This document shows, piece by piece, positions 1 through 64,000 of a DNA stretch of 64,000 bases; position 1 is the first letter of the stretch, and every line of letters starts with the position of its first letter. The stretch is from contig NZ_CADFEB010000002.1 of NCBI RefSeq assembly GCF_902833085.1, positions 620,001 through 684,000 on the forward strand, read 5' to 3'. Origin of the DNA: Burkholderia ubonensis (GTDB lineage Bacteria; Pseudomonadota; Gammaproteobacteria; Burkholderiales; Burkholderiaceae). A model generated the notes under the pieces. It saw nothing but the letters and a program-made list of their open reading frames with translations. It searched no databases and was not told the origin of the DNA. Both the position numbers and the translations under genes were made by a program.

Positions 1-791
1 TCGGCTGGCGCATGGACGACTGGCGCACGCTCGGGCAGGCGACCGTCGTCGGCCATCTGCTCGAATGCGCGGGGCAGGTGACGGGCGGCTATTTCGCCGA
101 CCCCGGCTACAAGGACGTGCCGAACCTCGCGCGGCTCGGCTTTCCGATCGGCGAGGTCGACGCGGACGGCTCGGTCGTGATTACGAAGGTGCCGCACGCG
201 GGCGGCCGTGTGAGCGCGGCGACCTGCAAGGAACAGCTGCTCTACGAGATTCACGATCCTGCCCGCTATCTGCAGCCGGACGTCATCGCGGATTTCAGCG
301 GCGTCGACGTGACGGAGGAGGCGCCGGATCGCGTGCGCGTGACGGGCGGGCGCGGCGTTGCGCGGCCGGACACGCTGAAGGTGTCGGTCGCGTATGCGGA
401 CGGCTTCATCGGCGAAGGGCAGATTTCGTACGGCGGCCCCGGCGCGCTGGCGCGGGCGCGCGTCGCGCTCGACATCGTCCGCGAGCGCCTCGCGCTGACG
501 GGCGTGGCCGCGAGCGAGCTGCGCTTCGACCTGATCGGCGTCGATTCGCTGTACGGCGGCACCGCGGTGGCCGAGCCCGGCGAGCCGGCCGAAGTGCGCG
601 TGCGGGTGGCCGGGCGCGCGGCGACGGCCGACGAAGCGCTGCGCATCGGCAACGAGGTCGAGACGCTTTATACCAACGGCCCGGCGGGCGGCGGCGGGGT
701 CGTCAAGGCGACGCGCGAAGTGATCGCGGTGCAGTCGGTGCTGTTGCCGCGCACGGCCGTCACGCCGTCGTTTTCATTCGTGGAGGCTTGA
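1..791 (+). CDS. AtuA-family (DUF1446) protein, C-terminal part
   Basis: The reading frame is open from the left edge, so the gene starts upstream; about 263 residues are visible where the family usually has roughly 450 or more. The segment resembles the C-terminal half of acyclic terpene utilisation protein AtuA (DUF1446), with a glycine-rich stretch near TNGPAGGGG close to the end. AtuA of Pseudomonas belongs to the citronellol/geraniol pathway, but its biochemical activity is not settled and many Burkholderia homologues sit with acyl-CoA genes instead. It ends one base before the ATG of the next gene, so the two are surely co-translated. The family call is from sequence similarity I recognise; the substrate is unknown. 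Confidence 0.8.
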   Translation, partial: GWRMDDWRTLGQATVVGHLLECAGQVTGGYFADPGYKDVPNLARLGFPIGEVDADGSVVITKVPHAGGRVSAATCKEQLLYEIHDPARYLQPDVIADFSGVDVTEEAPDRVRVTGGRGVARPDTLKVSVAYADGFIGEGQISYGGPGALARARVALDIVRERLALTGVAASELRFDLIGVDSLYGGTAVAEPGEPAEVRVRVAGRAATADEALRIGNEVETLYTNGPAGGGGVVKATREVIAVQSVLLPRTAVTPSFSFVEA

Positions 792-792
792 G

Positions 793-1104
793 ATGAAGCT
801 GCGGGAACTGGCGCATTCGCGCACCGGCGACAAGGGCAACACGCTGAACGTGTCGGTGATCTGCCACGATCCGCGTCACTACGATCATCTGCGCACGCAC
901 CTGAGCGCGGACGCGGTCAAGGCGTGGCTCGCCGACATCGTGCACGGCGACGTCGTGCGTCACGAATTGCCGAAGCTGGCTGCGTTCAACTTCGTGCTCG
1001 GCGCGGCGCTCGGCGGCGGCGTCACGCGTTCGCTCGCGCTCGATGCGCACGGCAAGTCGGTCAGCTCGGCCTTGCTCGCGATCGAGGTGCCGGCGCCGGC
1101 GTGA
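793..1104 (+). CDS. AtuA-associated small domain protein
   Basis: This 103-residue protein begins one base after the stop of the AtuA-family gene. It contains the stretch AHSRTGDKGNTLNVSVI near its N-terminus, typical of the small domain that in some organisms is fused to the C-terminus of DUF1446/AtuA proteins. Here it is a separate polypeptide, so the two products probably form a complex. There is no signal peptide or membrane segment, so it should be cytoplasmic. Function beyond partnership with AtuA is unknown. Confidence 0.75.
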   Translation: MKLRELAHSRTGDKGNTLNVSVICHDPRHYDHLRTHLSADAVKAWLADIVHGDVVRHELPKLAAFNFVLGAALGGGVTRSLALDAHGKSVSSALLAIEVPAPA

Positions 1105-1339
1105 GCGGGGCCGATCGGTCGGCCGTGTTGGTACGCGTCGGCGCGTGCGATGCGCTTCGACCCCGTCATCGAGCGAAACGGGGATCGTACGCTGGCCGGC
1201 CGAAATGATGAGGACAGCCACGGACAGGGATAGCGACTAATATGAAAGGACTGCGGCCCACGGTTGCGCAAGCTCCGGCGTGGCGCGCCGCGACGCGCGT
1301 GTCGCGGCCGTTCGCGGGCACGGGAAGGAGGGGCGGGAA

Positions 1340-1849
1340 ATGCGAAGAATCTACGTGTTGTTGCCCAACGCGAAGAGTGCGACGCGGATCATCGACGAGT
1401 TATTGCTCAAACGAGTCGAATGGCGCCATGTCCACGTGCTGGCGGCGCCGGGCGTGAAAACCGAAAACCTGCCGCAAGCGACGCTCGCGCAGCGCAGCGA
1501 CCTGCTGCCGGCGCTCGGGCGCGGCACGCTGGTCGGCTGGCTGGTGGGGATGGTGGTCGGGCTCGCCGCGCTGGTGTTCCATCCGGAAGGGCTGAAGTTC
1601 GGCGCGGGCGCCGTTGTGCTGATCACGCTGCTCAGCGCCGGGTTCGGCGCGTGGACCGCGACGATGATCGGCGTCGACGTGCCGAATACGCGGCTCAAGC
1701 GCTTCGAGGGTGCGGTCGAGAAGGGCGAACTGCTGCTGATGGTGGACGTCAAGACCGATCGCGTCGATGAAATCGAGGCGTTGATCAAGAAGCACCATCC
1801 GGAAGCGGACGTCGAAGGGCACGACCCGACGATCCCGGCGTTTCCTTGA
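1340..1849 (+). CDS. Hypothetical membrane protein with glycine-rich hairpin
   Basis: The frame is open further upstream, but the ATG at 1340 follows an excellent Shine-Dalgarno (AAGGAGG, 1325-1331) and begins a plausible N-terminus (MRRIYVLLP), giving 169 residues. A soluble N-terminal part of about 65 residues is followed by two hydrophobic segments (about residues 70-90 and 95-115) with regular glycines (GTLVGWLVGMVVG, then GFGAW). A charged C-terminal part follows, with a histidine-containing tail. The layout (nucleotide-binding-like alpha/beta ends around a glycine-zipper membrane hairpin) resembles stress-associated DUF1269-type proteins, but I do not recognise it firmly. It appears monocistronic. 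Confidence 0.6.
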   Translation: MRRIYVLLPNAKSATRIIDELLLKRVEWRHVHVLAAPGVKTENLPQATLAQRSDLLPALGRGTLVGWLVGMVVGLAALVFHPEGLKFGAGAVVLITLLSAGFGAWTATMIGVDVPNTRLKRFEGAVEKGELLLMVDVKTDRVDEIEALIKKHHPEADVEGHDPTIPAFP

Positions 1850-2117
1850 GCCGCCGGGCGGTGCGCTCGACGGCGCGCTTGATTGCGCGATGACGCGGCG
1901 TGGCGGCGCGCGTGCCGACCGCGCCGCTTTTGCGCGCGCCGGTGCCTGACCGACGCGCGATCGGCCGCCGCATGCGCGTGCGTCGGCCCGAGCGACTACC
2001 CATCGCACCCGTCGATCCGGCACGCCATCCTGATAAGCTGTCGCGATTCCGGGATGGCGCCGCCGACGGCTGCGCCAACAGAAAGAACAACGACACTCCG
2101 ACGGGCCCGCATTTCAG

Positions 2118-2921
2118 ATGACCTCGACTTTCCGCCGCGTCAGCCGACTGCTGACGATTGCCGGCTGCGGCCTGTGCGCCGCGCTGCCGGCCCAAGCCGC
2201 GCATGCGGCCGACGCTACGCCCCCCGACCGCCTGCTGCACGGCTTCATCCGCGACACCTACGGCAAGTGGCGCGCCGATCGCCGGGGCTGGCAGCCCGTC
2301 GACGGCGACAACGTCTACCAGCCGTGCGCGTCGCTGCGGGTGAGCACGCCGGACGGCCCGCGCTACCTGCTCGCGATGTGCGGCGCAACCGCCGCCAGCG
2401 TGCAGAACGGCACGCCGCGCATGGATTCCCAGGGCGATACGGGCGCGGTCGACCTGTACGTGCTCAAGCCCGTGCGGGACGGCAAGGCGCTGGCGCCGGT
2501 GATCACGAAAGCCGACATCGCGTCCGGCAACTACGGCGAGCCGGGCACGGTGAGCATCCAGCGCCTCGGGCCGCATCTGTTCGGCTTCGTGCTGAGCGAC
2601 GGCGTGACGCTGCAGGGCTATTCGGTGAGCATGCGCAGCATCTGGCTGCCGCGCGGCAACGGGTTCGTGCTGGCCGCGCCGCGCATCAACGAAGCGCTCG
2701 ACAATTCAGCGTCGAACGACTGCGCGAATGCGAAGGCGCACTGCGAGGCGCGGCGCTTCGAGATCACGCCCGATACGAGCGGCAGCGACGACGTCTATCC
2801 GCTGACGGTGACCGAAACCGGCTCGCGCGGAAACCGGGCGATCCATGCGCGCTACACGGTGAAGTTCGACGCAGCACGCGGCCGCTACGTCGTGCCGAAG
2901 GCATTGCAGGAAGGGTATTGA
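2118..2921 (+). CDS. Hypothetical exported protein
   Basis: The 267-residue product starts with a clear Sec signal peptide: arginines in the first ten residues, a hydrophobic core, and a cleavage region of the AQAAHAA|D type at about residue 30. The mature part contains four cysteines (PCASLR, AMCGAT, NDCANAKAHC) that could form disulphides in the periplasm. No catalytic motif or known domain is recognised. No good ribosome-binding site is visible before the ATG at 2118, but the signal peptide starts there. It converges on the cdsA-like gene with a hairpin between them. Confidence 0.6.
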   Translation: MTSTFRRVSRLLTIAGCGLCAALPAQAAHAADATPPDRLLHGFIRDTYGKWRADRRGWQPVDGDNVYQPCASLRVSTPDGPRYLLAMCGATAASVQNGTPRMDSQGDTGAVDLYVLKPVRDGKALAPVITKADIASGNYGEPGTVSIQRLGPHLFGFVLSDGVTLQGYSVSMRSIWLPRGNGFVLAAPRINEALDNSASNDCANAKAHCEARRFEITPDTSGSDDVYPLTVTETGSRGNRAIHARYTVKFDAARGRYVVPKALQEGY

Positions 2922-2937
2922 GCGGGGCGCGCGCGTA

Positions 2938-2969
2938 ATGCGAGGCGGCAGGTCGTGCCGCCCGCGCAT
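2938..2969. terminator. Hairpin between convergent genes
   Basis: GGCGGCA (2944-2950) pairs perfectly with TGCCGCC (2956-2962) around a five-base loop, and the outer ATGCG (2938-2942) can pair with CGCAT (2965-2969). It lies exactly between two convergent stop codons. There is no T-run, so it is a candidate bidirectional terminator or mRNA end-stabilising structure only. Confidence 0.4.
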
Positions 2970-3898
2970 CACACGTACAGGTACCGGACGAGGTGGAAGA
3001 ACACCGGCGCCGCGAAGCAGATCGAGTCGACGCGGTCGAGCATCCCGCCGTGGCCGGCGATCATCGAGCCCCAGTCCTTCGTGCCGAGCGAGCGCTTGAC
3101 GGCCGACAGCACGAGCCCGCCGACGAAGCCCGCGATCACGATCGCGAGCGAGATGCCGAACGCCGCGCCGAAGCTGAACGGCGTCACGCGATACAGCGAC
3201 GCGCCGCACAGCGTCGCGAGCAGGCCGCCGCCGACGAAGCCCTCGATCGTCTTCGACGGCGACAGGCGCGGCGCGATCTTGCGGCGTCCGAACAGCTTGC
3301 CGACCACGTACTGCAGCACGTCGCTGATCTGCACGACGACGAGGAAGAAGAACAGCAGCAGCGCGTTCTGGCCGGTGTAGTGCGGAATGTCGAGGATCAG
3401 CACCGCGGGCGCATGGCTCAGCCCGTACACGCAGACCATCAGCGCCCAGTTGATCTTCGCGTTGCGGCTCAGGAACTCGCGCGTGTCCTGCGTGAGCGCC
3501 GACACGAGCGACATCGCGAAGAACAGGTGCACCGGCACGAAGATCGAGTACATCCCGTACCAGTCGATCGCGAGCAGCAGGTACTGCACGGGAATCGCGA
3601 CGAAGAACGCGATGAACAGCGTCGTGTGGTCGCTCGCGGTGGTCGGCGTGAGCGTGATGAATTCGCGCAGCGTCAGGTACGACAGCAGCGCGAACACGAG
3701 GTAGGTGATGTTGTTGCCGAGGCCGATCGCGATCACCATCACCGCGATCATCGCCCACCACGCGTGGATGCGCTGGTTCAGGTTGACGATGGTCGCGCTC
3801 GCGCCGCCGCTGCGCGCGCCGAGGATCGCGCCGATCACGGTCGCGACGGCCAGGAGGGCCGTGACGCCCGCGACCAGTTCCCAGAAGAGAGTACGCAT
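2969..3898 (-). CDS. ynbB: CdsA-family phosphatidate cytidylyltransferase (YnbB-like)
   Basis: This 309-residue integral membrane protein matches phosphatidate cytidylyltransferases, which make CDP-diacylglycerol from phosphatidate and CTP. The CTP-transferase signature is visible near the C-terminus: SAVKRSLGTKDWG followed by GHGGMLDRVDS. An upstream SPSKTIEGF motif contains the usual Ser/Lys pair. About seven to eight hydrophobic segments precede these. The gene starts 33 bp after the acyltransferase and reads the same way. The neighbouring ynbA-, ynbC- and ynbD-like genes make it more likely to be the YnbB-type paralogue than the housekeeping cdsA, which in proteobacteria normally sits beside uppS and dxr. 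Confidence 0.85.
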   Translation of the reverse strand: MRTLFWELVAGVTALLAVATVIGAILGARSGGASATIVNLNQRIHAWWAMIAVMVIAIGLGNNITYLVFALLSYLTLREFITLTPTTASDHTTLFIAFFVAIPVQYLLLAIDWYGMYSIFVPVHLFFAMSLVSALTQDTREFLSRNAKINWALMVCVYGLSHAPAVLILDIPHYTGQNALLLFFFLVVVQISDVLQYVVGKLFGRRKIAPRLSPSKTIEGFVGGGLLATLCGASLYRVTPFSFGAAFGISLAIVIAGFVGGLVLSAVKRSLGTKDWGSMIAGHGGMLDRVDSICFAAPVFFHLVRYLYV

Positions 3899-3931
3899 AT
3901 CGAAGTCCGGATGAGAAGGGAAGCGCGGCGT

Positions 3932-4561
3932 TCAGCCTGCGGGGCGCTGCGGCGCGAGCGCGACGATCGCGTCGCGCATGCGGGCGAGGAACGACGGCTT
4001 GTCCTCCTGGTCGCCGCGCGCCTCGTTCGCGCCGAAGTGCACCTTGCAGATCAGCGGCACCGGCCAGATCGCGCCTTTCGGCATGATCCGCTGCAGGTTC
4101 TCCAGGTAGACCGGCGCGAGCGCGACGTTCGGGAACTCGCTCGCGAGATGGAACAGCCCGCTCTTGAACGGCTGCGGCAGCGCTTCCGCGCTGCGCGTGC
4201 CTTCGGGGAAGATGATGATCGAATGGCCCTGCGCGAGCGCGTCGCGCACGGGGTCGAGCGGGTCGCCGCCGGTTTCGCGGTGGCGGTCGATCAGCACGAC
4301 GTTCAGCAGCTTCTGCGCGATGTGGCGCTTCAGGTCGCTGCTGTCCCAGTAGTCGCGCGCGGCGACCGGCCGCACGACCGCGCGCACGTTGCGCGGCAGC
4401 GCGGCGAGGATCGCGAGCGTGTCGATGTGGCTCGTATGGTTCGAGAAGTAGATTTTCTGCGTCGGCGAGGGCGGCGCCTGATGCCAGACCGGATACGCGC
4501 CGGCGACGAGGCGCACGATCGACAGCAGGAAATCGCGTTGCCAAGCATGCAGGATGTTCAT
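3932..4561 (-). CDS. 1-acylglycerol-3-phosphate O-acyltransferase family protein (PlsC-like)
   Basis: The product carries the two acyltransferase blocks of the PlsC/LPLAT family: NHTSHID (H-X4-D, catalytic) and, about 90 residues later, IIIFPEGTRS. A hydrophobic N-terminal stretch would anchor it to the inner membrane. I chose the ATG at 4561 (209 residues) because AGGAGG stands ten bases upstream; an in-frame ATG at 4585 lacks such a site. It is the first gene of a two-gene leftward unit with the CdsA-like gene. Together they would give lysophosphatidate to phosphatidate to CDP-diacylglycerol. E. coli ynb does not include this gene. Confidence 0.85.
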   Translation of the reverse strand: MNILHAWQRDFLLSIVRLVAGAYPVWHQAPPSPTQKIYFSNHTSHIDTLAILAALPRNVRAVVRPVAARDYWDSSDLKRHIAQKLLNVVLIDRHRETGGDPLDPVRDALAQGHSIIIFPEGTRSAEALPQPFKSGLFHLASEFPNVALAPVYLENLQRIMPKGAIWPVPLICKVHFGANEARGDQEDKPSFLARMRDAIVALAPQRPAG

Positions 4562-5011
4562 CGGCGACGCGCCTCCTGTTCGCATGCCTGCCGCGCCGCA
4601 TCGCTGCGGCGGGCAGGTTCCCGGAATGCCGGCGCGCTGCGTGGCGCGCCGGACGGCCCATATTTGACTATTTTCAAGTTTGTGAATGCCTGTCGCGGGC
4701 CCGCGATAATCGGCGGAAGTCGCGATGAACGGCGTGAATGACCGCTATTGGACAGGTGCGCGAATGCGGCGAATACGATGTGGCGCGGCATTCGGGCCAG
4801 CGGATTATCGCGAGTTTCCGCGAAAAACACCAGAATGCCGCGCCGCGGCCCGCGGCCCGCGGCCCGCGGCGTCGGGCGTCGCGCGACACCTTTCGGCATG
4901 CTTGACGCACGATGGCCGCTCGGCGACGATTATGGCCGTCCATTGATACGACCTCTCCGCCATCCGGGGCATGACCGGCGAAGACGTCCCGCAAGCCGTG
5001 CGAATAAAACG
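4562..5011. other. Divergent intergenic region of the lipid module
   Basis: About 450 bp separate the leftward acyltransferase from the rightward YnbA-like gene, and promoters for both must lie here. The only distinct structure is a heptanucleotide repeat (4845-4870). The frame of the YnbA-like gene stays open upstream to 4748, but that extension is arginine-rich and unlike the family, so I treat it as non-coding. No confident -35/-10 pair was found. Confidence 0.5.
4845..4870. repeat. Heptanucleotide tandem repeat (GCGGCCC, 3.7 copies)
   Basis: Three exact copies of GCGGCCC (4845-4851, 4852-4858, 4859-4865) are followed by a partial fourth copy, about 140 bp upstream of the YnbA-like start codon. 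Seven is not a multiple of three and the repeat is outside the predicted coding region, so a change in copy number would alter promoter spacing, not a protein. Confidence 0.8.
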
Positions 5012-5617
5012 ATGAGCCTCTACGCACTCAAACCCAAATTCCAGAACTGCCTGCGCCCGCTCGCGGATTCCCTTGCCGAACGCGGCGTCACCGCGAACCA
5101 GGTCACGCTGTTCGCCGCCGGCGGCTCGATCGTCGTCGGCGCGCTCGCCGGGCTCGGCGGGCTCGCCAAGGCGCTGTTCCTGCTGATCCCGCTGTGGCTG
5201 TTCTTGCGCATGGCGCTGAATGCGATCGACGGCATGCTCGCGCGCGAGCACGGGCAGAAGAGCACGCTCGGCGCGTACCTGAACGAGCTCGGCGACATCG
5301 TGTCGGACGTCGCGCTCGTGCTGCCGTTCCTCGCGGTGCCGGCGTTCGCTCAAGCGGACGTCTGGCTGTTCGCACTGCTGGCGGTGATCGTCGAAGGCGC
5401 GGGGCTGATCGGGCCGCTCGCCGGCGCGAGCCGGCGCTACGACGGCCCGTTCGGCAAGAGCGACCGGGCGCTCGCGCTCGGCGCGTTCGCGCTGTGGATC
5501 GGCGTCGGCCTGCCGGTCGGCGGCATCGCCGCATGGCTGTGGCGGCTCCTGATCGTGCTGTCGGTCGTGACCGTGGTGCGGCGCGTGCGGGCCGGCGTCG
5601 CCGAAGCGGGCGGCTGA
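5012..5617 (+). CDS. ynbA: CDP-alcohol phosphatidyltransferase (YnbA-like)
   Basis: From the ATG at 5012 the product has 201 residues, the same size as E. coli YnbA as I recall it, and begins MSLYALKPKFQ like that protein. It is a membrane enzyme with about six hydrophobic segments. It should transfer a phosphatidyl group from CDP-diacylglycerol to an unknown alcohol. The family motif is present as N70-x2-D73-G74-x2-A77-R78-x8-G87-x3-N91-x3-D95; two of the four usual aspartates are asparagines. E. coli YnbA shows the same replacements as far as I remember, so this looks like a clade trait. The acceptor alcohol cannot be read from sequence. Confidence 0.85.
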   Translation: MSLYALKPKFQNCLRPLADSLAERGVTANQVTLFAAGGSIVVGALAGLGGLAKALFLLIPLWLFLRMALNAIDGMLAREHGQKSTLGAYLNELGDIVSDVALVLPFLAVPAFAQADVWLFALLAVIVEGAGLIGPLAGASRRYDGPFGKSDRALALGAFALWIGVGLPVGGIAAWLWRLLIVLSVVTVVRRVRAGVAEAGG

Positions 5618-5690
5618 CCCGGGCAACGCCGGGGAACGGCGTCGTGGGGTGGCGTCGAATAGATTCGAATAACGAAACGAGAGAAAACGC

Positions 5691-7457
5691 ATGAGCGCAC
5701 GCATCGCCCGCGAGGCAGACTTCACCACCCATGACGGCGAAACGCTGTTCTACCGTCACTGGCCCGCGACTGGCGCGCGCTGCCGCGGCGCGATCGTGCT
5801 GCTGCATCGCGGGCATGAGCATTCGGCGCGCGTCGCGCACCTCGTCGACGAGCTCGACCTGCCCGAATTCGCGTTCTTCGCGTGGGACGCGCGCGGTCAC
5901 GGCCGCTCGCCGGGCGCGCGCGGCTACAGCCCGAGCGCGGCCGCGTCGGTGCGCGACCTGCAGACCTTCGTCGAGCACATCCGCGACGCGCACGGCATCG
6001 CGATCGAGGACATGGCGGTGGTCGGCCAGAGCGTCGGCGCGGTGCTCGCGGCGACCTGGGCGCACGACTACGCGCCGCCGATCCGCTGCCTCGTCGTCGC
6101 GTCGCCGGCGTTCCGCATCAAGCTCTACGTGCCGTTCGCGCGGCCCGGCCTGAGGCTGATGCACAAGCTGCGCGGGCTGTTCTACGTGAACAGCTACGTG
6201 AAGCCGAAATTCCTCACGCACGACCCCGAGCGCATCGCGAGCTACGCGGCCGATCCGCTGATCACGCGGCCGATCGCGGTCAACATGCTGCTCGACCTGC
6301 ACGACACCGCGCAGCGGATCGTCGCGGACGCCGCGGCGATCACCGTGCCGACGCAGCTGCTGATCTCCGGCGCGGACTGGGTCGTCCATCGCGGCCCGCA
6401 GGACCGCTTCTACGAGCGCCTCGGCGCGGCGCGCAAGGAGCGCATCGTGCTGCCGGGCTTCTATCACGACACGCTCGGCGAGCGCGACCGCGCGCAGGCG
6501 CTCGCGCCGCTGCGCGCGTTCGTGCTGCGCGAATTCGATGCGCCGAGCCCGTGCGTGTCGCTCGCCGACGCCGACCGGCGCGGCGCGTTCCACGACGAAT
6601 ACGCGGCGCTCCAGCTGCCGCCCGCGAATCCGCTCACGCGCGCTTACTGGGCGGTCACGCGGGCAGGGCTGAAGGCGGGCGGCGCGCTGTCCGACGGCAT
6701 CGCGCTCGGGCTGAAGCTCGGCTTCGATTCGGGCTCGACGCTCGACTACGTGTACCGCAACCATGCGCAGGGGCGCCTCGGCGTCGGCCGGCTGATCGAC
6801 CGCACCTATCTTGATTCGCCGGGCTGGGCCGGCATCCGCCAGCGCAAGCTGCACCTGCAGGAACTGATCGGCGCGGCGATCGCGCGGCTGCGCGGCGCCA
6901 GCGCGCCGGTGCGGATCGTCGACATCGCGGCCGGGCACGGCCGCTACGTGCTCGACGCGATCGCGTCGGCGGCCGAGCGCGACGGCGCCGCGCCCGACGA
7001 CATCACGCTGCGCGACTACAGCCCGCCGAACGTCGAGGCAGGGCGCGTGCTGATCGCGCAGCGCGGCCTCGAGCCGATCGCGCGCTTCGAGCGCGGCGAC
7101 GCGTTCGACGAGGCGTCGCTCGCGACGCTCGAGCCGCGCCCGACGCTCGCGATCGTGTCGGGCCTCTACGAGCTGTTCGGCGAGAACGCGCTGATCGAGC
7201 GCTCGCTGCGCGGGCTCGCGCAGGCGGTGCCGCCGGGCGGCTATCTCGTCTACACGGGGCAGCCGTGGCATCCGCAGCTCGAGTTCATCGCGCGCGCGCT
7301 GAACAACCACCGCGGCGACGCGACCTGGGTGATGCGGCGCCGCTCGCAGGCCGAGATGGACGAGCTCGTCGCGCGCGCCGGGTTCCGCAAGCTCGACCAG
7401 CGGATCGACGAGATGGGGATCTTCACGGTCAGTCTCGCGCAGCGGGTCGACGCGTGA
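5691..7457 (+). CDS. ynbC: Alpha/beta hydrolase - class I methyltransferase fusion (YnbC-like)
   Basis: The 588-residue protein has two domains. Residues 1 to about 290 form a serine hydrolase of the monoacylglycerol-lipase type, with nucleophile elbow VGQSVGA and the sequence GRSPGARGYS typical of that group. Residues from about 390 to the end form a SAM-dependent methyltransferase with motif I as VDIAAGHGRYV. Length and fusion match E. coli YnbC. No signal peptide or membrane segment is seen, so it probably works at the cytoplasmic face on a lipid made by the neighbouring enzymes. Its stop overlaps the GTG of the next gene. The chemical roles (deacylation, head-group methylation) are inference. 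Confidence 0.82.
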   Translation: MSARIAREADFTTHDGETLFYRHWPATGARCRGAIVLLHRGHEHSARVAHLVDELDLPEFAFFAWDARGHGRSPGARGYSPSAAASVRDLQTFVEHIRDAHGIAIEDMAVVGQSVGAVLAATWAHDYAPPIRCLVVASPAFRIKLYVPFARPGLRLMHKLRGLFYVNSYVKPKFLTHDPERIASYAADPLITRPIAVNMLLDLHDTAQRIVADAAAITVPTQLLISGADWVVHRGPQDRFYERLGAARKERIVLPGFYHDTLGERDRAQALAPLRAFVLREFDAPSPCVSLADADRRGAFHDEYAALQLPPANPLTRAYWAVTRAGLKAGGALSDGIALGLKLGFDSGSTLDYVYRNHAQGRLGVGRLIDRTYLDSPGWAGIRQRKLHLQELIGAAIARLRGASAPVRIVDIAAGHGRYVLDAIASAAERDGAAPDDITLRDYSPPNVEAGRVLIAQRGLEPIARFERGDAFDEASLATLEPRPTLAIVSGLYELFGENALIERSLRGLAQAVPPGGYLVYTGQPWHPQLEFIARALNNHRGDATWVMRRRSQAEMDELVARAGFRKLDQRIDEMGIFTVSLAQRVDA

Positions 7458-8893
7458 CGAGCGAGCTCGGCGGCGGCGCACGCGGCCTTTCTGCACCTGC
7501 ACCTGCACCGGCGGCGGCCGGTGCGCGCGACGCGTCGTTTGCGCTGCGCCTGCGCTGGCTTGCGGTGATGGGCGCGGTGTTCTTCTCGAGCTACGGCTTC
7601 GCGAACTGGCTCGCCGCGCGGCGCGCCGCGGTGCCGACCTTCGCGTTCGGCTGGGAGCATGCGATCCCGTTCGTGCCGTGGACGATCGTGCCGTACTGGT
7701 CGATCGACCTGCTGTACGCGCTGTCGTTCTTCTTCTGGACCCGCCGCGACGACCTGCTCGATCACGTGAAGCGATTGCTGACCGTGCAGCTGATCTCGGT
7801 CGCGTGCTTCATCGCGTGGCCGCTGCGCTTCGGCTTCGAGCGGCCCGACGCGGGCGGCGTGGCAGGCGCGTTGTTCACGCTGCTGATGGGCTTCGACAAG
7901 CCGTTCAACCAGGCGCCGTCGCTGCATATCGGCCTGCTCGTCGTGCTGTGGGCAGTCTACGCAACGCACCTGCGCGGCACGCTGGCGCGCGCCGCGCTGC
8001 ATCTGTGGTTCGCGGCGATCGGCGTGTCGGTGCTGACGACCTACCAGCATCACGTGATCGACGTGCCGACCGGCGCGGCGGTCGGCTGTCTCGCGCTGCT
8101 CCTGTTCCCGCTGCGCGACACGTCGGGCCGGCGGCCGGTCACGGACGCGGCGCCTTCCATGGCGCCCTCGGCGGCGAGCCGCGCGCTGGCGCGCCGCTAT
8201 GCGCTCGGCGCGGGCGTTGTCGCATTGTTCGCGCTGCTCGCGCTCGCTTCCATTGCGCGCGCGGCCGGCTGGGCGCTGGCGGCGGGGTGGGTCGCGCTGG
8301 CGCTCGCGTGCGTCGCATGGATCTATTGGCGCGGCGCGCCGGGCGCGTTCCAGAAGGACGCCGACGGCCGGTTCCCGCCGTTCATGCAATGGCTGCTCGC
8401 ACCGACGATCGCCGGCGCGTTCGTCAACTCGCGCGCGTGGACGTTCCGGCGGCCCGCGCCCGCGCGGCTCGACGAGCGCGTGTCGATCGGCCGCACGCCG
8501 ACCACGCGCGAGCTGCGGCGGCACGGCTTTACCGGCGTCGTCGACCTGACCGCCGAGATGCCGCGCTGGGCCGCGGCGGACCCGTCGTGCGCGTATGCGA
8601 CGGTGCCGCAGCTCGATCTCGTCGCGCCGACGGCGCGGCAATTGCAGCAGGCCGTCGCGGCGCTCGAGCGCCTGCACGGCGAGGGGCGCGACGTGCTCGT
8701 CTGCTGCGCGCTCGGCTACGGGCGCAGCGTGCTGTGCGCGGCCGCATGGATCGCGATGCGGCGCGGGCTGCACGATGCGCGCGACGCGCTGGCCGCGGTG
8801 CGGGCGGTCCGGCCGCGCGCGGTGTGGTCGGATGAAGCGGTGGCCGTGCTGCAGGACTGGATCGACCGCCGGGCGGCGGAGGAGGGCGCATGA
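7454..8893 (+). CDS. ynbD: PAP2 phosphatase - dual-specificity phosphatase fusion (YnbD-like)
   Basis: A GTG at 7454 overlapping the previous stop (GTGA) gives 479 residues; the frame is open further upstream only inside ynbC. The N-terminal half is a membrane PAP2-type region with APSLHIG and TYQHHVIDVPTG, the second and third phosphatase blocks (catalytic His pair and Asp). After two more hydrophobic segments, the C-terminal part is a cysteine phosphatase with CCALGYGRS (C-x5-R). E. coli YnbD has the same combination. Dual-specificity phosphatases of the PTPMT1 type dephosphorylate phosphatidylglycerophosphate, so a lipid-phosphate substrate is a reasonable guess. Confidence 0.82.
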   Translation: MTSELGGGARGLSAPAPAPAAAGARDASFALRLRWLAVMGAVFFSSYGFANWLAARRAAVPTFAFGWEHAIPFVPWTIVPYWSIDLLYALSFFFWTRRDDLLDHVKRLLTVQLISVACFIAWPLRFGFERPDAGGVAGALFTLLMGFDKPFNQAPSLHIGLLVVLWAVYATHLRGTLARAALHLWFAAIGVSVLTTYQHHVIDVPTGAAVGCLALLLFPLRDTSGRRPVTDAAPSMAPSAASRALARRYALGAGVVALFALLALASIARAAGWALAAGWVALALACVAWIYWRGAPGAFQKDADGRFPPFMQWLLAPTIAGAFVNSRAWTFRRPAPARLDERVSIGRTPTTRELRRHGFTGVVDLTAEMPRWAAADPSCAYATVPQLDLVAPTARQLQQAVAALERLHGEGRDVLVCCALGYGRSVLCAAAWIAMRRGLHDARDALAAVRAVRPRAVWSDEAVAVLQDWIDRRAAEEGA

Positions 8894-9369
8894 TGCGCGA
8901 CCGGTCCGCGCCGTACCGGATCGCCGCGGCGCGCGGCGCGCTCGATGCGGGCGCGTGGGCGGTCGCCGTTGCACTCGTGGCGGCGGGCGCGGGATGGTGG
9001 GTCGCGTCGGGCTGGAGCGCCGCGCCGTTCGCGCAGGCGCTGCTCGCGAGCGTCAGCACCGCGTCGGGCGTCGCGGCGCTGTGGTTCGCGGTGCGGATCG
9101 CGATCGACCGCAGATTGTTCGCGGCGCTGGCTGATGCGGTGTCGGCAGCGGCGCCGCCGGAGCCCGCCGGCGCCGATGCGCTTGCCGCGCTCGACCGCGC
9201 GCTCGCCGACCTCGGCTGGATCGACGCGACGAAGGCCGGCCGCACGCTCGATGCGCGGGTGCGCGGCGCGATCGGCCTGTGCCGGACCGGCGTATGGATC
9301 GCGGTCGTCCAGTGGCTCGTCGTCGGGGCCGCGATCGCGGCGTCGGGGATCTGGCGCGTGCTGGCCTGA
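8890..9369 (+). CDS. Small hypothetical membrane protein of the lipid module
   Basis: This 159-residue protein starts at an ATG that overlaps the previous stop codon (ATGA), so it belongs to the ynb-like operon. Two hydrophobic segments lie near residues 20-40 and 45-68. A soluble helical part rich in Ala, Asp and Leu follows, and a third hydrophobic segment lies at about 133-155. No family is recognised, and E. coli ynb has no counterpart. It could be an accessory or assembly subunit for the phosphatase fusion. It ends ten bases from the convergent cyclase gene. Confidence 0.65.
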   Translation: MMRDRSAPYRIAAARGALDAGAWAVAVALVAAGAGWWVASGWSAAPFAQALLASVSTASGVAALWFAVRIAIDRRLFAALADAVSAAAPPEPAGADALAALDRALADLGWIDATKAGRTLDARVRGAIGLCRTGVWIAVVQWLVVGAAIAASGIWRVLA

Positions 9370-9379
9370 CGTCAGCCCG

Positions 9380-10414
9380 TCACGCCGTCACTTCATCGCG
9401 CTGCGCGCGATGCGGCCGCGACCGCTTGACCTCGTACATCGCCTGGTCCGCGTGCTCGATCAGCGCGTCCATTTCGGTGCCGTCGTCCGGCAGCACCGCG
9501 ATCCCGACGCTGACGCCGAGCGCGAGCGGCCGGCCTTCGAACTCGAACGGCGCGCCGACCTGGCGGGCCAGCCGGTCGCTTTGCGTCTGCGCGTCGTCGC
9601 GGCCGCGGATGTTCGGCAGGATCACGCCGAATTCGTCGCCGCCGAGCCGCGCGACCGTGTCCGAACGCCGCACGACGCCCATCATCCGCGCCGCGGTCTC
9701 GCGCAGCGCGGCGTCGCCCGCACGGTGCCCGAGCACGTCGTTGATCGGCTTCAGGCCGTCCATGTCGATGTTGAGGATGCCGAGCCTGCCGTTGCCGCGC
9801 AGCGCGGTGTGCATCGACTGCCGCAGGCGGTCGTAGAACAGCGCGCGGTTCGGCAGGCCGGTGAGCGCGTCGTGCGTCGCGCGCAGGTACAGCTCGTTCG
9901 CCTCGTTGCGCGCCGCATGGAACATCGCCGCGGCGATCAGCCCGGCCATCAGGCGCAACGTGCCGGCGTCGGCCGGCGAAAAGCCGTCCACGCTCGGCGA
10001 CATCACCTTGAGCACGCCGACCGTCGTGTCGAGGTGCGTGAGCGGCATCACGAGCATCGAGCGCAGTCCGACGCGGCGGCACGCGTCGCGATCGACCCGC
10101 GGATCGATCTCCGAATCGACGCAGCGCAGCATCTCGCCCTCGGTCACGCAGCGGCCCGACAGGCTGCCCGAGCGCCGCAGCCGCAGCCCGAGCATCCCGG
10201 CGGCGTTGCCCGATGCGGCGCGATACACCATGTCGTCGCCTTCCGCGAACTCGACCGCCGCGCCGGCCGCGCCCGTGAGGCGCGGCATCAGGTCGGCGAC
10301 GTAGGCCATCACGCTGCCGAGGTCGAGGCCGAGCCGGGCGATTTCGGTCTGCGCGGCGATGATGCGCAGCAGGGTTTCCGGGGGCGGGATGGCGATGTCT
10401 GAGGATTGATGCAC
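9380..10414 (-). CDS. GAF-domain diguanylate cyclase
   Basis: The protein joins a GAF sensor (about residues 15-165) to a GGDEF domain (about 180-335). With the GTG at 10414 as start (344 residues), the active-site loop GGDEF is at 258-262. An RRSD inhibitory I-site lies at 249-252, exactly five residues upstream, so product feedback inhibition is predicted. There is no membrane segment, so this is a cytoplasmic sensor of an unknown small ligand. The frame stays open to 10603; I prefer the GTG because a -10-like TATGCT (10463-10468, minus strand) lies about 50 bp upstream. It diverges from the c-di-GMP-dependent cellulose operon. Confidence 0.88.
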   Translation of the reverse strand: MHQSSDIAIPPPETLLRIIAAQTEIARLGLDLGSVMAYVADLMPRLTGAAGAAVEFAEGDDMVYRAASGNAAGMLGLRLRRSGSLSGRCVTEGEMLRCVDSEIDPRVDRDACRRVGLRSMLVMPLTHLDTTVGVLKVMSPSVDGFSPADAGTLRLMAGLIAAAMFHAARNEANELYLRATHDALTGLPNRALFYDRLRQSMHTALRGNGRLGILNIDMDGLKPINDVLGHRAGDAALRETAARMMGVVRRSDTVARLGGDEFGVILPNIRGRDDAQTQSDRLARQVGAPFEFEGRPLALGVSVGIAVLPDDGTEMDALIEHADQAMYEVKRSRPHRAQRDEVTA

Positions 10415-10917
10415 GTTGGTTTTTCCACGAAGAAAACGCGGCGGGCGGTTGCGGAATGCGGTAGCATACGCGCCGCTTACGCAGAGGCGCGCGGCCTGCA
10501 ACGGGCTCGCCGTCGACGTTTCGCCTGCCGGATTCAGGGCCCGTGCACGATTTTCCGCGCCGGCAGCGTCCGGCATTGTGCCGTTCGGCGATTTCAGCAG
10601 CAACGGCGCAATTCATACCTCTCACGCACGGCGTGCAGCATTTCTGACCGGAATCGGGGCTTTCATGCAGTGCATGTTCGAACTGGGGTAATTTTTAATC
10701 TATTTTTGAGATAGTGTGACGAATCGGATTTGCGCGGGTGCCGGTGCCAGGCATGCGCAGCGGCGCGGGGGCGCTGTCGTGGCCAGCCACGCCGATTCGA
10801 TCACCACATCAGGACCTGGATTCAAGGGGAAGCATTGGGGATGTGCATTCGCCTGCCCGGCTGCGCCGCGTGCGTCGCTTTCGACACTGTCGACCATCAC
10901 ATGAAGCGGGGCCGCGC
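10415..10917. other. Divergent regulatory region, cyclase / cellulose operon
   Basis: About 500 bp lie between the diguanylate cyclase and bcsB. An AT-rich patch at 10690-10715 breaks the GC-rich background and is the likeliest promoter area for bcs. Minus-strand TATGCT (10463-10468) may be the -10 of the cyclase gene. A short hairpin CGTGG/CCACG lies near 10780. In Burkholderia cenocepacia a CRP/FNR-type c-di-GMP effector (Bcam1349/BerA, from memory) activates the cellulose operon; I could not identify a clear palindromic site for it here. Confidence 0.45.
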
Positions 10918-10921
10918 ATGA
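10841..10921 (+). CDS. Possible 26-residue leader peptide before bcsB
   Basis: An ATG at 10841, preceded at 12 bases by AAGGGGA, opens a 26-codon frame that ends MKRGRA-stop. Its TGA overlaps the bcsB ATG in an ATGA arrangement, the same coupling used between later bcs genes. The peptide has three cysteines and no recognised family. It may be a translated leader that couples ribosomes into bcsB, or chance. Confidence 0.25.
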   Translation: MCIRLPGCAACVAFDTVDHHMKRGRA

Positions 10922-13233
10922 AGCCGGCCGCATCGCTGTTCGTCTCGATCGCGGCCGCGGCCGGCACGTTCTACGCGGCCTGCCTGCCGGCCGCCACGCC
11001 GGTCGCGCCCGGCACGGCCGGGGCCGCCGCAATTCCGGCTCCGGTTCCGGCGCCGGTCGCAGCCCAGGTGGCGGCTCCGACGGCCCCGGCGAGCGCGCCG
11101 TCCGCCGTCCGGGGCGCGACCACCGTGCGCCTGCCGTTCTCGACGCTCGGCGCGTTCGATCCGCTGCGCCTGCGCGGCGCCGACGACGCGCGCACGATCA
11201 GCGCCGGCGTGCGGCTCGACCGCGTGGTGAGCGCCGCGCGGCTGCGCCTGACCTACGCGTACTCGCCGTCGCTGGTGTTCCCGCTGTCGCACCTGAAGGT
11301 GTCGATCAACGGCGAGGTGGTCGCCACCGTGCCGTTCGACGCGCCGCGCGCGGGCCGCACGGTCACGCAGGAGATCCCGATCGATCCGCGCTATTTCTCG
11401 GATTTCAACCAGATCGGGCTGCGGCTGATCGCGCACTATTCGCTCGATCACTGCGAAGATCCCGCGAATTCGGCGCTGTGGGCCGACGTGAGCCCGACGA
11501 GCGAGCTGATCCTCGACGAGACGCCGGTGCGCCTGCCGAACGATCTCGCGCTGCTGCCCGCGCCGTTCTTCGACCGCCGCGACAACGGGCGGGTGCGCCT
11601 GCCGTTCGTGCTGCCCGCGTCGCCGGACACCGCGACGCTGCGCAGCGCGGGCGTGCTCGCGTCGTGGTTCGGCGCGCTCGCGGACTACCGCCATGCGCGC
11701 TTCCCGGTGTCGTCCGCGCTGCCGGCGAACGACCACGCGGTGCTGATCGGCCCGGTCGCCGCGCTGCCGCCGGGCCTCGCGCTGCCGTCCGTCAACGGCC
11801 CGACGCTCGCGGTCGTCGACAATCCCGCCGCGCCGGAGCGCAAGGTGCTGGTCGTCACCGGCCGCACGGCCGCCGAAGTCGACGACGCGGCCGCGACGCT
11901 GGTGCTCGGCCGCGCGGCGCTGTCGGGGCCGTCGGCGACGGTCGCGCACGTCGACGCCGGCGCGCCGCGCAAGCCGTACGACGCGCCGCGCTGGCTGCCG
12001 GTCGACCGGCCGATCGCGTTCCGCGAGCTGGTGGCGGACCCGCGCGAGCTGGAAGTGCGCGGCACGTCGCCGGACGCGATCCGGCTGAACCTGCGGGTGC
12101 CGGCCGACCTGCATTCGTGGAACGGCGCGGGCGTGCCGATCACGCTGCGCTACCGCTACACGGCGCCGACCGTGCAGGACAATTCGACGCTCGCGGTCGA
12201 GATCAACGACCAGCTCGTGAAGTCGTACCGGCTCGGGCCGTCCCACGCCGAGGACGCGCGCGGCCGCATGCAGCTGCCGTTGCTGTCGGTGCCGGAAGGG
12301 CGCGTGACGAGCGACGTCGACATTCCGGCGTTCCGCGTCGGCAGCGGCAACCAGCTGCAGTTCCGCTTCACGCTCGATTCGCAGAAGACGGGCCTGTGCT
12401 CGAGCACCGCGACCGAGCCGCAGCGCGCGGCGATCGACCCGGATTCGACGATCGATTTCTCGCACTTCGTCCATTACGCGCAACTGCCGAACCTCGCGTA
12501 TTTCGCGAACAGCGGCTTCCCGTTCACGCGCTTCGCGGACCTGTCGCAGACCGCGGTCGTGCTCGCCGACCGGCCGTCGCCGCAGGAGCTCGAGGCGTAC
12601 CTGACGATGCTCGGCCACATGGGCGAGTGGACCGGCTACCCGGCGCTGCGCGTGCAGGTCGCGCGCCCGGGCGACATGGCCGCGCTGCGCGACAAGGACC
12701 TGCTGGTGATCGACGGCGCGCCGTCGTTCCCGCTGCTCGAGCGCTGGCGGGCGGCGCTGCCGCTGTCGTTCGGCGAGCAGGGCGGCGCGGGCGGCGCGCG
12801 GGTCGCGTTCACGGTCAAGGAGCGCTGGCGCAACGGCGTCGGCATGGCCGAGGGCGGCGCGCACATCGAGCAGACCGGCTCGCTCGCGGCGCTCGTCGGC
12901 TTCGAGCTGCCGGACAGCCGCGGCCGCAGCGTCGTCGCGCTGACGGCGACCGACCAGCCGCAGCTCGGCACGCTGCTCGACGTGTTCGAGAACGCCGGGC
13001 TCGTGTCGCAGCTGCAGGGCGATCTCGCGGTGGTGCGGCCGGGCACGGTCGACAGCATGCGCGTGGGCGAGCCTTACGTGGTCGGCTTCGTGCCGTGGTA
13101 TGCGCGGCTCTGGACGCATGCGGCGCGGCATCCGGTCGTGCTCGGCGCGGTCGGCGTCGTCGCGGGCCTGCTGCTCGCGCTCGGCGCGTTCAGCGTGCTG
13201 CAAAGGATTGCCGCGCGGCGACGGGGGATGTGA
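10918..13233 (+). CDS. bcsB: Cellulose synthase regulatory/periplasmic subunit BcsB
   Basis: The 771-residue protein starts with a signal peptide (MKPAASLFVSIAAAAGTFYA) followed by an Ala/Pro-rich spacer to about residue 65. The bulk is the BcsB region of paired carbohydrate-binding and flavodoxin-like domains; the segment beginning RLPFSTLGAFDPLRLRG is typical. A single C-terminal membrane helix (about 740-762) ends in a basic tail, RRRGM. BcsB sits in the periplasm, anchors to BcsA and guides the emerging glucan. It is the first gene of this operon, whereas in most species bcsA precedes bcsB. The start is fixed by the signal peptide. bcsZ follows after three bases. Confidence 0.92.
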   Translation: MKPAASLFVSIAAAAGTFYAACLPAATPVAPGTAGAAAIPAPVPAPVAAQVAAPTAPASAPSAVRGATTVRLPFSTLGAFDPLRLRGADDARTISAGVRLDRVVSAARLRLTYAYSPSLVFPLSHLKVSINGEVVATVPFDAPRAGRTVTQEIPIDPRYFSDFNQIGLRLIAHYSLDHCEDPANSALWADVSPTSELILDETPVRLPNDLALLPAPFFDRRDNGRVRLPFVLPASPDTATLRSAGVLASWFGALADYRHARFPVSSALPANDHAVLIGPVAALPPGLALPSVNGPTLAVVDNPAAPERKVLVVTGRTAAEVDDAAATLVLGRAALSGPSATVAHVDAGAPRKPYDAPRWLPVDRPIAFRELVADPRELEVRGTSPDAIRLNLRVPADLHSWNGAGVPITLRYRYTAPTVQDNSTLAVEINDQLVKSYRLGPSHAEDARGRMQLPLLSVPEGRVTSDVDIPAFRVGSGNQLQFRFTLDSQKTGLCSSTATEPQRAAIDPDSTIDFSHFVHYAQLPNLAYFANSGFPFTRFADLSQTAVVLADRPSPQELEAYLTMLGHMGEWTGYPALRVQVARPGDMAALRDKDLLVIDGAPSFPLLERWRAALPLSFGEQGGAGGARVAFTVKERWRNGVGMAEGGAHIEQTGSLAALVGFELPDSRGRSVVALTATDQPQLGTLLDVFENAGLVSQLQGDLAVVRPGTVDSMRVGEPYVVGFVPWYARLWTHAARHPVVLGAVGVVAGLLLALGAFSVLQRIAARRRGM

Positions 13234-13236
13234 CGG

Positions 13237-14460
13237 ATGGCGCAGGCAACGGCAAGGCGGCAGGCGAGCCTGCCGGCGTGGCGCGCCGGCGCGGCGCTGA
13301 CGCTGGCGCTGGCGGCGTCAACCGCCGGCATGGCCGCGAGCGCGCCGGCCGCGGGCAAGGACGCGGCCGGCGCGGCCGATGGGGCATGCGCAGCCGCATG
13401 GCCGCGCTGGGACGCGTTCAAGCGTGATTTCGTGTCGGCCGACGGCCGCGTGATCGACGTCGGCTCGGACGATGCGCGCACGGTGTCGGAAGGGCAGGGA
13501 TACGGGCTGTTCTTCGCGCTGGTCGCGAACGACCGGCCCGCGTTCGACAGGATGCTCGCGTGGACCGAGAACAACCTCGCGCAGGGCGACCTGAGCGCGC
13601 ACCTGCCCGCGTGGCTGTGGGGGCGCGCGGCCGACGGCGCGTGGCGCGTGCTCGACGCGAACGCCGCGTCGGACGCCGATCTGTGGATCGCCTATGCGCT
13701 CGTCGAGGCGGGCCGCCTGTGGCGCGAGCGCAGCTACACCGCGCGCGGCGCGCTGCTGGCGAAGCGGGTGCTCGACCACGAGACGGCCACCGTGCCGGGG
13801 CTCGGGCTCACGCTGCTGCCGGGGCCGGTCGGCTTCCGGCTCGCGAACGACCTGTGGCGGGTCAACCCGAGCTATTCGCCGCCGCAGGTGATCCGCGGCC
13901 TCGGCGCACGGCTGCCGGACGACCGCCGCTGGGCCGCGCTCGCGGCCGGCACCGGGCGGGTGCTGCTCGACACCGCGCCGAAGGGCTTCGCGCCGGACTG
14001 GGCGCTGTTCCGCGCGGGCGCGGGCTTCGCGCCCGATCCGGCCACGCACGCGGAGAGCGCGTACAACGCGATCCGCGTGTATTTGTGGGCCGGCATGCTC
14101 GATTCGGCCGATCCGCTCGCCGCGCCGCTGCTCGCGCGCTTCGCACCGTTCGCCGAGCACATCGCTGCGCACAGCGCGCCGCCAGAGAAGGTCGACACGA
14201 CGACCGGCGCCGCCGGGCCGAACGACGGCAACGGCGGCTTCTCGGCGGCGGCGGTCCCGTTCCTGGACGCGCGCGGCCAGCATGCGCTCGCGGACGCGCA
14301 GGCGGCGCGCGTCGACACGCTCGCGCGACGCTCGCCGCCGGGCTACTACACGAGCGTGCTGACGCTGTTCGGCCTCGGCTGGCGCGACGCCCGCTACCGT
14401 TTCGCCGCGGACGGCACGCTGGACGTGCGCTGGGGGGATCGCCGATGCGCCGCCCGCTGA
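13237..14460 (+). CDS. bcsZ: Periplasmic endo-1,4-beta-glucanase BcsZ (GH8)
   Basis: A 407-residue glycoside hydrolase family 8 enzyme with a signal peptide ending near residue 35. The GH8 signature ASDADLWIAYAL is present with Asp146, and the catalytic acid Glu85 lies in SEGQGYG. A further conserved motif, SAYNAIRVYLW, is near residue 275. BcsZ trims or edits cellulose in the periplasm and is needed for normal polymer export. It starts three bases after bcsB, and its 3' end overlaps the start of bcsC by 16 bp, so the three are one transcript. Confidence 0.93.
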   Translation: MAQATARRQASLPAWRAGAALTLALAASTAGMAASAPAAGKDAAGAADGACAAAWPRWDAFKRDFVSADGRVIDVGSDDARTVSEGQGYGLFFALVANDRPAFDRMLAWTENNLAQGDLSAHLPAWLWGRAADGAWRVLDANAASDADLWIAYALVEAGRLWRERSYTARGALLAKRVLDHETATVPGLGLTLLPGPVGFRLANDLWRVNPSYSPPQVIRGLGARLPDDRRWAALAAGTGRVLLDTAPKGFAPDWALFRAGAGFAPDPATHAESAYNAIRVYLWAGMLDSADPLAAPLLARFAPFAEHIAAHSAPPEKVDTTTGAAGPNDGNGGFSAAAVPFLDARGQHALADAQAARVDTLARRSPPGYYTSVLTLFGLGWRDARYRFAADGTLDVRWGDRRCAAR

Positions 14461-17400
14461 AGCGCGCCGCGCCGCACGTGGCCGGGCTTGCGTGGCTCGC
14501 GTCGTCGGTCTGCGCGGCGGCGGCCGCGCCGGCTGCACCTGCGCCGGCCGCGCCTGTGCCGGCCGCGCCTGTGCCGGCCGCGTCGGACGCCGCCGACGCG
14601 CGGCGGCTGCTGGCGACCGCACGCATGTGGGGCGTCAAGCACCGCGACGATCTCGCGCGCGACGCGATCCGCAAGGGGCTGCTGATCGCGCCCGGCGATC
14701 CGGCGCTGCTCGCCGAGCAGGTGCGCGTGCTGCTGCGCCTGGGCGATGCGCAGGGCGCGCAGGCGGCGCTGGCGCGCCTGAAGGCGCAGGCGGGCGGCAC
14801 GCCCGCGACGCGGCGCGCCGACGACGAATACCGGGTCGCGACGAGCGGCCGCGAGGAGATGGCGCAGATCCGCCTGCTCGCGCGCAGCGGCCGCGCGGAC
14901 GAGGCCGCCCGGCGGATCGTCGCGCTGTTCCCGAACGGCGCGCCGTCGGGCGCGCTCGGCGCCGAGTACTACCAGATCGTCGCGAACGGGCCGGGCGGCC
15001 GGGACGCGGCGATCGCGGCGCTGCGCCGCGCGGTCGCGGCCGATCCGGACGACGTCGACGCGGCGCTCGGGCTTGCGAAGCTGCTGAACCAGCGCGGCGA
15101 GACGCGCGCGGAAGCGAACCGGCTCGCGTGGGCGCTCGCGCGGCGCACCGACGCCGATCACACGGAAGCGATGGCGGTGTGGCGGCGCGTGCTGCAGTCG
15201 GCCGATGCGGACCCGGCCTACCTCGACGCGATGCGCGCGTACCTCGCGCTCGTGCCGGACGACACCGAATTCCGCGACAAGGTCGCGGGGCTGGAGCGGC
15301 AGCGCGACGCGCAGCTGCGCCTCGAACGCGACCCGAACTACATCGCGCAGCAGCGCGGCCTGCAGGCGCTCGCGCGCGGCGATCTCGCCGCGGCCGAGCC
15401 GCTGCTGACGCAGGCCGCGCGCGTGCGGGCCGGCGACGCGGATGCGCTCGGCGGGCTCGGGCTGCTGCGACTGCGGCAGGGCCGGCACGACGACGCGCGC
15501 GCGCTGTTCGCGCGCGCCGCGGCGCTCGCGCCCGACCAGCGCGGCAAATGGGACAGCCTCGCGCGGACCGCGCGGTTCTGGGGCACGCTCGCGCAGGGCC
15601 GCGCGGCCGCGGCGGCGGGGCGGCCGCAGGACGCGGAACGCGCGGCGCGCGCCGCGCTCGCGATGCAGCCGGACAGCCCGGACGCGACGCTGCAGCTCGC
15701 CGACGCGCTGCTCGCGCAGCGCGACTGGGCGCGCGCGGAGCCGCTGCTGCGCGGCCTGCTGGCGGCGCGCGCGCCGAGCGCGTCGGCGGTGCGCAGCACG
15801 GCCACGCTGTACGAGAACACCGGCCGCGTGGATCAGGTCGGCCCGCTGCTCGACGCGCTGCAAGGCCGGGTCGAGGGCCGCGACGACCGGCGCGCGCTCG
15901 ACGGCCTGCGCGCCAACCTGCTCGCGCAGCAGGCGCGCGCGCTCGCGGACAAGGGCGCGCGCGGGCCGGCCGCGCAGCGCTACGAAGCGGCGGTGCGCGC
16001 GGCGCCCGACGCGCCGTGGACCCGCTTCGCGCTCGCGCGCCTGTATCGCGACATGGGGCTGCCGCAGCTCGGCCGCACCGTGATGGACGAAGGGCTCGCG
16101 CAATCCGACGAGCCGGAGATGCATTACGCGACGGCGCTGTACCGTAATTCGATCGACGACGTCGCGGGCGCGCAGGCCACGCTCGCGCCCGTCGGCGACG
16201 CGCGGCGCTCGGACGGCATGCGTGCGCTCGCCCGCAAGCTGGACGCGGAAAGCGCGCTCGCCGACGCGCGCGGCGCGCTGGTGCGCGGCGACAGGGCGGC
16301 ATGCGCGGCGGCGCTCGCGCACGCGCAGGCGTTCGCGCCGGACGATCCCGACATGCTGGCCGCAATCGGCGCGCAATGGATCGACGCGGGCGAGCCCGAA
16401 CGCGGCCTCGCGCCGTTGCGCGACTGGATCGCCGCGCATCCGCGCGACGCCGACGCCGACGTGCGGCTGCGCTACGGCGACCTGCTCGGCGGCGCGGGCC
16501 GCGACGGCGAGCTCGCCGCGTGGCTCGACGCGATCCGCCGCGAGCCGTCGCTGACGGCCGCGCAGACCGCGCGGCTCGAAGACCAGTCGCTGCGGCTGAT
16601 CCTGCGCCGCACCGACGACGCGATCGCGCAGCAGGACTACGCCGCGGCGCGCCGGCTGCTCGACCGCGCGAGCCCTGCGGCCAAGGCGGACCCGCGCTAC
16701 GCGCTCGAAGCGGCCGACCTCGAGCGCGCGCAGGGCCGCTACGACGCGGCGCGCGCCGCGCTCGCGCCGGTCGTCGCGCGCACGCCGGACGACGCCGATG
16801 CGCAGCTCGCGCTCGCGCGGATCGACGAGGACAGCGGCGACCGTGCCGGCGCGCTGGCGCGCGTGCGGGCGGTGCTCGCGCGCGCCAGTGCCGACGACGT
16901 CGACACGCAGTTGTCGGCGGTACGCCGCCTCATCGCGCTGCGCCGCGCGGACGACGCGGCGGACATCACCGGCCGGCTGCAGGCGGCCTATCCGGCGCGC
17001 GCGGACGTGACGGTCGCGGCGGGGCGGGTGGCCGAGGCGCAGGGCCGCTACGACGACGCGGCGTCGCTGTACCGGCTGTCGCAGTCGCAGGAGCGCGCGA
17101 GCGGCGTGGGCCCACGCCGCGACGGCCGCACGCCCGCGCAGGCCGCGTTCGCCGATCTGGAGCAGCGCCGCGATCCCGAATTCGAGATCGGCTGGCTGCC
17201 CGCGTACAAGTCGGGCGACCAGGGCGTGTCCGCGTACCGCGCGCAGCAGGTGCCGATCTACGTGCAGATGCCCGTCCGCTACGACGGCCATGCATTCCTG
17301 CAGGTCGACACCGTGCATCTCGACGCCGGCACGCTCGACACGAGCAATCCGGATGCGTATGCGCTCAAGACGTTCGGCCTGCATCCGGCGCTGAGTTCGC

Positions 17401-18326
17401 CGAGCGCGAATCCGCCCGGCTCGCTGCATCAGTCGGCGACGGGCGTCGCGCTCGGCGCGGGCTACCGGTCGGATGCGTGGCGCTTCGACGTCGGCACGTC
17501 GCCGCTCGGCTTCCCGGTGCACTACGTGGTCGGCGGCGTGCGCTACCGGTTCGATGCCGGGCCCGCGAGCTTCACGATGAACGCGTCGCGGCGGCCGCAG
17601 ACGAGCAGCGTGCTGTCGTATGCGGGCATGCGCGACCCGTGGACCGGCGCGGTGTGGGGCGGCGTGCGTCGCGACGGCGTGGACCTGCGCGCGGCGCTCG
17701 ACGTCGGCCGCGCGAACCTGTTCGCGGAATTCGGTGCGGGCGTGCTGACCGGCCGCAACGTCGAGCGCAACACGGCGCTCACGCTGCGCACCGGCTTCAC
17801 GATGCCCGTGTACGAGCGCGCGACGATGCGCGTGAGCACCGGCCTCGTCGGCAGCGCGTGGCATTACGCGCAGAACCTGCGCTACTACACGTACGGCCAG
17901 GGCGGCTACTACAGCCCGCAGCGCTACCTGTCGCTCGGCGTGCCGGTCGAGTGGGAAGGGCGCCGGGACGCGCTGTCGTGGGACCTGACCGTGACGGGCG
18001 GGATATCGAACAGCTACGAGCGCGATTCGCCGTATTTCCCGATCGGGGCGCCGAACGTCGCCGGCCTGCGGCCCGCGGCGGATTACGCCGGGCAGGCATA
18101 CGGCGGCAGCTCGACGCGCGGCGTGTCGTTCTCGTATGGCGTGAACGGCCTCGTCGAGTACCGGATGAACCCGCACCTGAGCGTCGGCGCGCAGCTGAAG
18201 ATCGACCGTTCGCACGACTACGCGCCGAGTTCGGCGATGGTGTACCTGCGCTACGCGTTCGACGCGCGCGCGCCGCGCACCGGCCTCGTCACGCCGACGC
18301 CGGTGCGGCTCTATTCGGATTTTTAG
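14445..18326 (+). CDS. bcsC: Cellulose export outer-membrane protein BcsC
   Basis: The ATG at 14445 lies inside the end of bcsZ and begins a signal peptide, giving 1293 residues. Up to about residue 880 the protein is a long array of tetratricopeptide repeats (recurrent G-x-YDDA and A-L-A patterns), forming the periplasmic scaffold that binds BcsB and BcsZ. From about 910 onward, amphipathic beta strands rich in aromatic residues form the C-terminal porin (BcsC_C), ending in the aromatic residue F (RLYSDF), as outer-membrane barrels do. Just after the signal peptide is a slippage-prone Ala/Pro/Val repeat. Length is within the family's usual range of roughly 1150-1300. Confidence 0.93.
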   Translation: MRRPLKRAAPHVAGLAWLASSVCAAAAAPAAPAPAAPVPAAPVPAASDAADARRLLATARMWGVKHRDDLARDAIRKGLLIAPGDPALLAEQVRVLLRLGDAQGAQAALARLKAQAGGTPATRRADDEYRVATSGREEMAQIRLLARSGRADEAARRIVALFPNGAPSGALGAEYYQIVANGPGGRDAAIAALRRAVAADPDDVDAALGLAKLLNQRGETRAEANRLAWALARRTDADHTEAMAVWRRVLQSADADPAYLDAMRAYLALVPDDTEFRDKVAGLERQRDAQLRLERDPNYIAQQRGLQALARGDLAAAEPLLTQAARVRAGDADALGGLGLLRLRQGRHDDARALFARAAALAPDQRGKWDSLARTARFWGTLAQGRAAAAAGRPQDAERAARAALAMQPDSPDATLQLADALLAQRDWARAEPLLRGLLAARAPSASAVRSTATLYENTGRVDQVGPLLDALQGRVEGRDDRRALDGLRANLLAQQARALADKGARGPAAQRYEAAVRAAPDAPWTRFALARLYRDMGLPQLGRTVMDEGLAQSDEPEMHYATALYRNSIDDVAGAQATLAPVGDARRSDGMRALARKLDAESALADARGALVRGDRAACAAALAHAQAFAPDDPDMLAAIGAQWIDAGEPERGLAPLRDWIAAHPRDADADVRLRYGDLLGGAGRDGELAAWLDAIRREPSLTAAQTARLEDQSLRLILRRTDDAIAQQDYAAARRLLDRASPAAKADPRYALEAADLERAQGRYDAARAALAPVVARTPDDADAQLALARIDEDSGDRAGALARVRAVLARASADDVDTQLSAVRRLIALRRADDAADITGRLQAAYPARADVTVAAGRVAEAQGRYDDAASLYRLSQSQERASGVGPRRDGRTPAQAAFADLEQRRDPEFEIGWLPAYKSGDQGVSAYRAQQVPIYVQMPVRYDGHAFLQVDTVHLDAGTLDTSNPDAYALKTFGLHPALSSPSANPPGSLHQSATGVALGAGYRSDAWRFDVGTSPLGFPVHYVVGGVRYRFDAGPASFTMNASRRPQTSSVLSYAGMRDPWTGAVWGGVRRDGVDLRAALDVGRANLFAEFGAGVLTGRNVERNTALTLRTGFTMPVYERATMRVSTGLVGSAWHYAQNLRYYTYGQGGYYSPQRYLSLGVPVEWEGRRDALSWDLTVTGGISNSYERDSPYFPIGAPNVAGLRPAADYAGQAYGGSSTRGVSFSYGVNGLVEYRMNPHLSVGAQLKIDRSHDYAPSSAMVYLRYAFDARAPRTGLVTPTPVRLYSDF
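14535..14579 (+). repeat. 15-bp in-frame tandem repeat in bcsC
   Basis: Two exact copies of GCGCCTGTGCCGGCC (14550-14564 and 14565-14579) follow a diverged third copy at 14535-14549. They encode a repeated A-P-V-P-A unit just after the BcsC signal peptide. Copy number is expected to vary without breaking the frame. Confidence 0.8.
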
Positions 18327-18346
18327 CGTGAAAAGGATGCGTTAGC

Positions 18347-20278
18347 GTGAACACCGACTTCGAAGCCACTCGTCCCGCGCTCGGCGCCGCCGGCGTGTTC
18401 GCTCGCCTGCGCGCGCTGCTGCGCATGGGGCCGGCCGACGGCCGCGTGTCCACGTTGAGCCGGCTCGCGATCGACGGCCTGCCGGACGAATGGACGCAGC
18501 TCGACGCGGGCGGCCTGTATGCGGTCTATGCGGCCGCGCGCACGCCCGCATGCGATGCGCTCCTGTGGGAAAGCGCGCGCCAGGCGCGCACCCGCGACGT
18601 GACGGTCGCGCTCGCGCGCGACCACGCGAGCGTCGCCGCGCAACTGGGCGAGCGGGGCTTCGCGGGCGCCGCGCTCGCGCCCGGCTGGCCGCGCAACCTG
18701 AACGTGCTCGCGATGCCGCCGGCGGCTGCCGACTCACAGCCGGACGCCGCGCACGCCGGGCCGGGCACGTTCGCGCGCCTGATGGGCGGGTTCCGCGCGA
18801 TGAAGCGCTTCGGCTTTCATGCCCGCTCGCTGTATTTCGTCGAGGGCGCGGAGCGCTGGTTCAGCTGGAACGATCCCGCCGCGCTGGCGGAAGAGGGGCG
18901 CGCGTTCGCGGACTGGTGCCGGATGCACCGGATCGCGGTCGTGCTGCTGATGAACCCCGACGCCGGCCACGCGAGCGCGGACGACGCGGGCACCGACGAC
19001 CTGCCGCTCGTGCGCGATGCGCGCCGCACCCGGCGCAGCGCGTTTCACAGCGTCTGCGCGGGCGTCGCGCAACTGCAGCGCACCCACGGCGAACTGCTGT
19101 GGGTCGTCGATTTCTGGCGCGCGGGCGACACGCTCGCTGCCGGCGAGGTGCGGCCGCTGCGCTTCGCGCCGAGCGGCCGGCTGTCCGCGATCTTCGATGC
19201 CGATGCGCTCGCGCAGCCGCGCCAGATGAAGCTCGCGAGCGACGAGGACCGGGTGGTCGTGAGCCGCGCGGTGGTCGACGGCGAAAGCTGGGTGCCGAAG
19301 GACTGGGAGATCGTCGACGACAACGCCGCGGTGGTTGCCGCGTGCGCGAAGGCGCAGGCGGCGACCGCCGTGCTCGCGTTCCGCACCCGCACGCAGCTCG
19401 AGGCGCTGTGCGCGGACGTGCACACGCTGCGGCGGCAGTGCGGCGGCGCGCTGAAGATCACGATCGTCGAGCGCGGCGAGGTGCTGCGCCATCAGTTCGA
19501 GATGCTGGTGCTGAGCCTCGGCGCGAACAGCGTGATCGGGCGCGACCTGCCGTTCTCGCGGCTGCAGGCCGCGGTGCGCTCGCTGCACGGCCAGCTGCAG
19601 GCGCGGCCGGTCGCGGCCGATTACCGCGCGGCGCTCGCCGCGGCGCTCGGCGACACGGTGCTCGGCTACCTGCCGGTCGGCGCGTTCTGCCTGCGGACCC
19701 GCGCGGTGCTCGATCGCGGCGCGGTGCTCGCGCTGTCGCACACGCTCGTGAAGATGACGCTGCTGCCCGGCGTCGCGCACGTCGACGCGCTGCGGCACTG
19801 CCAGCCGCGCCGCGCGGGCGACGTGGTGACGGCCGACGCGGAGCACCTGTACGTGTTCCTGTTCGCGTGCGAGCCGGCCGACGCGGACGAAGCGCTCAAG
19901 CGGATCTTCGACGTGCCGGTCGACACGCTGTCCGACCGGGTCGTGCGCCTCGCACACGGCAGCATCGACGCGGAGCTGAACGCGCTGAAGGCGGAGAACC
20001 GGCGCGCGCCGATCGCCGACTACAGCGACCTGTTCGCGGCCGCGCACCCGGCGGGCGGCGCGCAGGCGGGCGCGGCCGATGCGGCGGAAGTGGCGGAAGT
20101 GGCGGAAGCGTCGGCTGCCGCCGGTGATGCGGGCGACGTGCCGGCACAGTCCACCGACGCGGCGGCGCCGCCGCCGGACGACCCGCCGGCCGCGCCCGGC
20201 CCGCACCCTGTCGTCGCCGCGCGCGCGCGCGGCGCCACCCGCAGCGCGATGCCGCTGCGCAAGCCGGAGGCCCCATGA
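18347..20278 (+). CDS. bcsE: c-di-GMP-binding cellulose regulator BcsE
   Basis: This 643-residue protein is the GIL-domain regulator of type II cellulose systems. The RxGD c-di-GMP site is present as RAGD at 489-492, followed by LYVFLFACEPADADEAL, which resembles the end of the enterobacterial GIL domain. The N-terminal part (to about 350) corresponds to the degenerate receiver/ATPase-like region that contacts BcsR/BcsQ. Beyond about residue 570 there is an Ala/Pro/Asp-rich disordered tail not typical of E. coli BcsE. The start is a GTG preceded by AAAAGGA. Its stop overlaps the bcsF ATG. In E. coli it boosts cellulose output when c-di-GMP is bound. Confidence 0.85.
   Translation: MNTDFEATRPALGAAGVFARLRALLRMGPADGRVSTLSRLAIDGLPDEWTQLDAGGLYAVYAAARTPACDALLWESARQARTRDVTVALARDHASVAAQLGERGFAGAALAPGWPRNLNVLAMPPAAADSQPDAAHAGPGTFARLMGGFRAMKRFGFHARSLYFVEGAERWFSWNDPAALAEEGRAFADWCRMHRIAVVLLMNPDAGHASADDAGTDDLPLVRDARRTRRSAFHSVCAGVAQLQRTHGELLWVVDFWRAGDTLAAGEVRPLRFAPSGRLSAIFDADALAQPRQMKLASDEDRVVVSRAVVDGESWVPKDWEIVDDNAAVVAACAKAQAATAVLAFRTRTQLEALCADVHTLRRQCGGALKITIVERGEVLRHQFEMLVLSLGANSVIGRDLPFSRLQAAVRSLHGQLQARPVAADYRAALAAALGDTVLGYLPVGAFCLRTRAVLDRGAVLALSHTLVKMTLLPGVAHVDALRHCQPRRAGDVVTADAEHLYVFLFACEPADADEALKRIFDVPVDTLSDRVVRLAHGSIDAELNALKAENRRAPIADYSDLFAAAHPAGGAQAGAADAAEVAEVAEASAAAGDAGDVPAQSTDAAAPPPDDPPAAPGPHPVVAARARGATRSAMPLRKPEAP
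20084..20110 (+). repeat. 9-bp tandem repeat in the bcsE tail
   Basis: Three copies of GCGGAAGTG (the last ends in CG) encode AEV-AEV-AEA in the low-complexity tail of BcsE. It is in frame and likely variable in copy number. Confidence 0.75.
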
Positions 20279-20499
20279 TTGCCGACATCGTCATCGGTTT
20301 CGTCGTCGGCATCGCGATCGCGGTGCCGGTCTGGATCATCGCGCGGCACCTGGGCCTCGGCCGCGGCTTCCGCGCGCCGCGCCGGATCGATCCGCACGAC
20401 GTGGTGCCGTGCGAGATCGTGCCGGTCGCGCTGCGCGGCCGGCTCCTGCCCGGGGCCGCCGACGTGGCCGCCGCCGCGGGCCGCGAGGAGGCGCGATGA
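20275..20499 (+). CDS. bcsF: Small membrane protein BcsF
   Basis: A 74-residue protein with one N-terminal membrane helix (IVIGFVVGIAIAVPVWIIA) followed by a basic, cytoplasmic tail. It starts in an ATGA overlap with bcsE and ends in an ATGA overlap with bcsQ. Position and topology match BcsF (YhjT), which in E. coli anchors BcsE to the synthase at the inner membrane. Identity rests mainly on position between bcsE and bcsQ, since sequence conservation in such a short protein is limited. Apart from the helix no motif is visible. Confidence 0.75.
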   Translation: MIADIVIGFVVGIAIAVPVWIIARHLGLGRGFRAPRRIDPHDVVPCEIVPVALRGRLLPGAADVAAAAGREEAR

Positions 20500-21275
20500 A
20501 GACGATCGCCGTCACGTCGACAGCCGGCGGCGCGGGCCGCACGACGCTCACCGCCGCGCTGGCCGTGCTGCTCGCGCGCCGCGGCCGGCCGGTGGTCGCC
20601 GTCGAGTTCGATCCGCAGAACCTGCTCGGCGCGCACCTCGGCCTCGACACGCTGTCCGGCGCCGGTCTCGCGCAGAGCCTGCTCGGCGACCCCGAGCCGT
20701 GGCATGCGCATACGTGGCGCAGCGCCGACGGCGTGCTGTTCGTTCCGTACGGGTACGTCGATGCGGCGCAGGCCGCCGCGTGCGACGCGCGGCTCGCCGC
20801 CGATCCGCCGTGGCTTTCGCGCGCGCTCGGCGAGATCGCGCTGCCGGCCGACGGCGTCGCGCTGATCGACACGGCGCGCTGCCCGTCGCTGCACGCCGAG
20901 CACGCGATCCGCGGCGCGGACCTGACGCTCGTCGTCGTGCCGCCCGAGCCCGCGGCGTGCGCGACCGTCGCCGCGCGCCTCGACGCGCTGAGGGCGGGCG
21001 GCGGCGCGCTGCAGATCGTCGTGAACCGGCTGAATCCGGCCCGCGACATGCAGCGCGACGCGCTCGCGATGCTGCGCGAGGTGGCCGGCCCGGCGGCGAT
21101 CCTCGACCAGCGCATCCACCTCGATGCCGCCGTGCCCGAATCGTTCGCGCGCGGCAGCTGGATCTTCGACGATGCGCCGTATTCGCAGGTGTCGCACGAC
21201 CTGCACGGCGTCGCGAACTGGGTCGACGCGTGGCTCGGCGCCGCCGTGGCCGGGCGGACCGGGGGCCGTCGGTGA
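20496..21275 (+). CDS. bcsQ: ParA/MinD-like cellulose biosynthesis protein BcsQ
   Basis: The 259-residue product is a SIMIBI-type ATPase of the BcsQ (YhjQ) family, which in E. coli is essential for cellulose synthesis and localises the secretion complex at a cell pole. The P-loop reads STAGGAGRTTL, so the signature and P-loop lysines of a true deviant Walker A motif are replaced by Ala and Arg. E. coli BcsQ also departs from the motif in this loop as I recall. The start is the ATG overlapping the bcsF stop. Its own stop overlaps the bcsA GTG. No partner ParB is near, consistent with a role in cellulose synthesis, not DNA segregation. Confidence 0.87.
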   Translation: MKTIAVTSTAGGAGRTTLTAALAVLLARRGRPVVAVEFDPQNLLGAHLGLDTLSGAGLAQSLLGDPEPWHAHTWRSADGVLFVPYGYVDAAQAAACDARLAADPPWLSRALGEIALPADGVALIDTARCPSLHAEHAIRGADLTLVVVPPEPAACATVAARLDALRAGGGALQIVVNRLNPARDMQRDALAMLREVAGPAAILDQRIHLDAAVPESFARGSWIFDDAPYSQVSHDLHGVANWVDAWLGAAVAGRTGGRR

Positions 21276-23830
21276 AGCCCGCCGCATCCGTTGCCACATT
21301 CGCCGCCGGATTAGCCGCCGCCGCGCGTGCGTTCGGCCGCCGCGCGCTCGACTGGCTCGCGCGCGGCATCGGGCTGCCCGCCGAGCGTACGCTGCTCGAC
21401 TGGGTCGTGCGGCTGTTCTTCCACGCGCCGCGTTCCGGGCGGCCCGATCCCGTGGGCCGCCGCGCGCGCGCGGCGTTCCTGCGGCTGGCCGCCGAATGGG
21501 GCGTGCTGCAGCCGCTCAGCCCGCGCGAGTGGCTGTGGCGCGCGTTCGTGCGCCCGCCGCGAAGCGCGGCCAGCCGTCCGGCGCGCGATCCGCTCGCGTG
21601 GTTCGACAAGACCGTCGTCCCCGTATATGTGTTCGTCCGCGCGATCGGGCGGGGCGTCGGCGCGCTCGTCGCGCGCCTGCCGTGGGATCGCTGGGGCGGC
21701 TGGATCGACGCGCGCGCGCAGCGGGTCGGCCGGCGCCGCTGGCTCGCGCCGCTGCTGCTCGCGGCCGGCGCGCTGTTGTGGGCGACGGCCGGCATGTCGC
21801 CGCTGATGCCCGGCGCGCAGTTCGCGTTCTTCCTGATCGTCGCCGTGCTCGCGCTCGGCCTGCGCCGCCTGCCGGGCCACATGCCGACGCTCGCGCTCGC
21901 GTCGCTGGCGCTGCTCGCGATGGTGCGCTACGTGTGGTGGCGCGCGACCCAGACGCTCGATTTCCGCAGCCCGCTGGAGGCGTGGGCGGGCTACCTGCTG
22001 TTCGCGGCGGAAGCCTATACGTGGCTGATCCTGCTGCTCGGCTTCATCCAGACCGCGTGGCCGCTCGACCGGCCGGTCGTGCCGCTGCCCGACGATCCGG
22101 ACGCGTGGCCGACGGTCGACGTGTACATCCCGACCTACAACGAGCCGCTGTCGGTCGTGAAGCCGACCGTGTTCGCCGCGCAGAGCATCGACTGGCCGAG
22201 CGCGAAGCTGCGCGTCTACCTGCTCGACGACGGCAAGCGGCCCGAGTTCGAGGCGTTCGCGCGCGAGGCCGGCGTCGGCTACCTGACGCGCGACGACAAC
22301 CGCCACGCGAAGGCCGGCAACATCAACCGCGCGCTGCCGAAGACGCACGGCGAATACGTCGCGATCTTCGACTGCGATCACGTGCCGACCCGCTCGTTCC
22401 TGCAGACGACGATGGGCGTGTTCCTGCGCGACCCGAAGTGCGCGCTGGTGCAGACGCCGCATCATTTCTTCTCGCCCGATCCGTTCGAGCGCAACCTCGG
22501 CACGTTCCGCCAGGTGCCGAACGAGGGCACGCTGTTCTACGGGCTCGTGCAGTCCGGCAACGACTTGTGGAACGCGACCTTCTTCTGCGGCTCGTGCGCG
22601 ATCCTGAAGCGCAGCGCGCTCGAGGAGATCGGCGGCGTCGCGGTCGAGACCGTGACCGAGGACGCGCACACCGCGCTCAAGCTGCACCGCCGCGGCTACA
22701 CGTCGGCGTACCTGCCGACCGTGCAGGCGGCGGGCCTCGCGACCGAGAGCCTCGCCGGCCACGTGAAGCAGCGCACGCGCTGGGCGCGCGGGATGGCGCA
22801 GATCTTCCGCATCGACAACCCGTTCCTCGGGCGCGGGCTCGGCTTCGTGCAGCGGATCTGCTACGGCAACGCGATGCTGCACTTCTTCTACGGCATTCCG
22901 CGGCTGATCTTCCTGACGATGCCGCTCGCGTACCTGTTCTTCCACCTGTACTTCATCAACGCGTCGGCGGTCGCGCTCGCGAGCTACGTCGTGCCGTACC
23001 TCGTGCTCGCGAACATCGCGAACTCGCGGATGCAGGGGCGCTTCCGCCATTCGTTCTGGGCGGAGGTCTACGAATCGGTGCTCGCGTGGTACATCGCGCT
23101 GCCGACGACCGTCGCGTTCCTGAGCCCGAAGCACGGCAAGTTCAACGTGACCGACAAGGGCGGCAAGATCGAGGAGGGCTACGTCGACTGGTCGACGTCG
23201 AAGCCGTACCTCGTGCTGTTCGCGGTGAACGTGATCGCGATTCTCGCCGGCCTCTCGCGCCTGATCGTGGACCAGGGCGACGAGGCGTCGACGATCCTGA
23301 TCACGATGGGCTGGACCGTCTACAACCTCGCGATGCTCGGCGCGGCGCTCGCGGTCGCGCGCGAGGCGAAGCAGGTGCGGGTCACGCACCGGATCGCGAT
23401 GCGCGTGCCGGCGACGCTGCTGCTCGCCGACGGCACGACGGCCGCGTGCTTCACCAGCGACTACTCGGCGGGCGGCCTCGGGCTCGAGGCGGTGCCGGGC
23501 CTGACGCTCGCGACGGGCGACACGCTGACCGTGTGCGTGACGCGCGGCGACCGGCAGTTCACGTTCCCGGTGCGCGTGTGCCGCGTGAGCCCGGCACACG
23601 TCGGCGTGAGCTTCGACGCGCTGACGCTCGAGCAGGAGCGGCAGCTCGTGCAGTGCACGTTCGGCCGCGCGGACGCGTGGCTCGACTGGCACCAGGGCGA
23701 ACGGCCCGACACGCCGCTGCGCGGGCTGAGGGAAGTGCTGAGAGTGGGCGTCGACGGCTACGTGCGCCTGTTGAAGGGCGTGTCGCGCAGCGCGCAGGCG
23801 ATGCTGGCGCTCGACCGGGCGCGCGACTGA
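21272..23830 (+). CDS. bcsA: Cellulose synthase catalytic subunit BcsA
   Basis: A processive family 2 glycosyltransferase of 852 residues polymerising UDP-glucose into beta-1,4-glucan at the inner membrane. All catalytic motifs are visible: DDG (319-321), DCDH (367-370), TED (462-464) and QRTRW (500-504). Membrane helices flank the catalytic domain. The C-terminal PilZ domain has QVRVTHR (701-707) and DYSAGG (730-735), the c-di-GMP contacts that release the gating loop. The start is a GTG overlapping the bcsQ stop; no ATG exists near a sensible N-terminus. An N-terminal extension of roughly 140 residues precedes the first core helices, as in long enterobacterial BcsA. Confidence 0.95.
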   Translation: MKPAASVATFAAGLAAAARAFGRRALDWLARGIGLPAERTLLDWVVRLFFHAPRSGRPDPVGRRARAAFLRLAAEWGVLQPLSPREWLWRAFVRPPRSAASRPARDPLAWFDKTVVPVYVFVRAIGRGVGALVARLPWDRWGGWIDARAQRVGRRRWLAPLLLAAGALLWATAGMSPLMPGAQFAFFLIVAVLALGLRRLPGHMPTLALASLALLAMVRYVWWRATQTLDFRSPLEAWAGYLLFAAEAYTWLILLLGFIQTAWPLDRPVVPLPDDPDAWPTVDVYIPTYNEPLSVVKPTVFAAQSIDWPSAKLRVYLLDDGKRPEFEAFAREAGVGYLTRDDNRHAKAGNINRALPKTHGEYVAIFDCDHVPTRSFLQTTMGVFLRDPKCALVQTPHHFFSPDPFERNLGTFRQVPNEGTLFYGLVQSGNDLWNATFFCGSCAILKRSALEEIGGVAVETVTEDAHTALKLHRRGYTSAYLPTVQAAGLATESLAGHVKQRTRWARGMAQIFRIDNPFLGRGLGFVQRICYGNAMLHFFYGIPRLIFLTMPLAYLFFHLYFINASAVALASYVVPYLVLANIANSRMQGRFRHSFWAEVYESVLAWYIALPTTVAFLSPKHGKFNVTDKGGKIEEGYVDWSTSKPYLVLFAVNVIAILAGLSRLIVDQGDEASTILITMGWTVYNLAMLGAALAVAREAKQVRVTHRIAMRVPATLLLADGTTAACFTSDYSAGGLGLEAVPGLTLATGDTLTVCVTRGDRQFTFPVRVCRVSPAHVGVSFDALTLEQERQLVQCTFGRADAWLDWHQGERPDTPLRGLREVLRVGVDGYVRLLKGVSRSAQAMLALDRARD

Positions 23831-23855
23831 CGCCGCCCACGATGGAGTTGTCTCG

Positions 23856-25418
23856 ATGACGTTCTGGAACCTGTATTTCATCCTCAAGTTCGCGCTGTAT
23901 GCGACTGATCGCCTGCAGCCGCTGTGGCTCGCGAACCTCGCGTTCGCGCTGGCGCTCGCGGCGAGCGCGCCGATCCGGCGGCGCGGCTGGCGCATCGTGC
24001 GTCAGGTCGCGGCGCTCGCGATCGCGGTGGCGCTCTTCGCGCGCGAGGCGCACGCGCCGCCGCTCGCGCGGCTCGCCGACGCGCTGCGCGAGGTGAGCAC
24101 GTTCCGGCTCGAGTACTGGATGGAGCTGCTGCCGCGCCTGCTGCCGCCGATGCTGCTGATCGTCGTGGCCGGCGCGCTCGTCGCGTACTTCGTCGTCAAC
24201 CGCTGGCTGCGCGTCGCGACCTTCGTGCTGATCGCGCTCGTCGCGCTGCCGCTGTGGCAGGCGGGCAACGGGCTCGTCGCGCGCATCGCGTCGAACGCGC
24301 AGGCGCAAGCGCAGGCGCCGTCGGCCGGCACGGCGCGCGCCGGCCAGCCGGAGGACCACAACGCGGCGCTCGCCGCGTTCCGCGCGCAGGAATCGCAGCG
24401 GCAGGCCGCGTTCGGCCATCTCGGCAACGATCCGGCGACGCAGTTCGACGTGATCGTGCTGCACGTATGCTCGCTCGCGTGGGACGACCTCGACGCGGCG
24501 AAGGTGCGCAACCATCCGATGCTGAGCCGTTTCGACTACCTGTTCACGAACTTCAGCTCGGCCGCGAGCTACAGCGGCCCGGCGGCGATCCGCGTGCTGC
24601 GCGCGAGCTGCGGGCAGGAGGCGCATGCGGACCTGTACAAGCCCGCGCCGCGGCAGTGCCAGCTGTTCGCGCAGCTCGCGCGCGCCGGCTACACCGCGCA
24701 GTCGCTGCTGAACCACGACGGCCACTTCGACGACTTCCTGGAGCTGATCCGCGACAACCTCGGCGTGCCCGATGCGCCGCTGGTGTCGAACGCGAGCGCG
24801 CCGGTCGCGATGCACGCGTTCGACGGCTCGGCGATCAAGGACGACTACGCGACGCTCGCGAACTGGTACGCGCAGCGCGCGTCGGTGCCGGGGCCGGTCG
24901 CGCTGTACTACAACACCATCAGCATGCACGACGGCAACCGCGTGGTCGGCAGTTCGCTGACCAGCATCGACTCGTATCCGCAGCGCGCGACGAAGCTGAT
25001 GAACGACTTCGACCGGCTCGCCGACCTGATCGCGTCGTCGGGCCGGCGCGCGGTGATCGTGTTCGTGCCGGAGCACGGCGCGGCGCTGCGCGGCGACAGG
25101 AACCAGGTGGCCGGCCTGCGCGAGATCCCGACGCCGCGCATCGTGCACGTGCCGGTCGGCGTGCGGCTCGTCGGCTTCCCGGGCAACCACGGCACGACGA
25201 CCGTGATCGACCAGCCGTCGAGCTTCCTCGCGCTCGCGCAGCTGCTGTCGAACCTCGTGTCGAACAGCCCGTTCAAGCCGGGCGCGACGCTCGCGCAATA
25301 CGCGGCCGACCTGCCGCGCACGCGGATGGTCGGCGAGAACGAGGGCACCGTGACGTTGCAGACGGCCGCGGGCTACGCGGTCAAGACCCCGGATGGCGTA
25401 TGGATCGACGAAAAGTGA
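23856..25418 (+). CDS. bcsG: Cellulose phosphoethanolamine transferase BcsG
   Basis: This 520-residue protein has about four N-terminal membrane segments (within residues 1-140) and a periplasmic alkaline-phosphatase-fold domain. The active-site region SYSGPAAIRVLRASCGQ starts at residue 238. Metal-ligand-like HDGHFDD and VPEHG motifs follow, as in E. coli BcsG, which transfers phosphoethanolamine from phosphatidylethanolamine to cellulose. A modified polymer is therefore predicted, but this needs chemical proof. It lies 25 bp after bcsA with GGAG in the spacer. Its end overlaps a small bcsR-like gene. Confidence 0.9.
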   Translation: MTFWNLYFILKFALYATDRLQPLWLANLAFALALAASAPIRRRGWRIVRQVAALAIAVALFAREAHAPPLARLADALREVSTFRLEYWMELLPRLLPPMLLIVVAGALVAYFVVNRWLRVATFVLIALVALPLWQAGNGLVARIASNAQAQAQAPSAGTARAGQPEDHNAALAAFRAQESQRQAAFGHLGNDPATQFDVIVLHVCSLAWDDLDAAKVRNHPMLSRFDYLFTNFSSAASYSGPAAIRVLRASCGQEAHADLYKPAPRQCQLFAQLARAGYTAQSLLNHDGHFDDFLELIRDNLGVPDAPLVSNASAPVAMHAFDGSAIKDDYATLANWYAQRASVPGPVALYYNTISMHDGNRVVGSSLTSIDSYPQRATKLMNDFDRLADLIASSGRRAVIVFVPEHGAALRGDRNQVAGLREIPTPRIVHVPVGVRLVGFPGNHGTTTVIDQPSSFLALAQLLSNLVSNSPFKPGATLAQYAADLPRTRMVGENEGTVTLQTAAGYAVKTPDGVWIDEK

Positions 25419-25594
25419 ACACACCCGACGGCGACGACGCGCGCCTGTCGCAGCCCAACGACGTGATCGGGCTCGCGCGCCATCTGCCGGCGCTCGATCC
25501 GGATCGCTACGTCGACGAGCAGGCCCGCCGCGCGTATCTCGACGCGCTCGACCGGTGGCCGGCGCTCGCGAAGCTGATGGGGTTGCGGGGGTAG
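25400..25594 (+). CDS. bcsR: BcsR-like small regulator
   Basis: A 64-codon frame starts at ATG 25400 inside the end of bcsG; an alternative GTG at 25415 in a GTGA overlap would give 59 residues. The protein contains NDVIGLARHLPALD and, towards the end, LDALDRWPALAKLMG. This matches the pattern I remember for E. coli BcsR (YhjR): NDIV...LP, then a KRWPLLAEF-like end, total length 62. BcsR is a chaperone-like partner that with BcsQ and BcsE forms the cytosolic regulatory lid of the synthase. In E. coli it is the first gene of the operon; here it is last. Confidence 0.75.
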   Translation: MDRRKVNTPDGDDARLSQPNDVIGLARHLPALDPDRYVDEQARRAYLDALDRWPALAKLMGLRG

Positions 25595-25597
25595 GCG

Positions 25598-25906
25598 ATG
25601 CTGAACGTACCGCACTGCCTGCCTGCTCGCCTGTTGCGCGTCGTGGCCGCCGCCGTGCTCGCGCTGCCGGTGGCCGCGCAAGCGCGCCCGCCGGTTCATT
25701 GCATTCGGCAGCCCATCGTGATGTCGGCGCCCGGCAAGCCGTTTGCGATCTACTCGCGCGATGGCGACATGCTGTATCGCGACGTCTCCGACGAAAACGG
25801 CGTCGTGAACTTCGCCGGACGAGCGTTGCCGGACGGCGCGGGGATCATTTTCGACCCGGACGGCAATCAGTTCTATCCGGAGAGGATCTGCCGCGAGGGA
25901 TCTTGA
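25598..25906 (+). CDS. Small exported protein at the end of the bcs operon
   Basis: Beginning three bases after the bcsR-like stop, this 102-residue protein has a signal peptide (hydrophobic core AAAVLALPVAAQA, cleavage near residue 29). A short mature domain follows with two cysteines that could pair (VHCIR and ERICRE). No family is recognised. Spacing suggests it is the last gene of the cellulose operon, before a terminator, so a periplasmic accessory role is possible but not supported by any motif. Confidence 0.6.
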   Translation: MLNVPHCLPARLLRVVAAAVLALPVAAQARPPVHCIRQPIVMSAPGKPFAIYSRDGDMLYRDVSDENGVVNFAGRALPDGAGIIFDPDGNQFYPERICREGS

Positions 25907-25931
25907 GCGGGCCGCTCCGCCCGAAATGAAG

Positions 25932-25953
25932 AAGGGCGGCCGAAGCCGCCCTT
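25932..25953. terminator. Rho-independent terminator
   Basis: AAGGGCGGC (25932-25940) pairs perfectly with GCCGCCCTT (25945-25953) around a CGAA tetraloop. It lies between convergent genes and can serve both the bcs operon and the acid phosphatase gene. No long T-run follows. Confidence 0.75.
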
Positions 25954-25998
25954 GCCAGACTGCCGAAACGGCCGGCGTCGCGCCGGCCGATTGCACGG

Positions 25999-27585
25999 TT
26001 ACAGGTTCGGCGACAGCTGCAGCGCGTTGGTCAGGTCGCCCATCGGCTGCGCGCCGCTCTGCTTCAGCGCGTCGTCGCGCTGCTGCAGGCCCGCGAGGCG
26101 CGGCAGCGCGTAGCGGCGCGTGATGAAGCGCAGGATCGAGCCCGTGTCGTACTGCGTGTGGTCGACGAAGCCCTTCTTCGCGAACGGCGACACGATCAGC
26201 GCCGGGATGCGCGTGCCCGGGCCCCAGCGGTCGCCGGTCGGCGGCGCGGCGTGATCCCAGAAGCCGCCGTTCTCGTCGTACGTGACGATCACGACCATGT
26301 TGTTCCACTGCGGGCTCTTCTGCAGGTGCGAGATCACGTCGGCGATGTGCTGGTCGCCCGACGTGACGTCCGTGTAGCCCGGGTGCTCGTTCAGGTTGCC
26401 CTGCGGCTTGTAGAACGTCACCGCCGGCAGCGTGCCCGCGTCGATCGCCTGGATGAACGTGGTGCCGTTCGCGCCGCCGTCGAGCAAATGCTGCGCGCGG
26501 TTCGCGCTGCCCGGCGCCTGGTTCGCGAAGTAGTTGAACGGCTGGTGGTGCGGCTGGAAGTTCGGCGTCGACAGGTCGGCGCCGTAGATCACGTTCGACG
26601 TGCCGCTCTGGCTCGCCGCGAGCGCCTGGCCCCACGCGCCGCCGTACCACGCCCACGACACGTTCGCGTTGGTCAGCAGGTCGCCGATGTTGGTCGCCGT
26701 CTGCGGCGGCAGCGTCGACGCGTTGGCCGGGTCGGCGAGCAGCGGGTCGCCGCCCGTGGCCGCCTTGTTGCCGCTCGGCTGGTACGGCGGCTGCATCGTG
26801 TTGACCGCGTAGAAGTCGGGCGTGAGCGCGCCGTCGTTGACGAACTTCGGCGGGCCGCTCAGCGCGGAAGCGGGCGAGTTCGCGGCGACGGCCAGCGACT
26901 TGCCGTCCGCGTTCAGGACTGCGATCTTGCCGGCCGCCGGGCTCGTGTTCGCGTTCGCGTAGAGCGGCGCGCATGCGCAGATCAGGTACTGGTGGTTCAG
27001 GAACGAGCCGCCGAACGCGCCCATGAAGAAGTTGTCGGCGAGCACGTACTGCTGCGCGATCTTCCACAGCGGCAGCTTCGACGGGTCCGGCGTGTAGTGG
27101 CCCATCGTCAGGCCGCCCGCGTCGGTCCACGCGGCGTACATGTCGTTCTTGCCGCCGTTGATCTGCATCTGGTCCTGGTAGAAGCGGTGCACGATGTCGC
27201 GCGTCGCGATGCTCATCGGCTGGTTGAAGCCGTTCGGATCGTCGATCGCGAACGGCGCGTTCGGCAGGTTCGCCGTCATCGCCTCGGTGACCGCCGGCGT
27301 GATGCCGGTCGCGGTCAGGCCGCCCCAGACCTTCGGCAGCGTCGCCATCGTCGAGCCGTCGCGATCCTTCTGCACCGAGTTCGCGGCCGTGGCGTTCTGC
27401 AGGCCGTTCGCGCCGGGGAAGTTGCCGTACAGGTTGTCGAAGCTGCGGTTTTCCGCGTAGATCACGACGACGTTCTTGACGGCCGACAGGCCCTGCTGCG
27501 TGACGTCGTCGCCGCCGCAGGCGGTCAGGCTGAGCGCGGCCGCGAGGGCGATCGGCGTGTAGCGAATCCAGGCGTGCTTCTTCAT
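25999..27585 (-). CDS. Phosphoesterase-family lipoprotein (acid phosphatase / phospholipase C type)
   Basis: The 528-residue protein belongs to the phosphoesterase family that includes AcpA acid phosphatases and PlcC-type phospholipases. ENRSFDNLYG near residue 45 contains the conserved metal-site residues, and VIVTYDENGGFWDH with GPGTRIPALIVSP forms the C-terminal half of the active site. The N-terminus is a lipoprotein signal with lipobox LTAC (Cys about 23), so it is exported and lipid-anchored. Length is shorter than haemolytic PlcN/PlcH enzymes and closer to AcpA. A PhoB-box-like array lies upstream, fitting a phosphate-starvation role. The exact substrate is unknown. Confidence 0.82.
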   Translation of the reverse strand: MKKHAWIRYTPIALAAALSLTACGGDDVTQQGLSAVKNVVVIYAENRSFDNLYGNFPGANGLQNATAANSVQKDRDGSTMATLPKVWGGLTATGITPAVTEAMTANLPNAPFAIDDPNGFNQPMSIATRDIVHRFYQDQMQINGGKNDMYAAWTDAGGLTMGHYTPDPSKLPLWKIAQQYVLADNFFMGAFGGSFLNHQYLICACAPLYANANTSPAAGKIAVLNADGKSLAVAANSPASALSGPPKFVNDGALTPDFYAVNTMQPPYQPSGNKAATGGDPLLADPANASTLPPQTATNIGDLLTNANVSWAWYGGAWGQALAASQSGTSNVIYGADLSTPNFQPHHQPFNYFANQAPGSANRAQHLLDGGANGTTFIQAIDAGTLPAVTFYKPQGNLNEHPGYTDVTSGDQHIADVISHLQKSPQWNNMVVIVTYDENGGFWDHAAPPTGDRWGPGTRIPALIVSPFAKKGFVDHTQYDTGSILRFITRRYALPRLAGLQQRDDALKQSGAQPMGDLTNALQLSPNL

Positions 27586-27693
27586 GCAGTGTTCTCTCTT
27601 TCGTTGTTTGTCGCGTGTGGGAACCGGGTTGTACTGGAGCCGGCGCGAAAGGTGCCGGGCGCCGACCGGCTGCGCGCATTATCTGGAACCGAT

Positions 27694-27723
27694 TTGACAG
27701 GCGGGTGTAGGGGCGCTTTCAAT
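27694..27723 (+). promoter_or_regulatory. Candidate sigma-70 promoter
   Basis: A consensus -35 TTGACA (27694-27699) is followed after 18 bases by TTCAAT (27718-27723, four of six -10 matches). It points towards the peroxidase gene and lies immediately upstream of the PhoB-like array. Confidence 0.4.
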
Positions 27724-27726
27724 TCA

Positions 27727-27770
27727 CTGTCGGTGGAACGTCACGCAACGGTCACGGAACTGACATAAGC
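27727..27770 (+). promoter_or_regulatory. Four-unit PhoB-box-like array
   Basis: Four consecutive 11-bp units start at 27727, 27738, 27749 and 27760. Each has a 7-bp core (CTGTCGG, ACGTCAC, CGGTCAC, CTGACAT) and a 4-bp spacer. A Pho box is built from CTGTCAT cores repeated every 11 bp, and these cores match at four to six of seven positions. It sits between the acid phosphatase and peroxidase genes, with the phosphatase a natural Pho-regulon member. Confidence 0.5.
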
Positions 27771-27806
27771 TCCGGCCGACTTTCCACCGCTACAAGAAGA
27801 ACGACG

Positions 27807-29159
27807 ATGCACAGCAATCCGACCTCCTTCGCGTTCGCGCGATCGTTGATCCATGCCGCGGCGGCGCTGGCGCTGGCCGCCGGGCTCGCGGCGCTCGCCG
27901 GCTGCGATGCAAGGCCCGGCGCGAGCGCGCCGGTCGTGCCGGCCGCGCAGGCCGCGCAGGCCGCACCCGCGCCCGCGCCCGCGGTCGCGCCGGCCAGCCA
28001 GCCGCAGACGCGCGCGCAGGTGTTCGAGGGCGTGAAGCAGATGACGGCGCTCGGCAAGCAGCTGTTCTTCGATCCGTCGCTGTCGGGGGCCGGCAAGCTC
28101 GCGTGCGCGTCGTGCCACAGCGCCGAGCATGCGTTCGGGCCGCCGAACGCGCTGTCGGTGCAGCTCGGCGGCGACGACATGCGTCGCGCCGGGTTCCGCG
28201 CGGTGCCGTCGCTGAAGTACCTGCGCGGCATTCCGCCGTTCAGCGAGCACTTCCACGATTCGCCCGACGAGGGCGACGAAAGCGTCGATGCGGGCCCGAC
28301 GGGCGGGCTGACGTGGGACGGCCGCGTCGACACGCGCGATGCGCAGGCGCGCATTCCGCTCACGTCGCCGTTCGAGATGAGCAGCTCGCCTGCGAAGGTC
28401 GCGAAGGCGGTGCGCGCGGCGCCGTATGTCGACGCGTTCCGCAAGGCGTTCGGCGACAAGGTGCTCGCCGACGACCAGGCGACCTTCGACGCGGTGCTGC
28501 GCGCGCTCGACGCGTTCCAGCAGCAGCCGGCGCTGTTCGATCCGTACACGAGCAAGTACGACGCGTACCTGGCGGGCAAGGCGCAGCTCACGCCCGCCGA
28601 GCTGCGCGGGCTGCAGCTGTTCAACGACGAGAGGAAGGGCAACTGCGCGAGCTGCCACCTGAGCCAGCGCACGCTCGAAGGCGGCCCGCCGCAGTTCAGC
28701 GATTTCGGGCTGATCGCGATCGGCGTGCCGCGCAACCGCGCGCTGCCCGTCAACCGCGACCCGCGCTTTTACGATCTCGGCGCGTGCGGGCCGGAGCGCA
28801 CCGATCTGAAGGGGCGCGGCGAGTTCTGCGGGCTGTTCCGCACGCCGTCGCTGCGCAACGTCGCGACGCGCAAGACGTTCTTCCACAACGGCGTCTACCA
28901 CTCGCTCGAGGACGTGATGCGGTTCTACGTCGAGCGCGACATCCATCCGGAGAAGTTCTATCCGGTCGTTCACGGCAAGGTGCAGCGCTTCGACGACCTG
29001 CCGAAGCGCTACTGGGACAACATCAACCGCGAGCCGCCGTTCGACCGCAAGCCGGGCGACCAGCCGGCGCTGAACGAGGCCGAGATCAAGGACGTGATCG
29101 CGTTCCTGAACACGCTGACCGACGGCTATCAGGCCGCGGCGACGCAGGCGAGCCGCTGA
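27807..29159 (+). CDS. Di-haem cytochrome c peroxidase / MauG-family protein
   Basis: This 450-residue exported protein has two c-type haem sites: CASCHSAEHAF near residue 103 and CASCHLSQRT near residue 285. The N-terminus is a signal with AALAGC, a possible lipobox. An Ala/Pro-rich linker follows. FFDPSLSGAGKLACASC and the C-terminal FFHNGVYHSLEDV are typical of the bacterial CcpA/MauG group, which reduces peroxide with electrons from a cytochrome or copper protein. It would act in the periplasm. It diverges from the acid phosphatase across the PhoB-like array. Confidence 0.85.
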   Translation: MHSNPTSFAFARSLIHAAAALALAAGLAALAGCDARPGASAPVVPAAQAAQAAPAPAPAVAPASQPQTRAQVFEGVKQMTALGKQLFFDPSLSGAGKLACASCHSAEHAFGPPNALSVQLGGDDMRRAGFRAVPSLKYLRGIPPFSEHFHDSPDEGDESVDAGPTGGLTWDGRVDTRDAQARIPLTSPFEMSSSPAKVAKAVRAAPYVDAFRKAFGDKVLADDQATFDAVLRALDAFQQQPALFDPYTSKYDAYLAGKAQLTPAELRGLQLFNDERKGNCASCHLSQRTLEGGPPQFSDFGLIAIGVPRNRALPVNRDPRFYDLGACGPERTDLKGRGEFCGLFRTPSLRNVATRKTFFHNGVYHSLEDVMRFYVERDIHPEKFYPVVHGKVQRFDDLPKRYWDNINREPPFDRKPGDQPALNEAEIKDVIAFLNTLTDGYQAAATQASR

Positions 29160-29260
29160 GCGGCGCGTCCGGCGGGGCACGCATGCTATCCTCGCTGGCT
29201 GACGCGCGGGGCGACGAAGGTCGCGCCGCGCGGTTCGATCGATCAGCCAAGGAGAACAAC

Positions 29261-29647
29261 ATGTCGATGCGTGCATCCCTTTCCATCGTCGCGCGCCTGC
29301 TGGCCGGCGCCGCGTGTGTCGCCGCCGCGCTGCCGGCGCAGGCGCAAAGCAATCTCGGTTTCCTGAACGACACGCCGATCACGTACTTCAGCAAGGCGGA
29401 CGTCGCGTCGCTGACGAAGGCCGTGCAGCAGGCCCGCGACGAGGGCAAGGACGGCGAAACCACGACCTGGCAGAACAGCGGCGGGCGCACGCCGCTCGAA
29501 GCGAAGCTCACGCCCACGACGTCGGACAAGGACGGCAAGACCTGCCGCGAGATCGCGACCGAGATCGCCGCGAAGGGCCAGTCGATGACGCTCAAGCCCG
29601 TCTACTGCAAGACCGCCGCGGGCAAGTGGCAGCTGCAGAAGCGCTGA
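29261..29647 (+). CDS. Exported protein with 17 kDa surface-antigen-like domain
   Basis: A strong AAGGAGA precedes the ATG at 29261, and the 128-residue product has a signal peptide ending AQAQ at about residue 28. The mature part has the pattern of the 17 kDa antigen C-terminal domain (17kDa_Anti_2): WQNSGGRTP, then KTCREIATEI, then PVYCKTAAGKW, with a conserved cysteine pair and final Trp. Such domains are found in outer-membrane lipoproteins and exported proteins of unknown role. Here there is no lipobox, so a soluble periplasmic location is expected. It lies 101 bp after the peroxidase and just before a Nudix gene. Confidence 0.65.
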   Translation: MSMRASLSIVARLLAGAACVAAALPAQAQSNLGFLNDTPITYFSKADVASLTKAVQQARDEGKDGETTTWQNSGGRTPLEAKLTPTTSDKDGKTCREIATEIAAKGQSMTLKPVYCKTAAGKWQLQKR

Positions 29648-29658
29648 GCGCAGGGCCG

Positions 29659-30129
29659 ATGAGAGCGGGCAGCGCGCCGCGCACGGTGTCGTGCGGCGTC
29701 GTGATCCTCGACGCAGCGGGACGCGTGTTCCTCGCGCACGCGACGGACACGACGCACTGGGATATCCCGAAAGGGCAGGGCGAACCCGGCGAATCGCCGA
29801 TCGACGCGGCGCTGCGCGAGCTGCTCGAGGAAACCGGGATCGCGCTTGCACCGGAGCGGCTCGTCGATCTCGGCCGCTTCGTCTACCGCCAGGAAAAGGA
29901 TCTGCACCTGTTCGCGGTGCGCGTCGCCGACGACGAGCTGGACCTGGCCCGCTGCGTGTGCACGTCGCTGTTCCCGAGCCGGCGCGACGGGACGATGATC
30001 CCCGAGATGGACGCGTATCGCTGGACGGCGCCCGGCGACGTCGACGCGTATGCGAGCCGCAGCCTCGCGCGGCTGTTCCGCACGACGCTGTCGCTCGCGG
30101 AGCTGCACCGGCGCCTGCCGCGCGCGTGA
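29659..30129 (+). CDS. Nudix hydrolase
   Basis: A 156-residue cytoplasmic Nudix enzyme with a complete Nudix box, GQGEPGESPIDAALREL followed by LEETGI (G-x5-E-x7-RE-U-x-EE-x-G-U). The ATG at 29659 is 11 bp after the previous stop; the frame continues upstream only through shadow sequence. KGQGEPGES preceded by THWDIP resembles the MutT/Ap4A-type clade that acts on diphosphate-linked nucleosides, but the substrate cannot be fixed. A strong terminator follows. Confidence 0.8.
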   Translation: MRAGSAPRTVSCGVVILDAAGRVFLAHATDTTHWDIPKGQGEPGESPIDAALRELLEETGIALAPERLVDLGRFVYRQEKDLHLFAVRVADDELDLARCVCTSLFPSRRDGTMIPEMDAYRWTAPGDVDAYASRSLARLFRTTLSLAELHRRLPRA

Positions 30130-30150
30130 GCGTGGCGGCGGCCAAACAAA

Positions 30151-30176
30151 AACCCGGCTCGCGAGCCGGGTTTTTT
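30151..30176. terminator. Rho-independent terminator
   Basis: A perfect palindrome of 11-base arms (AACCCGGCTCG then CGAGCCGGGTT) is followed by a T-run ending at 30176. An A-rich stretch on the other side makes it bidirectional, between the Nudix gene and convergent glnS. Confidence 0.9.
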
Positions 30177-30228
30177 GATGATCGCGCGAGGGCGGCACTG
30201 CGCCGCGCCTCGCAGGGCAGTCGGACCG

Positions 30229-31938
30229 TCAGGCCGGCTTGCCCCAGCTGTCGCGCAGCCCGACGATCCGGTTGAACACGGGGTGGCCCGGTTTCGAATC
30301 GACGCGATCGGCGACGAAGTAGCCGTGGCGCTCGAACTGCAGACGCGTTTCCGGCGCGACGTCGCCGGCACCCGGCTCGACATACGCCTGCACGATCTTC
30401 TTCGAATCGGGATTCAGCGCCTCGAGGAAGTTCGCGCCGCCTGCGTCCGGATGCGGCTCCTTGAACAGGCGGTCGTAGATCCGCACTTCGGCCGGCTGCG
30501 CATGCTTCGCGCTGACCCAGTGGATGTTGCCCTTCACCTTGTAGTTGTTCGCGCCGTCGGTGCCCGACTTGCTGTCCGGGAAGTAGTTGCAGTGCACGGC
30601 CGTCACGTTGCCGTCGGCATCCTTGTCGAAGCCCGTGCATTCGACCACGTAGCCGTAGCGCAGCCGCACCGTGTTGCCCGGGAACAGGCGGAAATAGCCC
30701 TTCGGCGGCGTCTCGACGAAGTCCTCGCGCTCGATCCACAGCTCGCGCGAGATCGGGAACGTGCGCAGGCCGCGCTCCGGATGATGCGGATGCACGGGCG
30801 CCGTGCACGCTTCTTCCAGGTCTTCCGGGTAGTTGTCGATCACGAGCTTCAGCGGATCGAGCACCGCGACCGTGCGCGCCGCCTTGGCGTCGAGGTCGTC
30901 GCGCAGCGCGCCTTCGAACACGCTCATGTCGATCCACGAATCGACCTTGGTCACGCCGATCCGCTCGCAGAACAGCTGGATGCTCTCCGGCGTGAAGCCG
31001 CGGCGGCGCACGCCGACGATCGTCGGCATCCGCGGATCGTCCCAGCCGTCGACGTGGCCTTCGGTCACGAGCTGCAGCAGCTTGCGCTTGCTGGTGATCG
31101 CGTACGTGAGGTTCAGCCGCGAGAATTCGATCTGCTGCGGCAGCGGGCGGGTGAACACGCCGGCGTCGGCCAGCTCGTTCAGCACCCAGTCGTACAGCGG
31201 GCGGTGATCCTCGAATTCGAGCGTGCACAGCGAGTGCGTGATGCCTTCGAGTGCGTCCGAGATGCAGTGCGTGTAGTCGTACATCGGATACACGCACCAC
31301 GTGTCGCCGGTGCGGTAGTGGTGCGCGTAGCGGATCCGGTAGATCACCGGGTCGCGCATGTTCATGTTCGGCGAAGCCATGTCGATCTTCGCGCGCAGCA
31401 CGTGCTCGCCTTCCTGGAACTCGCCGGCCTTCATCCGGCGGAACAGGTCGAGGTTCTCGTCGGGCGTGCGCTCGCGGAACGGCGACGGCTTGCCGCCTTC
31501 GGTCAGCGAGCCGCGGTTCGCGCGCATCTCTTCCGCGCTCTGGCTGTCGACGTACGCCTTGCCGCGCTTGATCAGCAGCTCGGCGAATTCGTAGAGCTTG
31601 TCGTAGTAGTCGCTCGCGAAGTACTGGTGGTCGACCGCGTCCTTGCGCCAGTCGAAGCCGAGCCAGCGCACCGCGTCGACGATCGAGTCGACGTATTCGA
31701 CGCTTTCCTTTTCCGGGTTCGTGTCGTCGAAGCGCAGGTGGCACACGCCGCCGTAGTCGCGCGCGACGCTGAAGTTCAGGCAGATGCTCTTCGCGTGACC
31801 GATGTGCAGGTAGCCGTTCGGCTCCGGCGGGAAGCGGGTTTCGACGCGGCCGGCCCATTTGCCCGTGCGGTTGTCGTCGTCGATGATGTTGCGGATGAAA
31901 TTGGAGGCCGCGGGGGCGTCGTTGCGTTCGGTGCTCAT
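30229..31938 (-). CDS. glnS: Glutaminyl-tRNA synthetase
   Basis: The 569-residue class I synthetase charges tRNA-Gln. The HIGH motif is visible as [12 protein letters not shown] near residue 45, and the KMSKS-equivalent as ITSKRKL around residue 280. The substrate-recognition block [11 protein letters not shown] follows the HIGH region. A C-terminal beta-barrel anticodon-binding region occupies about residues 350-569. Size is close to the 554 residues of E. coli GlnS. A direct GlnRS in a beta-proteobacterium is usual. It is monocistronic and ends at a bidirectional terminator. Confidence 0.97.
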
Positions 31939-32116
31939 GCGGATAGAGTCAGGTTTGGATCGGCGCGCGCCGCGCCGCCGGTTTAATCTTGCTTAATCTT
32001 GTAATTCTACCTGAGCGGGGTTCGGCCCGTGCGCGTTGCGCGTAGACGTCGCGCGCGGGCGGCGCGGCCGCGCATTATCTCGACATTGTGTCTGCTGTAA
32101 CACGACGTAAATCGGA

Positions 32117-32146
32117 TTGCCCGCGGGATTCGGCGTTTCCTATGAT
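32117..32146 (+). promoter_or_regulatory. Candidate sigma-70 promoter of the small lipoprotein gene
   Basis: TTGCCC (32117-32122) and TATGAT (32141-32146) are separated by 18 bases. The start codon at 32207 follows with GGGAGGAA as ribosome-binding site, leaving a leader of roughly 55 bases. Confidence 0.5.
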
Positions 32147-32206
32147 CACAGCACCGATTCAATGCCGCCGCAGCGTCGTCCGCGAGGCGGGAGGAACTGA
32201 ACAACC

Positions 32207-32413
32207 ATGAAGAAAACCACCTTTATCGTTCGCACCGCGGTGATCGTCGCGGCCCTGTCCCAGCTCGGCGCGTGCGCGATGACGCACACGCAGCGCAATG
32301 CCGGCATCGGCGCGGCCGCGGGCGGCGCGCTCGGCTACCTGATCACCGGCGGCCCGGTCGGCACGGTTGCCGGCGCGGCGGCCGGCGGCCTGGTCGGCGC
32401 CGGCGTGCGCTGA
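32207..32413 (+). CDS. Small glycine-zipper lipoprotein (OsmB-like)
   Basis: A 68-residue protein with a lipoprotein signal (lipobox LGAC, Cys about 23) followed by a glycine-zipper region GIGAAAGGALGYLITGG and a second GTVAGAAAGGLVGAG run. This is the architecture of OsmB/SlyB-type outer-membrane lipoproteins linked to envelope stress. A good GGGAGG ribosome-binding site and an upstream promoter support it as a real gene. The exact orthologue is not certain because such proteins are short and low in complexity. Confidence 0.75.
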   Translation: MKKTTFIVRTAVIVAALSQLGACAMTHTQRNAGIGAAAGGALGYLITGGPVGTVAGAAAGGLVGAGVR

Positions 32414-32585
32414 TCGCAGCCGGCGCGCATGAGCGCCGGCCGGTCGCGACGGTGTCCGTGACGCGTCGCGACCGATCGATCCACCGCACATCCATTCCGC
32501 GATTCGACAGGCAGCCTCAGGGAGGAGCGGGTGTGCGACACTTCGTCGACGTCATATAACGACATTCCCCGTCGACGAATTCTTC

Positions 32586-33140
32586 ATGAACGATGCTCTC
32601 GTTTTCGTGCTGCCGGGCTACGGCAACTCCGGCCCGCTCCACTGGCAAAGCCGCTGGGAGCGGGCCGATCCGCGTTTCGTGCGCGTCGCGATGCCCGACT
32701 GGGACCGTGCGTTCCGCAACGGCTGGTGTCTCGCGCTCGACCGGGCGGTAGAAGCCGCGCCGGGCCCGGTCACGATCGCCGCGCACAGCCTCGGCACGCT
32801 GACTACCGCATGGTGGGCGACGCGCTATGCGCGGCCGGCCGCGCTCGAGAAAGTGCGCGGCGCGCTGCTCGTCGCGCTGCCCGATCCCGTCGGGCCGGCG
32901 TTTCCGGCCGACGCGCACGGCTTCGGCCCCGTGCCGCACGAACGGTTGCCGTTTCCGACTTGCGTGGTCGCGAGCAGCGACGATCCGTACGGCTCGCTCG
33001 CGTTCGCACGCGGCTGCGCGAACGCGTGGGGCAGCACGTTCCATGACCTCGGCCCGCGCGGCCACATCAACGCGGACAGCGGGCTCGGCGACTGGCCGCA
33101 AGCGCGCGGCTGGCTCGATGCGATGGGGACGACTGACTGA
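32586..33140 (+). CDS. RBBP9/YdeN-family serine hydrolase
   Basis: The 184-residue protein is a compact alpha/beta hydrolase. The N-terminal VLPGYGNSGPLHWQ motif is diagnostic for the RBBP9/YdeN family. The nucleophile elbow is AAHSLG, the acid lies in SSDDPYG, and the histidine in RGHINADSG. It is cytoplasmic. Natural substrates of bacterial members are unknown. It appears monocistronic, separated from neighbours by about 170 and 210 bp. Confidence 0.85.
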   Translation: MNDALVFVLPGYGNSGPLHWQSRWERADPRFVRVAMPDWDRAFRNGWCLALDRAVEAAPGPVTIAAHSLGTLTTAWWATRYARPAALEKVRGALLVALPDPVGPAFPADAHGFGPVPHERLPFPTCVVASSDDPYGSLAFARGCANAWGSTFHDLGPRGHINADSGLGDWPQARGWLDAMGTTD

Positions 33141-33351
33141 CCGCCGGTCGTGGTTCATCGAATCGGACACGTTTTTTAACCAAGCGCGAATTTCATGTGA
33201 TGCGTCGCGGCGCGCTGTGAGCCTTGCTGCCCGTACGATTGTCGTGGGCGCGACGCGCAATCGACTGCACTTTGTGGCGAACCCCATGACTTTGTGATCG
33301 GCCAGGCCGGTACAGTGACGGCCTGTTCAATTCGATCGGAAGGAGGGGGCC

Positions 33352-33780
33352 ATGTCGAGCGGCGCAAGGCGGAATCAGCAGGTCGGTGGAAAAAAATCGT
33401 CGGCGGCGAAAAGAATCGTCGTCGACCTCTCGAATCAGCGCGTGGAAGCGTTTGAAGGGGCAGCGAGGGTGTTCCGCTTCGATTGTGTGACTGGAGACAG
33501 TGAGCATCCGACCGATCGTGGTGCCTTCCGCATCATGCAGAAATACCCGACTTATCGCAGTCGTGCCTATAACGTGCAAATGGATTACGCGATGTTCTTC
33601 ACGGGAGACGGCAAAGCGCTTCACCAGTACCACGGGCCGATGCCGCTGTCGCTTGTGAGAATGGCGCGCAATACCGTCAGCGACTGGTTCGGATCGCACG
33701 GCTGCGTACGCCTGGCCGAGGCTGATGCGAAACGACTGTACGAGTGGGCTCCGAGGGGAACCGTGGCGCAGGTATCGTGA
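33352..33780 (+). CDS. YkuD-type L,D-transpeptidase without signal peptide
   Basis: The ATG at 33352 follows AAGGAGGGG and gives 142 residues. The catalytic block S115-H116-G117-C118 with following VRL, and upstream His91/His94, fit the YkuD domain, which cross-links or cleaves peptidoglycan stem peptides. Typical envelope enzymes of this kind have a signal peptide or LysM domain; here the N-terminus is short, polar and lysine-rich, with no export signal. The gene looks less GC-rich than its neighbours. Its stop overlaps the GTG of an exported-protein gene. An exported effector role is possible (see findings); an ordinary cell-wall enzyme exported by an unrecognised route is the alternative. 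Confidence 0.8.
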   Translation: MSSGARRNQQVGGKKSSAAKRIVVDLSNQRVEAFEGAARVFRFDCVTGDSEHPTDRGAFRIMQKYPTYRSRAYNVQMDYAMFFTGDGKALHQYHGPMPLSLVRMARNTVSDWFGSHGCVRLAEADAKRLYEWAPRGTVAQVS

Positions 33781-34358
33781 AGATCGCATCGGCAACGCGA
33801 TTCGCGATCCCGTGTCTGGCGATGCTGGTCGGTGTGCTCGCCGGCTTCGGCTGGCGCAGCCTCGCCGACTGGACCGACAGCCCCATACGGATCGATCCCG
33901 GCACCGACTTGCTCAGCGTGCTGCCCGACGAGGTGATGGCGCTGACCTATACGACCGCCGCGCTGACACTGACCGCGCAGCGCTCACAGCCGGCGGCGCG
34001 GTTCGCCGTGCAGGTGACTTATGCTGACGGTCGTGCCCCCCGGCAATGCGTGGCGTCGGCGGATCTGGCCGCGCATCTTGAGTCCCTTTCGACGATCGTC
34101 GCGCAACGACAGGTCGATCTGGCCGACCTCGCGCGCGAATTTCCACGGCAGGTCGGGCGACTGGACATCCGTGATCGCATCGCGGCCGAGCCGCCGCCGT
34201 CGCTCGTCTTCCTGGCCGCGGCGGATTCGGACGCGGTCGCCGTCACCGTCGATAGTCTGTCGGCCGGGCACGGTGGTTACGCGGCGCTCGTGCGTTCGCC
34301 AACGCGCGCGGCGCTTGCGGCGCTGGCCGGCGGCTGCGATACGCTGGCCCGGCGCTGA
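33777..34358 (+). CDS. Exported/membrane-anchored protein coupled to the L,D-transpeptidase
   Basis: A GTG at 33777 overlaps the previous stop (GTGA) and begins a 193-residue protein. An uncleaved or cleavable N-terminal hydrophobic segment (about residues 10-26) is followed by a periplasmic domain. No family is recognised; two later cysteines (RQCVAS and GGCDT) may pair. Tight coupling to the L,D-transpeptidase suggests the two products act together. An in-frame ATG at 33744 inside the previous gene is possible but would put extra polar residues before the signal. Confidence 0.6.
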   Translation: MKIASATRFAIPCLAMLVGVLAGFGWRSLADWTDSPIRIDPGTDLLSVLPDEVMALTYTTAALTLTAQRSQPAARFAVQVTYADGRAPRQCVASADLAAHLESLSTIVAQRQVDLADLAREFPRQVGRLDIRDRIAAEPPPSLVFLAAADSDAVAVTVDSLSAGHGGYAALVRSPTRAALAALAGGCDTLARR

Positions 34359-34400
34359 CCGGACGGCGGGCGCCCCCGTTCCGGCCCGCCGCCGCGCCGC

Positions 34401-35621
34401 TCAAATCGCCTGCTTCGCCTTCAACGCCGCGATCCGCACATCGTCGTAGCCGAGCATGTCGCGCAGCACGTCTTCCGTCTGCGCGCCGAGCAGCGGCGGG
34501 GCCGTGCGCGCATCGGGCGGCGTCGCGCTCATCCGGATCGGATTGCGCACGAGCTTCACGTCCGCGCCGCACGGATGCGGCAGCGACACCTGCATGCCGC
34601 GCGCGAGCACCTGCTCGTTGTCGAACACCTCGTCGAGTTCGTTGATCGGCCCGCACGGCACGCCGGCCGCTTCCAGCGCGCCGATCCAGTCGGCCTTGCC
34701 GCGCGCCTTCACCATCTCCGCGAGGATCGGCACCAGCGTGTCGCGATGGCGCACGCGCGACGGGTTGGTCGCGAACCGTTCGTCGTCGGCCAGCTCGGGG
34801 CGGCCGCCGGCCTCGACGAACTTGCGGAACTGCCCGTCGTTACCGACCGCGACGATGATCCAGCCGTCGCTCGTCTGGAACGTCTGGTACGGCACGATGT
34901 TCGGATGCGCGTTGCCCCAGCGCACCGGCGGCTTGCCGCTCGCGAGGAAGTTGGTGTTCATGTTCGCGAGCAGCGCGACCTGCACGTCGAGCAGCGCCAT
35001 GTCGATGTACTGGCCTTCGCCCGTGCGGTCGCGGTGCGCGAGCGCGGCGAGCACGGCGATCGTCGAATAGAGGCCCGTGGCGAGATCGGCGATCGCGACG
35101 CCGGCTTTCTGCGGGCCGCCGCCCGGCTCGCCGTCGCGCTCACCGGTGATGCTCATGAAGCCGCCGATCCCCTGGATGATGAAGTCGTAGCCCGCGCGGT
35201 GCGCGTACGGGCCCGTCTGGCCGAAACCCGTGACCGAGCAATAGATCAGGTCCGGCTTCACAGCGCGCAGCGAGTCGTAATCGAGCCCGTATTTCTTCAG
35301 CTGGCCGACCTTGTAGTTCTCGAGCACGACGTCGCTCTGCGCGGCGAGCTCGCGCACGATCTGCTGGCCTTCGGGCGTCGCGATGTCGACGGTCACCGAA
35401 CGCTTGTTGCGGTTCGCAGCAAGGTAGTACGCGGCTTCGGCGGTGTCCGCGCCGTTCGCGTCCTTCAGGTACGGCGGCCCCCAGTGGCGCGTGTCGTCGC
35501 CGGCGCCCGGGCGCTCGACCTTGATCACGTCGGCGCCGAAGTCGGCAAGCGTCTGCGCGCACCATGGGCCCGCGAGCACGCGGGTCAGGTCCAGCACGCG
35601 GATATGGCTCAGGGCACCCAT
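34401..35621 (-). CDS. Family III CoA-transferase (CaiB/BaiF)
   Basis: The 406-residue protein matches formyl-CoA transferase-like class III enzymes. The N-terminus GALSHIRVLDLTRVLAGPW is typical, and the catalytic aspartate lies in VAIADLATGLYS. GYDFIIQGIGGFMSITG and a C-terminal GPINELDEVF are further family blocks. It moves CoA between carboxylic acids in the cytoplasm by a covalent aspartyl mechanism. Overall it resembles the glutarate/succinyl-CoA transferase (SUGCT) group, but donor and acceptor cannot be assigned from sequence. It diverges from alaS and has no catabolic neighbours in the window. Confidence 0.85.
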   Translation of the reverse strand: MGALSHIRVLDLTRVLAGPWCAQTLADFGADVIKVERPGAGDDTRHWGPPYLKDANGADTAEAAYYLAANRNKRSVTVDIATPEGQQIVRELAAQSDVVLENYKVGQLKKYGLDYDSLRAVKPDLIYCSVTGFGQTGPYAHRAGYDFIIQGIGGFMSITGERDGEPGGGPQKAGVAIADLATGLYSTIAVLAALAHRDRTGEGQYIDMALLDVQVALLANMNTNFLASGKPPVRWGNAHPNIVPYQTFQTSDGWIIVAVGNDGQFRKFVEAGGRPELADDERFATNPSRVRHRDTLVPILAEMVKARGKADWIGALEAAGVPCGPINELDEVFDNEQVLARGMQVSLPHPCGADVKLVRNPIRMSATPPDARTAPPLLGAQTEDVLRDMLGYDDVRIAALKAKQAI

Positions 35622-35929
35622 CGTCGATTCGTCTCCTTGTTGACTTGGCCGTGCCGCGCGGCGCGGACGAGGCGAGCGGCATGGCGAGCATCTTAAGGCG
35701 AATCGCGCGCGCGTGGCCCGGCAACCCCGCGATCGGGGCGGAATCGGACAAATGCAGCCCGAAGCGGGCTGAAAACGGGTTCAAGTCTGACGAAACGAGC
35801 GCTGCCCGGGCCCACCGGCCGCGCACCCGGATCTATCCCGTATAATCGATCGTTTCAGAAACCTGCCGCCGTGCGCCCGCAAGGGTCGCCGGCGTTTGAA
35901 GCGTCTTAGCCAGACCGTCCCCGCACGCC
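35622..35929. other. Divergent region, CoA-transferase / alaS
   Basis: This gene-free 308 bp must hold both promoters. The only clear element is a perfect TATAAT at 35841-35846, placed about 85 bp before alaS, without a recognisable -35 at normal spacing. No conserved leader or T-box-like structure was seen. Confidence 0.4.
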
Positions 35930-38554
35930 ATGAAAGCTGCCGAAATCCGCGAGAAATTTCTCAAATTCTTCGAATCGAAGGGCCACACGATCGTCCGCTC
36001 GTCGAGCCTCGTGCCCGGTAACGACCCCACGCTGATGTTCACGAATTCGGGCATGGTCCAGTTCAAGGACGTCTTTCTCGGCACGGACCCGCGCCCGTAT
36101 TCGCGCGCCACGACGGCGCAGCGCAGCGTGCGCGCGGGCGGCAAGCACAACGACCTCGAGAACGTCGGCTACACGGCGCGCCACCACACGTTCTTCGAGA
36201 TGCTCGGCAACTTCTCGTTCGGCGACTACTTCAAGCACGACGCGATCAAGTTCGCGTGGGAGCTGCTGACCACGGTCTACCAGCTGCCGAAGGAAAAGCT
36301 GTGGGTCACCGTCTACCAGGAAGACGACGAGGCGTACGACATCTGGGCGAAGGAAGTCGGCGTGCCGACCGAGCGGATCATCCGCATCGGCGACAACAAG
36401 GGCGCGCGCTACGCGTCGGATAACTTCTGGACGATGGGCGACACGGGCCCGTGCGGCCCGTGCACGGAAATCTTCTACGACCACGGCCCGGACGTGTGGG
36501 GCGGCCCGCCGGGGTCGGCCGAGGAAGACGGCGACCGCTACATCGAGATCTGGAACCTCGTGTTCATGCAGTTCAATCGCGACGCGCAGGGCAACATGAC
36601 GCGCCTGCCGAAGCAGTCCGTCGACACCGGCATGGGCCTCGAGCGTCTCGCCGCGGTGCTGCAGCACGTGCACAGCAACTACGAGATCGACCTGTTCCAG
36701 AACCTGATCAAGGCCGCCGCGCGCGTGACCGAGATCGGCGACCTCACCAACAACTCGCTGAAGGTGATCGCCGATCACATCCGCGCGTGCTCGTTCCTGA
36801 TCGTCGACGGCGTGATCCCCGGCAACGAAGGCCGCGGCTACGTGCTGCGCCGGATCGTGCGCCGCGCGATCCGCCACGGCTACAAGCTCGGCCGCAAGGG
36901 CTCGTTCTTCCACAAGCTGGTGGCCGATCTCGTCGCCGAGATGGGCGCCGCGTATCCGGAGCTGAAGGAAGCCGAGCAGCGCGTGACCGACGTGCTGCGC
37001 CAGGAAGAAGAACGCTTCTTCGAGACGATCGAGCACGGGATGTCGATCCTCGAGGCCGCGCTCGCCGAAGTCGAAGCGAAGGGCGGCAAGGTGCTCGACG
37101 GCGAACTCGCGTTCAAGCTGCACGACACCTACGGCTTCCCGCTGGACCTGACGGCCGACGTGTGCCGCGAGCGCGGCATGACGGTCGACGAGCCGGCGTT
37201 CGACGACGCGATGGCGCGCCAGCGTGAGCAGGCGCGCGCGGCCGGCAAGTTCAAGGCCGCGCAGGGCCTCGAATACACGGGCGCGAAGACGACCTTCCAC
37301 GGCTACGAAGAGATCGCGTTCGACGACGCGAAGGTCGTCGCGCTGTACGTCGACGGCTCGTCCGTCAACGAAGTGAAGACCGGCCAGGATGCGGTGGTCG
37401 TGCTCGACCACACGCCGTTTTACGCGGAATCGGGCGGCCAGGTCGGCGACCAGGGCGTGCTCGCGAATGCGTCGACGCGCTTCGCGGTCGGCGACACGCT
37501 GAAGGTGCAGGCCGACGTGATCGGCCACCACGGCACGCTGGAGCAGGGCACACTCAAGGTCGGCGACGTGCTGCGCGCCGAGATCGACGCGCACCGCCGC
37601 GCGCGCACCCAACGCAACCACTCGGCCACCCACCTGATGCACAAGGCGTTGCGCGAGGTGCTCGGCTCGCACGTGCAGCAGAAGGGCTCGCTCGTCGACG
37701 CGGACAAGACCCGTTTCGACTTCGCGCACAACGCGCCGCTGACCGACGACGAAATCCGTCGCGTCGAGCGGATCGTCAACGACGAAATCCTCGCGAACGC
37801 GCCGGGCATCGTGCGCGTGATGCCGTACGACGAAGCGGTGAAGGGCGGCGCGATGGCGCTGTTCGGCGAGAAGTACGGCGATGAAGTGCGCGTGCTCGAC
37901 CTCGGCTTCTCGCGCGAACTGTGCGGCGGCACGCACGTGAGCCGCACGGGCGACATCGGCTTCTTCAAGATCGTCGTCGAAGGCGGCGTCGCGGCCGGCA
38001 TCCGCCGCGTCGAGGCGATCACCGGCGACAACGCGGTGCGCTACGTGCAGGATCTCGACGCCCGCGTGAACGAAGCGGCGGCCGCGCTGAAGGCGCAGCC
38101 GTCGGAGCTGACGCAGCGCATTGCGCAGGTTCAGGATCAGGTGAAGTCGCTCGAGAAGGAACTGGGCGCGCTGAAGTCGAAGCTCGCATCGAGCCAGGGC
38201 GACGAGCTCGCGCTGCAGGCGGTCGAAGTCGGCGGCGTGCACGTGCTGGCCGCGACGCTCGACGGCGCGGATGCGAAGACGCTGCGCGAAACGGTCGACA
38301 AGCTGAAGGACAAGCTGAAGAGCGCGGCGATCGTGCTCGCGGCGGTCGAAGGCGGCAAGGTCAGCCTGATCGCGGGCGTCACGGCGGACGCGAGCAAGAA
38401 GGTCAAGGCCGGCGAACTCGTGAACTTCGTCGCGCAGCAGGTCGGCGGCAAGGGCGGCGGCCGTCCGGACATGGCGCAGGCGGGCGGCACCGAGCCGGCG
38501 AACCTGCCGGCGGCGCTCGCGGGCGTCAAGGGCTGGGTGGAAGAGCGGCTCTGA
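35930..38554 (+). CDS. alaS: Alanyl-tRNA synthetase
   Basis: A class II synthetase of 874 residues, the usual length. The aminoacylation domain starts [19 protein letters not shown] with motif 2/3 sequences such as [11 protein letters not shown] and GMGLERL. The editing domain carries the zinc-binding motifs [11 protein letters not shown] and [13 protein letters not shown], which remove mischarged Ser/Gly. The C-Ala oligomerisation domain with a DHHA1 end follows from about 720, finishing with a glycine-rich [12 protein letters not shown]. It is expressed alone, ending at a strong terminator. Confidence 0.98.
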
Positions 38555-38613
38555 GCGTCGTGAGCGGCGCGGCGCCCGAGCGGGCGGCGCGTTGCCGTTG
38601 ACGGAATCGCATG

Positions 38614-38656
38614 AGACGGCCCGATCGGCATTCGCCGGTCGGGCCGTCTTGTGTTT
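38614..38656 (+). terminator. Rho-independent terminator after alaS
   Basis: AGACGGCCCGATCGGC (38614-38629) pairs with GCCGGTCGGGCCGTCT (38634-38649) with one mismatch, around loop ATTC, followed by TGTGTTT. It lies between alaS and the convergent LysR-type gene. Confidence 0.85.
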
Positions 38657-38695
38657 ACGGCGCGAGCGCAGGGCGACAGGCGGTTCCCGGCCGCC

Positions 38696-39607
38696 TCAGG
38701 CCGGCAGCGCCACCCGCGGTCCGGTCACGCCGGCCGGCCGCGCCGCCTGCTCGAGCGCGTCGCGCAGTTCGGCGAGCGCCGCCGACGCATAGCCTTGCCG
38801 CCACGCGAGCAGCGTGTCGATTCCCTCCAGTTCGGGAATCGCATGCACGGCGACGTTGCCGGTCTCGGGCTGCAGGTCAAGCACCGACCGTGGCGCGACC
38901 GCGACGCCCGCGCCGGCCGCGACGCACGCGACGATCGCGTGGTACGAGCCGAGTTCGAGCACGCGCGCCGGCTTCGTCCCGTGCGCCGCATACCATTGCT
39001 CCGCGTATTTTCGGTATGCGCAGCCGCGCTCGAACGCGACCAGCGTCGGCAGGATCACGTCGCGCGGCGTGCGCACGGGCGGATGGCCGCGCGGCGTCAG
39101 CAGCAACAGGTCCTCGCGAAACACGGGCACCGTGGCGAGCGTGTCGGGCAGCGCGCCCGGCTCGGGCGGGCGTGCGAACAGCGCCGCGTCGATCTCGAAT
39201 TCGCGCACTTTCTCGATCAGCCAGCCCGTCGTGCCCGTCACGAGCTCGAGCGACACGTCGGGCCACGCATGGTGATAGCGGGCAAGCACGGCGGGCAGCC
39301 GGCTCGCGGCCGTGCTCTCCATCGTGCCGAGCCGCAGCCGGCCGCGCGGCCGGTCCTCGCGCACCGCGTGGCGCGCCTCGTCCGCGAGCGCGAGCAGGCG
39401 CTCCGCGTACGGCAGCAGCGTCTCGCCCGCGGGCGTCAGCACGAGCCGCCGGCCGTCGCGCACGAACAGCGCCGCGCCCAGTTCCTCCTCGAGCTGCTTG
39501 ATCCGCGTCGTGACGTTCGACTGCACGCGATTGAGCTTCGCCGCCGCGCGCGTCACGCCGTTCTCGCGGACGACGGCCCGGAAAATCGCCAGCGCCGCCA
39601 GGTCCAT
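38696..39607 (-). CDS. LysR-type transcriptional regulator
   Basis: The 303-residue protein has an N-terminal winged helix-turn-helix (MDLAALAIFRAVVRENGVTR, then NRVQSNVTTRIKQLEEELG) and a LysR effector-binding domain from about residue 90. The frame continues upstream, but the ATG at 39607 is the standard LysR N-terminus. It diverges from an MFS transporter with a palindrome between them, the usual arrangement for a LysR regulator controlling its neighbour. The effector is unknown. Confidence 0.92.
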   Translation of the reverse strand: MDLAALAIFRAVVRENGVTRAAAKLNRVQSNVTTRIKQLEEELGAALFVRDGRRLVLTPAGETLLPYAERLLALADEARHAVREDRPRGRLRLGTMESTAASRLPAVLARYHHAWPDVSLELVTGTTGWLIEKVREFEIDAALFARPPEPGALPDTLATVPVFREDLLLLTPRGHPPVRTPRDVILPTLVAFERGCAYRKYAEQWYAAHGTKPARVLELGSYHAIVACVAAGAGVAVAPRSVLDLQPETGNVAVHAIPELEGIDTLLAWRQGYASAALAELRDALEQAARPAGVTGPRVALPA

Positions 39608-39630
39608 GATTCTCTCCAAGTGATGAATAG

Positions 39631-39657
39631 ATTCTAAATTATTCATTTTTAGAGAAT
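39631..39657. promoter_or_regulatory. Candidate LysR operator
   Basis: TCTAAA (39633-39638) and TTTAGA (39648-39653) form an inverted repeat with a 9-bp A/T-rich spacer, extended outward by ATTC and GAAT. It stands just 24 bp upstream of the regulator start, in the divergent region, and fits the dyad form of LysR-type binding sites. Confidence 0.55.
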
Positions 39658-39721
39658 GGTTGGTCAAGCTAGGATCGAAGCATTCCAGTCTCCGTTTCGG
39701 CCGCCGCCCCGTCGCCCAGCC

Positions 39722-40990
39722 ATGTCGCCGCCCATACCCCGTTCCGACCCGCATTCCGTCCCCCCGTTTGCCGCTACGCACGCGCGCCCGGCACACGACG
39801 CCGACCGTCGCGCCCGCACGGCCGCGCTCGCGTGCATGATCGGGCTGGCGGTCGCGCTCGGCGTCGGCCGCTTCGCGTTCACGCCGCTGCTGCCGCTGAT
39901 GCTCGCCGACGGCTCGATCGGCCTGAAGGCCGGCAGCTGGCTCGCGTCGGCGAACTACGCGGGTTACTTCGTCGGCGCGGTCAGTTGCGCGGCGGTGCGC
40001 GTCGCGCCCGCGCGGATGGTCCGCCTCGGGCTCGCGGCGACCGTGCTGCTCACCGCCGCGATGGGCGTCGGCCATCTGCTGCCCGTGTGGCTCGCGGTGC
40101 GCTTCATCGCCGGCGTCGTCAGCGCATGGACGTTCGTGTTCGTGTCGCAATGGGGGCTGCGTCGGCTGGCCGAACTTCACGCGCCGCAATGGAGCGGGGT
40201 GATCTACACGGGGCCCGGCGTCGGCATCGTGCTGACGGGGCTGATCGGCAGCGCGCTGGCCGGCCATCGCGCGGCGCCGGGCTGGCTGGGCTTCGCGGCG
40301 TTGTCGGCCGTGCTGTCGGTCGCGATCTGGCGCACGTTCGTCGCGACGTCGGCGGCGGGCGGGCCATCGCCCGGCGGCGCCGTGCCGCCTGCAGCGGCCG
40401 TTGCCCAGCCGGCCGCCGCGCGCGGCCATCGCGCGGACGCCGCGTGGCTCGTCGTGCTGTACGGGGCGCCGGGCTTCGGCTACATCATCACGGCGACGTT
40501 CCTTCCGGTGATCGCACGCGCGGCGCTGCCGGCCGGCTCGCCGTGGCCCGACCTGTTCTGGCCGATGTTCGGCGCGGCGCTGATCGTCGGCGCGCTGGCG
40601 GCCGCGCGCCTGCCCGCGCACTGGGACAACCGGCTACTGCTCGCGCTCGGCTGCGCGACGCAGGCGCTCGGCATCGCGGCCGGCATCGCATGGCCAAGCG
40701 CGGCCGGCTTCTCGGTCGGCAGCGCGCTGCTCGGCCTGCCGTTTACCGCGATCACGCTGTTCGCGATGCGCGAGGCGCGGCGCCTGCACGGCGAGCGCGC
40801 GGCGGGGCTGATGGGCTATGCGACCGCGTCGTACGGCGTCGGGCAGATCCTGGGGCCGCTCGTCGCGGCGCCGCTGGTCGCGCGGTACGCGTCGTTCACG
40901 CCGGTACTATGGCTCGCGGCCGCGGTGCTGCTGGCCGGGGCGGCGGGCTTTGCGACGATCGCCGTCGTACGCCGGCATCGAACAGGATAA
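39722..40990 (+). CDS. YbfB/YjiJ-family MFS transporter
   Basis: Starting at ATG 39722 the product has 422 residues and about twelve membrane segments split by a polar loop near residue 225. GVGRFAFTPLLPLM in the first helix is a hallmark of the YbfB/YjiJ family of major-facilitator transporters. The N-terminal 40 residues are polar and proline-rich. Substrates for the family are not established, though drug or metabolite efflux is suspected. It is divergent from, and presumably controlled by, the LysR-type regulator. Confidence 0.85.
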   Translation: MSPPIPRSDPHSVPPFAATHARPAHDADRRARTAALACMIGLAVALGVGRFAFTPLLPLMLADGSIGLKAGSWLASANYAGYFVGAVSCAAVRVAPARMVRLGLAATVLLTAAMGVGHLLPVWLAVRFIAGVVSAWTFVFVSQWGLRRLAELHAPQWSGVIYTGPGVGIVLTGLIGSALAGHRAAPGWLGFAALSAVLSVAIWRTFVATSAAGGPSPGGAVPPAAAVAQPAAARGHRADAAWLVVLYGAPGFGYIITATFLPVIARAALPAGSPWPDLFWPMFGAALIVGALAAARLPAHWDNRLLLALGCATQALGIAAGIAWPSAAGFSVGSALLGLPFTAITLFAMREARRLHGERAAGLMGYATASYGVGQILGPLVAAPLVARYASFTPVLWLAAAVLLAGAAGFATIAVVRRHRTG

Positions 40991-41285
40991 ATCAATAGGA
41001 TTGCGATGTTTCTGTTCGCGCCGGTTGATACGCGTCTCTATTTGAACGAAAAAATGCTGCGCGAATTTCGTACCTGCTCTACATACACACTGGCTTTCGA
41101 TCTGTAATATGCCCCGGATCATTTGACTGCCGGCGAGTGCCCGGCAGCTCGACTTCGGGTGCTGTGACGCAATGTTGGTAGAACCAATCAGAATCGTCGT
41201 CCGTTGCCGTGACGACATCGACCGTTTTCCTGTGGCAGGTCCTCGCGCGGCCGGTGAGTGTGCCGAGGTGATCGAAGCCAGCGGC

Positions 41286-42965
41286 ATGCGGTTGCGGCGC
41301 GCGGCCGCGGGCGTCGGCCGCGCGATGTGCCTGTCGCTGCTGTGGGGAACGGGCGCCGCGAGCCTGTCCGGGCACGCGTATGCGCAGGCGCCGAACGCTG
41401 GTGCGGCGATGCGCGACATCGAAACGTCCCGGCCGAACCTGCCGCCGGAAGCCGCGCCCGACCTCGAGATCGTGCCGTCCGGCAGCGCCGCGCAGACGCC
41501 TGCCGAAACCGGGCCGCGTATTTTCGTGAGCAGGTTCGAGATCGGCGGCAATACCGTATTCGACAGCGCAACGCTGCAGGCACTCGTCGCCGATCTGGCC
41601 GGCGATGCGCTGGGCTTCGCCGATCTTCAGCGCGCGGCCGAGCGGATCTCCGCCTTCTATCGCGCGCGCGGCTACGTGCTCGCACGTGCCTATCTGCCGA
41701 AGCAGGAGATCGACGACGGCGTCGTGCGCATCGAAGTCGCCGAAGGGCGCTACGGCCGCATCGAAATCCAGAACCATTCCCGCGTATTCGACGCCGTGCT
41801 GCGCCAGCCGCTCGCGGCACTGCATCCGGGCGACGTCGTCCGTGGCTCCAGTCTCGAGCGCAGCCTGCTGCTGCTCGACGATCTGGCGGGCGTCGGCGCG
41901 CGCGGCACGTTGCGCCCCGGCGACGCGCCCGGCACCACCGATCTCGTCGTCGAGGCCCGGCGCGCGGCGCCTGCCTCCGGGTCGCTCGAATTCGACAACT
42001 TCGGCGACGCGTCGACGGGGCGCTACCGCATCGGCGGCAGCGTCGACGTCAATGCGCCGCTGCGGCTCGGCGATCGCCTGAGCCTGCGCGGGCTCGTCAG
42101 CAACGAACGGCAACGCTATTACCGCGCCGCCTATCAGGTGCCGGTCGGGCCGGCGTCGACGCGGGTCGGGGTCGCGTATTCGTCGCTGCACTACCGGCTC
42201 GCCGGGGACTTTTCCGATCTCGACGCGAGCGGGCGCGCGAGCGTGCAGACCGTGTACGTCGCGCAGCCGATCGTGCGTGCGCGCAACGCGGGCCTCACGG
42301 CCCAGATTCAGTACGAGAACAAGAACCTGCATGACGAATACAGCGTCTTTTCGTTGCGCAACGACAAGAACGTCGGCCTGTGGACTTTCGGGCTCAGCGG
42401 GAACAGCCAGGACGGCTGGCTGGGCGGCGGACGCAACGGTTTCTCGGTGATGTTCGGCGTCGGGCGCTTGCGCAGCAACGATGCGTTGGGAGCGAACGAG
42501 ATGACGAACGCGATCGGCAGCTTCACGAAGCTGAACCTGAACCTGCAGCGCATTCAGGCCGTGGGCAGCCGGTTCCAGGTGTACGCGCAGGTCAGCGCGC
42601 AGCTTGCGTCGCGCAATCTCGATGCGTCGGAGAAATTCAGCCTCGGCGGCCCGTACGGCGTGCGCGCCTACGCGCTCGGCGCGGGCAGCGGCGATCAGGG
42701 CTGGCAGGCCAGCGCGGAGCTGCGTTATCTCGTCGCGCCGGGATGGCAGGTCAGCACGTTCGTCGACGCGGGCCACGTGCAGCTCAACCGGCATCCGTGG
42801 ACGCGTGAACGGAACAAGCAACGCATGCAGTCGGCGGGGTTCGGCGCGAGCTGGTTCGGCACGAGCCGGCAGGTGACGCTGACGGCCGCATTGCCGCTCG
42901 GCAGCGGAGGCGATTCGCCGACCCGCGCGCCGAGCTTATGGGTTCAGGCCGCTCAGTATTTCTGA
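41286..42965 (+). CDS. Two-partner secretion outer-membrane transporter TpsB (ShlB/FhaC family)
   Basis: From ATG 41286 the 559-residue protein has a signal peptide ending AYAQ, then a polar stretch and a POTRA region (VSRFEIGGNTVFD, later FYRARGYVLARAYLPKQEI). A beta barrel fills the rest to the C-terminal aromatic Phe (AAQYF). An in-frame ATG at 41172 would add 38 residues with no signal character. The barrel conserves FGASWFG near the end. Such proteins export one partner, here the large protein encoded 60 bp downstream. Preceding intergenic DNA (40991-41285) is notably A/T-richer than its surroundings. Confidence 0.9.
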   Translation: MRLRRAAAGVGRAMCLSLLWGTGAASLSGHAYAQAPNAGAAMRDIETSRPNLPPEAAPDLEIVPSGSAAQTPAETGPRIFVSRFEIGGNTVFDSATLQALVADLAGDALGFADLQRAAERISAFYRARGYVLARAYLPKQEIDDGVVRIEVAEGRYGRIEIQNHSRVFDAVLRQPLAALHPGDVVRGSSLERSLLLLDDLAGVGARGTLRPGDAPGTTDLVVEARRAAPASGSLEFDNFGDASTGRYRIGGSVDVNAPLRLGDRLSLRGLVSNERQRYYRAAYQVPVGPASTRVGVAYSSLHYRLAGDFSDLDASGRASVQTVYVAQPIVRARNAGLTAQIQYENKNLHDEYSVFSLRNDKNVGLWTFGLSGNSQDGWLGGGRNGFSVMFGVGRLRSNDALGANEMTNAIGSFTKLNLNLQRIQAVGSRFQVYAQVSAQLASRNLDASEKFSLGGPYGVRAYALGAGSGDQGWQASAELRYLVAPGWQVSTFVDAGHVQLNRHPWTRERNKQRMQSAGFGASWFGTSRQVTLTAALPLGSGGDSPTRAPSLWVQAAQYF

Positions 42966-43026
42966 GCGTGCGTGATCGTCGCCCGTCTTGTGCGGGTGTT
43001 CAAAAACCAAATGAAGAGGATTCCAA

Positions 43027-46000
43027 ATGAATAAGGCCTATTCACTCGTGTGGAACGAAGTGCAGGGGGGGTGGTGCGCGGTCGGGGAAACCGCGCGCCG
43101 TCGCGGTAAATCGAGCGGCGGCAAGCGGCTGATCGCCGCAGCCGGGGTGTCGCTGCTGGGGCTGGCGGCGTCGAGTGCGTTTGCGCTGCCGACGGGCGGC
43201 GAGATCAAGTCGGGGAACGCGGACATCTCGACGTCGCCGGACGGCAAGACGATGTCGATCAAGCAGCACACGGACAAGCTGATCACGAACTGGCAGGACT
43301 TCAGCGTGGGCGGCGGCGAGCGCGTGTCGTTCCAGCAGCCGACGAACCAGTCGATCGCGCTGAACCGCGTGATTGGCGAGAACGGCAGCCAGATCCATGG
43401 CCAACTCGACGCGAACGGCCGCGTATTCGTGGTGAACCCGAACGGCGTGATGTTCGGCGCAGGCGCGCAGGTGAACGTGGGCGGCCTGGTGGCGTCGACG
43501 CAGAACCTGTCGGACGCGGATTTCCTGGCGGGCCGCTACCGGTTCGCGGGCGAATCGGGTCAGTCGGTGGAGAACGCGGGGACGATCACGGCGGCGGACG
43601 GCGGCAGCGTCGCGCTGCTGGGCGCACGGGTGTCGAACACGGGCGTGATCCGTGCGCAAATGGGCCGCGTGGCGCTGGGCGCGGGTAATGCGTTCAACGT
43701 GAACTTCGACGGCGATGGCCTGCTGAACCTGCAGGTGGAAGGCGGGGCGGTGGACGCGCAGGCATACAACGGCGGGCTGCTGAAAGCGGACGGCGGCGAG
43801 GTGCTGATGACGGCGCGCGCGGCGGGTGACCTGCTGGGCTCGGTGGTGAAGAACAGCGGCACGATCGAGGCGAAGGGCCTGAGCAGCCGTGACGGGAAGA
43901 TCACGCTGGACGGCGGCCAGGTTCATGTCGGCGGGAAGCTGGACGCGAGTGCGCAGGACGCGTCGACGGCCGGCGGCACGGTGACGACGCGTGGCGAGCG
44001 GGTGGTGGTGTCGCGCGACGTGCAGGTGGATACGCGCGCGGCATCGGGCCGCGCGGGCCGCTGGACGATCGAGGCCGCCAACGCGGGCGTCGGTTCCGGG
44101 GACAACGCGATCGACGGGGAGACGCTGTCGCGCAACCTGGGCACGACGAACGTGGAGCTGACCAACACGTCGGGCGACCTGACGGTGGGTGACGCGGTGA
44201 CCTGGACGAGCGACAACGCGCTGACGCTGACGTCGCAAAAGGGCAACGTCGACCTGAAGCAGTCGCTGACGGCAAGCGGCGCGAACGCGGGCGTGACGAT
44301 GAACGCGGCAAAGGGCATTCGCATCGGCGACAAGGTGACGCTGACGGGCGAAAACGCGCACCTGGAGCTGAATTCGGGCAGCGGGCACACGCTGACGAGC
44401 GACGATGCGGTGGTCACGCTGTCGGGGCGCAATGCGTCGTTCTCGGCAAACGGTGAAGCGTATCGCGTGATTCACGATCTCGAGGGGCTGCGCGACGTGG
44501 ACGGCAACCTGAACGGCCGCTACGTGCTGGGCAACGCCATCGACGGCAAGGGTGCGCAATTCCGCAGCCTCGGCGGCAGCCGCTATGCATTCGGCGGCGT
44601 GTTCGACGGCCTGGGCAATACGATCCGCGACCTGACGGTCGTGAACCCCGGCGCGGCGTACGTCGGGCTGTTCGCGAGCAACGTTGGCCGGATCTCCAAC
44701 CTCACGCTGGAGAAAATCACGGCGCGAGCGTTCGCTGAGTCCAACGGCAGCCCCGTCAGCGTCGGCGCATTGGCAGGCAGCAACATGGGCAAGATCTCGA
44801 ACGTGAAGGCGAAGGACGTTTTCGTGAGCGGCAACGGCCGAGCGTACGTCGGCGGCCTGGTCGGCAGCAATTATAGCGGTTCGATCGATCGCGCGTTCGT
44901 ATCGGGCCGGGTCGAAGGCGACAAGGATACGTTGGCGGTTGGCGGTCTGGTCGGCGAAAACCTCACCGTTCTTTACCCGGAGCTCGGCGACGCGATTATC
45001 GCCAACAGCCACGCCGACGTACAGGTGATCAGCTACTCGGCGGGCAGCACGGGCGGCCTGGTCGGGATCAACCGGGGCGTCATCCTGGCGTCGTCGGCCA
45101 AGGGCAGCGTCAGCGCGCTGGGCTTCGGCGGGCGTGTCGGCGGTCTGGTCGGTTTCAACAAAGGCGGGGACAAGGCCGGACGCGGGGACAAGGCCGGACG
45201 CATCATCGGCTCTTCGTCGAGTGCGACCGTGGAGGCCCATGACGCGACGGCGGGCGGCCTCGTCGGCTACAACGCCGGGTCGATCGAAGCTTCCGACGCG
45301 ACAGGCAGCGTGACCGTGGGCGACAACAGCACGGTGGGCGGCCTGGTCGGCGAGAACCACGGCACGATCGACGCGTCGACGGCCGGCGGAAACGTTGTCG
45401 CCGGTAAGTCCGGCGTGGTCGGGGGGCTTGTCGGAGCGAACTACGGGAAGATCCTGGCCTCGATGGCGAACGGCAGCGTGAAGGTTGCCGATGCCGCGAC
45501 GGTCGACGGATCCGCGGTGGCCGGCCGATCTGCGGTGGTCGGCGGACTCGTCGGGCGCAACGCAGGCACCGTGAGCGGGTCGACCGCGAACGGCAGCGTC
45601 GAGGCAGGCGCCGACAGCGTGCTGGGCGGGCTGGTCGGCGAGAACACCGACGCGGGCAAGGTGATTGCGTCGCACGCGAACGGCGACGTGGACGGGCATG
45701 GCAACGTGAAGGCCGGCGGCCTGGTCGGCCTCAATGTCGGTCTCGTGAGGTCGTCCGATGCGTCCGGTCGGGTGACGGTCGACGCGTCGAGCATCGCGGG
45801 CGGTCTCGTCGGAGAAAACCATGGCACCGTGGTGGAATCCGCGGCGACTGGCGACGTATCGGGCGGCATCGCTGGCGGCCTGGTCGGCCATAACTTCGGC
45901 GCGGTGGCGAGTTCCAGCGCGAGCGGGGCCGTTTACGGAGCAAGAATCGCCGGCGGCCTGGTCGGACTCAATCGCGGCGTCGTGTCGTCGTCGGACGCGT

Positions 46001-46407
46001 CGGGCGACGTCGTCGCGGACGATGACAGCTACGTCGGCGGCCTGGTCGGTCATAACGTCATGTTCGCGTCGATCGACGCGTCCAGCGCATCCGGTTCGGT
46101 GAAGGGCGGCGACCGGAGTTCGGTCGGCAGTCTCGTCGGCAAAAACGACGGCAAGATCACGTCGTCGGATGCGTCGGGGCCGGTGTCCGGCGGGCGCGAT
46201 GCACGGCTGGGCGGCCTGGTAGGCGAAAACTTCGGCAACGTCGATGATTCGAACCCGAGCGGCAGCGTTGACCACACGGCCGGCAACGGCCAGTTCTCCG
46301 GCGGACTGGTCGGTGTCAACTTCGGCTCGATGCACGGCAACGGCATGAACGGAAGCGCGCCGGCGCTGCCGTTCGCGGGCCTCAATTTCGGCGACATCCG
46401 GAACTGA
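43027..46407 (+). CDS. TpsA exoprotein with GLUG-repeat C-terminus
   Basis: The 1126-residue protein starts with an extended signal peptide region (MNKAYSLVWNEVQGGWCAVGE, then a basic stretch and a hydrophobic core ending SSAFALP). The two-partner secretion domain follows with NRVIG and N137-P-N-G140, the conserved markers recognised by TpsB. A beta-helical part continues to about residue 480. From about 575 to 1105 the chain is a series of GGLVG-x-N repeats (GLUG motif). There is no haemagglutinin-repeat shaft, CDI toxin or VENN motif, so an adhesin or biofilm matrix protein is more likely than a contact-dependent toxin. Confidence 0.88.
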   Translation: MNKAYSLVWNEVQGGWCAVGETARRRGKSSGGKRLIAAAGVSLLGLAASSAFALPTGGEIKSGNADISTSPDGKTMSIKQHTDKLITNWQDFSVGGGERVSFQQPTNQSIALNRVIGENGSQIHGQLDANGRVFVVNPNGVMFGAGAQVNVGGLVASTQNLSDADFLAGRYRFAGESGQSVENAGTITAADGGSVALLGARVSNTGVIRAQMGRVALGAGNAFNVNFDGDGLLNLQVEGGAVDAQAYNGGLLKADGGEVLMTARAAGDLLGSVVKNSGTIEAKGLSSRDGKITLDGGQVHVGGKLDASAQDASTAGGTVTTRGERVVVSRDVQVDTRAASGRAGRWTIEAANAGVGSGDNAIDGETLSRNLGTTNVELTNTSGDLTVGDAVTWTSDNALTLTSQKGNVDLKQSLTASGANAGVTMNAAKGIRIGDKVTLTGENAHLELNSGSGHTLTSDDAVVTLSGRNASFSANGEAYRVIHDLEGLRDVDGNLNGRYVLGNAIDGKGAQFRSLGGSRYAFGGVFDGLGNTIRDLTVVNPGAAYVGLFASNVGRISNLTLEKITARAFAESNGSPVSVGALAGSNMGKISNVKAKDVFVSGNGRAYVGGLVGSNYSGSIDRAFVSGRVEGDKDTLAVGGLVGENLTVLYPELGDAIIANSHADVQVISYSAGSTGGLVGINRGVILASSAKGSVSALGFGGRVGGLVGFNKGGDKAGRGDKAGRIIGSSSSATVEAHDATAGGLVGYNAGSIEASDATGSVTVGDNSTVGGLVGENHGTIDASTAGGNVVAGKSGVVGGLVGANYGKILASMANGSVKVADAATVDGSAVAGRSAVVGGLVGRNAGTVSGSTANGSVEAGADSVLGGLVGENTDAGKVIASHANGDVDGHGNVKAGGLVGLNVGLVRSSDASGRVTVDASSIAGGLVGENHGTVVESAATGDVSGGIAGGLVGHNFGAVASSSASGAVYGARIAGGLVGLNRGVVSSSDASGDVVADDDSYVGGLVGHNVMFASIDASSASGSVKGGDRSSVGSLVGKNDGKITSSDASGPVSGGRDARLGGLVGENFGNVDDSNPSGSVDHTAGNGQFSGGLVGVNFGSMHGNGMNGSAPALPFAGLNFGDIRN
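44764..46330 (+). repeat. GLUG repeat array in the TpsA protein
   Basis: About 17 copies of the pentapeptide GGLVG (or close variants GALAG, GSLVG) occur in frame, each followed by x-N and spaced mostly 25-45 residues. Between them lie Ser/Asp/Ala-rich segments ending SA-x-G-x-V. This is the GLUG motif pattern, expected to stack as a beta-helix. DNA copies are diverged, not identical, apart from one short duplication. Confidence 0.8.
45166..45201 (+). repeat. 18-bp exact tandem duplication in the TpsA gene
   Basis: GGGGACAAGGCCGGACGC occurs twice head to tail (45166-45183 and 45184-45201), encoding GDKAGR twice between two GLUG units. The frame is kept. Confidence 0.85.
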
Positions 46408-46522
46408 TCGGTCTCGTTCCGGGAGGCGGCGTTCACTGCGGTGGCGCCCGCTTCCCGGGCACGTCGCGCTGTCGCGACTTCGATTCGACGCCGGCCCGGC
46501 CTGCGTCGGATCGATGTTTTTC

Positions 46523-46564
46523 AAGGGTTCTTCACGCTGATCCGTGGAGAACCCTTTCTTTTTG
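46523..46564 (+). terminator. Rho-independent terminator after the TPS operon
   Basis: AAGGGTTCTTCAC (46523-46535) pairs with GTGGAGAACCCTT (46543-46555) with one G-T pair, followed by TTCTTTTTG. It closes the tpsB-tpsA operon about 115 bp after the stop. Confidence 0.85.
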
Positions 46565-46702
46565 CGGTGTGCCGGGGACTTTCCGGATTCGGCATGCACC
46601 CTGCGCGGGTCGGCCACGCCGGCGTCCGCTTGCACGGGCGGCGGCCTGCCGCCGGCAAACTCGCTAGAATGAGGCCTTTCCCGCGCGCCCGCCTTATCTT
46701 CG

Positions 46703-47239
46703 ATGACCACCGCCGACTACCGCTTCTGCCCGCGCTGCGCATGCCCGCTGACCGAGCGCGCCGATCCCGAACACGAAGGCGGCCGCGTTCGCCTGGCCTG
46801 CCCCGACGTTGCCTGCGGCTACGTGCACTGGAACAACCCGTTGCCCGTCGTCGCCGCGATCGTCGAGCTCGACGGCAAGATCCTGCTCGCGCGCAATGCG
46901 GCCTGGCCCGAAGGGATGTTCGCACTGATCACCGGCTTCCTCGAGCACGGCGAGACGCCCGAGGACGGCATCGCGCGCGAGGTGTTCGAGGAGACGGCGC
47001 TGAAGGCCGAGCAGGTCACGCTCGTCGGCGTCTACGAATTCATCCGCAAGAACGAGCTGATCATCGCGTACCACGTGCGCGCGTCGGGCACGGTCGCGCT
47101 GTCGCCGGAACTGCTCGAATACCGGCTCGTCGATCCGCCGCTGCTGCGTCCGTGGCGCGCCGGCACGGGCTATGCGGTCGCCGACTGGATGCGCGCGCGC
47201 GGCCTCGATTTCCAGTTCGTCGACCGGCCGGGGCAGTGA
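46703..47239 (+). CDS. Nudix hydrolase with N-terminal zinc ribbon
   Basis: The 178-residue protein begins with a zinc ribbon (FCPRCACPL, then RLACPDVACGYVH) and continues with a Nudix box GFLEHGETPEDGIAREV followed by FEETAL. Zinc-ribbon Nudix enzymes include NADH pyrophosphatase NudC, but this protein is shorter and lacks the SQPWPFP-type motif of NudC, so the substrate is open. It starts about 140 bp after the TPS terminator and precedes the thioesterase by 76 bp in the same direction. Confidence 0.82.
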   Translation: MTTADYRFCPRCACPLTERADPEHEGGRVRLACPDVACGYVHWNNPLPVVAAIVELDGKILLARNAAWPEGMFALITGFLEHGETPEDGIAREVFEETALKAEQVTLVGVYEFIRKNELIIAYHVRASGTVALSPELLEYRLVDPPLLRPWRAGTGYAVADWMRARGLDFQFVDRPGQ

Positions 47240-47315
47240 CGGGCCGGCCCGCCCGCCGTCGCGCCGCGCCGCACGGCCGCCGCGTTTCCTGTTCACCGTC
47301 CTGAGCGCCATCGCC

Positions 47316-47753
47316 ATGTCCGACAAGCCGCAGCCGCGTTCGCGCGACGCCTACCGCCACTTCCTGCCGATCACGACCCGCTGGATGGACAACGACGTCT
47401 ACGGGCACGTGAACAACGTCGTCTACTACAGCTACTTCGACACGGTCGTGAACGAATACCTGATCCGCGCCGGCGTGCTCGACATCGAGCACGCGCCGAC
47501 GATCGGGCTCGTCGTCGAGACGCAGTGCAACTACTTCGCGCCGCTCGTATTCCCGCAGGCCGTCGACGCGGGGCTGCGCGTCGCGAGGCTCGGCACGTCG
47601 AGCGTGCGCTACGAGATCGGGCTGTTCGCGCAAGGCGACGCTTCGCCCGCCGCGCAGGGCCATTTCGTGCACGTGTACGTCGATCGCGACACGCGCCGGC
47701 CCGTGCCGCTGCCCGACGCGCTGCGCGCCGCGCTCGACCCGCTCGCCGCCTGA
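47316..47753 (+). CDS. Acyl-CoA thioesterase, 4-hydroxybenzoyl-CoA/YbgC type
   Basis: A 145-residue hot-dog-fold thioesterase. TTRWMDNDVYGHVNNVVYYSYFD contains the active-site Asp (D-x-Y/M-G-H-V-N-N) of the 4HBT family, which hydrolyses acyl-CoA thioesters in the cytoplasm. The ATG at 47316 gives a normal family length. It is followed after nine bases by the first ABC permease gene, so co-transcription with the transporter is likely. This could link the transported compound to CoA metabolism, but the substrate cannot be read. Confidence 0.85.
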   Translation: MSDKPQPRSRDAYRHFLPITTRWMDNDVYGHVNNVVYYSYFDTVVNEYLIRAGVLDIEHAPTIGLVVETQCNYFAPLVFPQAVDAGLRVARLGTSSVRYEIGLFAQGDASPAAQGHFVHVYVDRDTRRPVPLPDALRAALDPLAA

Positions 47754-47762
47754 CGACGCGCG

Positions 47763-48698
47763 GTGCAGGCACTCGCGCTCCAGGCCTTCAACGGACTCAG
47801 CTACGGCTTGCTGCTGTTCATGCTGTCGGCCGGCCTCACGCTGATCTTCAGCGTGCAGGGCGTGCTCAATTTCGCGCATGCGAGCTTCTACATGCTCGGC
47901 GCGTACGTCGGCTACAGCATCGCCGCCCGCGCGAGCTTCTGGCCCGCGCTCGTGCTCGCGCCGCTCGCGGTCGGGTTGCTGGGCGCGGGCTGCGAGCGCT
48001 GGCTGCTGCGCCGCGTGCAGGCGCACGGGCACACGAGCGAGCTGCTGCTGACGTTCGGGCTCGCGTACCTGATCGGCGAGGGCGCGAAGCTCGTCTGGGG
48101 CCTCGCGCCGCTGCCCGCGCCGGTGCCGCCGCTGTTCGACGGCGCGCCGGTCACGGTGCTCGGCGTCGCGCTGCCGCGCTACCGGCTGTTCATGATGGCG
48201 ATGTCGGCGGCGATGCTGGTCGCGCTGGCGGGCCTGCTGCGCGCGTCGCGCATCGGTCTCGTCGTGCGCGCGGCGCTCACGCATCGCGCGGCCGTCGAGG
48301 CGCTCGGCCATGACGTGCCGCGCCTGATGACGGGGCTGTTCGGCGCAGGCACCGCGCTCGCGGCGCTGGCCGGCGTGATCGGCGCGCCGCTCGCGGTGAT
48401 CGAGCCCGCGCTGGCCGAGACGGTCGGCTCGATCGTGTTCGCGGTCGTCGTGATCGGCGGGCTCGGCTCGCTGGGCGGCGCGTTCGCCGCGTCGCTCGCG
48501 GTCGGCCTCGCGCAGACCTTCGCGGCCGCGAGCGACACGTCGCTGCGCGAGCTCGCGCAATGGGCCGGCGTCGTGCTGCCGGACGGCGTCGCCGCGGTGT
48601 CGGTCGCGCAACTCGCACCGCTCGTGCCGTACCTGCTGCTCGTCGCGGTGCTGGTCGCGCGTCCGCGCGGACTGTTCGGCGAGCGTGCCGATGCGTAG
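47763..48698 (+). CDS. Branched-chain amino-acid-type ABC permease (LivH-like)
   Basis: A 311-residue inner-membrane permease of the LivH type with about eight membrane segments. Family features include the N-terminal QAFNGLSYGLLLFMLSAGLTLIFSVQGVLNFAHASFYMLGAY and the ATPase-contact region near GMTV-like GHDVPRLMTGLFGAG. The start is a GTG nine bases after the thioesterase stop. It overlaps the LivM-like gene by eight bases. The LivHMGF class imports branched amino acids but also aromatic and other carboxylates. Confidence 0.88.
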   Translation: MQALALQAFNGLSYGLLLFMLSAGLTLIFSVQGVLNFAHASFYMLGAYVGYSIAARASFWPALVLAPLAVGLLGAGCERWLLRRVQAHGHTSELLLTFGLAYLIGEGAKLVWGLAPLPAPVPPLFDGAPVTVLGVALPRYRLFMMAMSAAMLVALAGLLRASRIGLVVRAALTHRAAVEALGHDVPRLMTGLFGAGTALAALAGVIGAPLAVIEPALAETVGSIVFAVVVIGGLGSLGGAFAASLAVGLAQTFAAASDTSLRELAQWAGVVLPDGVAAVSVAQLAPLVPYLLLVAVLVARPRGLFGERADA

Positions 48699-49926
48699 CC
48701 GCGCGTTGGCGGGCGTCGTGCGCTGGACGCTGTTCGCCGGCTGCCTCGTGCTGCCCGCGTGGCTGTGGCCGCACGGCTGGATGCTCGGCTATCTCGCGCA
48801 GACCGCCGCGCTCGTCGTGCTCGCGCTGTCGTACAACCTGCAGCTCGGCACGACCGGCCTGCTGTCGTTCGGCCATGCGGCGTTCGCGGGGCTCGGCGCG
48901 TTCGCGGCCGCGCACTGGTTCAACCGCTTCGGCGGGCCGCTGCCGCTGCTGCCGCTCGTCGGCGGCGCGGCGGGCGCGGCCTTCGGCCTGCTGTTCGGCG
49001 TGCTCGCGACGCGCCGCGCGGGCACCGCGTTCGCGATGATCACGCTCGGCCTCGGCGAGTGCGTCGCGGCCGCCGCGTGGAGCGTGCCCGCGTGGTTCGG
49101 CGGGGTCGGCGGCGTGCCGATCGATCGCGCGAGCGGCACGCCGTTCGGCGGCTGGCAGTTCGGCGCGCCGGCGCACGCGTATGCGCTGATCGCCGCGTGG
49201 TGCATCGGGTCGGCGCTCGCGATGCGCGCGCTGACGCGCACGCCGTTCGCCCGCCTCGCGAACGCGGTGCGCGACAACCCGGCGCGGGTCGCCGCGCTCG
49301 GCACCGATCCGCGCCGCGTGCGGCTCGCGATGGTCGCGTGCGCGTCGTTCTTCGCGGGCGTGGCCGGCACGCTGACGCTGATCGACGTCGAGATCGCGAC
49401 GCCCGACAGCGTCGCGATGTCCCGCTCGGCAACGGTGCTGATCGCCGCGGTGATCGGAGGCGCCGGCTCGTTCTTCGGGCCGGCGGCGGGCGCGGCCGTG
49501 CTGACCGGGCTGAGCGTCGCGGTCGCGGGCGTGTCGCGCGCGTGGGCGCTGTATTTCGGGCTGCTGTTCGTCGTCGTCGTGATCGCCGCGCCGCGCGGGC
49601 TCGCGGGCGTCGCGGCGGACGTCGCGCGCGCGCTGCGGCCCGGCGCGCGCAAGGGCGAACGCGCGGCGCTGCTGTACGGCGTCGCGGCGAGCCTGTGCGG
49701 GGGCGTCGCCGTCGTCTGCGCGGCGGAGCTCGGCTATGCGTGGCGCTTCGCGCCGGACGGCGGCGCGCCGGCCGCGTTCGGCGCGTGGCAGGTCGATGCA
49801 AGCGCGCCGCTCGGCTGGGCGGTCGCGCTCGCGGCGGCGGGGCTCGGTGCGCTGCTGTGGCGCCGGCGCGGCCGGATCGCGCGCGAAATGCTCGGCGCGC
49901 ACGGCGCGCAAGGAGCGCCGCGATGA
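48691..49926 (+). CDS. Branched-chain amino-acid-type ABC permease (LivM-like) with C-terminal extension
   Basis: The ATG at 48691 overlaps the end of the LivH-like gene (a GTG at 48685 is also possible) and gives 411 residues. Residues up to about 320 are a LivM permease, with LALSYNLQLGTTGLLSFGHAAFAGLGA and AVRDNPARVAALG as conserved blocks. Beyond that, roughly 90 residues add two more hydrophobic segments joined by a periplasmic loop and end in a basic tail. Most LivM proteins stop near 320-360, so the extension is unusual. The stop overlaps the ATPase gene (ATGA). Confidence 0.86.
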   Translation: MRSRALAGVVRWTLFAGCLVLPAWLWPHGWMLGYLAQTAALVVLALSYNLQLGTTGLLSFGHAAFAGLGAFAAAHWFNRFGGPLPLLPLVGGAAGAAFGLLFGVLATRRAGTAFAMITLGLGECVAAAAWSVPAWFGGVGGVPIDRASGTPFGGWQFGAPAHAYALIAAWCIGSALAMRALTRTPFARLANAVRDNPARVAALGTDPRRVRLAMVACASFFAGVAGTLTLIDVEIATPDSVAMSRSATVLIAAVIGGAGSFFGPAAGAAVLTGLSVAVAGVSRAWALYFGLLFVVVVIAAPRGLAGVAADVARALRPGARKGERAALLYGVAASLCGGVAVVCAAELGYAWRFAPDGGAPAAFGAWQVDASAPLGWAVALAAAGLGALLWRRRGRIAREMLGAHGAQGAPR

Positions 49927-50675
49927 ACGGCACCGCGCTCGCCCTGCACGGCATCACGCAGCGCTTCGGCGCGCAGACGGTGCTCGACGGCGTCGAGCTG
50001 GCCGTCGCGGCGGGCGAGCGGCATGCGCTGATCGGGCCGAACGGCGCGGGCAAGTCGACGCTCTTCAACGTGATCGCCGGGGCCGTGCGGCCGACGCGCG
50101 GGCGCGTGGTGCTGCACGGCGTCGAATTGCGCGGGCGCGGGCCGGTCGCGGCGAGCCGCCTCGGCATCGGCCGCAGCTTCCAGCAGACGAGCGCGTTTGC
50201 CCGCCTGACGGTGTTCGACAACCTGCGCTGCGCGGCGCTGCACGCGCCGGCCGAGCGGCGGCGCTGGTGGAACCGGCTGCGCGAGTCGGCGTCGGTCGAC
50301 CGGGCCGCCGCGCAGGTGCTGCACGACATCGGCCTCGTCGCATACCGCGACACGCCGGCCGCCGCGCTCGGCTACGCGGAGCAGCGCGCGCTCGATCTCG
50401 GCATCGCGCTGGCGAGCGGCGCGCGCACGCTGCTGCTCGACGAGCCGACGGCCGGCATGAACCGCGCGCAGGCGGCGCGGATGATCGAGTTGATCCGCGC
50501 GACCACGCAAGGCCGCACGGTGCTGATGATCGAACACGACATGGACACGGTGTTCGGCTTCGCGGAACGGATCACGGTGCTGGTGCGCGGCGCGGTGGTC
50601 GCGACGGGCGCGCCCGATGCGATCCGCGCCGACGCCGCCGTGCGTGCCGCGTATCTCGGCGAGGGGTTCGCATGA
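49923..50675 (+). CDS. ABC transporter ATPase (LivG-like)
   Basis: The 250-residue nucleotide-binding protein has a canonical Walker A (GPNGAGKST), a Q-loop in RSFQQTSAF, Walker B (TLLLDEPTAGMN) and H-loop (IEHDMD). The signature between them is LGYAEQRALDL, a degenerate form of LSGGQ or of the LPYGQQR usual in LivG. It starts in an ATGA overlap with the permease and ends in another with the LivF-like gene. With LivF-like it forms a heterodimer energising the two permeases. Confidence 0.9.
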   Translation: MNGTALALHGITQRFGAQTVLDGVELAVAAGERHALIGPNGAGKSTLFNVIAGAVRPTRGRVVLHGVELRGRGPVAASRLGIGRSFQQTSAFARLTVFDNLRCAALHAPAERRRWWNRLRESASVDRAAAQVLHDIGLVAYRDTPAAALGYAEQRALDLGIALASGARTLLLDEPTAGMNRAQAARMIELIRATTQGRTVLMIEHDMDTVFGFAERITVLVRGAVVATGAPDAIRADAAVRAAYLGEGFA

Positions 50676-51376
50676 GCGCGCTGCTCGACATCCGCGGCTT
50701 GCGCGCGTGGTACGGGATGCAGCCCGTGCTCGACGGCGTCGATCTCGCGCTCGCGCCGGGCGAGACGCTCGCGCTGCTCGGGCGCAACGGCTCGGGGCGC
50801 TCGACGCTCGCGAAGGCGGTGATGGGGCTCGTGCGGAGCGCCGGGTCGGTGCGGATCGCGGGCGTTGAATGCGCGGGCGCGCGGACTTTCGAGATCGCGC
50901 GGCGCGGCGTCGCGTATGTCGCCGAGCAGCGCGACGTGTTTGCGCTGCTGAGCGTGCGCGACAACCTGCGCGTCGGGCTGCGCGGCAGCGGCGGCGCGGC
51001 CGCTCGCGCGGCGCTCGACGCGCTGTTCGAGCGCTTTCCGCTGCTGGCCGCGCGCGCGGACGTGAAGGCCGGGCGGCTGTCGGGCGGCGAGCAGCAGGTG
51101 CTCGCGCTCGCACGCGCGCTCGCCGGCGAGCCGCGCGTGCTGATCGTCGACGAGCCCGCGGAAGGGCTCGCGCCGCTCGCGGTCGACGAGGTCGGCGCGT
51201 GTCTTGCGGGACTGCAGGCGGACGGCGTCGCGATCGTGCTGATCGAGCAGCGGCTGCAGCTCGCGCCGCGCTTGACGCGGCGCGCGGCGGTGATGGGGCG
51301 GGGGACGATCGTCTACGACGGGACGCTCGACGGCCTGCACGGCGCGGTCGCGGATGCGTGGCTGAGCGCCGGGTGA
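50672..51376 (+). CDS. ABC transporter ATPase (LivF-like) with altered Walker A
   Basis: The 234-residue protein is the LivF-type partner. It has a proper signature (LSGGEQQ), Walker B (VLIVDEPAEGLAP) and Q-loop (YVAEQRDVF), but the Walker A reads GRNGSGRST, with Arg43 in place of the lysine that holds the ATP phosphates. The codon is CGC, two changes from a lysine codon, so this is not a simple miscall. The H-loop position also reads IEQRL, without histidine. It is last in the transporter operon. No periplasmic binding protein gene is linked. Confidence 0.88.
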   Translation: MSALLDIRGLRAWYGMQPVLDGVDLALAPGETLALLGRNGSGRSTLAKAVMGLVRSAGSVRIAGVECAGARTFEIARRGVAYVAEQRDVFALLSVRDNLRVGLRGSGGAAARAALDALFERFPLLAARADVKAGRLSGGEQQVLALARALAGEPRVLIVDEPAEGLAPLAVDEVGACLAGLQADGVAIVLIEQRLQLAPRLTRRAAVMGRGTIVYDGTLDGLHGAVADAWLSAG

Positions 51377-51572
51377 CGGCTACGGCCGCCGCCGCGTCGA
51401 AACCAGGGACGGGTTGCGCGCCGCGATTGTTCGGCTGCGCCCGCCAGTCAATTCGTCTCGTGCTGCTTTATCGGCGCCGCCAGAGCGCCTAGATTTCCTC
51501 AATCGCCGGCCGCGCGCTTCGCGACGATGGCCGGTCCGATCCTGGTGTGACTCTGGACTGAGGAAAGCAATC

Positions 51573-52319
51573 ATGAGCAAGCTTGCAGGCAAGGTAGCGA
51601 TCGTAACGGGCGGTTCCAAGGGTATCGGCGCAGGGATTGCGAAGGCGCTGGCCGCCGAAGGCGCGTCGGTTGTCGTCAACTATGCGAGCAGCAAGGCGGG
51701 CGCGGATGCGGTGGTCAGCGCGATCACCGCCGCCGACGGCCGCGCGGTCGCGGTCGGCGGCGACGTGTCGAAGGCGGCCGACGTGCAGCGCATCGTCGAC
51801 ACGGCCATCGACACGTACGGCCGCCTCGACATTCTCGTCAATAATTCCGGCGTCTACGAATTCGCGACGATCGAGGAAATCACGGAAGACCATTACCGCA
51901 GACAGTTCGATACGAACGTGCTCGGCGTGCTGCTCACGACGCAGGCGGCCGTGAAGCACCTCGGCGAGGGCGCGAGCATCATCAACATCAGCTCGGTGGT
52001 GACGAGCATCACGCCGCCGGCAACCGCCGTCTACAGCGGCACGAAAGGCGCGGTCGATGCGATCACCGGCGTGCTCGCACGCGAACTCGGCCCGAGGAAG
52101 ATTCGTGTCAACGCGATCAACCCGGGCGTGGTGGTGACCGAGGGCACGCACAGCGCGGGGGTCATCGGTTCCGACTTCGAAACGGGGGCGCTCAGCCAGA
52201 CGCCGCTGGGCCGGCTCGGACAGCCGGACGACATCGCCGCGATCGCGGTGTTCCTCGCGTCGGACGATGCGCGCTGGATGACGGGCGAGCGCATCGTCGC
52301 GAGCGGCGGCATGCGCTGA
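51573..52319 (+). CDS. Short-chain dehydrogenase/reductase
   Basis: A classical SDR of 248 residues: cofactor motif TGGSKGIG, NNSG, and catalytic Ser-Tyr-Lys in SSVVTS...VYSGTK. The residue pattern NYASSKAGAD after beta strand 2 suggests NADP(H) preference, though this is only a rule of thumb. The C-terminal ASGGMR ending is usual for FabG-like oxidoreductases. GAGGAAAG precedes the ATG. It lies 196 bp after the ABC operon and seems monocistronic; the substrate is unknown. Confidence 0.9.
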   Translation: MSKLAGKVAIVTGGSKGIGAGIAKALAAEGASVVVNYASSKAGADAVVSAITAADGRAVAVGGDVSKAADVQRIVDTAIDTYGRLDILVNNSGVYEFATIEEITEDHYRRQFDTNVLGVLLTTQAAVKHLGEGASIINISSVVTSITPPATAVYSGTKGAVDAITGVLARELGPRKIRVNAINPGVVVTEGTHSAGVIGSDFETGALSQTPLGRLGQPDDIAAIAVFLASDDARWMTGERIVASGGMR

Positions 52320-53107
52320 TCTTCCGAACCGATGCGGCCGGCCGGTGCGTTGTACCCGCTCCTGCCCGTGACCGGGCGCGCCGCCACCGGACTCGCAGTC
52401 GCTCGGCCGCCGCGCATCGGCTTCCATGCGGGGGCGTTCCGCCCATGTTTCAGCAACGAAACGTTTTTGGCCCGCCGCATGCGTTGCCGTAGCCGCCGTT
52501 CCCGACGCACCGCCACGCGGCGGGCGGCGGGCATGCCCAAATGCGTGCACGACGTTTCGTCGCTGAAGCATATTCCGCCATCTCGCCGTATCCGGCCGGG
52601 GCGCTTCGGCGCGAACTCGCGCCCGACCGACCTCGTGGGCGATGGTGTGCAACTTGCGTGCTTCGCGTTACTGAGTGCTGCGCCGCGCAGCCGATGCAAT
52701 CATCGGGTCGGCAGCCGTCGCGGCGCTCGGCGGAGTCCCTCGGTCAACCGGGAGGACGCGCGAGGGCGGCGCGTATTGGCCTGACGAAACCACGGATCGA
52801 CCATTCGGATTGCAGACGATGTGTCGCTCCGGAATGAAACAGCTCGCGAGCCGGAGAAGAAGTGCGGCACCTGATCACCCCGTATTCACCGGATACCAGG
52901 CAGGCGTGACCTTGCCCTGGCGCCCGATGCCGATCCTGACGCCGAGGAGGCGGCTCGGCACGGTTCGGCAAACGGCTCCTCGGGGCAAGTCGAACACAAA
53001 CATTGCACGCGTTCTCGAAGGACGGAACAACGGACATCCTGAGCAAGATGCCTTGATCGAGGGAAACGAATCCAAGGGGTCATTTCTCGGATAGAAGGAG
53101 GTGTGCC
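52320..53107. other. Gene-free stretch with a long inverted repeat
   Basis: About 790 bp between the SDR and the next gene show no recognisable protein on either strand. Small frames are present but lack ribosome-binding sites and family resemblance. The first part holds a long imperfect inverted repeat (52445-52571). A short stem GTTTC/GAAAC with a T5 run (52447-52468) could end SDR transcription. Base composition is less GC-rich than in neighbouring genes, which may point to acquired or decayed DNA. Confidence 0.5.
52445..52571. repeat. Long imperfect inverted repeat
   Basis: The 20-base arms at 52445-52464 and 52552-52571 are complementary at 18 positions. Inside them CCCGCCGC (about 52470-52478) can pair with GCGGCGGG (about 52523-52531), so the whole 127 bp may fold as one long hairpin. 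Confidence 0.6.
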
Positions 53108-53602
53108 ATGTTGTTGAAGCGCAATATTCCGGTGTTGGCGGCGGCGCTCGGATTCGCCGTCGCGGCGGTCGCCGATTCACCCCATTTCGTCAAGGGGCCG
53201 ACCGCGACGCTGGATACCACGACCGGCGACTACACGGTGGCGTTCAAGGAGGCCGGGCTCGGCAGCTCTCCCGTCACGTACACGCTGCTCGCAGGCACCG
53301 AGCAGTTCACGTTCCGGTGTTTCACGAAGTCGCACAACACGCCGCAAGGCGCGCCGAACAGCGTGAGCTTCTCGAATACGTCGACCCAAACGACATTGAC
53401 CCCGCGCAACGGGCAGGTCACCGGCAGCATCAGCCTGGTGCCGCAGCTCGGTGGCGCGTCGTGCCAGGGCGGCGGGCTGGAGCTTTGCCTCGTCGCGGCC
53501 AGCTACGCTCACGTCACGATCAACGACGGTCTCGGGAATACGGTCAATCTGCCCGATTTGTCGGGCGATTTCTCGAGCAATCCGATCTGCAAGTTCAACT
53601 GA
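53108..53602 (+). CDS. Small exported hypothetical protein
   Basis: The 164-residue product starts with a signal peptide (MLLKRNIPVLAAALGFAVAAVAD, cleavage near residue 22); AGAAGGAGG precedes the ATG. The mature domain is rich in Thr, Ser and Gly with a beta-strand pattern and four cysteines (FRCFT, ASCQGG, ELCLV, PICKF) that likely pair. It is probably a secreted or periplasmic beta-sandwich-like protein. No family is recognised. It stands alone after a gene-free stretch. Confidence 0.65.
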   Translation: MLLKRNIPVLAAALGFAVAAVADSPHFVKGPTATLDTTTGDYTVAFKEAGLGSSPVTYTLLAGTEQFTFRCFTKSHNTPQGAPNSVSFSNTSTQTTLTPRNGQVTGSISLVPQLGGASCQGGGLELCLVAASYAHVTINDGLGNTVNLPDLSGDFSSNPICKFN

Positions 53603-53672
53603 GCGTTGCCGCCCCGATCGGGTGCGTTAGCCTGCAGCCCGCGTCATGCGGCGCGGGGTGCAGGGATGGATT

Positions 53673-53694
53673 CGAGCGGGCACGCGCCCGCTCG
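53673..53694. terminator. Hairpin between convergent genes
   Basis: CGAGCGGGC (53673-53681) pairs with GCCCGCTCG (53686-53694) around a four-base loop. It lies between the exported protein gene and iolB, without a T-run, and may terminate either. Confidence 0.45.
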
Positions 53695-53747
53695 CACGCG
53701 CCGGCGGTCCAAAGCTGCGCCGGCGTGCTGCCCGTGAAGCCATCCCG

Positions 53748-54548
53748 CTACTTCCGCTCGAGCATCCACTCGTGCGCGGGATCATTCTTGAAGTGCCACA
53801 CGCGCGTCGGCCCGGCCATCACGTTCAGGTAATACGACTCGTAGCCGTAGGGCACGACGACCGGGTGATAGCCGCGCGGCACCAGCACGACGTCGTGATC
53901 GCACGCGGCCATCGATTCGTCGAGGTCGCGCTCGTCCGTATACACGCGCTGGAACACGAAGCCCTGCGGCGGATGCACGCGATGGTAGTAGGTCTCCTCG
54001 AGCGAGCTCTCGAACGGCACGTCGTCGGTATCGTGCTTGTGCGGCGGATAGCTCGACGAATGCCCGGACGGCGTGCGCACCTCGACGACGAGCAGCGCTT
54101 CGGCCGGCTCCGTCTGCGGAAGGATGTCGCAGACGTAGCGCGTATTCGCGCCCGCGCCGCGCACCGAGCGCTTCATCTGCGACGGCTCGATCGCGCGCGC
54201 CGGATATTTCCCGGTCGCGGGCGCGGTCGCGACGCCGAGCTCGGCCGCGCGCGACGCCGCGACCGTGACGCGCACGCCCGGCGGCAGATACAGCGCATAC
54301 GGCGCGACGTCGTCGAACACGCTGTCGCGCGAGCCGAGATCGGTCCAGCGCGTGCCGTCTTCCGCGGTGATGTCGACGCTGCCGGTCAGCACGACGATGC
54401 AGGTCTCGCGCGCGGCTTCATGCAGTTCGACCGTCTCGCCGGCCGCGAGCCGATACGCGGCAAACCCGACGTGCCGCCAGTGCGCGGATTCCGGCGTGAC
54501 GCGCGCGATCGTCGGTCCGTCCGGTGCGCCTTTGACCAGCAGGCTCAT
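53748..54548 (-). CDS. iolB: 5-deoxy-glucuronate isomerase IolB
   Basis: A 266-residue cupin of the IolB family that converts 5-deoxy-glucuronate to 5-dehydro-2-deoxygluconate in myo-inositol breakdown. Metal-binding residues are visible in SYPPHKHD and in the following EETYYHRV; the C-terminal PVVVPYGYESYYLNVMAG is characteristic. It is the last gene of the leftward inositol operon. The start overlaps the iolE stop by four bases (ATGA), and GGAGG precedes it. Confidence 0.95.
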   Translation of the reverse strand: MSLLVKGAPDGPTIARVTPESAHWRHVGFAAYRLAAGETVELHEAARETCIVVLTGSVDITAEDGTRWTDLGSRDSVFDDVAPYALYLPPGVRVTVAASRAAELGVATAPATGKYPARAIEPSQMKRSVRGAGANTRYVCDILPQTEPAEALLVVEVRTPSGHSSSYPPHKHDTDDVPFESSLEETYYHRVHPPQGFVFQRVYTDERDLDESMAACDHDVVLVPRGYHPVVVPYGYESYYLNVMAGPTRVWHFKNDPAHEWMLERK

Positions 54549-55455
54549 GCGGCCTCCTTATGCGAATCGAGCGGCGCGTCGACGAGCGCGCGCAGCGTGC
54601 GGTAGCCCTTTTGCGCGTACGCATAGCTCGGCGCGACGACCGGGTCCTGTTCCGCCTCGACGACGAGCCAGCCGCGATAGCCGTGCCGCTTCAGCATGTC
54701 GATCAGCGTCGCGAAGTCGATCGCGCCGTCGCCCGGCACCGTGAACGCGCCGTTGATCACCGCGTCGAGAAAGCTCCAGTTGCGGTTGCGCGCGAGCCGG
54801 ATCACGGCCGGCCGTACGTCCTTGCAGTGCACGTGGCACACGCGCGCGATGTGGCGCTTCAGCACCTCGGCCGGATCGCCGCCCGCGAACGTGATGTGGC
54901 CCGCGTCGAACAGCAGGCCGACCGCGTCGCTCGTCGCGGCCATCAGCCGGTCGACGTCGGCGGGCGTTTCGACATACGCGCCCATGTGATGGTGATACGC
55001 GACGCGCACGCCGCGGCTCAGCGTGTAGCGCGCGAACGCGTCGAGCCGCTCGGCGTAGCGGTCCCATTGCGCGTCGGTCGTGATGCGCGGCCGCTGATAC
55101 AGCGGCACGGGCGAGCCCTGGATCGTGTCGGCGACTTCGCCGTAGACCATCACGGTCGCGCCGTTCTGTGCGAGCAGGTCGAGATGCGGGCCGACCGCGG
55201 CGATTTCCTCGTCGACGCTGCGCTGCGCGAGCCGGCCCGAATACCAGCCGGACACGAGCGACAGGCCGTATTCGCCGAGCAGCGCCTTCAGCGCCTGCGG
55301 CTCGCGCGGGAACTTGTTGCCGAGCTCGAAGCCTTCGTAGCCGATCTCGCGGCCTTCGGTCAGCGCGACGGCGAGCGGCGTCTCGCCGCCGAGCGACGGC
55401 AGGTCGTCGTTCATCCACGACAGCGGATTGATGCCGATGCGGAATTCGAATGGAT

Positions 55456-55459
<4 letters not shown>
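54545..55459 (-). CDS. iolE: Inosose dehydratase IolE
   Basis: The 304-residue TIM-barrel protein dehydrates 2-keto-myo-inositol to the diketone used by IolD. It begins RIGINPLSWMNDDLPSLGG, the characteristic IolE N-terminus. Metal ligands of the xylose-isomerase-like fold appear in YHHHMGAYVE, LLFDAGH and CHVHCKDV, with Glu in VVEAEQD. It overlaps iolD upstream and iolB downstream by four bases each, so the three are translationally coupled. Confidence 0.95.
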
Positions 55460-57414
<1,955 letters not shown>

Positions 57415-57423
57415 CGGGCCTCC

Positions 57424-59400
57424 TTACGCGACGCGGCGCGCGGCCGGCATGCCGTGACGCGCGGCGCGCCACGCGCCGATCAGCGTCTCGAACGTCGCGC
57501 GCACGCGGGCGACCAGCGCCGCGTCGTCGATCTCGCCGGCGAGCCACGCGCGGCTCGGCTCGTGGAAGATCGTGCGGCCGACCGTGAAGCCGCGGCAGCT
57601 CGCCGACGCCGCGGCGGCCGGAAAGCCGCGCGTCAATTCGTCGACGCTCGCCGACAGCCCGAGCAGCACGACGCCGCGGCAATGCGGGTCGCGCTCGGCG
57701 ATCAGCGCGTCGATCGCGCGCCATTGCGCGGCGTCGAGCGGCGCGAGCTTCCACCATTCGGGGTAGATGCCGAGGTTGTACAGGCGCTTCAACGCGCGAT
57801 ACACGACGTCGGGCCCTTGCGGCAGGTCCGCGCGGCGGGGCGGGATCACTTCGAGCAGCAGTTCGTGGCCGCTCGCCTGCACCGCGTCGTACAGCGTGCG
57901 CAGCTGCGTTTCCTGCTCGATGCGCTGCTCGACCGGCTCGTCCGGATGGAACTGCACGAGGCATTTCGCGACGTGCTCGTGCGGCCAGCTCGCGAGCGTC
58001 GTGCCGACCGAACGGCCGTGGTCGAATTCGAGCGGCACCGAGCCGGGCAGCTCGACCGGCCGGCCGATCCACCAGCCGCGCCCGGTGGCGGCGTTCAGCG
58101 CGTCCTGGCCGTAGCGGTCGTCGATCAGCACGCCGATCCGGCCCGCGAGGCCGAGCTGCGCCTCGGTCTGCGCGACCGCGTCGACGAACAGGCGCTTGAG
58201 CGCATCGATCCGTGCGAGCGGCGCGCCGGTCTGCTGCGCGAGCTCGAAGAACTGATTGCGATGATCGAACGCGAAGCCGAGCACCTCGTCGCGCGGCACG
58301 CGCGGCGGGCTCACGCGATGCAGGCGCGCGAGCGTGCGGTCGAGATCGGGGCGGCGCATCTTCGCGGGGTCGCGCTGCGCTTCTTCCAGGAAGTAGCGCA
58401 ACTCGGCCGGCGTCGGCATCGCCGGCGAGCAGCCGTGGCGCGACACGACGAGCGCGCCGCACGCGTTCGCGGTGCGCGCCGCTTCGTCGAGCGGGCGGCC
58501 GCGCAGCCATTGCGACAGGAAGCCGGACGCGAACGCGTCGCCCGCGCCGAGCACGTTCATCACGTCGACCTCGACGCCGCCGACGATCGCCAGCGCGTCG
58601 AGCGACGCCGGCACCTGGCCTTCGACGATCGAGCAGCCGAGCGGCCCGCGCTTGACGACGAGCGTCGCGCTCGTGACCGCGCGCACCATCGCGAGCGCGT
58701 CGAGCAGCGTGTCCTTGCCGCCGGCGATGCGAAATTCCTCCTCGGTGCCGATGATCAGGTCGAACAGCGGCAGGATGCGCTGCAGGTGCGCGGTCACGCC
58801 TTCGTTCGCGATGAAGCGGGTCTCGCCGTCGGCCTTGCCGGTCAGCCCCCACAGCACGGGCCGGTAGTCGATGTCGAGCACCGTGCGCACCTGGTTGCGG
58901 CGCGCATGGTCGAGCGCGCGGCGGCTCGCGCGGTTCACCTGCCCGGTCGAGAAGTGGGTGCCGGTGATCAGCAGCGCCTTCGCGGACGCGATGAACGCCT
59001 CGTCGAAGTCGCCTTCGTCGAGCGCCATGTCCGCGCAGTTCTCGCGATGGAAGATCAGCGGGAACGTGTCGCGATCCTTCAGACCGAGCAGCACCAGCGC
59101 GGTCAGCCGGTCGGGGTCGACGCGCAGGTGGCTCGTGTCGCAGCCTTCGCGCTCGAGCGTCTCGATCAGGAAGCGCCCCATGTGGTCGTGGCCGACGCGC
59201 GACAGCATCGACGCTTTCAGGCCGAGCCGCGCGCAGCCGAACGCGATGTTGCCCGACGAGCCGCCGAGGTACTTCGCGAAGCTCGTCACGTCCTCGAGCC
59301 GCGCGCCGATCTGCTGCGCATAGAGGTCGACCGCGACGCGCCCGATGCAGATCACGTCGAGCGGCCGGTTCTGCGCAAAGGTGTGGGATGAGAGTGCCAT
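57424..59400 (-). CDS. iolC: 5-dehydro-2-deoxygluconokinase fused to aldolase-like domain (IolC)
   Basis: The 658-residue protein has an N-terminal PfkB-family kinase (to about residue 330) with YLGGSSGNIAFGCARLG and the catalytic block VLGAGDAFASGFL. A C-terminal DUF2090 domain of about 310 residues follows. This fusion is annotated in many proteobacteria as a bifunctional enzyme that phosphorylates 5-dehydro-2-deoxygluconate and then cleaves the product to dihydroxyacetone phosphate and malonate semialdehyde (the IolJ step). The kinase role is firm; the aldolase role for DUF2090 is accepted knowledge I cannot verify here. No separate iolJ is in the window. Confidence 0.93.
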   Translation of the reverse strand: MALSSHTFAQNRPLDVICIGRVAVDLYAQQIGARLEDVTSFAKYLGGSSGNIAFGCARLGLKASMLSRVGHDHMGRFLIETLEREGCDTSHLRVDPDRLTALVLLGLKDRDTFPLIFHRENCADMALDEGDFDEAFIASAKALLITGTHFSTGQVNRASRRALDHARRNQVRTVLDIDYRPVLWGLTGKADGETRFIANEGVTAHLQRILPLFDLIIGTEEEFRIAGGKDTLLDALAMVRAVTSATLVVKRGPLGCSIVEGQVPASLDALAIVGGVEVDVMNVLGAGDAFASGFLSQWLRGRPLDEAARTANACGALVVSRHGCSPAMPTPAELRYFLEEAQRDPAKMRRPDLDRTLARLHRVSPPRVPRDEVLGFAFDHRNQFFELAQQTGAPLARIDALKRLFVDAVAQTEAQLGLAGRIGVLIDDRYGQDALNAATGRGWWIGRPVELPGSVPLEFDHGRSVGTTLASWPHEHVAKCLVQFHPDEPVEQRIEQETQLRTLYDAVQASGHELLLEVIPPRRADLPQGPDVVYRALKRLYNLGIYPEWWKLAPLDAAQWRAIDALIAERDPHCRGVVLLGLSASVDELTRGFPAAAASASCRGFTVGRTIFHEPSRAWLAGEIDDAALVARVRATFETLIGAWRAARHGMPAARRVA

Positions 59401-59413
59401 GGAAAATCCTGGG

Positions 59414-60217
<804 letters not shown>

Positions 60218-60230
60218 GGCAAGCCTCCCG

Positions 60231-61367
60231 TTACGATTGCGACACGCGCCGGCGCACGTAGTGGTTGAACAGCACCGCGATCAGCAGCATCACGCCGAGG
60301 AACACGCGGAACCAGTCGGAGCTGATGTTGGTGTACGTGATGCCGATCTGCACGACGCCGAAGATCAGCGCGCCGAACGCGGCGCCGACGACCGAGCCGT
60401 AGCCGCCCGTGAGCAGCGTGCCGCCGATCACGGCCGCGATGATCGCCTCGAACTCCTTCTGCAGCCCGCGGTCCGCGGCGGCCGAGCCGATGTCGGCGAC
60501 CTGCAGCACCGCGAACAGGCACGCGCAGAACGCGGTCAGCACGAACAGCGAGATCTTCACGCGGCGCACCGGCACGCCGACGTTCTTCGCGGCGTTCGCG
60601 TCGCCGCCGACCGCGAGGATCCAGTTGCCGTAGCGCGTCTTCGCGAGCACGAACGCGCCGATCGCGGTGACGGCGAACCACCACAGGATCACCTTCGGCA
60701 CGCCCGGCACCAGCGGCTCGCCGTTGTCGAGCGTGCGGCCGAGGCCGTGCTGCGCGAGCCAGCGGAACAGGTCGTGGAACGCGACGCCCTGGAACAGCGT
60801 GTGCGTGAGCCAGTCCTCGTGCGCGATGTCGCCGAGCCCCGAGATGATCGTGCGGTCCGCGAACATGATCGACAGCGCGAGCGTGAGGCCGCGCAGGATG
60901 AACAGGAACGCGAGCGTGACGATGAACGACGGCAGCCGCGTGCGCATCACGAGGTAGCCGTTCAGCGCGCCGAGCGCCATCGAGCCCGCGAACGCGAAGA
61001 TCACCGCGCCCCAGATCGGCCAGTGGAAGTACGCGGTCGGGATCGCGACCATCATGCCCGCGAAGCCGATCATCGAGCCGATCGACAGGTCGAATTCGCC
61101 CGCGACCATCAGCAGGCACGCGCCGACCGCGAGGATGCCGAGGTAGGCCGCGACCTGCGACCAGTTCATGATGCCGTCGAGGTTGAACATGCCCGACCCG
61201 CCCGCGCCGAGCGCGAACACCGCGAACACCAGCACGGCGCCGGAGATCGCGGCGAATTCGGGACGGTTGAGGAAGCGCTGGAACCACGCTTCGTTGCGCA
61301 CGCGCTCGTCGGCGCGCGCCTCCGGCTGAGGCGAATGCGCGGACAGATGCTTACCGGCTACACCCAT
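60231..61367 (-). CDS. Sugar (inositol) ABC transporter permease
   Basis: The 378-residue protein is a ribose-type (RbsC/XylH family) permease with about nine to ten membrane segments. Conserved features are [32 protein letters not shown] near the N-terminal third and [23 protein letters not shown] near the C-terminus. GGAGAC precedes the ATG. It lies between the binding-protein gene and the ATPase gene of the inositol operon, so myo-inositol is the likely substrate. It acts in the inner membrane. Confidence 0.92.
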
Positions 61368-61422
61368 GATGTCTCCTTGATGCCCGGCGGGCGGGGCGGG
61401 AAACCCCGCGTCGCCGGTGAAG

Positions 61423-61443
61423 CGCGCGGCGCTGCGCCGCGCG
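61423..61443 (-). other. Stem-loop between binding-protein and permease genes
   Basis: CGCGCGGCG and CGCCGCGCG form a perfect 9-bp stem with a three-base loop in the 96-bp gap. A second smaller stem (GCGGGG/CCCCGC, 61391-61409) lies beside it, towards the permease. Such structures in ABC importer operons protect the upstream mRNA so that more binding protein than permease is made; there is no T-run, so full termination is unlikely. Confidence 0.6.
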
Positions 61444-61463
61444 ACGAACCGAACGGCCGGGCG

Positions 61464-62519
61464 TCAGCGATACTGGCCCGCGTACTTCACGACCTTGTCG
61501 AGGTTGTCCTTCGTGATGAAGCCGGGACCCGAGCGGATGTTCTTCGGGCCGTACGACGGCTGCAGGCCGTAGGTCGACATGCGCGCCTGGAACCTCGGGT
61601 TCGCCTCGAGGAGCTGGCGGATCTTCGCGGGGTCGGTCGTCTTGTTCTTCCTCGCGATCGCGAGCACGGCGACCGGGATGTAGCCCTGCAGGTACGGCTG
61701 CTGGTCGATCGCGAACTGGATCGTGCCCGCGCGGATCGCCTTCGCGATGTCGTCCGAGAAATCGAACGTCGCGAAGTAGAGCTTGCCGCCGAGCCCCATC
61801 TGCTGGACCGCCTTCAGCGACGCCGCGGCCGGCACCGGGCCGAGCGTGAGGATCGCCTGCGTGTTCGGGTGGTTGCGCAGGTACGCGCTGACCTTCGACT
61901 GGATCTCGGTCGGGTCCTGGCCCGAATCGATCGTCGAGGTCTTGTAGTCGGCGCCGATCGCGTCCGCGAAGCCGCGGCAGCGGTCGAACGACACGCTGTT
62001 GGTCGCGATGTGGTTCACGCACAGGAACGACTTCACGCCAGCGGCCTTCGCCTTCTCGCCGGCCGCGTGGCCCGCGAAGTATTCGGGCTGGCCGACGTGC
62101 ATGATCGCGCCGAGTTGCGCGCTCTGTTCCTCGGTGCCCGAGTTGATCGTGACGAGCGGGATCTTCTTCGCGGTGACCTTGCCGAGCGAGTTCTTCAGTA
62201 CGTCGTAGTCGGCGATCGTCGTGATCACGCCGTCGTAGTCGCGCGCGGCCGACTGCTCGATCAGACGCGCCATGTCCGCGATGTCGCCGTTCGGCGGATT
62301 GCGGTAGTCGGTCTTCACGTCGAAATCCTCGTCGGCCTGCTTGATCGCGTTCTTGATCGTGTTCCACCACGAATCGGAATCGGGCGCGTGGCTCACCAGC
62401 ACGAAGTGGCCGTTGGGGCCGTCGGCCTGCGCCGCCGGCGCGGCGAGCCCGGCCGCCGCCGCGACGGCGAACGTTGCAGCGATGGCCCGGACGGCAGCCT
62501 TGCCCAAGCAAAGTCTCAT
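61464..62519 (-). CDS. Periplasmic sugar (inositol)-binding protein
   Basis: A 351-residue binding protein of the ribose-type (peripla_BP_4) family. A signal peptide ends in AAQADG near residue 32. The first strands, FVLVSHAPDSDSWWNTIKNAIKQ, are typical for this family's ligand-binding lobe. It is the first gene of the leftward inositol operon, with AAGGTGGAG before its ATG. The context makes myo-inositol the probable ligand. It diverges from the RpiR-type regulator across a palindromic operator. Confidence 0.9.
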   Translation of the reverse strand: MRLCLGKAAVRAIAATFAVAAAAGLAAPAAQADGPNGHFVLVSHAPDSDSWWNTIKNAIKQADEDFDVKTDYRNPPNGDIADMARLIEQSAARDYDGVITTIADYDVLKNSLGKVTAKKIPLVTINSGTEEQSAQLGAIMHVGQPEYFAGHAAGEKAKAAGVKSFLCVNHIATNSVSFDRCRGFADAIGADYKTSTIDSGQDPTEIQSKVSAYLRNHPNTQAILTLGPVPAAASLKAVQQMGLGGKLYFATFDFSDDIAKAIRAGTIQFAIDQQPYLQGYIPVAVLAIARKNKTTDPAKIRQLLEANPRFQARMSTYGLQPSYGPKNIRSGPGFITKDNLDKVVKYAGQYR

Positions 62520-62656
62520 GTCTCCACCTTTCTCTGTCTGTCGTTCTTGGATCGACGCGGCGCGGTGATGCGCGGTGATGCAAAGCCGCCGCGTTCACGA
62601 GCAAGCGTAGGTCAAGTCGACAGTGAATGCAAAGAAAATTTTATTTTCATTGTGTA

Positions 62657-62672
62657 TGGAAAATTTGTTCCA
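62657..62672. promoter_or_regulatory. IolR-type operator (GGAA-N6-TTCC)
   Basis: TGGAA (62657-62661), six A/T-rich bases, and TTCCA (62668-62672) make a perfect dyad in the divergent promoter region. From memory, GGAA-N6-TTCC is the motif described for the RpiR-like repressor IolR of Sinorhizobium meliloti. A related looser dyad, GAAAA-N5-TTTTC, lies 9 bp to the left (62634-62648). Binding here would block transcription of both arms. Confidence 0.65.
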
Positions 62673-62696
62673 TTTCGAGGGGGGCGTGTCTATACT
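62668..62696 (+). promoter_or_regulatory. Candidate promoter of the regulator-iolG arm
   Basis: TATACT (62691-62696) is a good -10; at 17 bases upstream is TTCCAT (62668-62673), a weak -35 that lies within the right half of the GGAA-N6-TTCC palindrome. The regulator's ATG is about 70 bp downstream. Confidence 0.45.
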
Positions 62697-62764
62697 CGGT
62701 TCACGAAGGAGACGACACAACCCGGCGCGGGCGGCCCCGCCGCGCCTTGCGAGCCGACCATCCC

Positions 62765-63655
62765 ATGCAAGACGATTCCACTCCCGATGCCGCCGCCGCG
62801 CCCGACGTTGATGCGCTGCTGCGGCGCATCACCGACGCCTACGATTCGCTGCCGCGCCAATTGAAGAGCATCGCGTCGTACATCGACGAGCACCGCGCGA
62901 GCGTGATGATGGACCGCACGAGCGACATCGCCGAGCGCTGCGGCGTGCATCCGTCCGCGGTCGTGCGCTTCGCGCAGCGCTTCGGCTTTTCCGGCTTTTC
63001 GGACCTGCAGGCGGTGTTCAGGCACGCGTACACGGGCCAGAACCCGACCGCGCAGAGCTACCAGCAGCGCATCCGCCGGCTGATCGACGAGACGGCCGGC
63101 CCGCTGTCGGGCGGCTCGGTCGCGCGCGAGTTCATCGACGCGTCGCGCGCGGGGCTCGACGAGCTCGCGGCCGGCCTCGACGACGGCCAGTTCGACGCGG
63201 CGGTGACGATGCTCGAGCGCGCCGAGAACATCTACGTGATCGGCGTGCGCCGCTCGTTCCCGGTCGCGAGCTACATCGTGTATGCGCTGCAACATACGGC
63301 CAAGCGCGTGCATCTCGTGTCCGGCCTCGGCGGGATGTATCGCGAGCAGATCCGCAGCGTGCGCAAGGGCGACGTCGTGATCGCGATCAGCTTCGCGCCG
63401 TACGGCAAGGAAACCCAGTACTGCCTGCGGGCGGCGCGCCACAACCATGCGCAGACGCTGGTGATCACCGACAGCCGCCTGTCGCCGCTCGTGCGCGACG
63501 CGGGCGCCCATTTGCTGGTGAAGGAGGGGAGCGCGTTCGCGTTCCGTTCGCTGACCAGCACGATCTGCCTGTGCCAGGCGCTGTTCATCGCGCTCGCGTA
63601 CCGGCTGGAATTGAACGTAGAAGAAGCGAAAGAGACTGGAGGATACGATGACTGA
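62765..63655 (+). CDS. MurR/RpiR-family regulator (IolR-like)
   Basis: Starting at ATG 62765 the 296-residue protein has an N-terminal RpiR helix-turn-helix (about residues 15-90, with RTSDIAERCGVHPSAVVRFAQRFGFSGF). A SIS sugar-phosphate-binding domain follows (about 135-260, with IYVIGVRRSFPVASYI and DVVIAISF). Inositol clusters of proteobacteria are commonly repressed by such regulators, released by an inositol-pathway intermediate. Its 3' end overlaps iolG by eight bases, so regulator and dehydrogenase are one transcript. The frame stays open upstream to 62627, but that would run through the promoter. Confidence 0.9.
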   Translation: MQDDSTPDAAAAPDVDALLRRITDAYDSLPRQLKSIASYIDEHRASVMMDRTSDIAERCGVHPSAVVRFAQRFGFSGFSDLQAVFRHAYTGQNPTAQSYQQRIRRLIDETAGPLSGGSVAREFIDASRAGLDELAAGLDDGQFDAAVTMLERAENIYVIGVRRSFPVASYIVYALQHTAKRVHLVSGLGGMYREQIRSVRKGDVVIAISFAPYGKETQYCLRAARHNHAQTLVITDSRLSPLVRDAGAHLLVKEGSAFAFRSLTSTICLCQALFIALAYRLELNVEEAKETGGYDD

Positions 63656-64000
63656 CCAACGGGCGACCCTCGACGTCGCCGTGTTCGGCGCGGGCCGGAT
63701 CGGCCGCATACACGCAGGCAACCTCGCGCGCCAGCCGGGCGTGCGGCTCAAGTACGTCGTCGACGTGAACCGGGCGGCCGCCGACGCGCTCGCCGCACAG
63801 CACGGCGCGCTTGCGGTCGATCGCGACGCGGCGCTCGGCGATCCGACGGTGGGCGCGAGCGTCGTCTGCTCGAGCACCGACACGCACGCGGACCTGATCC
63901 TGCAGTCGGCCGCGGCGGGCAAGCACGTGTTCTGCGAGAAGCCGGTCGACCTGAGCGTCGAGCGGGCCCGCGCGTGCGAGCGGGCGGTCGCGCAGGCGGG
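63648..64000 (+). CDS. iolG: Inositol 2-dehydrogenase IolG, N-terminal part
   Basis: The gene begins at ATG 63648, inside the end of the regulator gene with GGAGG eight bases upstream, and runs off the right edge. The 117 visible residues form a Gfo/Idh/MocA Rossmann domain: nucleotide motif FGAGRIGRIHAGN and the CEKPVDL block with the catalytic lysine region. In this context it is the NAD-dependent myo-inositol 2-dehydrogenase that makes 2-keto-myo-inositol, the substrate of IolE. Confidence 0.92.
   Translation, partial: MTDQRATLDVAVFGAGRIGRIHAGNLARQPGVRLKYVVDVNRAAADALAAQHGALAVDRDAALGDPTVGASVVCSSTDTHADLILQSAAAGKHVFCEKPVDLSVERARACERAVAQA

What the first reader, a model, noticed from the sequence alone, without database searches (positions are those of the whole stretch)
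2969..9369. Six-gene ynbABCD-like lipid module with an added acyltransferase and membrane protein
An acyltransferase, a CdsA-like enzyme, a CDP-alcohol phosphatidyltransferase, a hydrolase-methyltransferase fusion and a PAP2-DSP fusion form a self-contained route. In order: lysophosphatidate, phosphatidate, CDP-diacylglycerol, phosphatidyl-alcohol(-phosphate), then dephosphorylation and possibly methylation or deacylation. The E. coli ynbABCD genes have no settled product that I know of. Here the set is split into divergent arms and gains the acyltransferase and a coupled small membrane protein. My inference is that it makes a non-housekeeping phospholipid.
Basis: partly seen in the sequence, partly recalled or inferred. 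Interest (0 to 1): 0.72.

Follow-up and report, generated by a model that had tools for sequence, protein, structure and literature searches.

The report
Burkholderia version of Arc1 lipid pathway
This six-gene cluster is the Burkholderia counterpart of a lipid pathway (Arc1) that helps Pseudomonas survive attacks by other bacteria; E. coli carries a reduced four-gene form, the lipid it makes is unknown, and its head-group enzyme lacks two residues usually held to be essential.

Summary
In detail: six intact genes at 2969-9369, in two divergent arms. "ynbABCD plus added genes" is the wrong way round: the six-gene set is the commonest layout among 97 loci compared. It corresponds one to one to P. 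aeruginosa PA2541-PA2536 (arc1A-F), published in 2022 as a danger-induced pathway protecting against type VI secretion attack and tied in 2025 to lipase effectors. The E. coli ynbABCD operon is that cluster without the acyltransferase and small membrane genes. I found no paper making the ynb-arc1 link (searches). The new point is the CDP-alcohol phosphotransferase: two of the four signature aspartates (D1, D3) are asparagine in 99 of 99 sequences, window included, while the four paralogues in the same genome keep aspartate. A distant second clade also has both asparagines and sits beside PlsC and CdsA-like genes in 9 of 9 cases examined. Most likely the module makes a non-housekeeping phosphatidyl-alcohol that hardens the envelope against phospholipases. 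The product, head group, methyltransferase role and small protein are inferred or unknown.

The parts
2969..3898 (-). CdsA-like CDP-diacylglycerol synthase (arc1F / YnbB type)
   Evidence: PF01148 2.6e-62; 37% to YnbB; 54% to the arc1F position; S265, K268, R269, K274, D275, H283, D288, R289, D291 kept in 84-85 of 85
3932..4585 (-). PlsC-type acyltransferase (arc1E)
   Evidence: PF01553 4.1e-16; HxxxxD and EGxR residues 82 of 82; 43% to the arc1E position
4586..5011 (.). 426-base intergenic region between the divergent arms; TTGACG box at 4902-4907 with a weak -10-like sequence 17 bases downstream, pointing to the + arm
   Evidence: TTGACG in 14 of 14 intergenic regions examined (Burkholderia, Paraburkholderia, Caballeronia, Trinickia); promoter role inferred
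5012..5617 (+). CDP-alcohol phosphotransferase with Asn at signature positions D1 (N70) and D3 (N91) (arc1A / YnbA type)
   Evidence: PF01066 9.1e-5; 44% to YnbA; 56% to the PA2541 position; N70, D73, N91, E92, D95 in 99 of 99
5691..7457 (+). monoacylglycerol-lipase-type hydrolase fused to a SAM methyltransferase (arc1B / YnbC type)
   Evidence: Hydrolase_4 and Methyltransf_20; 58% to YnbC; hydrolase triad S114/D229/H259 in 83-84 of 84
7454..8893 (+). PAP2-like membrane domain fused to a dual-specificity phosphatase (arc1C / YnbD type); GTG start overlapping the previous stop
   Evidence: DSPc 2.2e-12; 38% to YnbD; H158, H199, D203, D388, C418, R424 in 79 of 79; model pLDDT 88.9
8890..9369 (+). 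small membrane protein (arc1D), undescribed family, three long helices plus one short one; ATG overlaps the previous stop
   Evidence: no Pfam/NCBIfam family (39 members); 36% to the arc1D position, E 4e-6; model pLDDT 91.9; no PDB fold match at E 0.001 or better

Best explanation
The module is the Burkholderia orthologue of the arc1A-F pathway. Shown by comparison: one-to-one orthology and intact catalytic residues. Inferred chemistry: the PlsC-type enzyme makes phosphatidate, the CdsA-like enzyme activates it to CDP-diacylglycerol, and the Asn/Asn phosphotransferase puts a head group on it, probably a phosphorylated alcohol. The DSP domain then removes the outer phosphate (as PTPMT1 does for phosphatidylglycerophosphate; recalled), the PAP2-like domain acts on the outer face, and the hydrolase-methyltransferase trims and methylates. 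Inferred purpose: an inducible, specialised phospholipid that makes the envelope less vulnerable to phospholipase attack. The small membrane protein is probably a scaffold for the membrane enzymes (weakest step).
For: Arc1 is Gac/Rsm-induced and protects against a T6SS attacker (PMC8926400, sections 5-6 read); arc1A is needed for full resistance to TseL and Tle1 lipases (PMC12663445, passages). Gene set and order recur: 34 of 97 loci in the single order A-F, 10 in the window's divergent layout. Catalytic residues conserved. Second CdsA-type gene and four other CDP-alcohol phosphotransferases elsewhere in the genome.
Against: I saw no report of a measured lipid product for any member. Loss of two metal-ligand aspartates could mean an altered or absent reaction: in CEPT1, alanine at two of these aspartates nearly abolishes activity (PMC10156783, passages). 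Nine of 97 loci show only phosphotransferase, PlsC and CdsA (5 co-directional, 4 divergent, of which L053 is cut by the contig end), ten with L057, whose CdsA-like hit falls in two frames, so the hydrolase, phosphatase and small protein are not always present. Defence was shown for P. aeruginosa, not Burkholderia; in the 2022 paper removal of no single effector tested changed the arc1 defect, one Arc1 gene scored for Tle3, and Arc1 loss also modestly raised attacker survival; in 2025 its role was called auxiliary to arc3A. The phospho-acceptor idea is weak: R191 aligns with a phosphate-binding Arg of PIP synthase, but R152 is one residue off in the printed alignment, and the position after D4, always K or R in PIP synthases, is V, I, M, L or A in 99 of 99.
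Confidence: 0.62

Rival explanations
1. Arc1 is a stress-dedicated second route to an ordinary lipid, phosphatidylglycerol or cardiolipin: PlsC, CdsA, a PgsA-like step and a PGP-phosphatase-like DSP.
For: Ting et al. note that four of the genes resemble enzymes of phosphatidylglycerol synthesis; the PAP2-DSP profile matches PTPMT1 at 1.1e-8 by sequence and by fold (rank 18).
Against: The phosphotransferase is nearer to archaetidylinositol-phosphate and PIP synthase profiles (1.4e-19, 2.9e-11) than to pgsA (0.0024) and carries the Asn/Asn change, while the four other phosphotransferases of the genome are canonical. It does not explain the hydrolase-methyltransferase.
Confidence: 0.18
2. The CdsA-like gene and its partners serve synthesis of the glycolipid MPIase.
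For: Overproduced E. coli YnbB raises MPIase but does not replace CdsA, and lack of YnbB worsened procoat handling in a cdsA-depleted, Tam41p-expressing strain (PMC6362211, passages). [quoted passage not shown]
Against: The ynbB knockout alone leaves MPIase not significantly changed. The model does not use the phosphotransferase, phosphatase, lipase or methyltransferase.
Confidence: 0.12
3. The module is mainly a lysophospholipid clean-up system: the lipase domain degrades and the acyltransferase re-acylates lipids damaged by phospholipases.
For: Lipase-type hydrolase close to monoacylglycerol lipases (8.9e-21) plus PlsC; lipase phenotype of arc1A.
Against: The gene whose deletion gives the phenotype is the phosphotransferase, and phosphotransferase plus PlsC plus CdsA persist where no lipase gene is seen.
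Confidence: 0.1
4. An inositol phospholipid pathway.
For: Best structural and NCBIfam relatives of the phosphotransferase use inositol phosphate; the PAP2 part has a marginal hit to phosphoinositol dihydroceramide synthase (E 0.05).
Against: No myo-inositol-phosphate synthase (PF07994) match in the genome, nor in the E. coli control, a species that carries ynb. Positions equivalent to MtPIPS R94 and K135 are not conserved as such. Uptake of inositol was not tested.
Confidence: 0.04

Closest known systems
P. aeruginosa arc1A-F (PA2541-PA2536), antagonism resistance cluster 1
   Same: All six genes, same domain fusions, 36-63% identity
   Different: Here split into divergent arms (CdsA-PlsC on the minus strand); regulation in Burkholderia unknown
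E. coli ynbABCD
   Same: Orthologues of four of the six genes (37-58%)
   Different: The E. coli operon lacks the PlsC and small membrane genes and has the CdsA-like gene second
PIP synthase (class I CDP-alcohol phosphotransferase, e.g. PDB 6h53)
   Same: Best profile match to a solved structure, 6.2e-11; shared fold expected, not modelled here
   Different: D1 and D3 replaced by Asn; R94 and K135 equivalents not kept
PTPMT1 / Tk-PTP dual-specificity phosphatases
   Same: CX5R site and general-acid Asp; sequence and fold matches
   Different: Fused to a PAP2-like membrane domain; the residue before the catalytic Cys, His in the classical motif (recalled), is Cys in 71 of 79

Membership tests
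arc1 (PA2541-36) cluster | Six orthologous genes together | tested here: met
   BLAST against the region identified by the published primer sequences; 5 of 8 primer pieces found exactly, 3 not found
arc1 (PA2541-36) cluster | Single co-directional operon | tested here: not met
   The window and 10 of 97 compared loci are divergent with all six genes; gene content unchanged, so treated as a rearrangement, not as failure of orthology
arc1 (PA2541-36) cluster | Induction by Gac/Rsm and defence phenotype | not testable with these tools
   Seen in print for P. aeruginosa only
E. coli ynbABCD type | Orthologues of ynbA, B, C, D | tested here: met
Class I CDP-alcohol phosphotransferase | Family domain (PF01066 above cut-off) | tested here: met
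   23.3 bits against a cut-off of 22
Class I CDP-alcohol phosphotransferase | Signature D1xxD2GxxAR...GxxxD3xxxD4 with four Asp | tested here: not met
   N at D1 and D3 in 99 of 99; D2 and D4 kept. Homology to the family stands; the canonical metal site does not
PIP synthase | Inositol-phosphate pocket residues (MtPIPS R94, K135, R155, R195 equivalents) | tested here: inconclusive
   R195 equivalent kept in 98 of 99, R155 ambiguous by one residue, R94 and K135 equivalents lost
PTPMT1-like phospholipid phosphatase | CX5R catalytic loop and general-acid Asp | tested here: met
   79 of 79; substrate not testable here
Known anti-phage defence proteins (PADLOC) | Match to a PADLOC model | tested here: not met
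   Of six proteins only one hit, mad2, over residues 385-525 of the methyltransferase protein, 1.4e-5

The most novel reading that the evidence does not exclude
Asn/Asn CDP-alcohol phosphotransferases form a separate catalytic class with a re-engineered metal site, hard-wired to a dedicated PlsC-CdsA pair in two deep clades, and make a so far unseen phospholipid. Arc1/Ynb is the elaborated version of this core, used for defence against phospholipases.
Probability: 0.35. Interest if true: 0.78.

Novelty: new member of a known kind. Interest (0 to 1): 0.52.

Why it matters
It joins two literatures that I did not find joined in print: the unexplained ynbABCD operon of E. coli K-12 and the Arc1 defence cluster of Pseudomonas. 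That makes the ynb question testable in a laboratory strain with a clear phenotype, survival of lipase attack. It also names a specific biochemical anomaly, two missing metal-ligand aspartates, that any account of the enzyme must explain, and predicts a specialised lipid to look for.

Tried and rejected
Inositol-lipid reading: considered because the phosphotransferase is closest to PIP synthase; set low because PF07994 has no match in the genome and pocket residues differ. Anti-phage reading: PADLOC gave only a partial methyltransferase hit. Fold of the small protein: confident model, no PDB relative at E 0.001. Fold of the PAP2-DSP protein: the 50 rows shown, of 104 at E 0.001 or better, read as phosphatase-domain matches, so nothing was learned on whether the PAP2 part is a phosphatase or a phosphotransferase. 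First search for the PA2541 primer sequence, in another genus group, found 0 of 59 genomes; the next found 1 of 25. Housekeeping role: less likely, since a second CdsA-type gene and four other phosphotransferases exist. A paper on PgsA in P. aeruginosa (PMC8429429, passages) and one on Gac/Rsm (PMC11888443, one passage) gave nothing on the product.

Limits of the counts: at least three locus pairs are the same contig found twice, judged by equal contig lengths (L038/L070, L042/L077, L043/L094), so distinct loci number at most 94 of 97 and 96 of 99. Gene-order strings were sorted by stop-to-stop frame; one search looked at six of the odd ones with trimmed starts and moved L067 and L086 to the A-F order, L084 and L104 to A-F without the small protein, and L062 and L065 to the divergent layout; the rest were not rechecked. 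Some loci are cut by contig ends. The small protein was found by sequence in 46 of 99. Of 21 loci without it but with PAP2-DSP and PlsC close together on one strand, 20 had some frame in the gap; 14 of these I judged by eye to be the same family and 12 went into the alignment; six had only a wrong-frame or PlsC-overlapping candidate.

No other odds changed.
Full report
What is there. Six intact frames lie at 2969-9369. On the minus strand: a CdsA-like enzyme (2969-3898) and a PlsC-type acyltransferase (3932-4585). On the plus strand: a CDP-alcohol phosphotransferase (5012-5617), a hydrolase-methyltransferase fusion (5691-7457), a PAP2-DSP fusion (7454-8893; start chosen by me, the mechanical listing begins at 7265) and a small membrane protein (8890-9369). 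Two neighbouring pairs of the plus arm overlap by four bases, which suggests translational coupling. The nearest named phosphotransferase is from Burkholderia sp. BCC0506, 91% identical, so I call the organism Burkholderia.

Relation to E. coli. Against K-12, the four shared proteins match YnbB, YnbA, YnbC and YnbD over most of their length at 37, 44, 58 and 38% identity; the acyltransferase and small protein match none of the four ynb proteins.

Relation to Arc1. A paper search for PA2536-PA2541 led to Ting et al. 2022 (PMC8926400; abstract, passages and sections 5 and 6 seen; figures not held). It names PA2541-36 arc1A-F, describes five of six genes as phospholipid-related, and reports that deletion strains survive less well against Burkholderia thailandensis with an active T6SS. 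To check orthology I used the published deletion primers: the PA2541 start sequence occurs in 1 of 25 genomes of one genus group (0 of 59 in another). Of eight primer pieces looked for in that region, five are found exactly and three are not (an upstream PA2541 piece, the PA2536 stop piece and a downstream PA2536 piece). The PA2541 start and stop pieces bracket the phosphotransferase gene and the PA2536 start piece marks the start of the CdsA-like gene. The six genes run phosphotransferase, hydrolase-methyltransferase, PAP2-DSP, small protein, PlsC, CdsA, at 56, 63, 47, 36, 43 and 54% to the window. A 2025 paper (PMC12663445, passages) adds that arc1A is needed for full resistance to the TseL and Tle1 lipases, in an auxiliary role beside arc3A.

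Distribution. In an even draw of 299 genomes of the phylum the methyltransferase family PF12147 occurs in 17 and a strong phosphotransferase match (166 bits or more) in 25, the own genome included in both. Among 97 loci (16 from the first draw, 80 named, E. coli), 34 have all six genes in one order, 17 the same without a small protein found by sequence, 10 the window's divergent layout with all six, 5 only phosphotransferase, PlsC and CdsA in one direction and 4 only these three in divergent layout (one cut by its contig end); the rest are other or cut layouts (corrected for six loci). Of 91 loci with at least 4 kb on each side, 75 have both the hydrolase-methyltransferase and PAP2-DSP genes; of these 66 also have PlsC, 66 CdsA and 44 the small protein by sequence. 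A diverged small protein sits between PAP2-DSP and PlsC in at least 12 to 14 of 21 further loci. So the acyltransferase and small protein are normal parts.

The anomaly. The published signature of this enzyme class has four conserved aspartates that bind metal, with D4 the presumed base (PMC4634129, passages; PMC6506517, passages). Mutation of D4 to Asn nearly abolishes PIP synthase, and alanine at two of the aspartates nearly abolishes human CEPT1 (PMC10156783, passages). In 99 of 99 arc1A-type proteins (window, E. coli and the arc1 region included) D1 and D3 are Asn, the residue after D3 is Glu, and D2 and D4 are kept; the alignment to PIP synthase puts the two Asn on D1 and D3. The four other CDP-alcohol phosphotransferases of the same genome have Asp at both. 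In the profile search 25 hits score 166 bits or more: 24 have Asn/Asn and one (L155/L166) has Ser at D1. Of the 15 weaker hits I examined 11: nine (46-75 bits) have Asn/Asn and have lost the Arg of the signature, and all nine lie beside PlsC and CdsA-like genes; the two with Asp (41-42 bits) have no PlsC, one having a weak CdsA hit at the edge of its stretch. Four (38-43 bits) were not examined. Five strong-hit loci without the methyltransferase gene (L169-L173) also carry PlsC and CdsA; L166 carries neither. I infer a core of phosphotransferase, PlsC and CdsA in two clades; no tree was built.

Other catalytic sites. Conserved: hydrolase triad (83-84 of 84), PlsC motifs (82 of 82), CdsA signature residues (84-85 of 85), PAP2 His/His/Asp and DSP Cys/Arg/Asp (79 of 79). 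The PAP2 part has Val where the usual motif 3 has Arg (V193; the motif itself is recalled). Nothing in these counts suggests decay.

Function. Steps shown: orthology and intact sites. Steps inferred: the chain phosphatidate, CDP-diacylglycerol, phosphatidyl-alcohol (phosphate), dephosphorylation, and methylation or deacylation. The acceptor is probably not inositol phosphate made by the cell: no PF07994 match in the genome, none in the E. coli control, and pocket residues differ. A phosphorylated acceptor is suggested by R191 and by the attached phosphatase, but the evidence is thin. YnbB has been linked to the glycolipid MPIase, mainly on overproduction (PMC6362211, passages), and a further paper's title says so (reference seen). 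EcoCyc once listed YnbA as a cholinephosphotransferase and removed it (PMC3781023, passages).

Regulation. The 426-base divergent region contains a TTGACG box kept in 14 of 14 regions examined. What controls it is unknown.

Novelty. The module is a new member of a known kind. I did not find the ynb-arc1 link (the main text of Ting et al. holds no 'ynb'), nor a description of the Asn/Asn phosphotransferases in two searches seen as listings and in passages of four papers; the library lacks most subscription papers.

Noticed in passing
L161-L165, L167, L168, L174, L175: A second, distant clade of CDP-alcohol phosphotransferases with Asn at D1 and D3 and without the signature Arg, in 9 of 9 examined cases beside PlsC and CdsA-like genes.
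   Followed up: partly
window 9380-10603 and 10918-13233: A GAF-GGDEF diguanylate cyclase gene directly follows the module, then a cellulose synthase subunit gene bcsB. A 2026 E. coli c-di-GMP screen lists ynbA in a table of genes (PMC13031359, one passage).
   Followed up: no
window 4800-4817: Block GCGGATTATCGCGAGTTT in the divergent intergenic region, upstream of the TTGACG box, exact in 10 of 14 regions compared; possible regulator site.
   Followed up: no
L166 (G287): A 410-aa frame with an arc1A-like C-terminal domain, Ser at D1, Asn at D3 and no PlsC or CdsA neighbour found.
   Followed up: no
L090-L092, L058-L060: Haemophilus and some Burkholderiaceae show only phosphotransferase, PlsC and CdsA in the flanks examined.
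   Followed up: no
G110 and G204: Phosphotransferase hits flagged with one internal stop, so possibly decaying or shorter copies.
   Followed up: no
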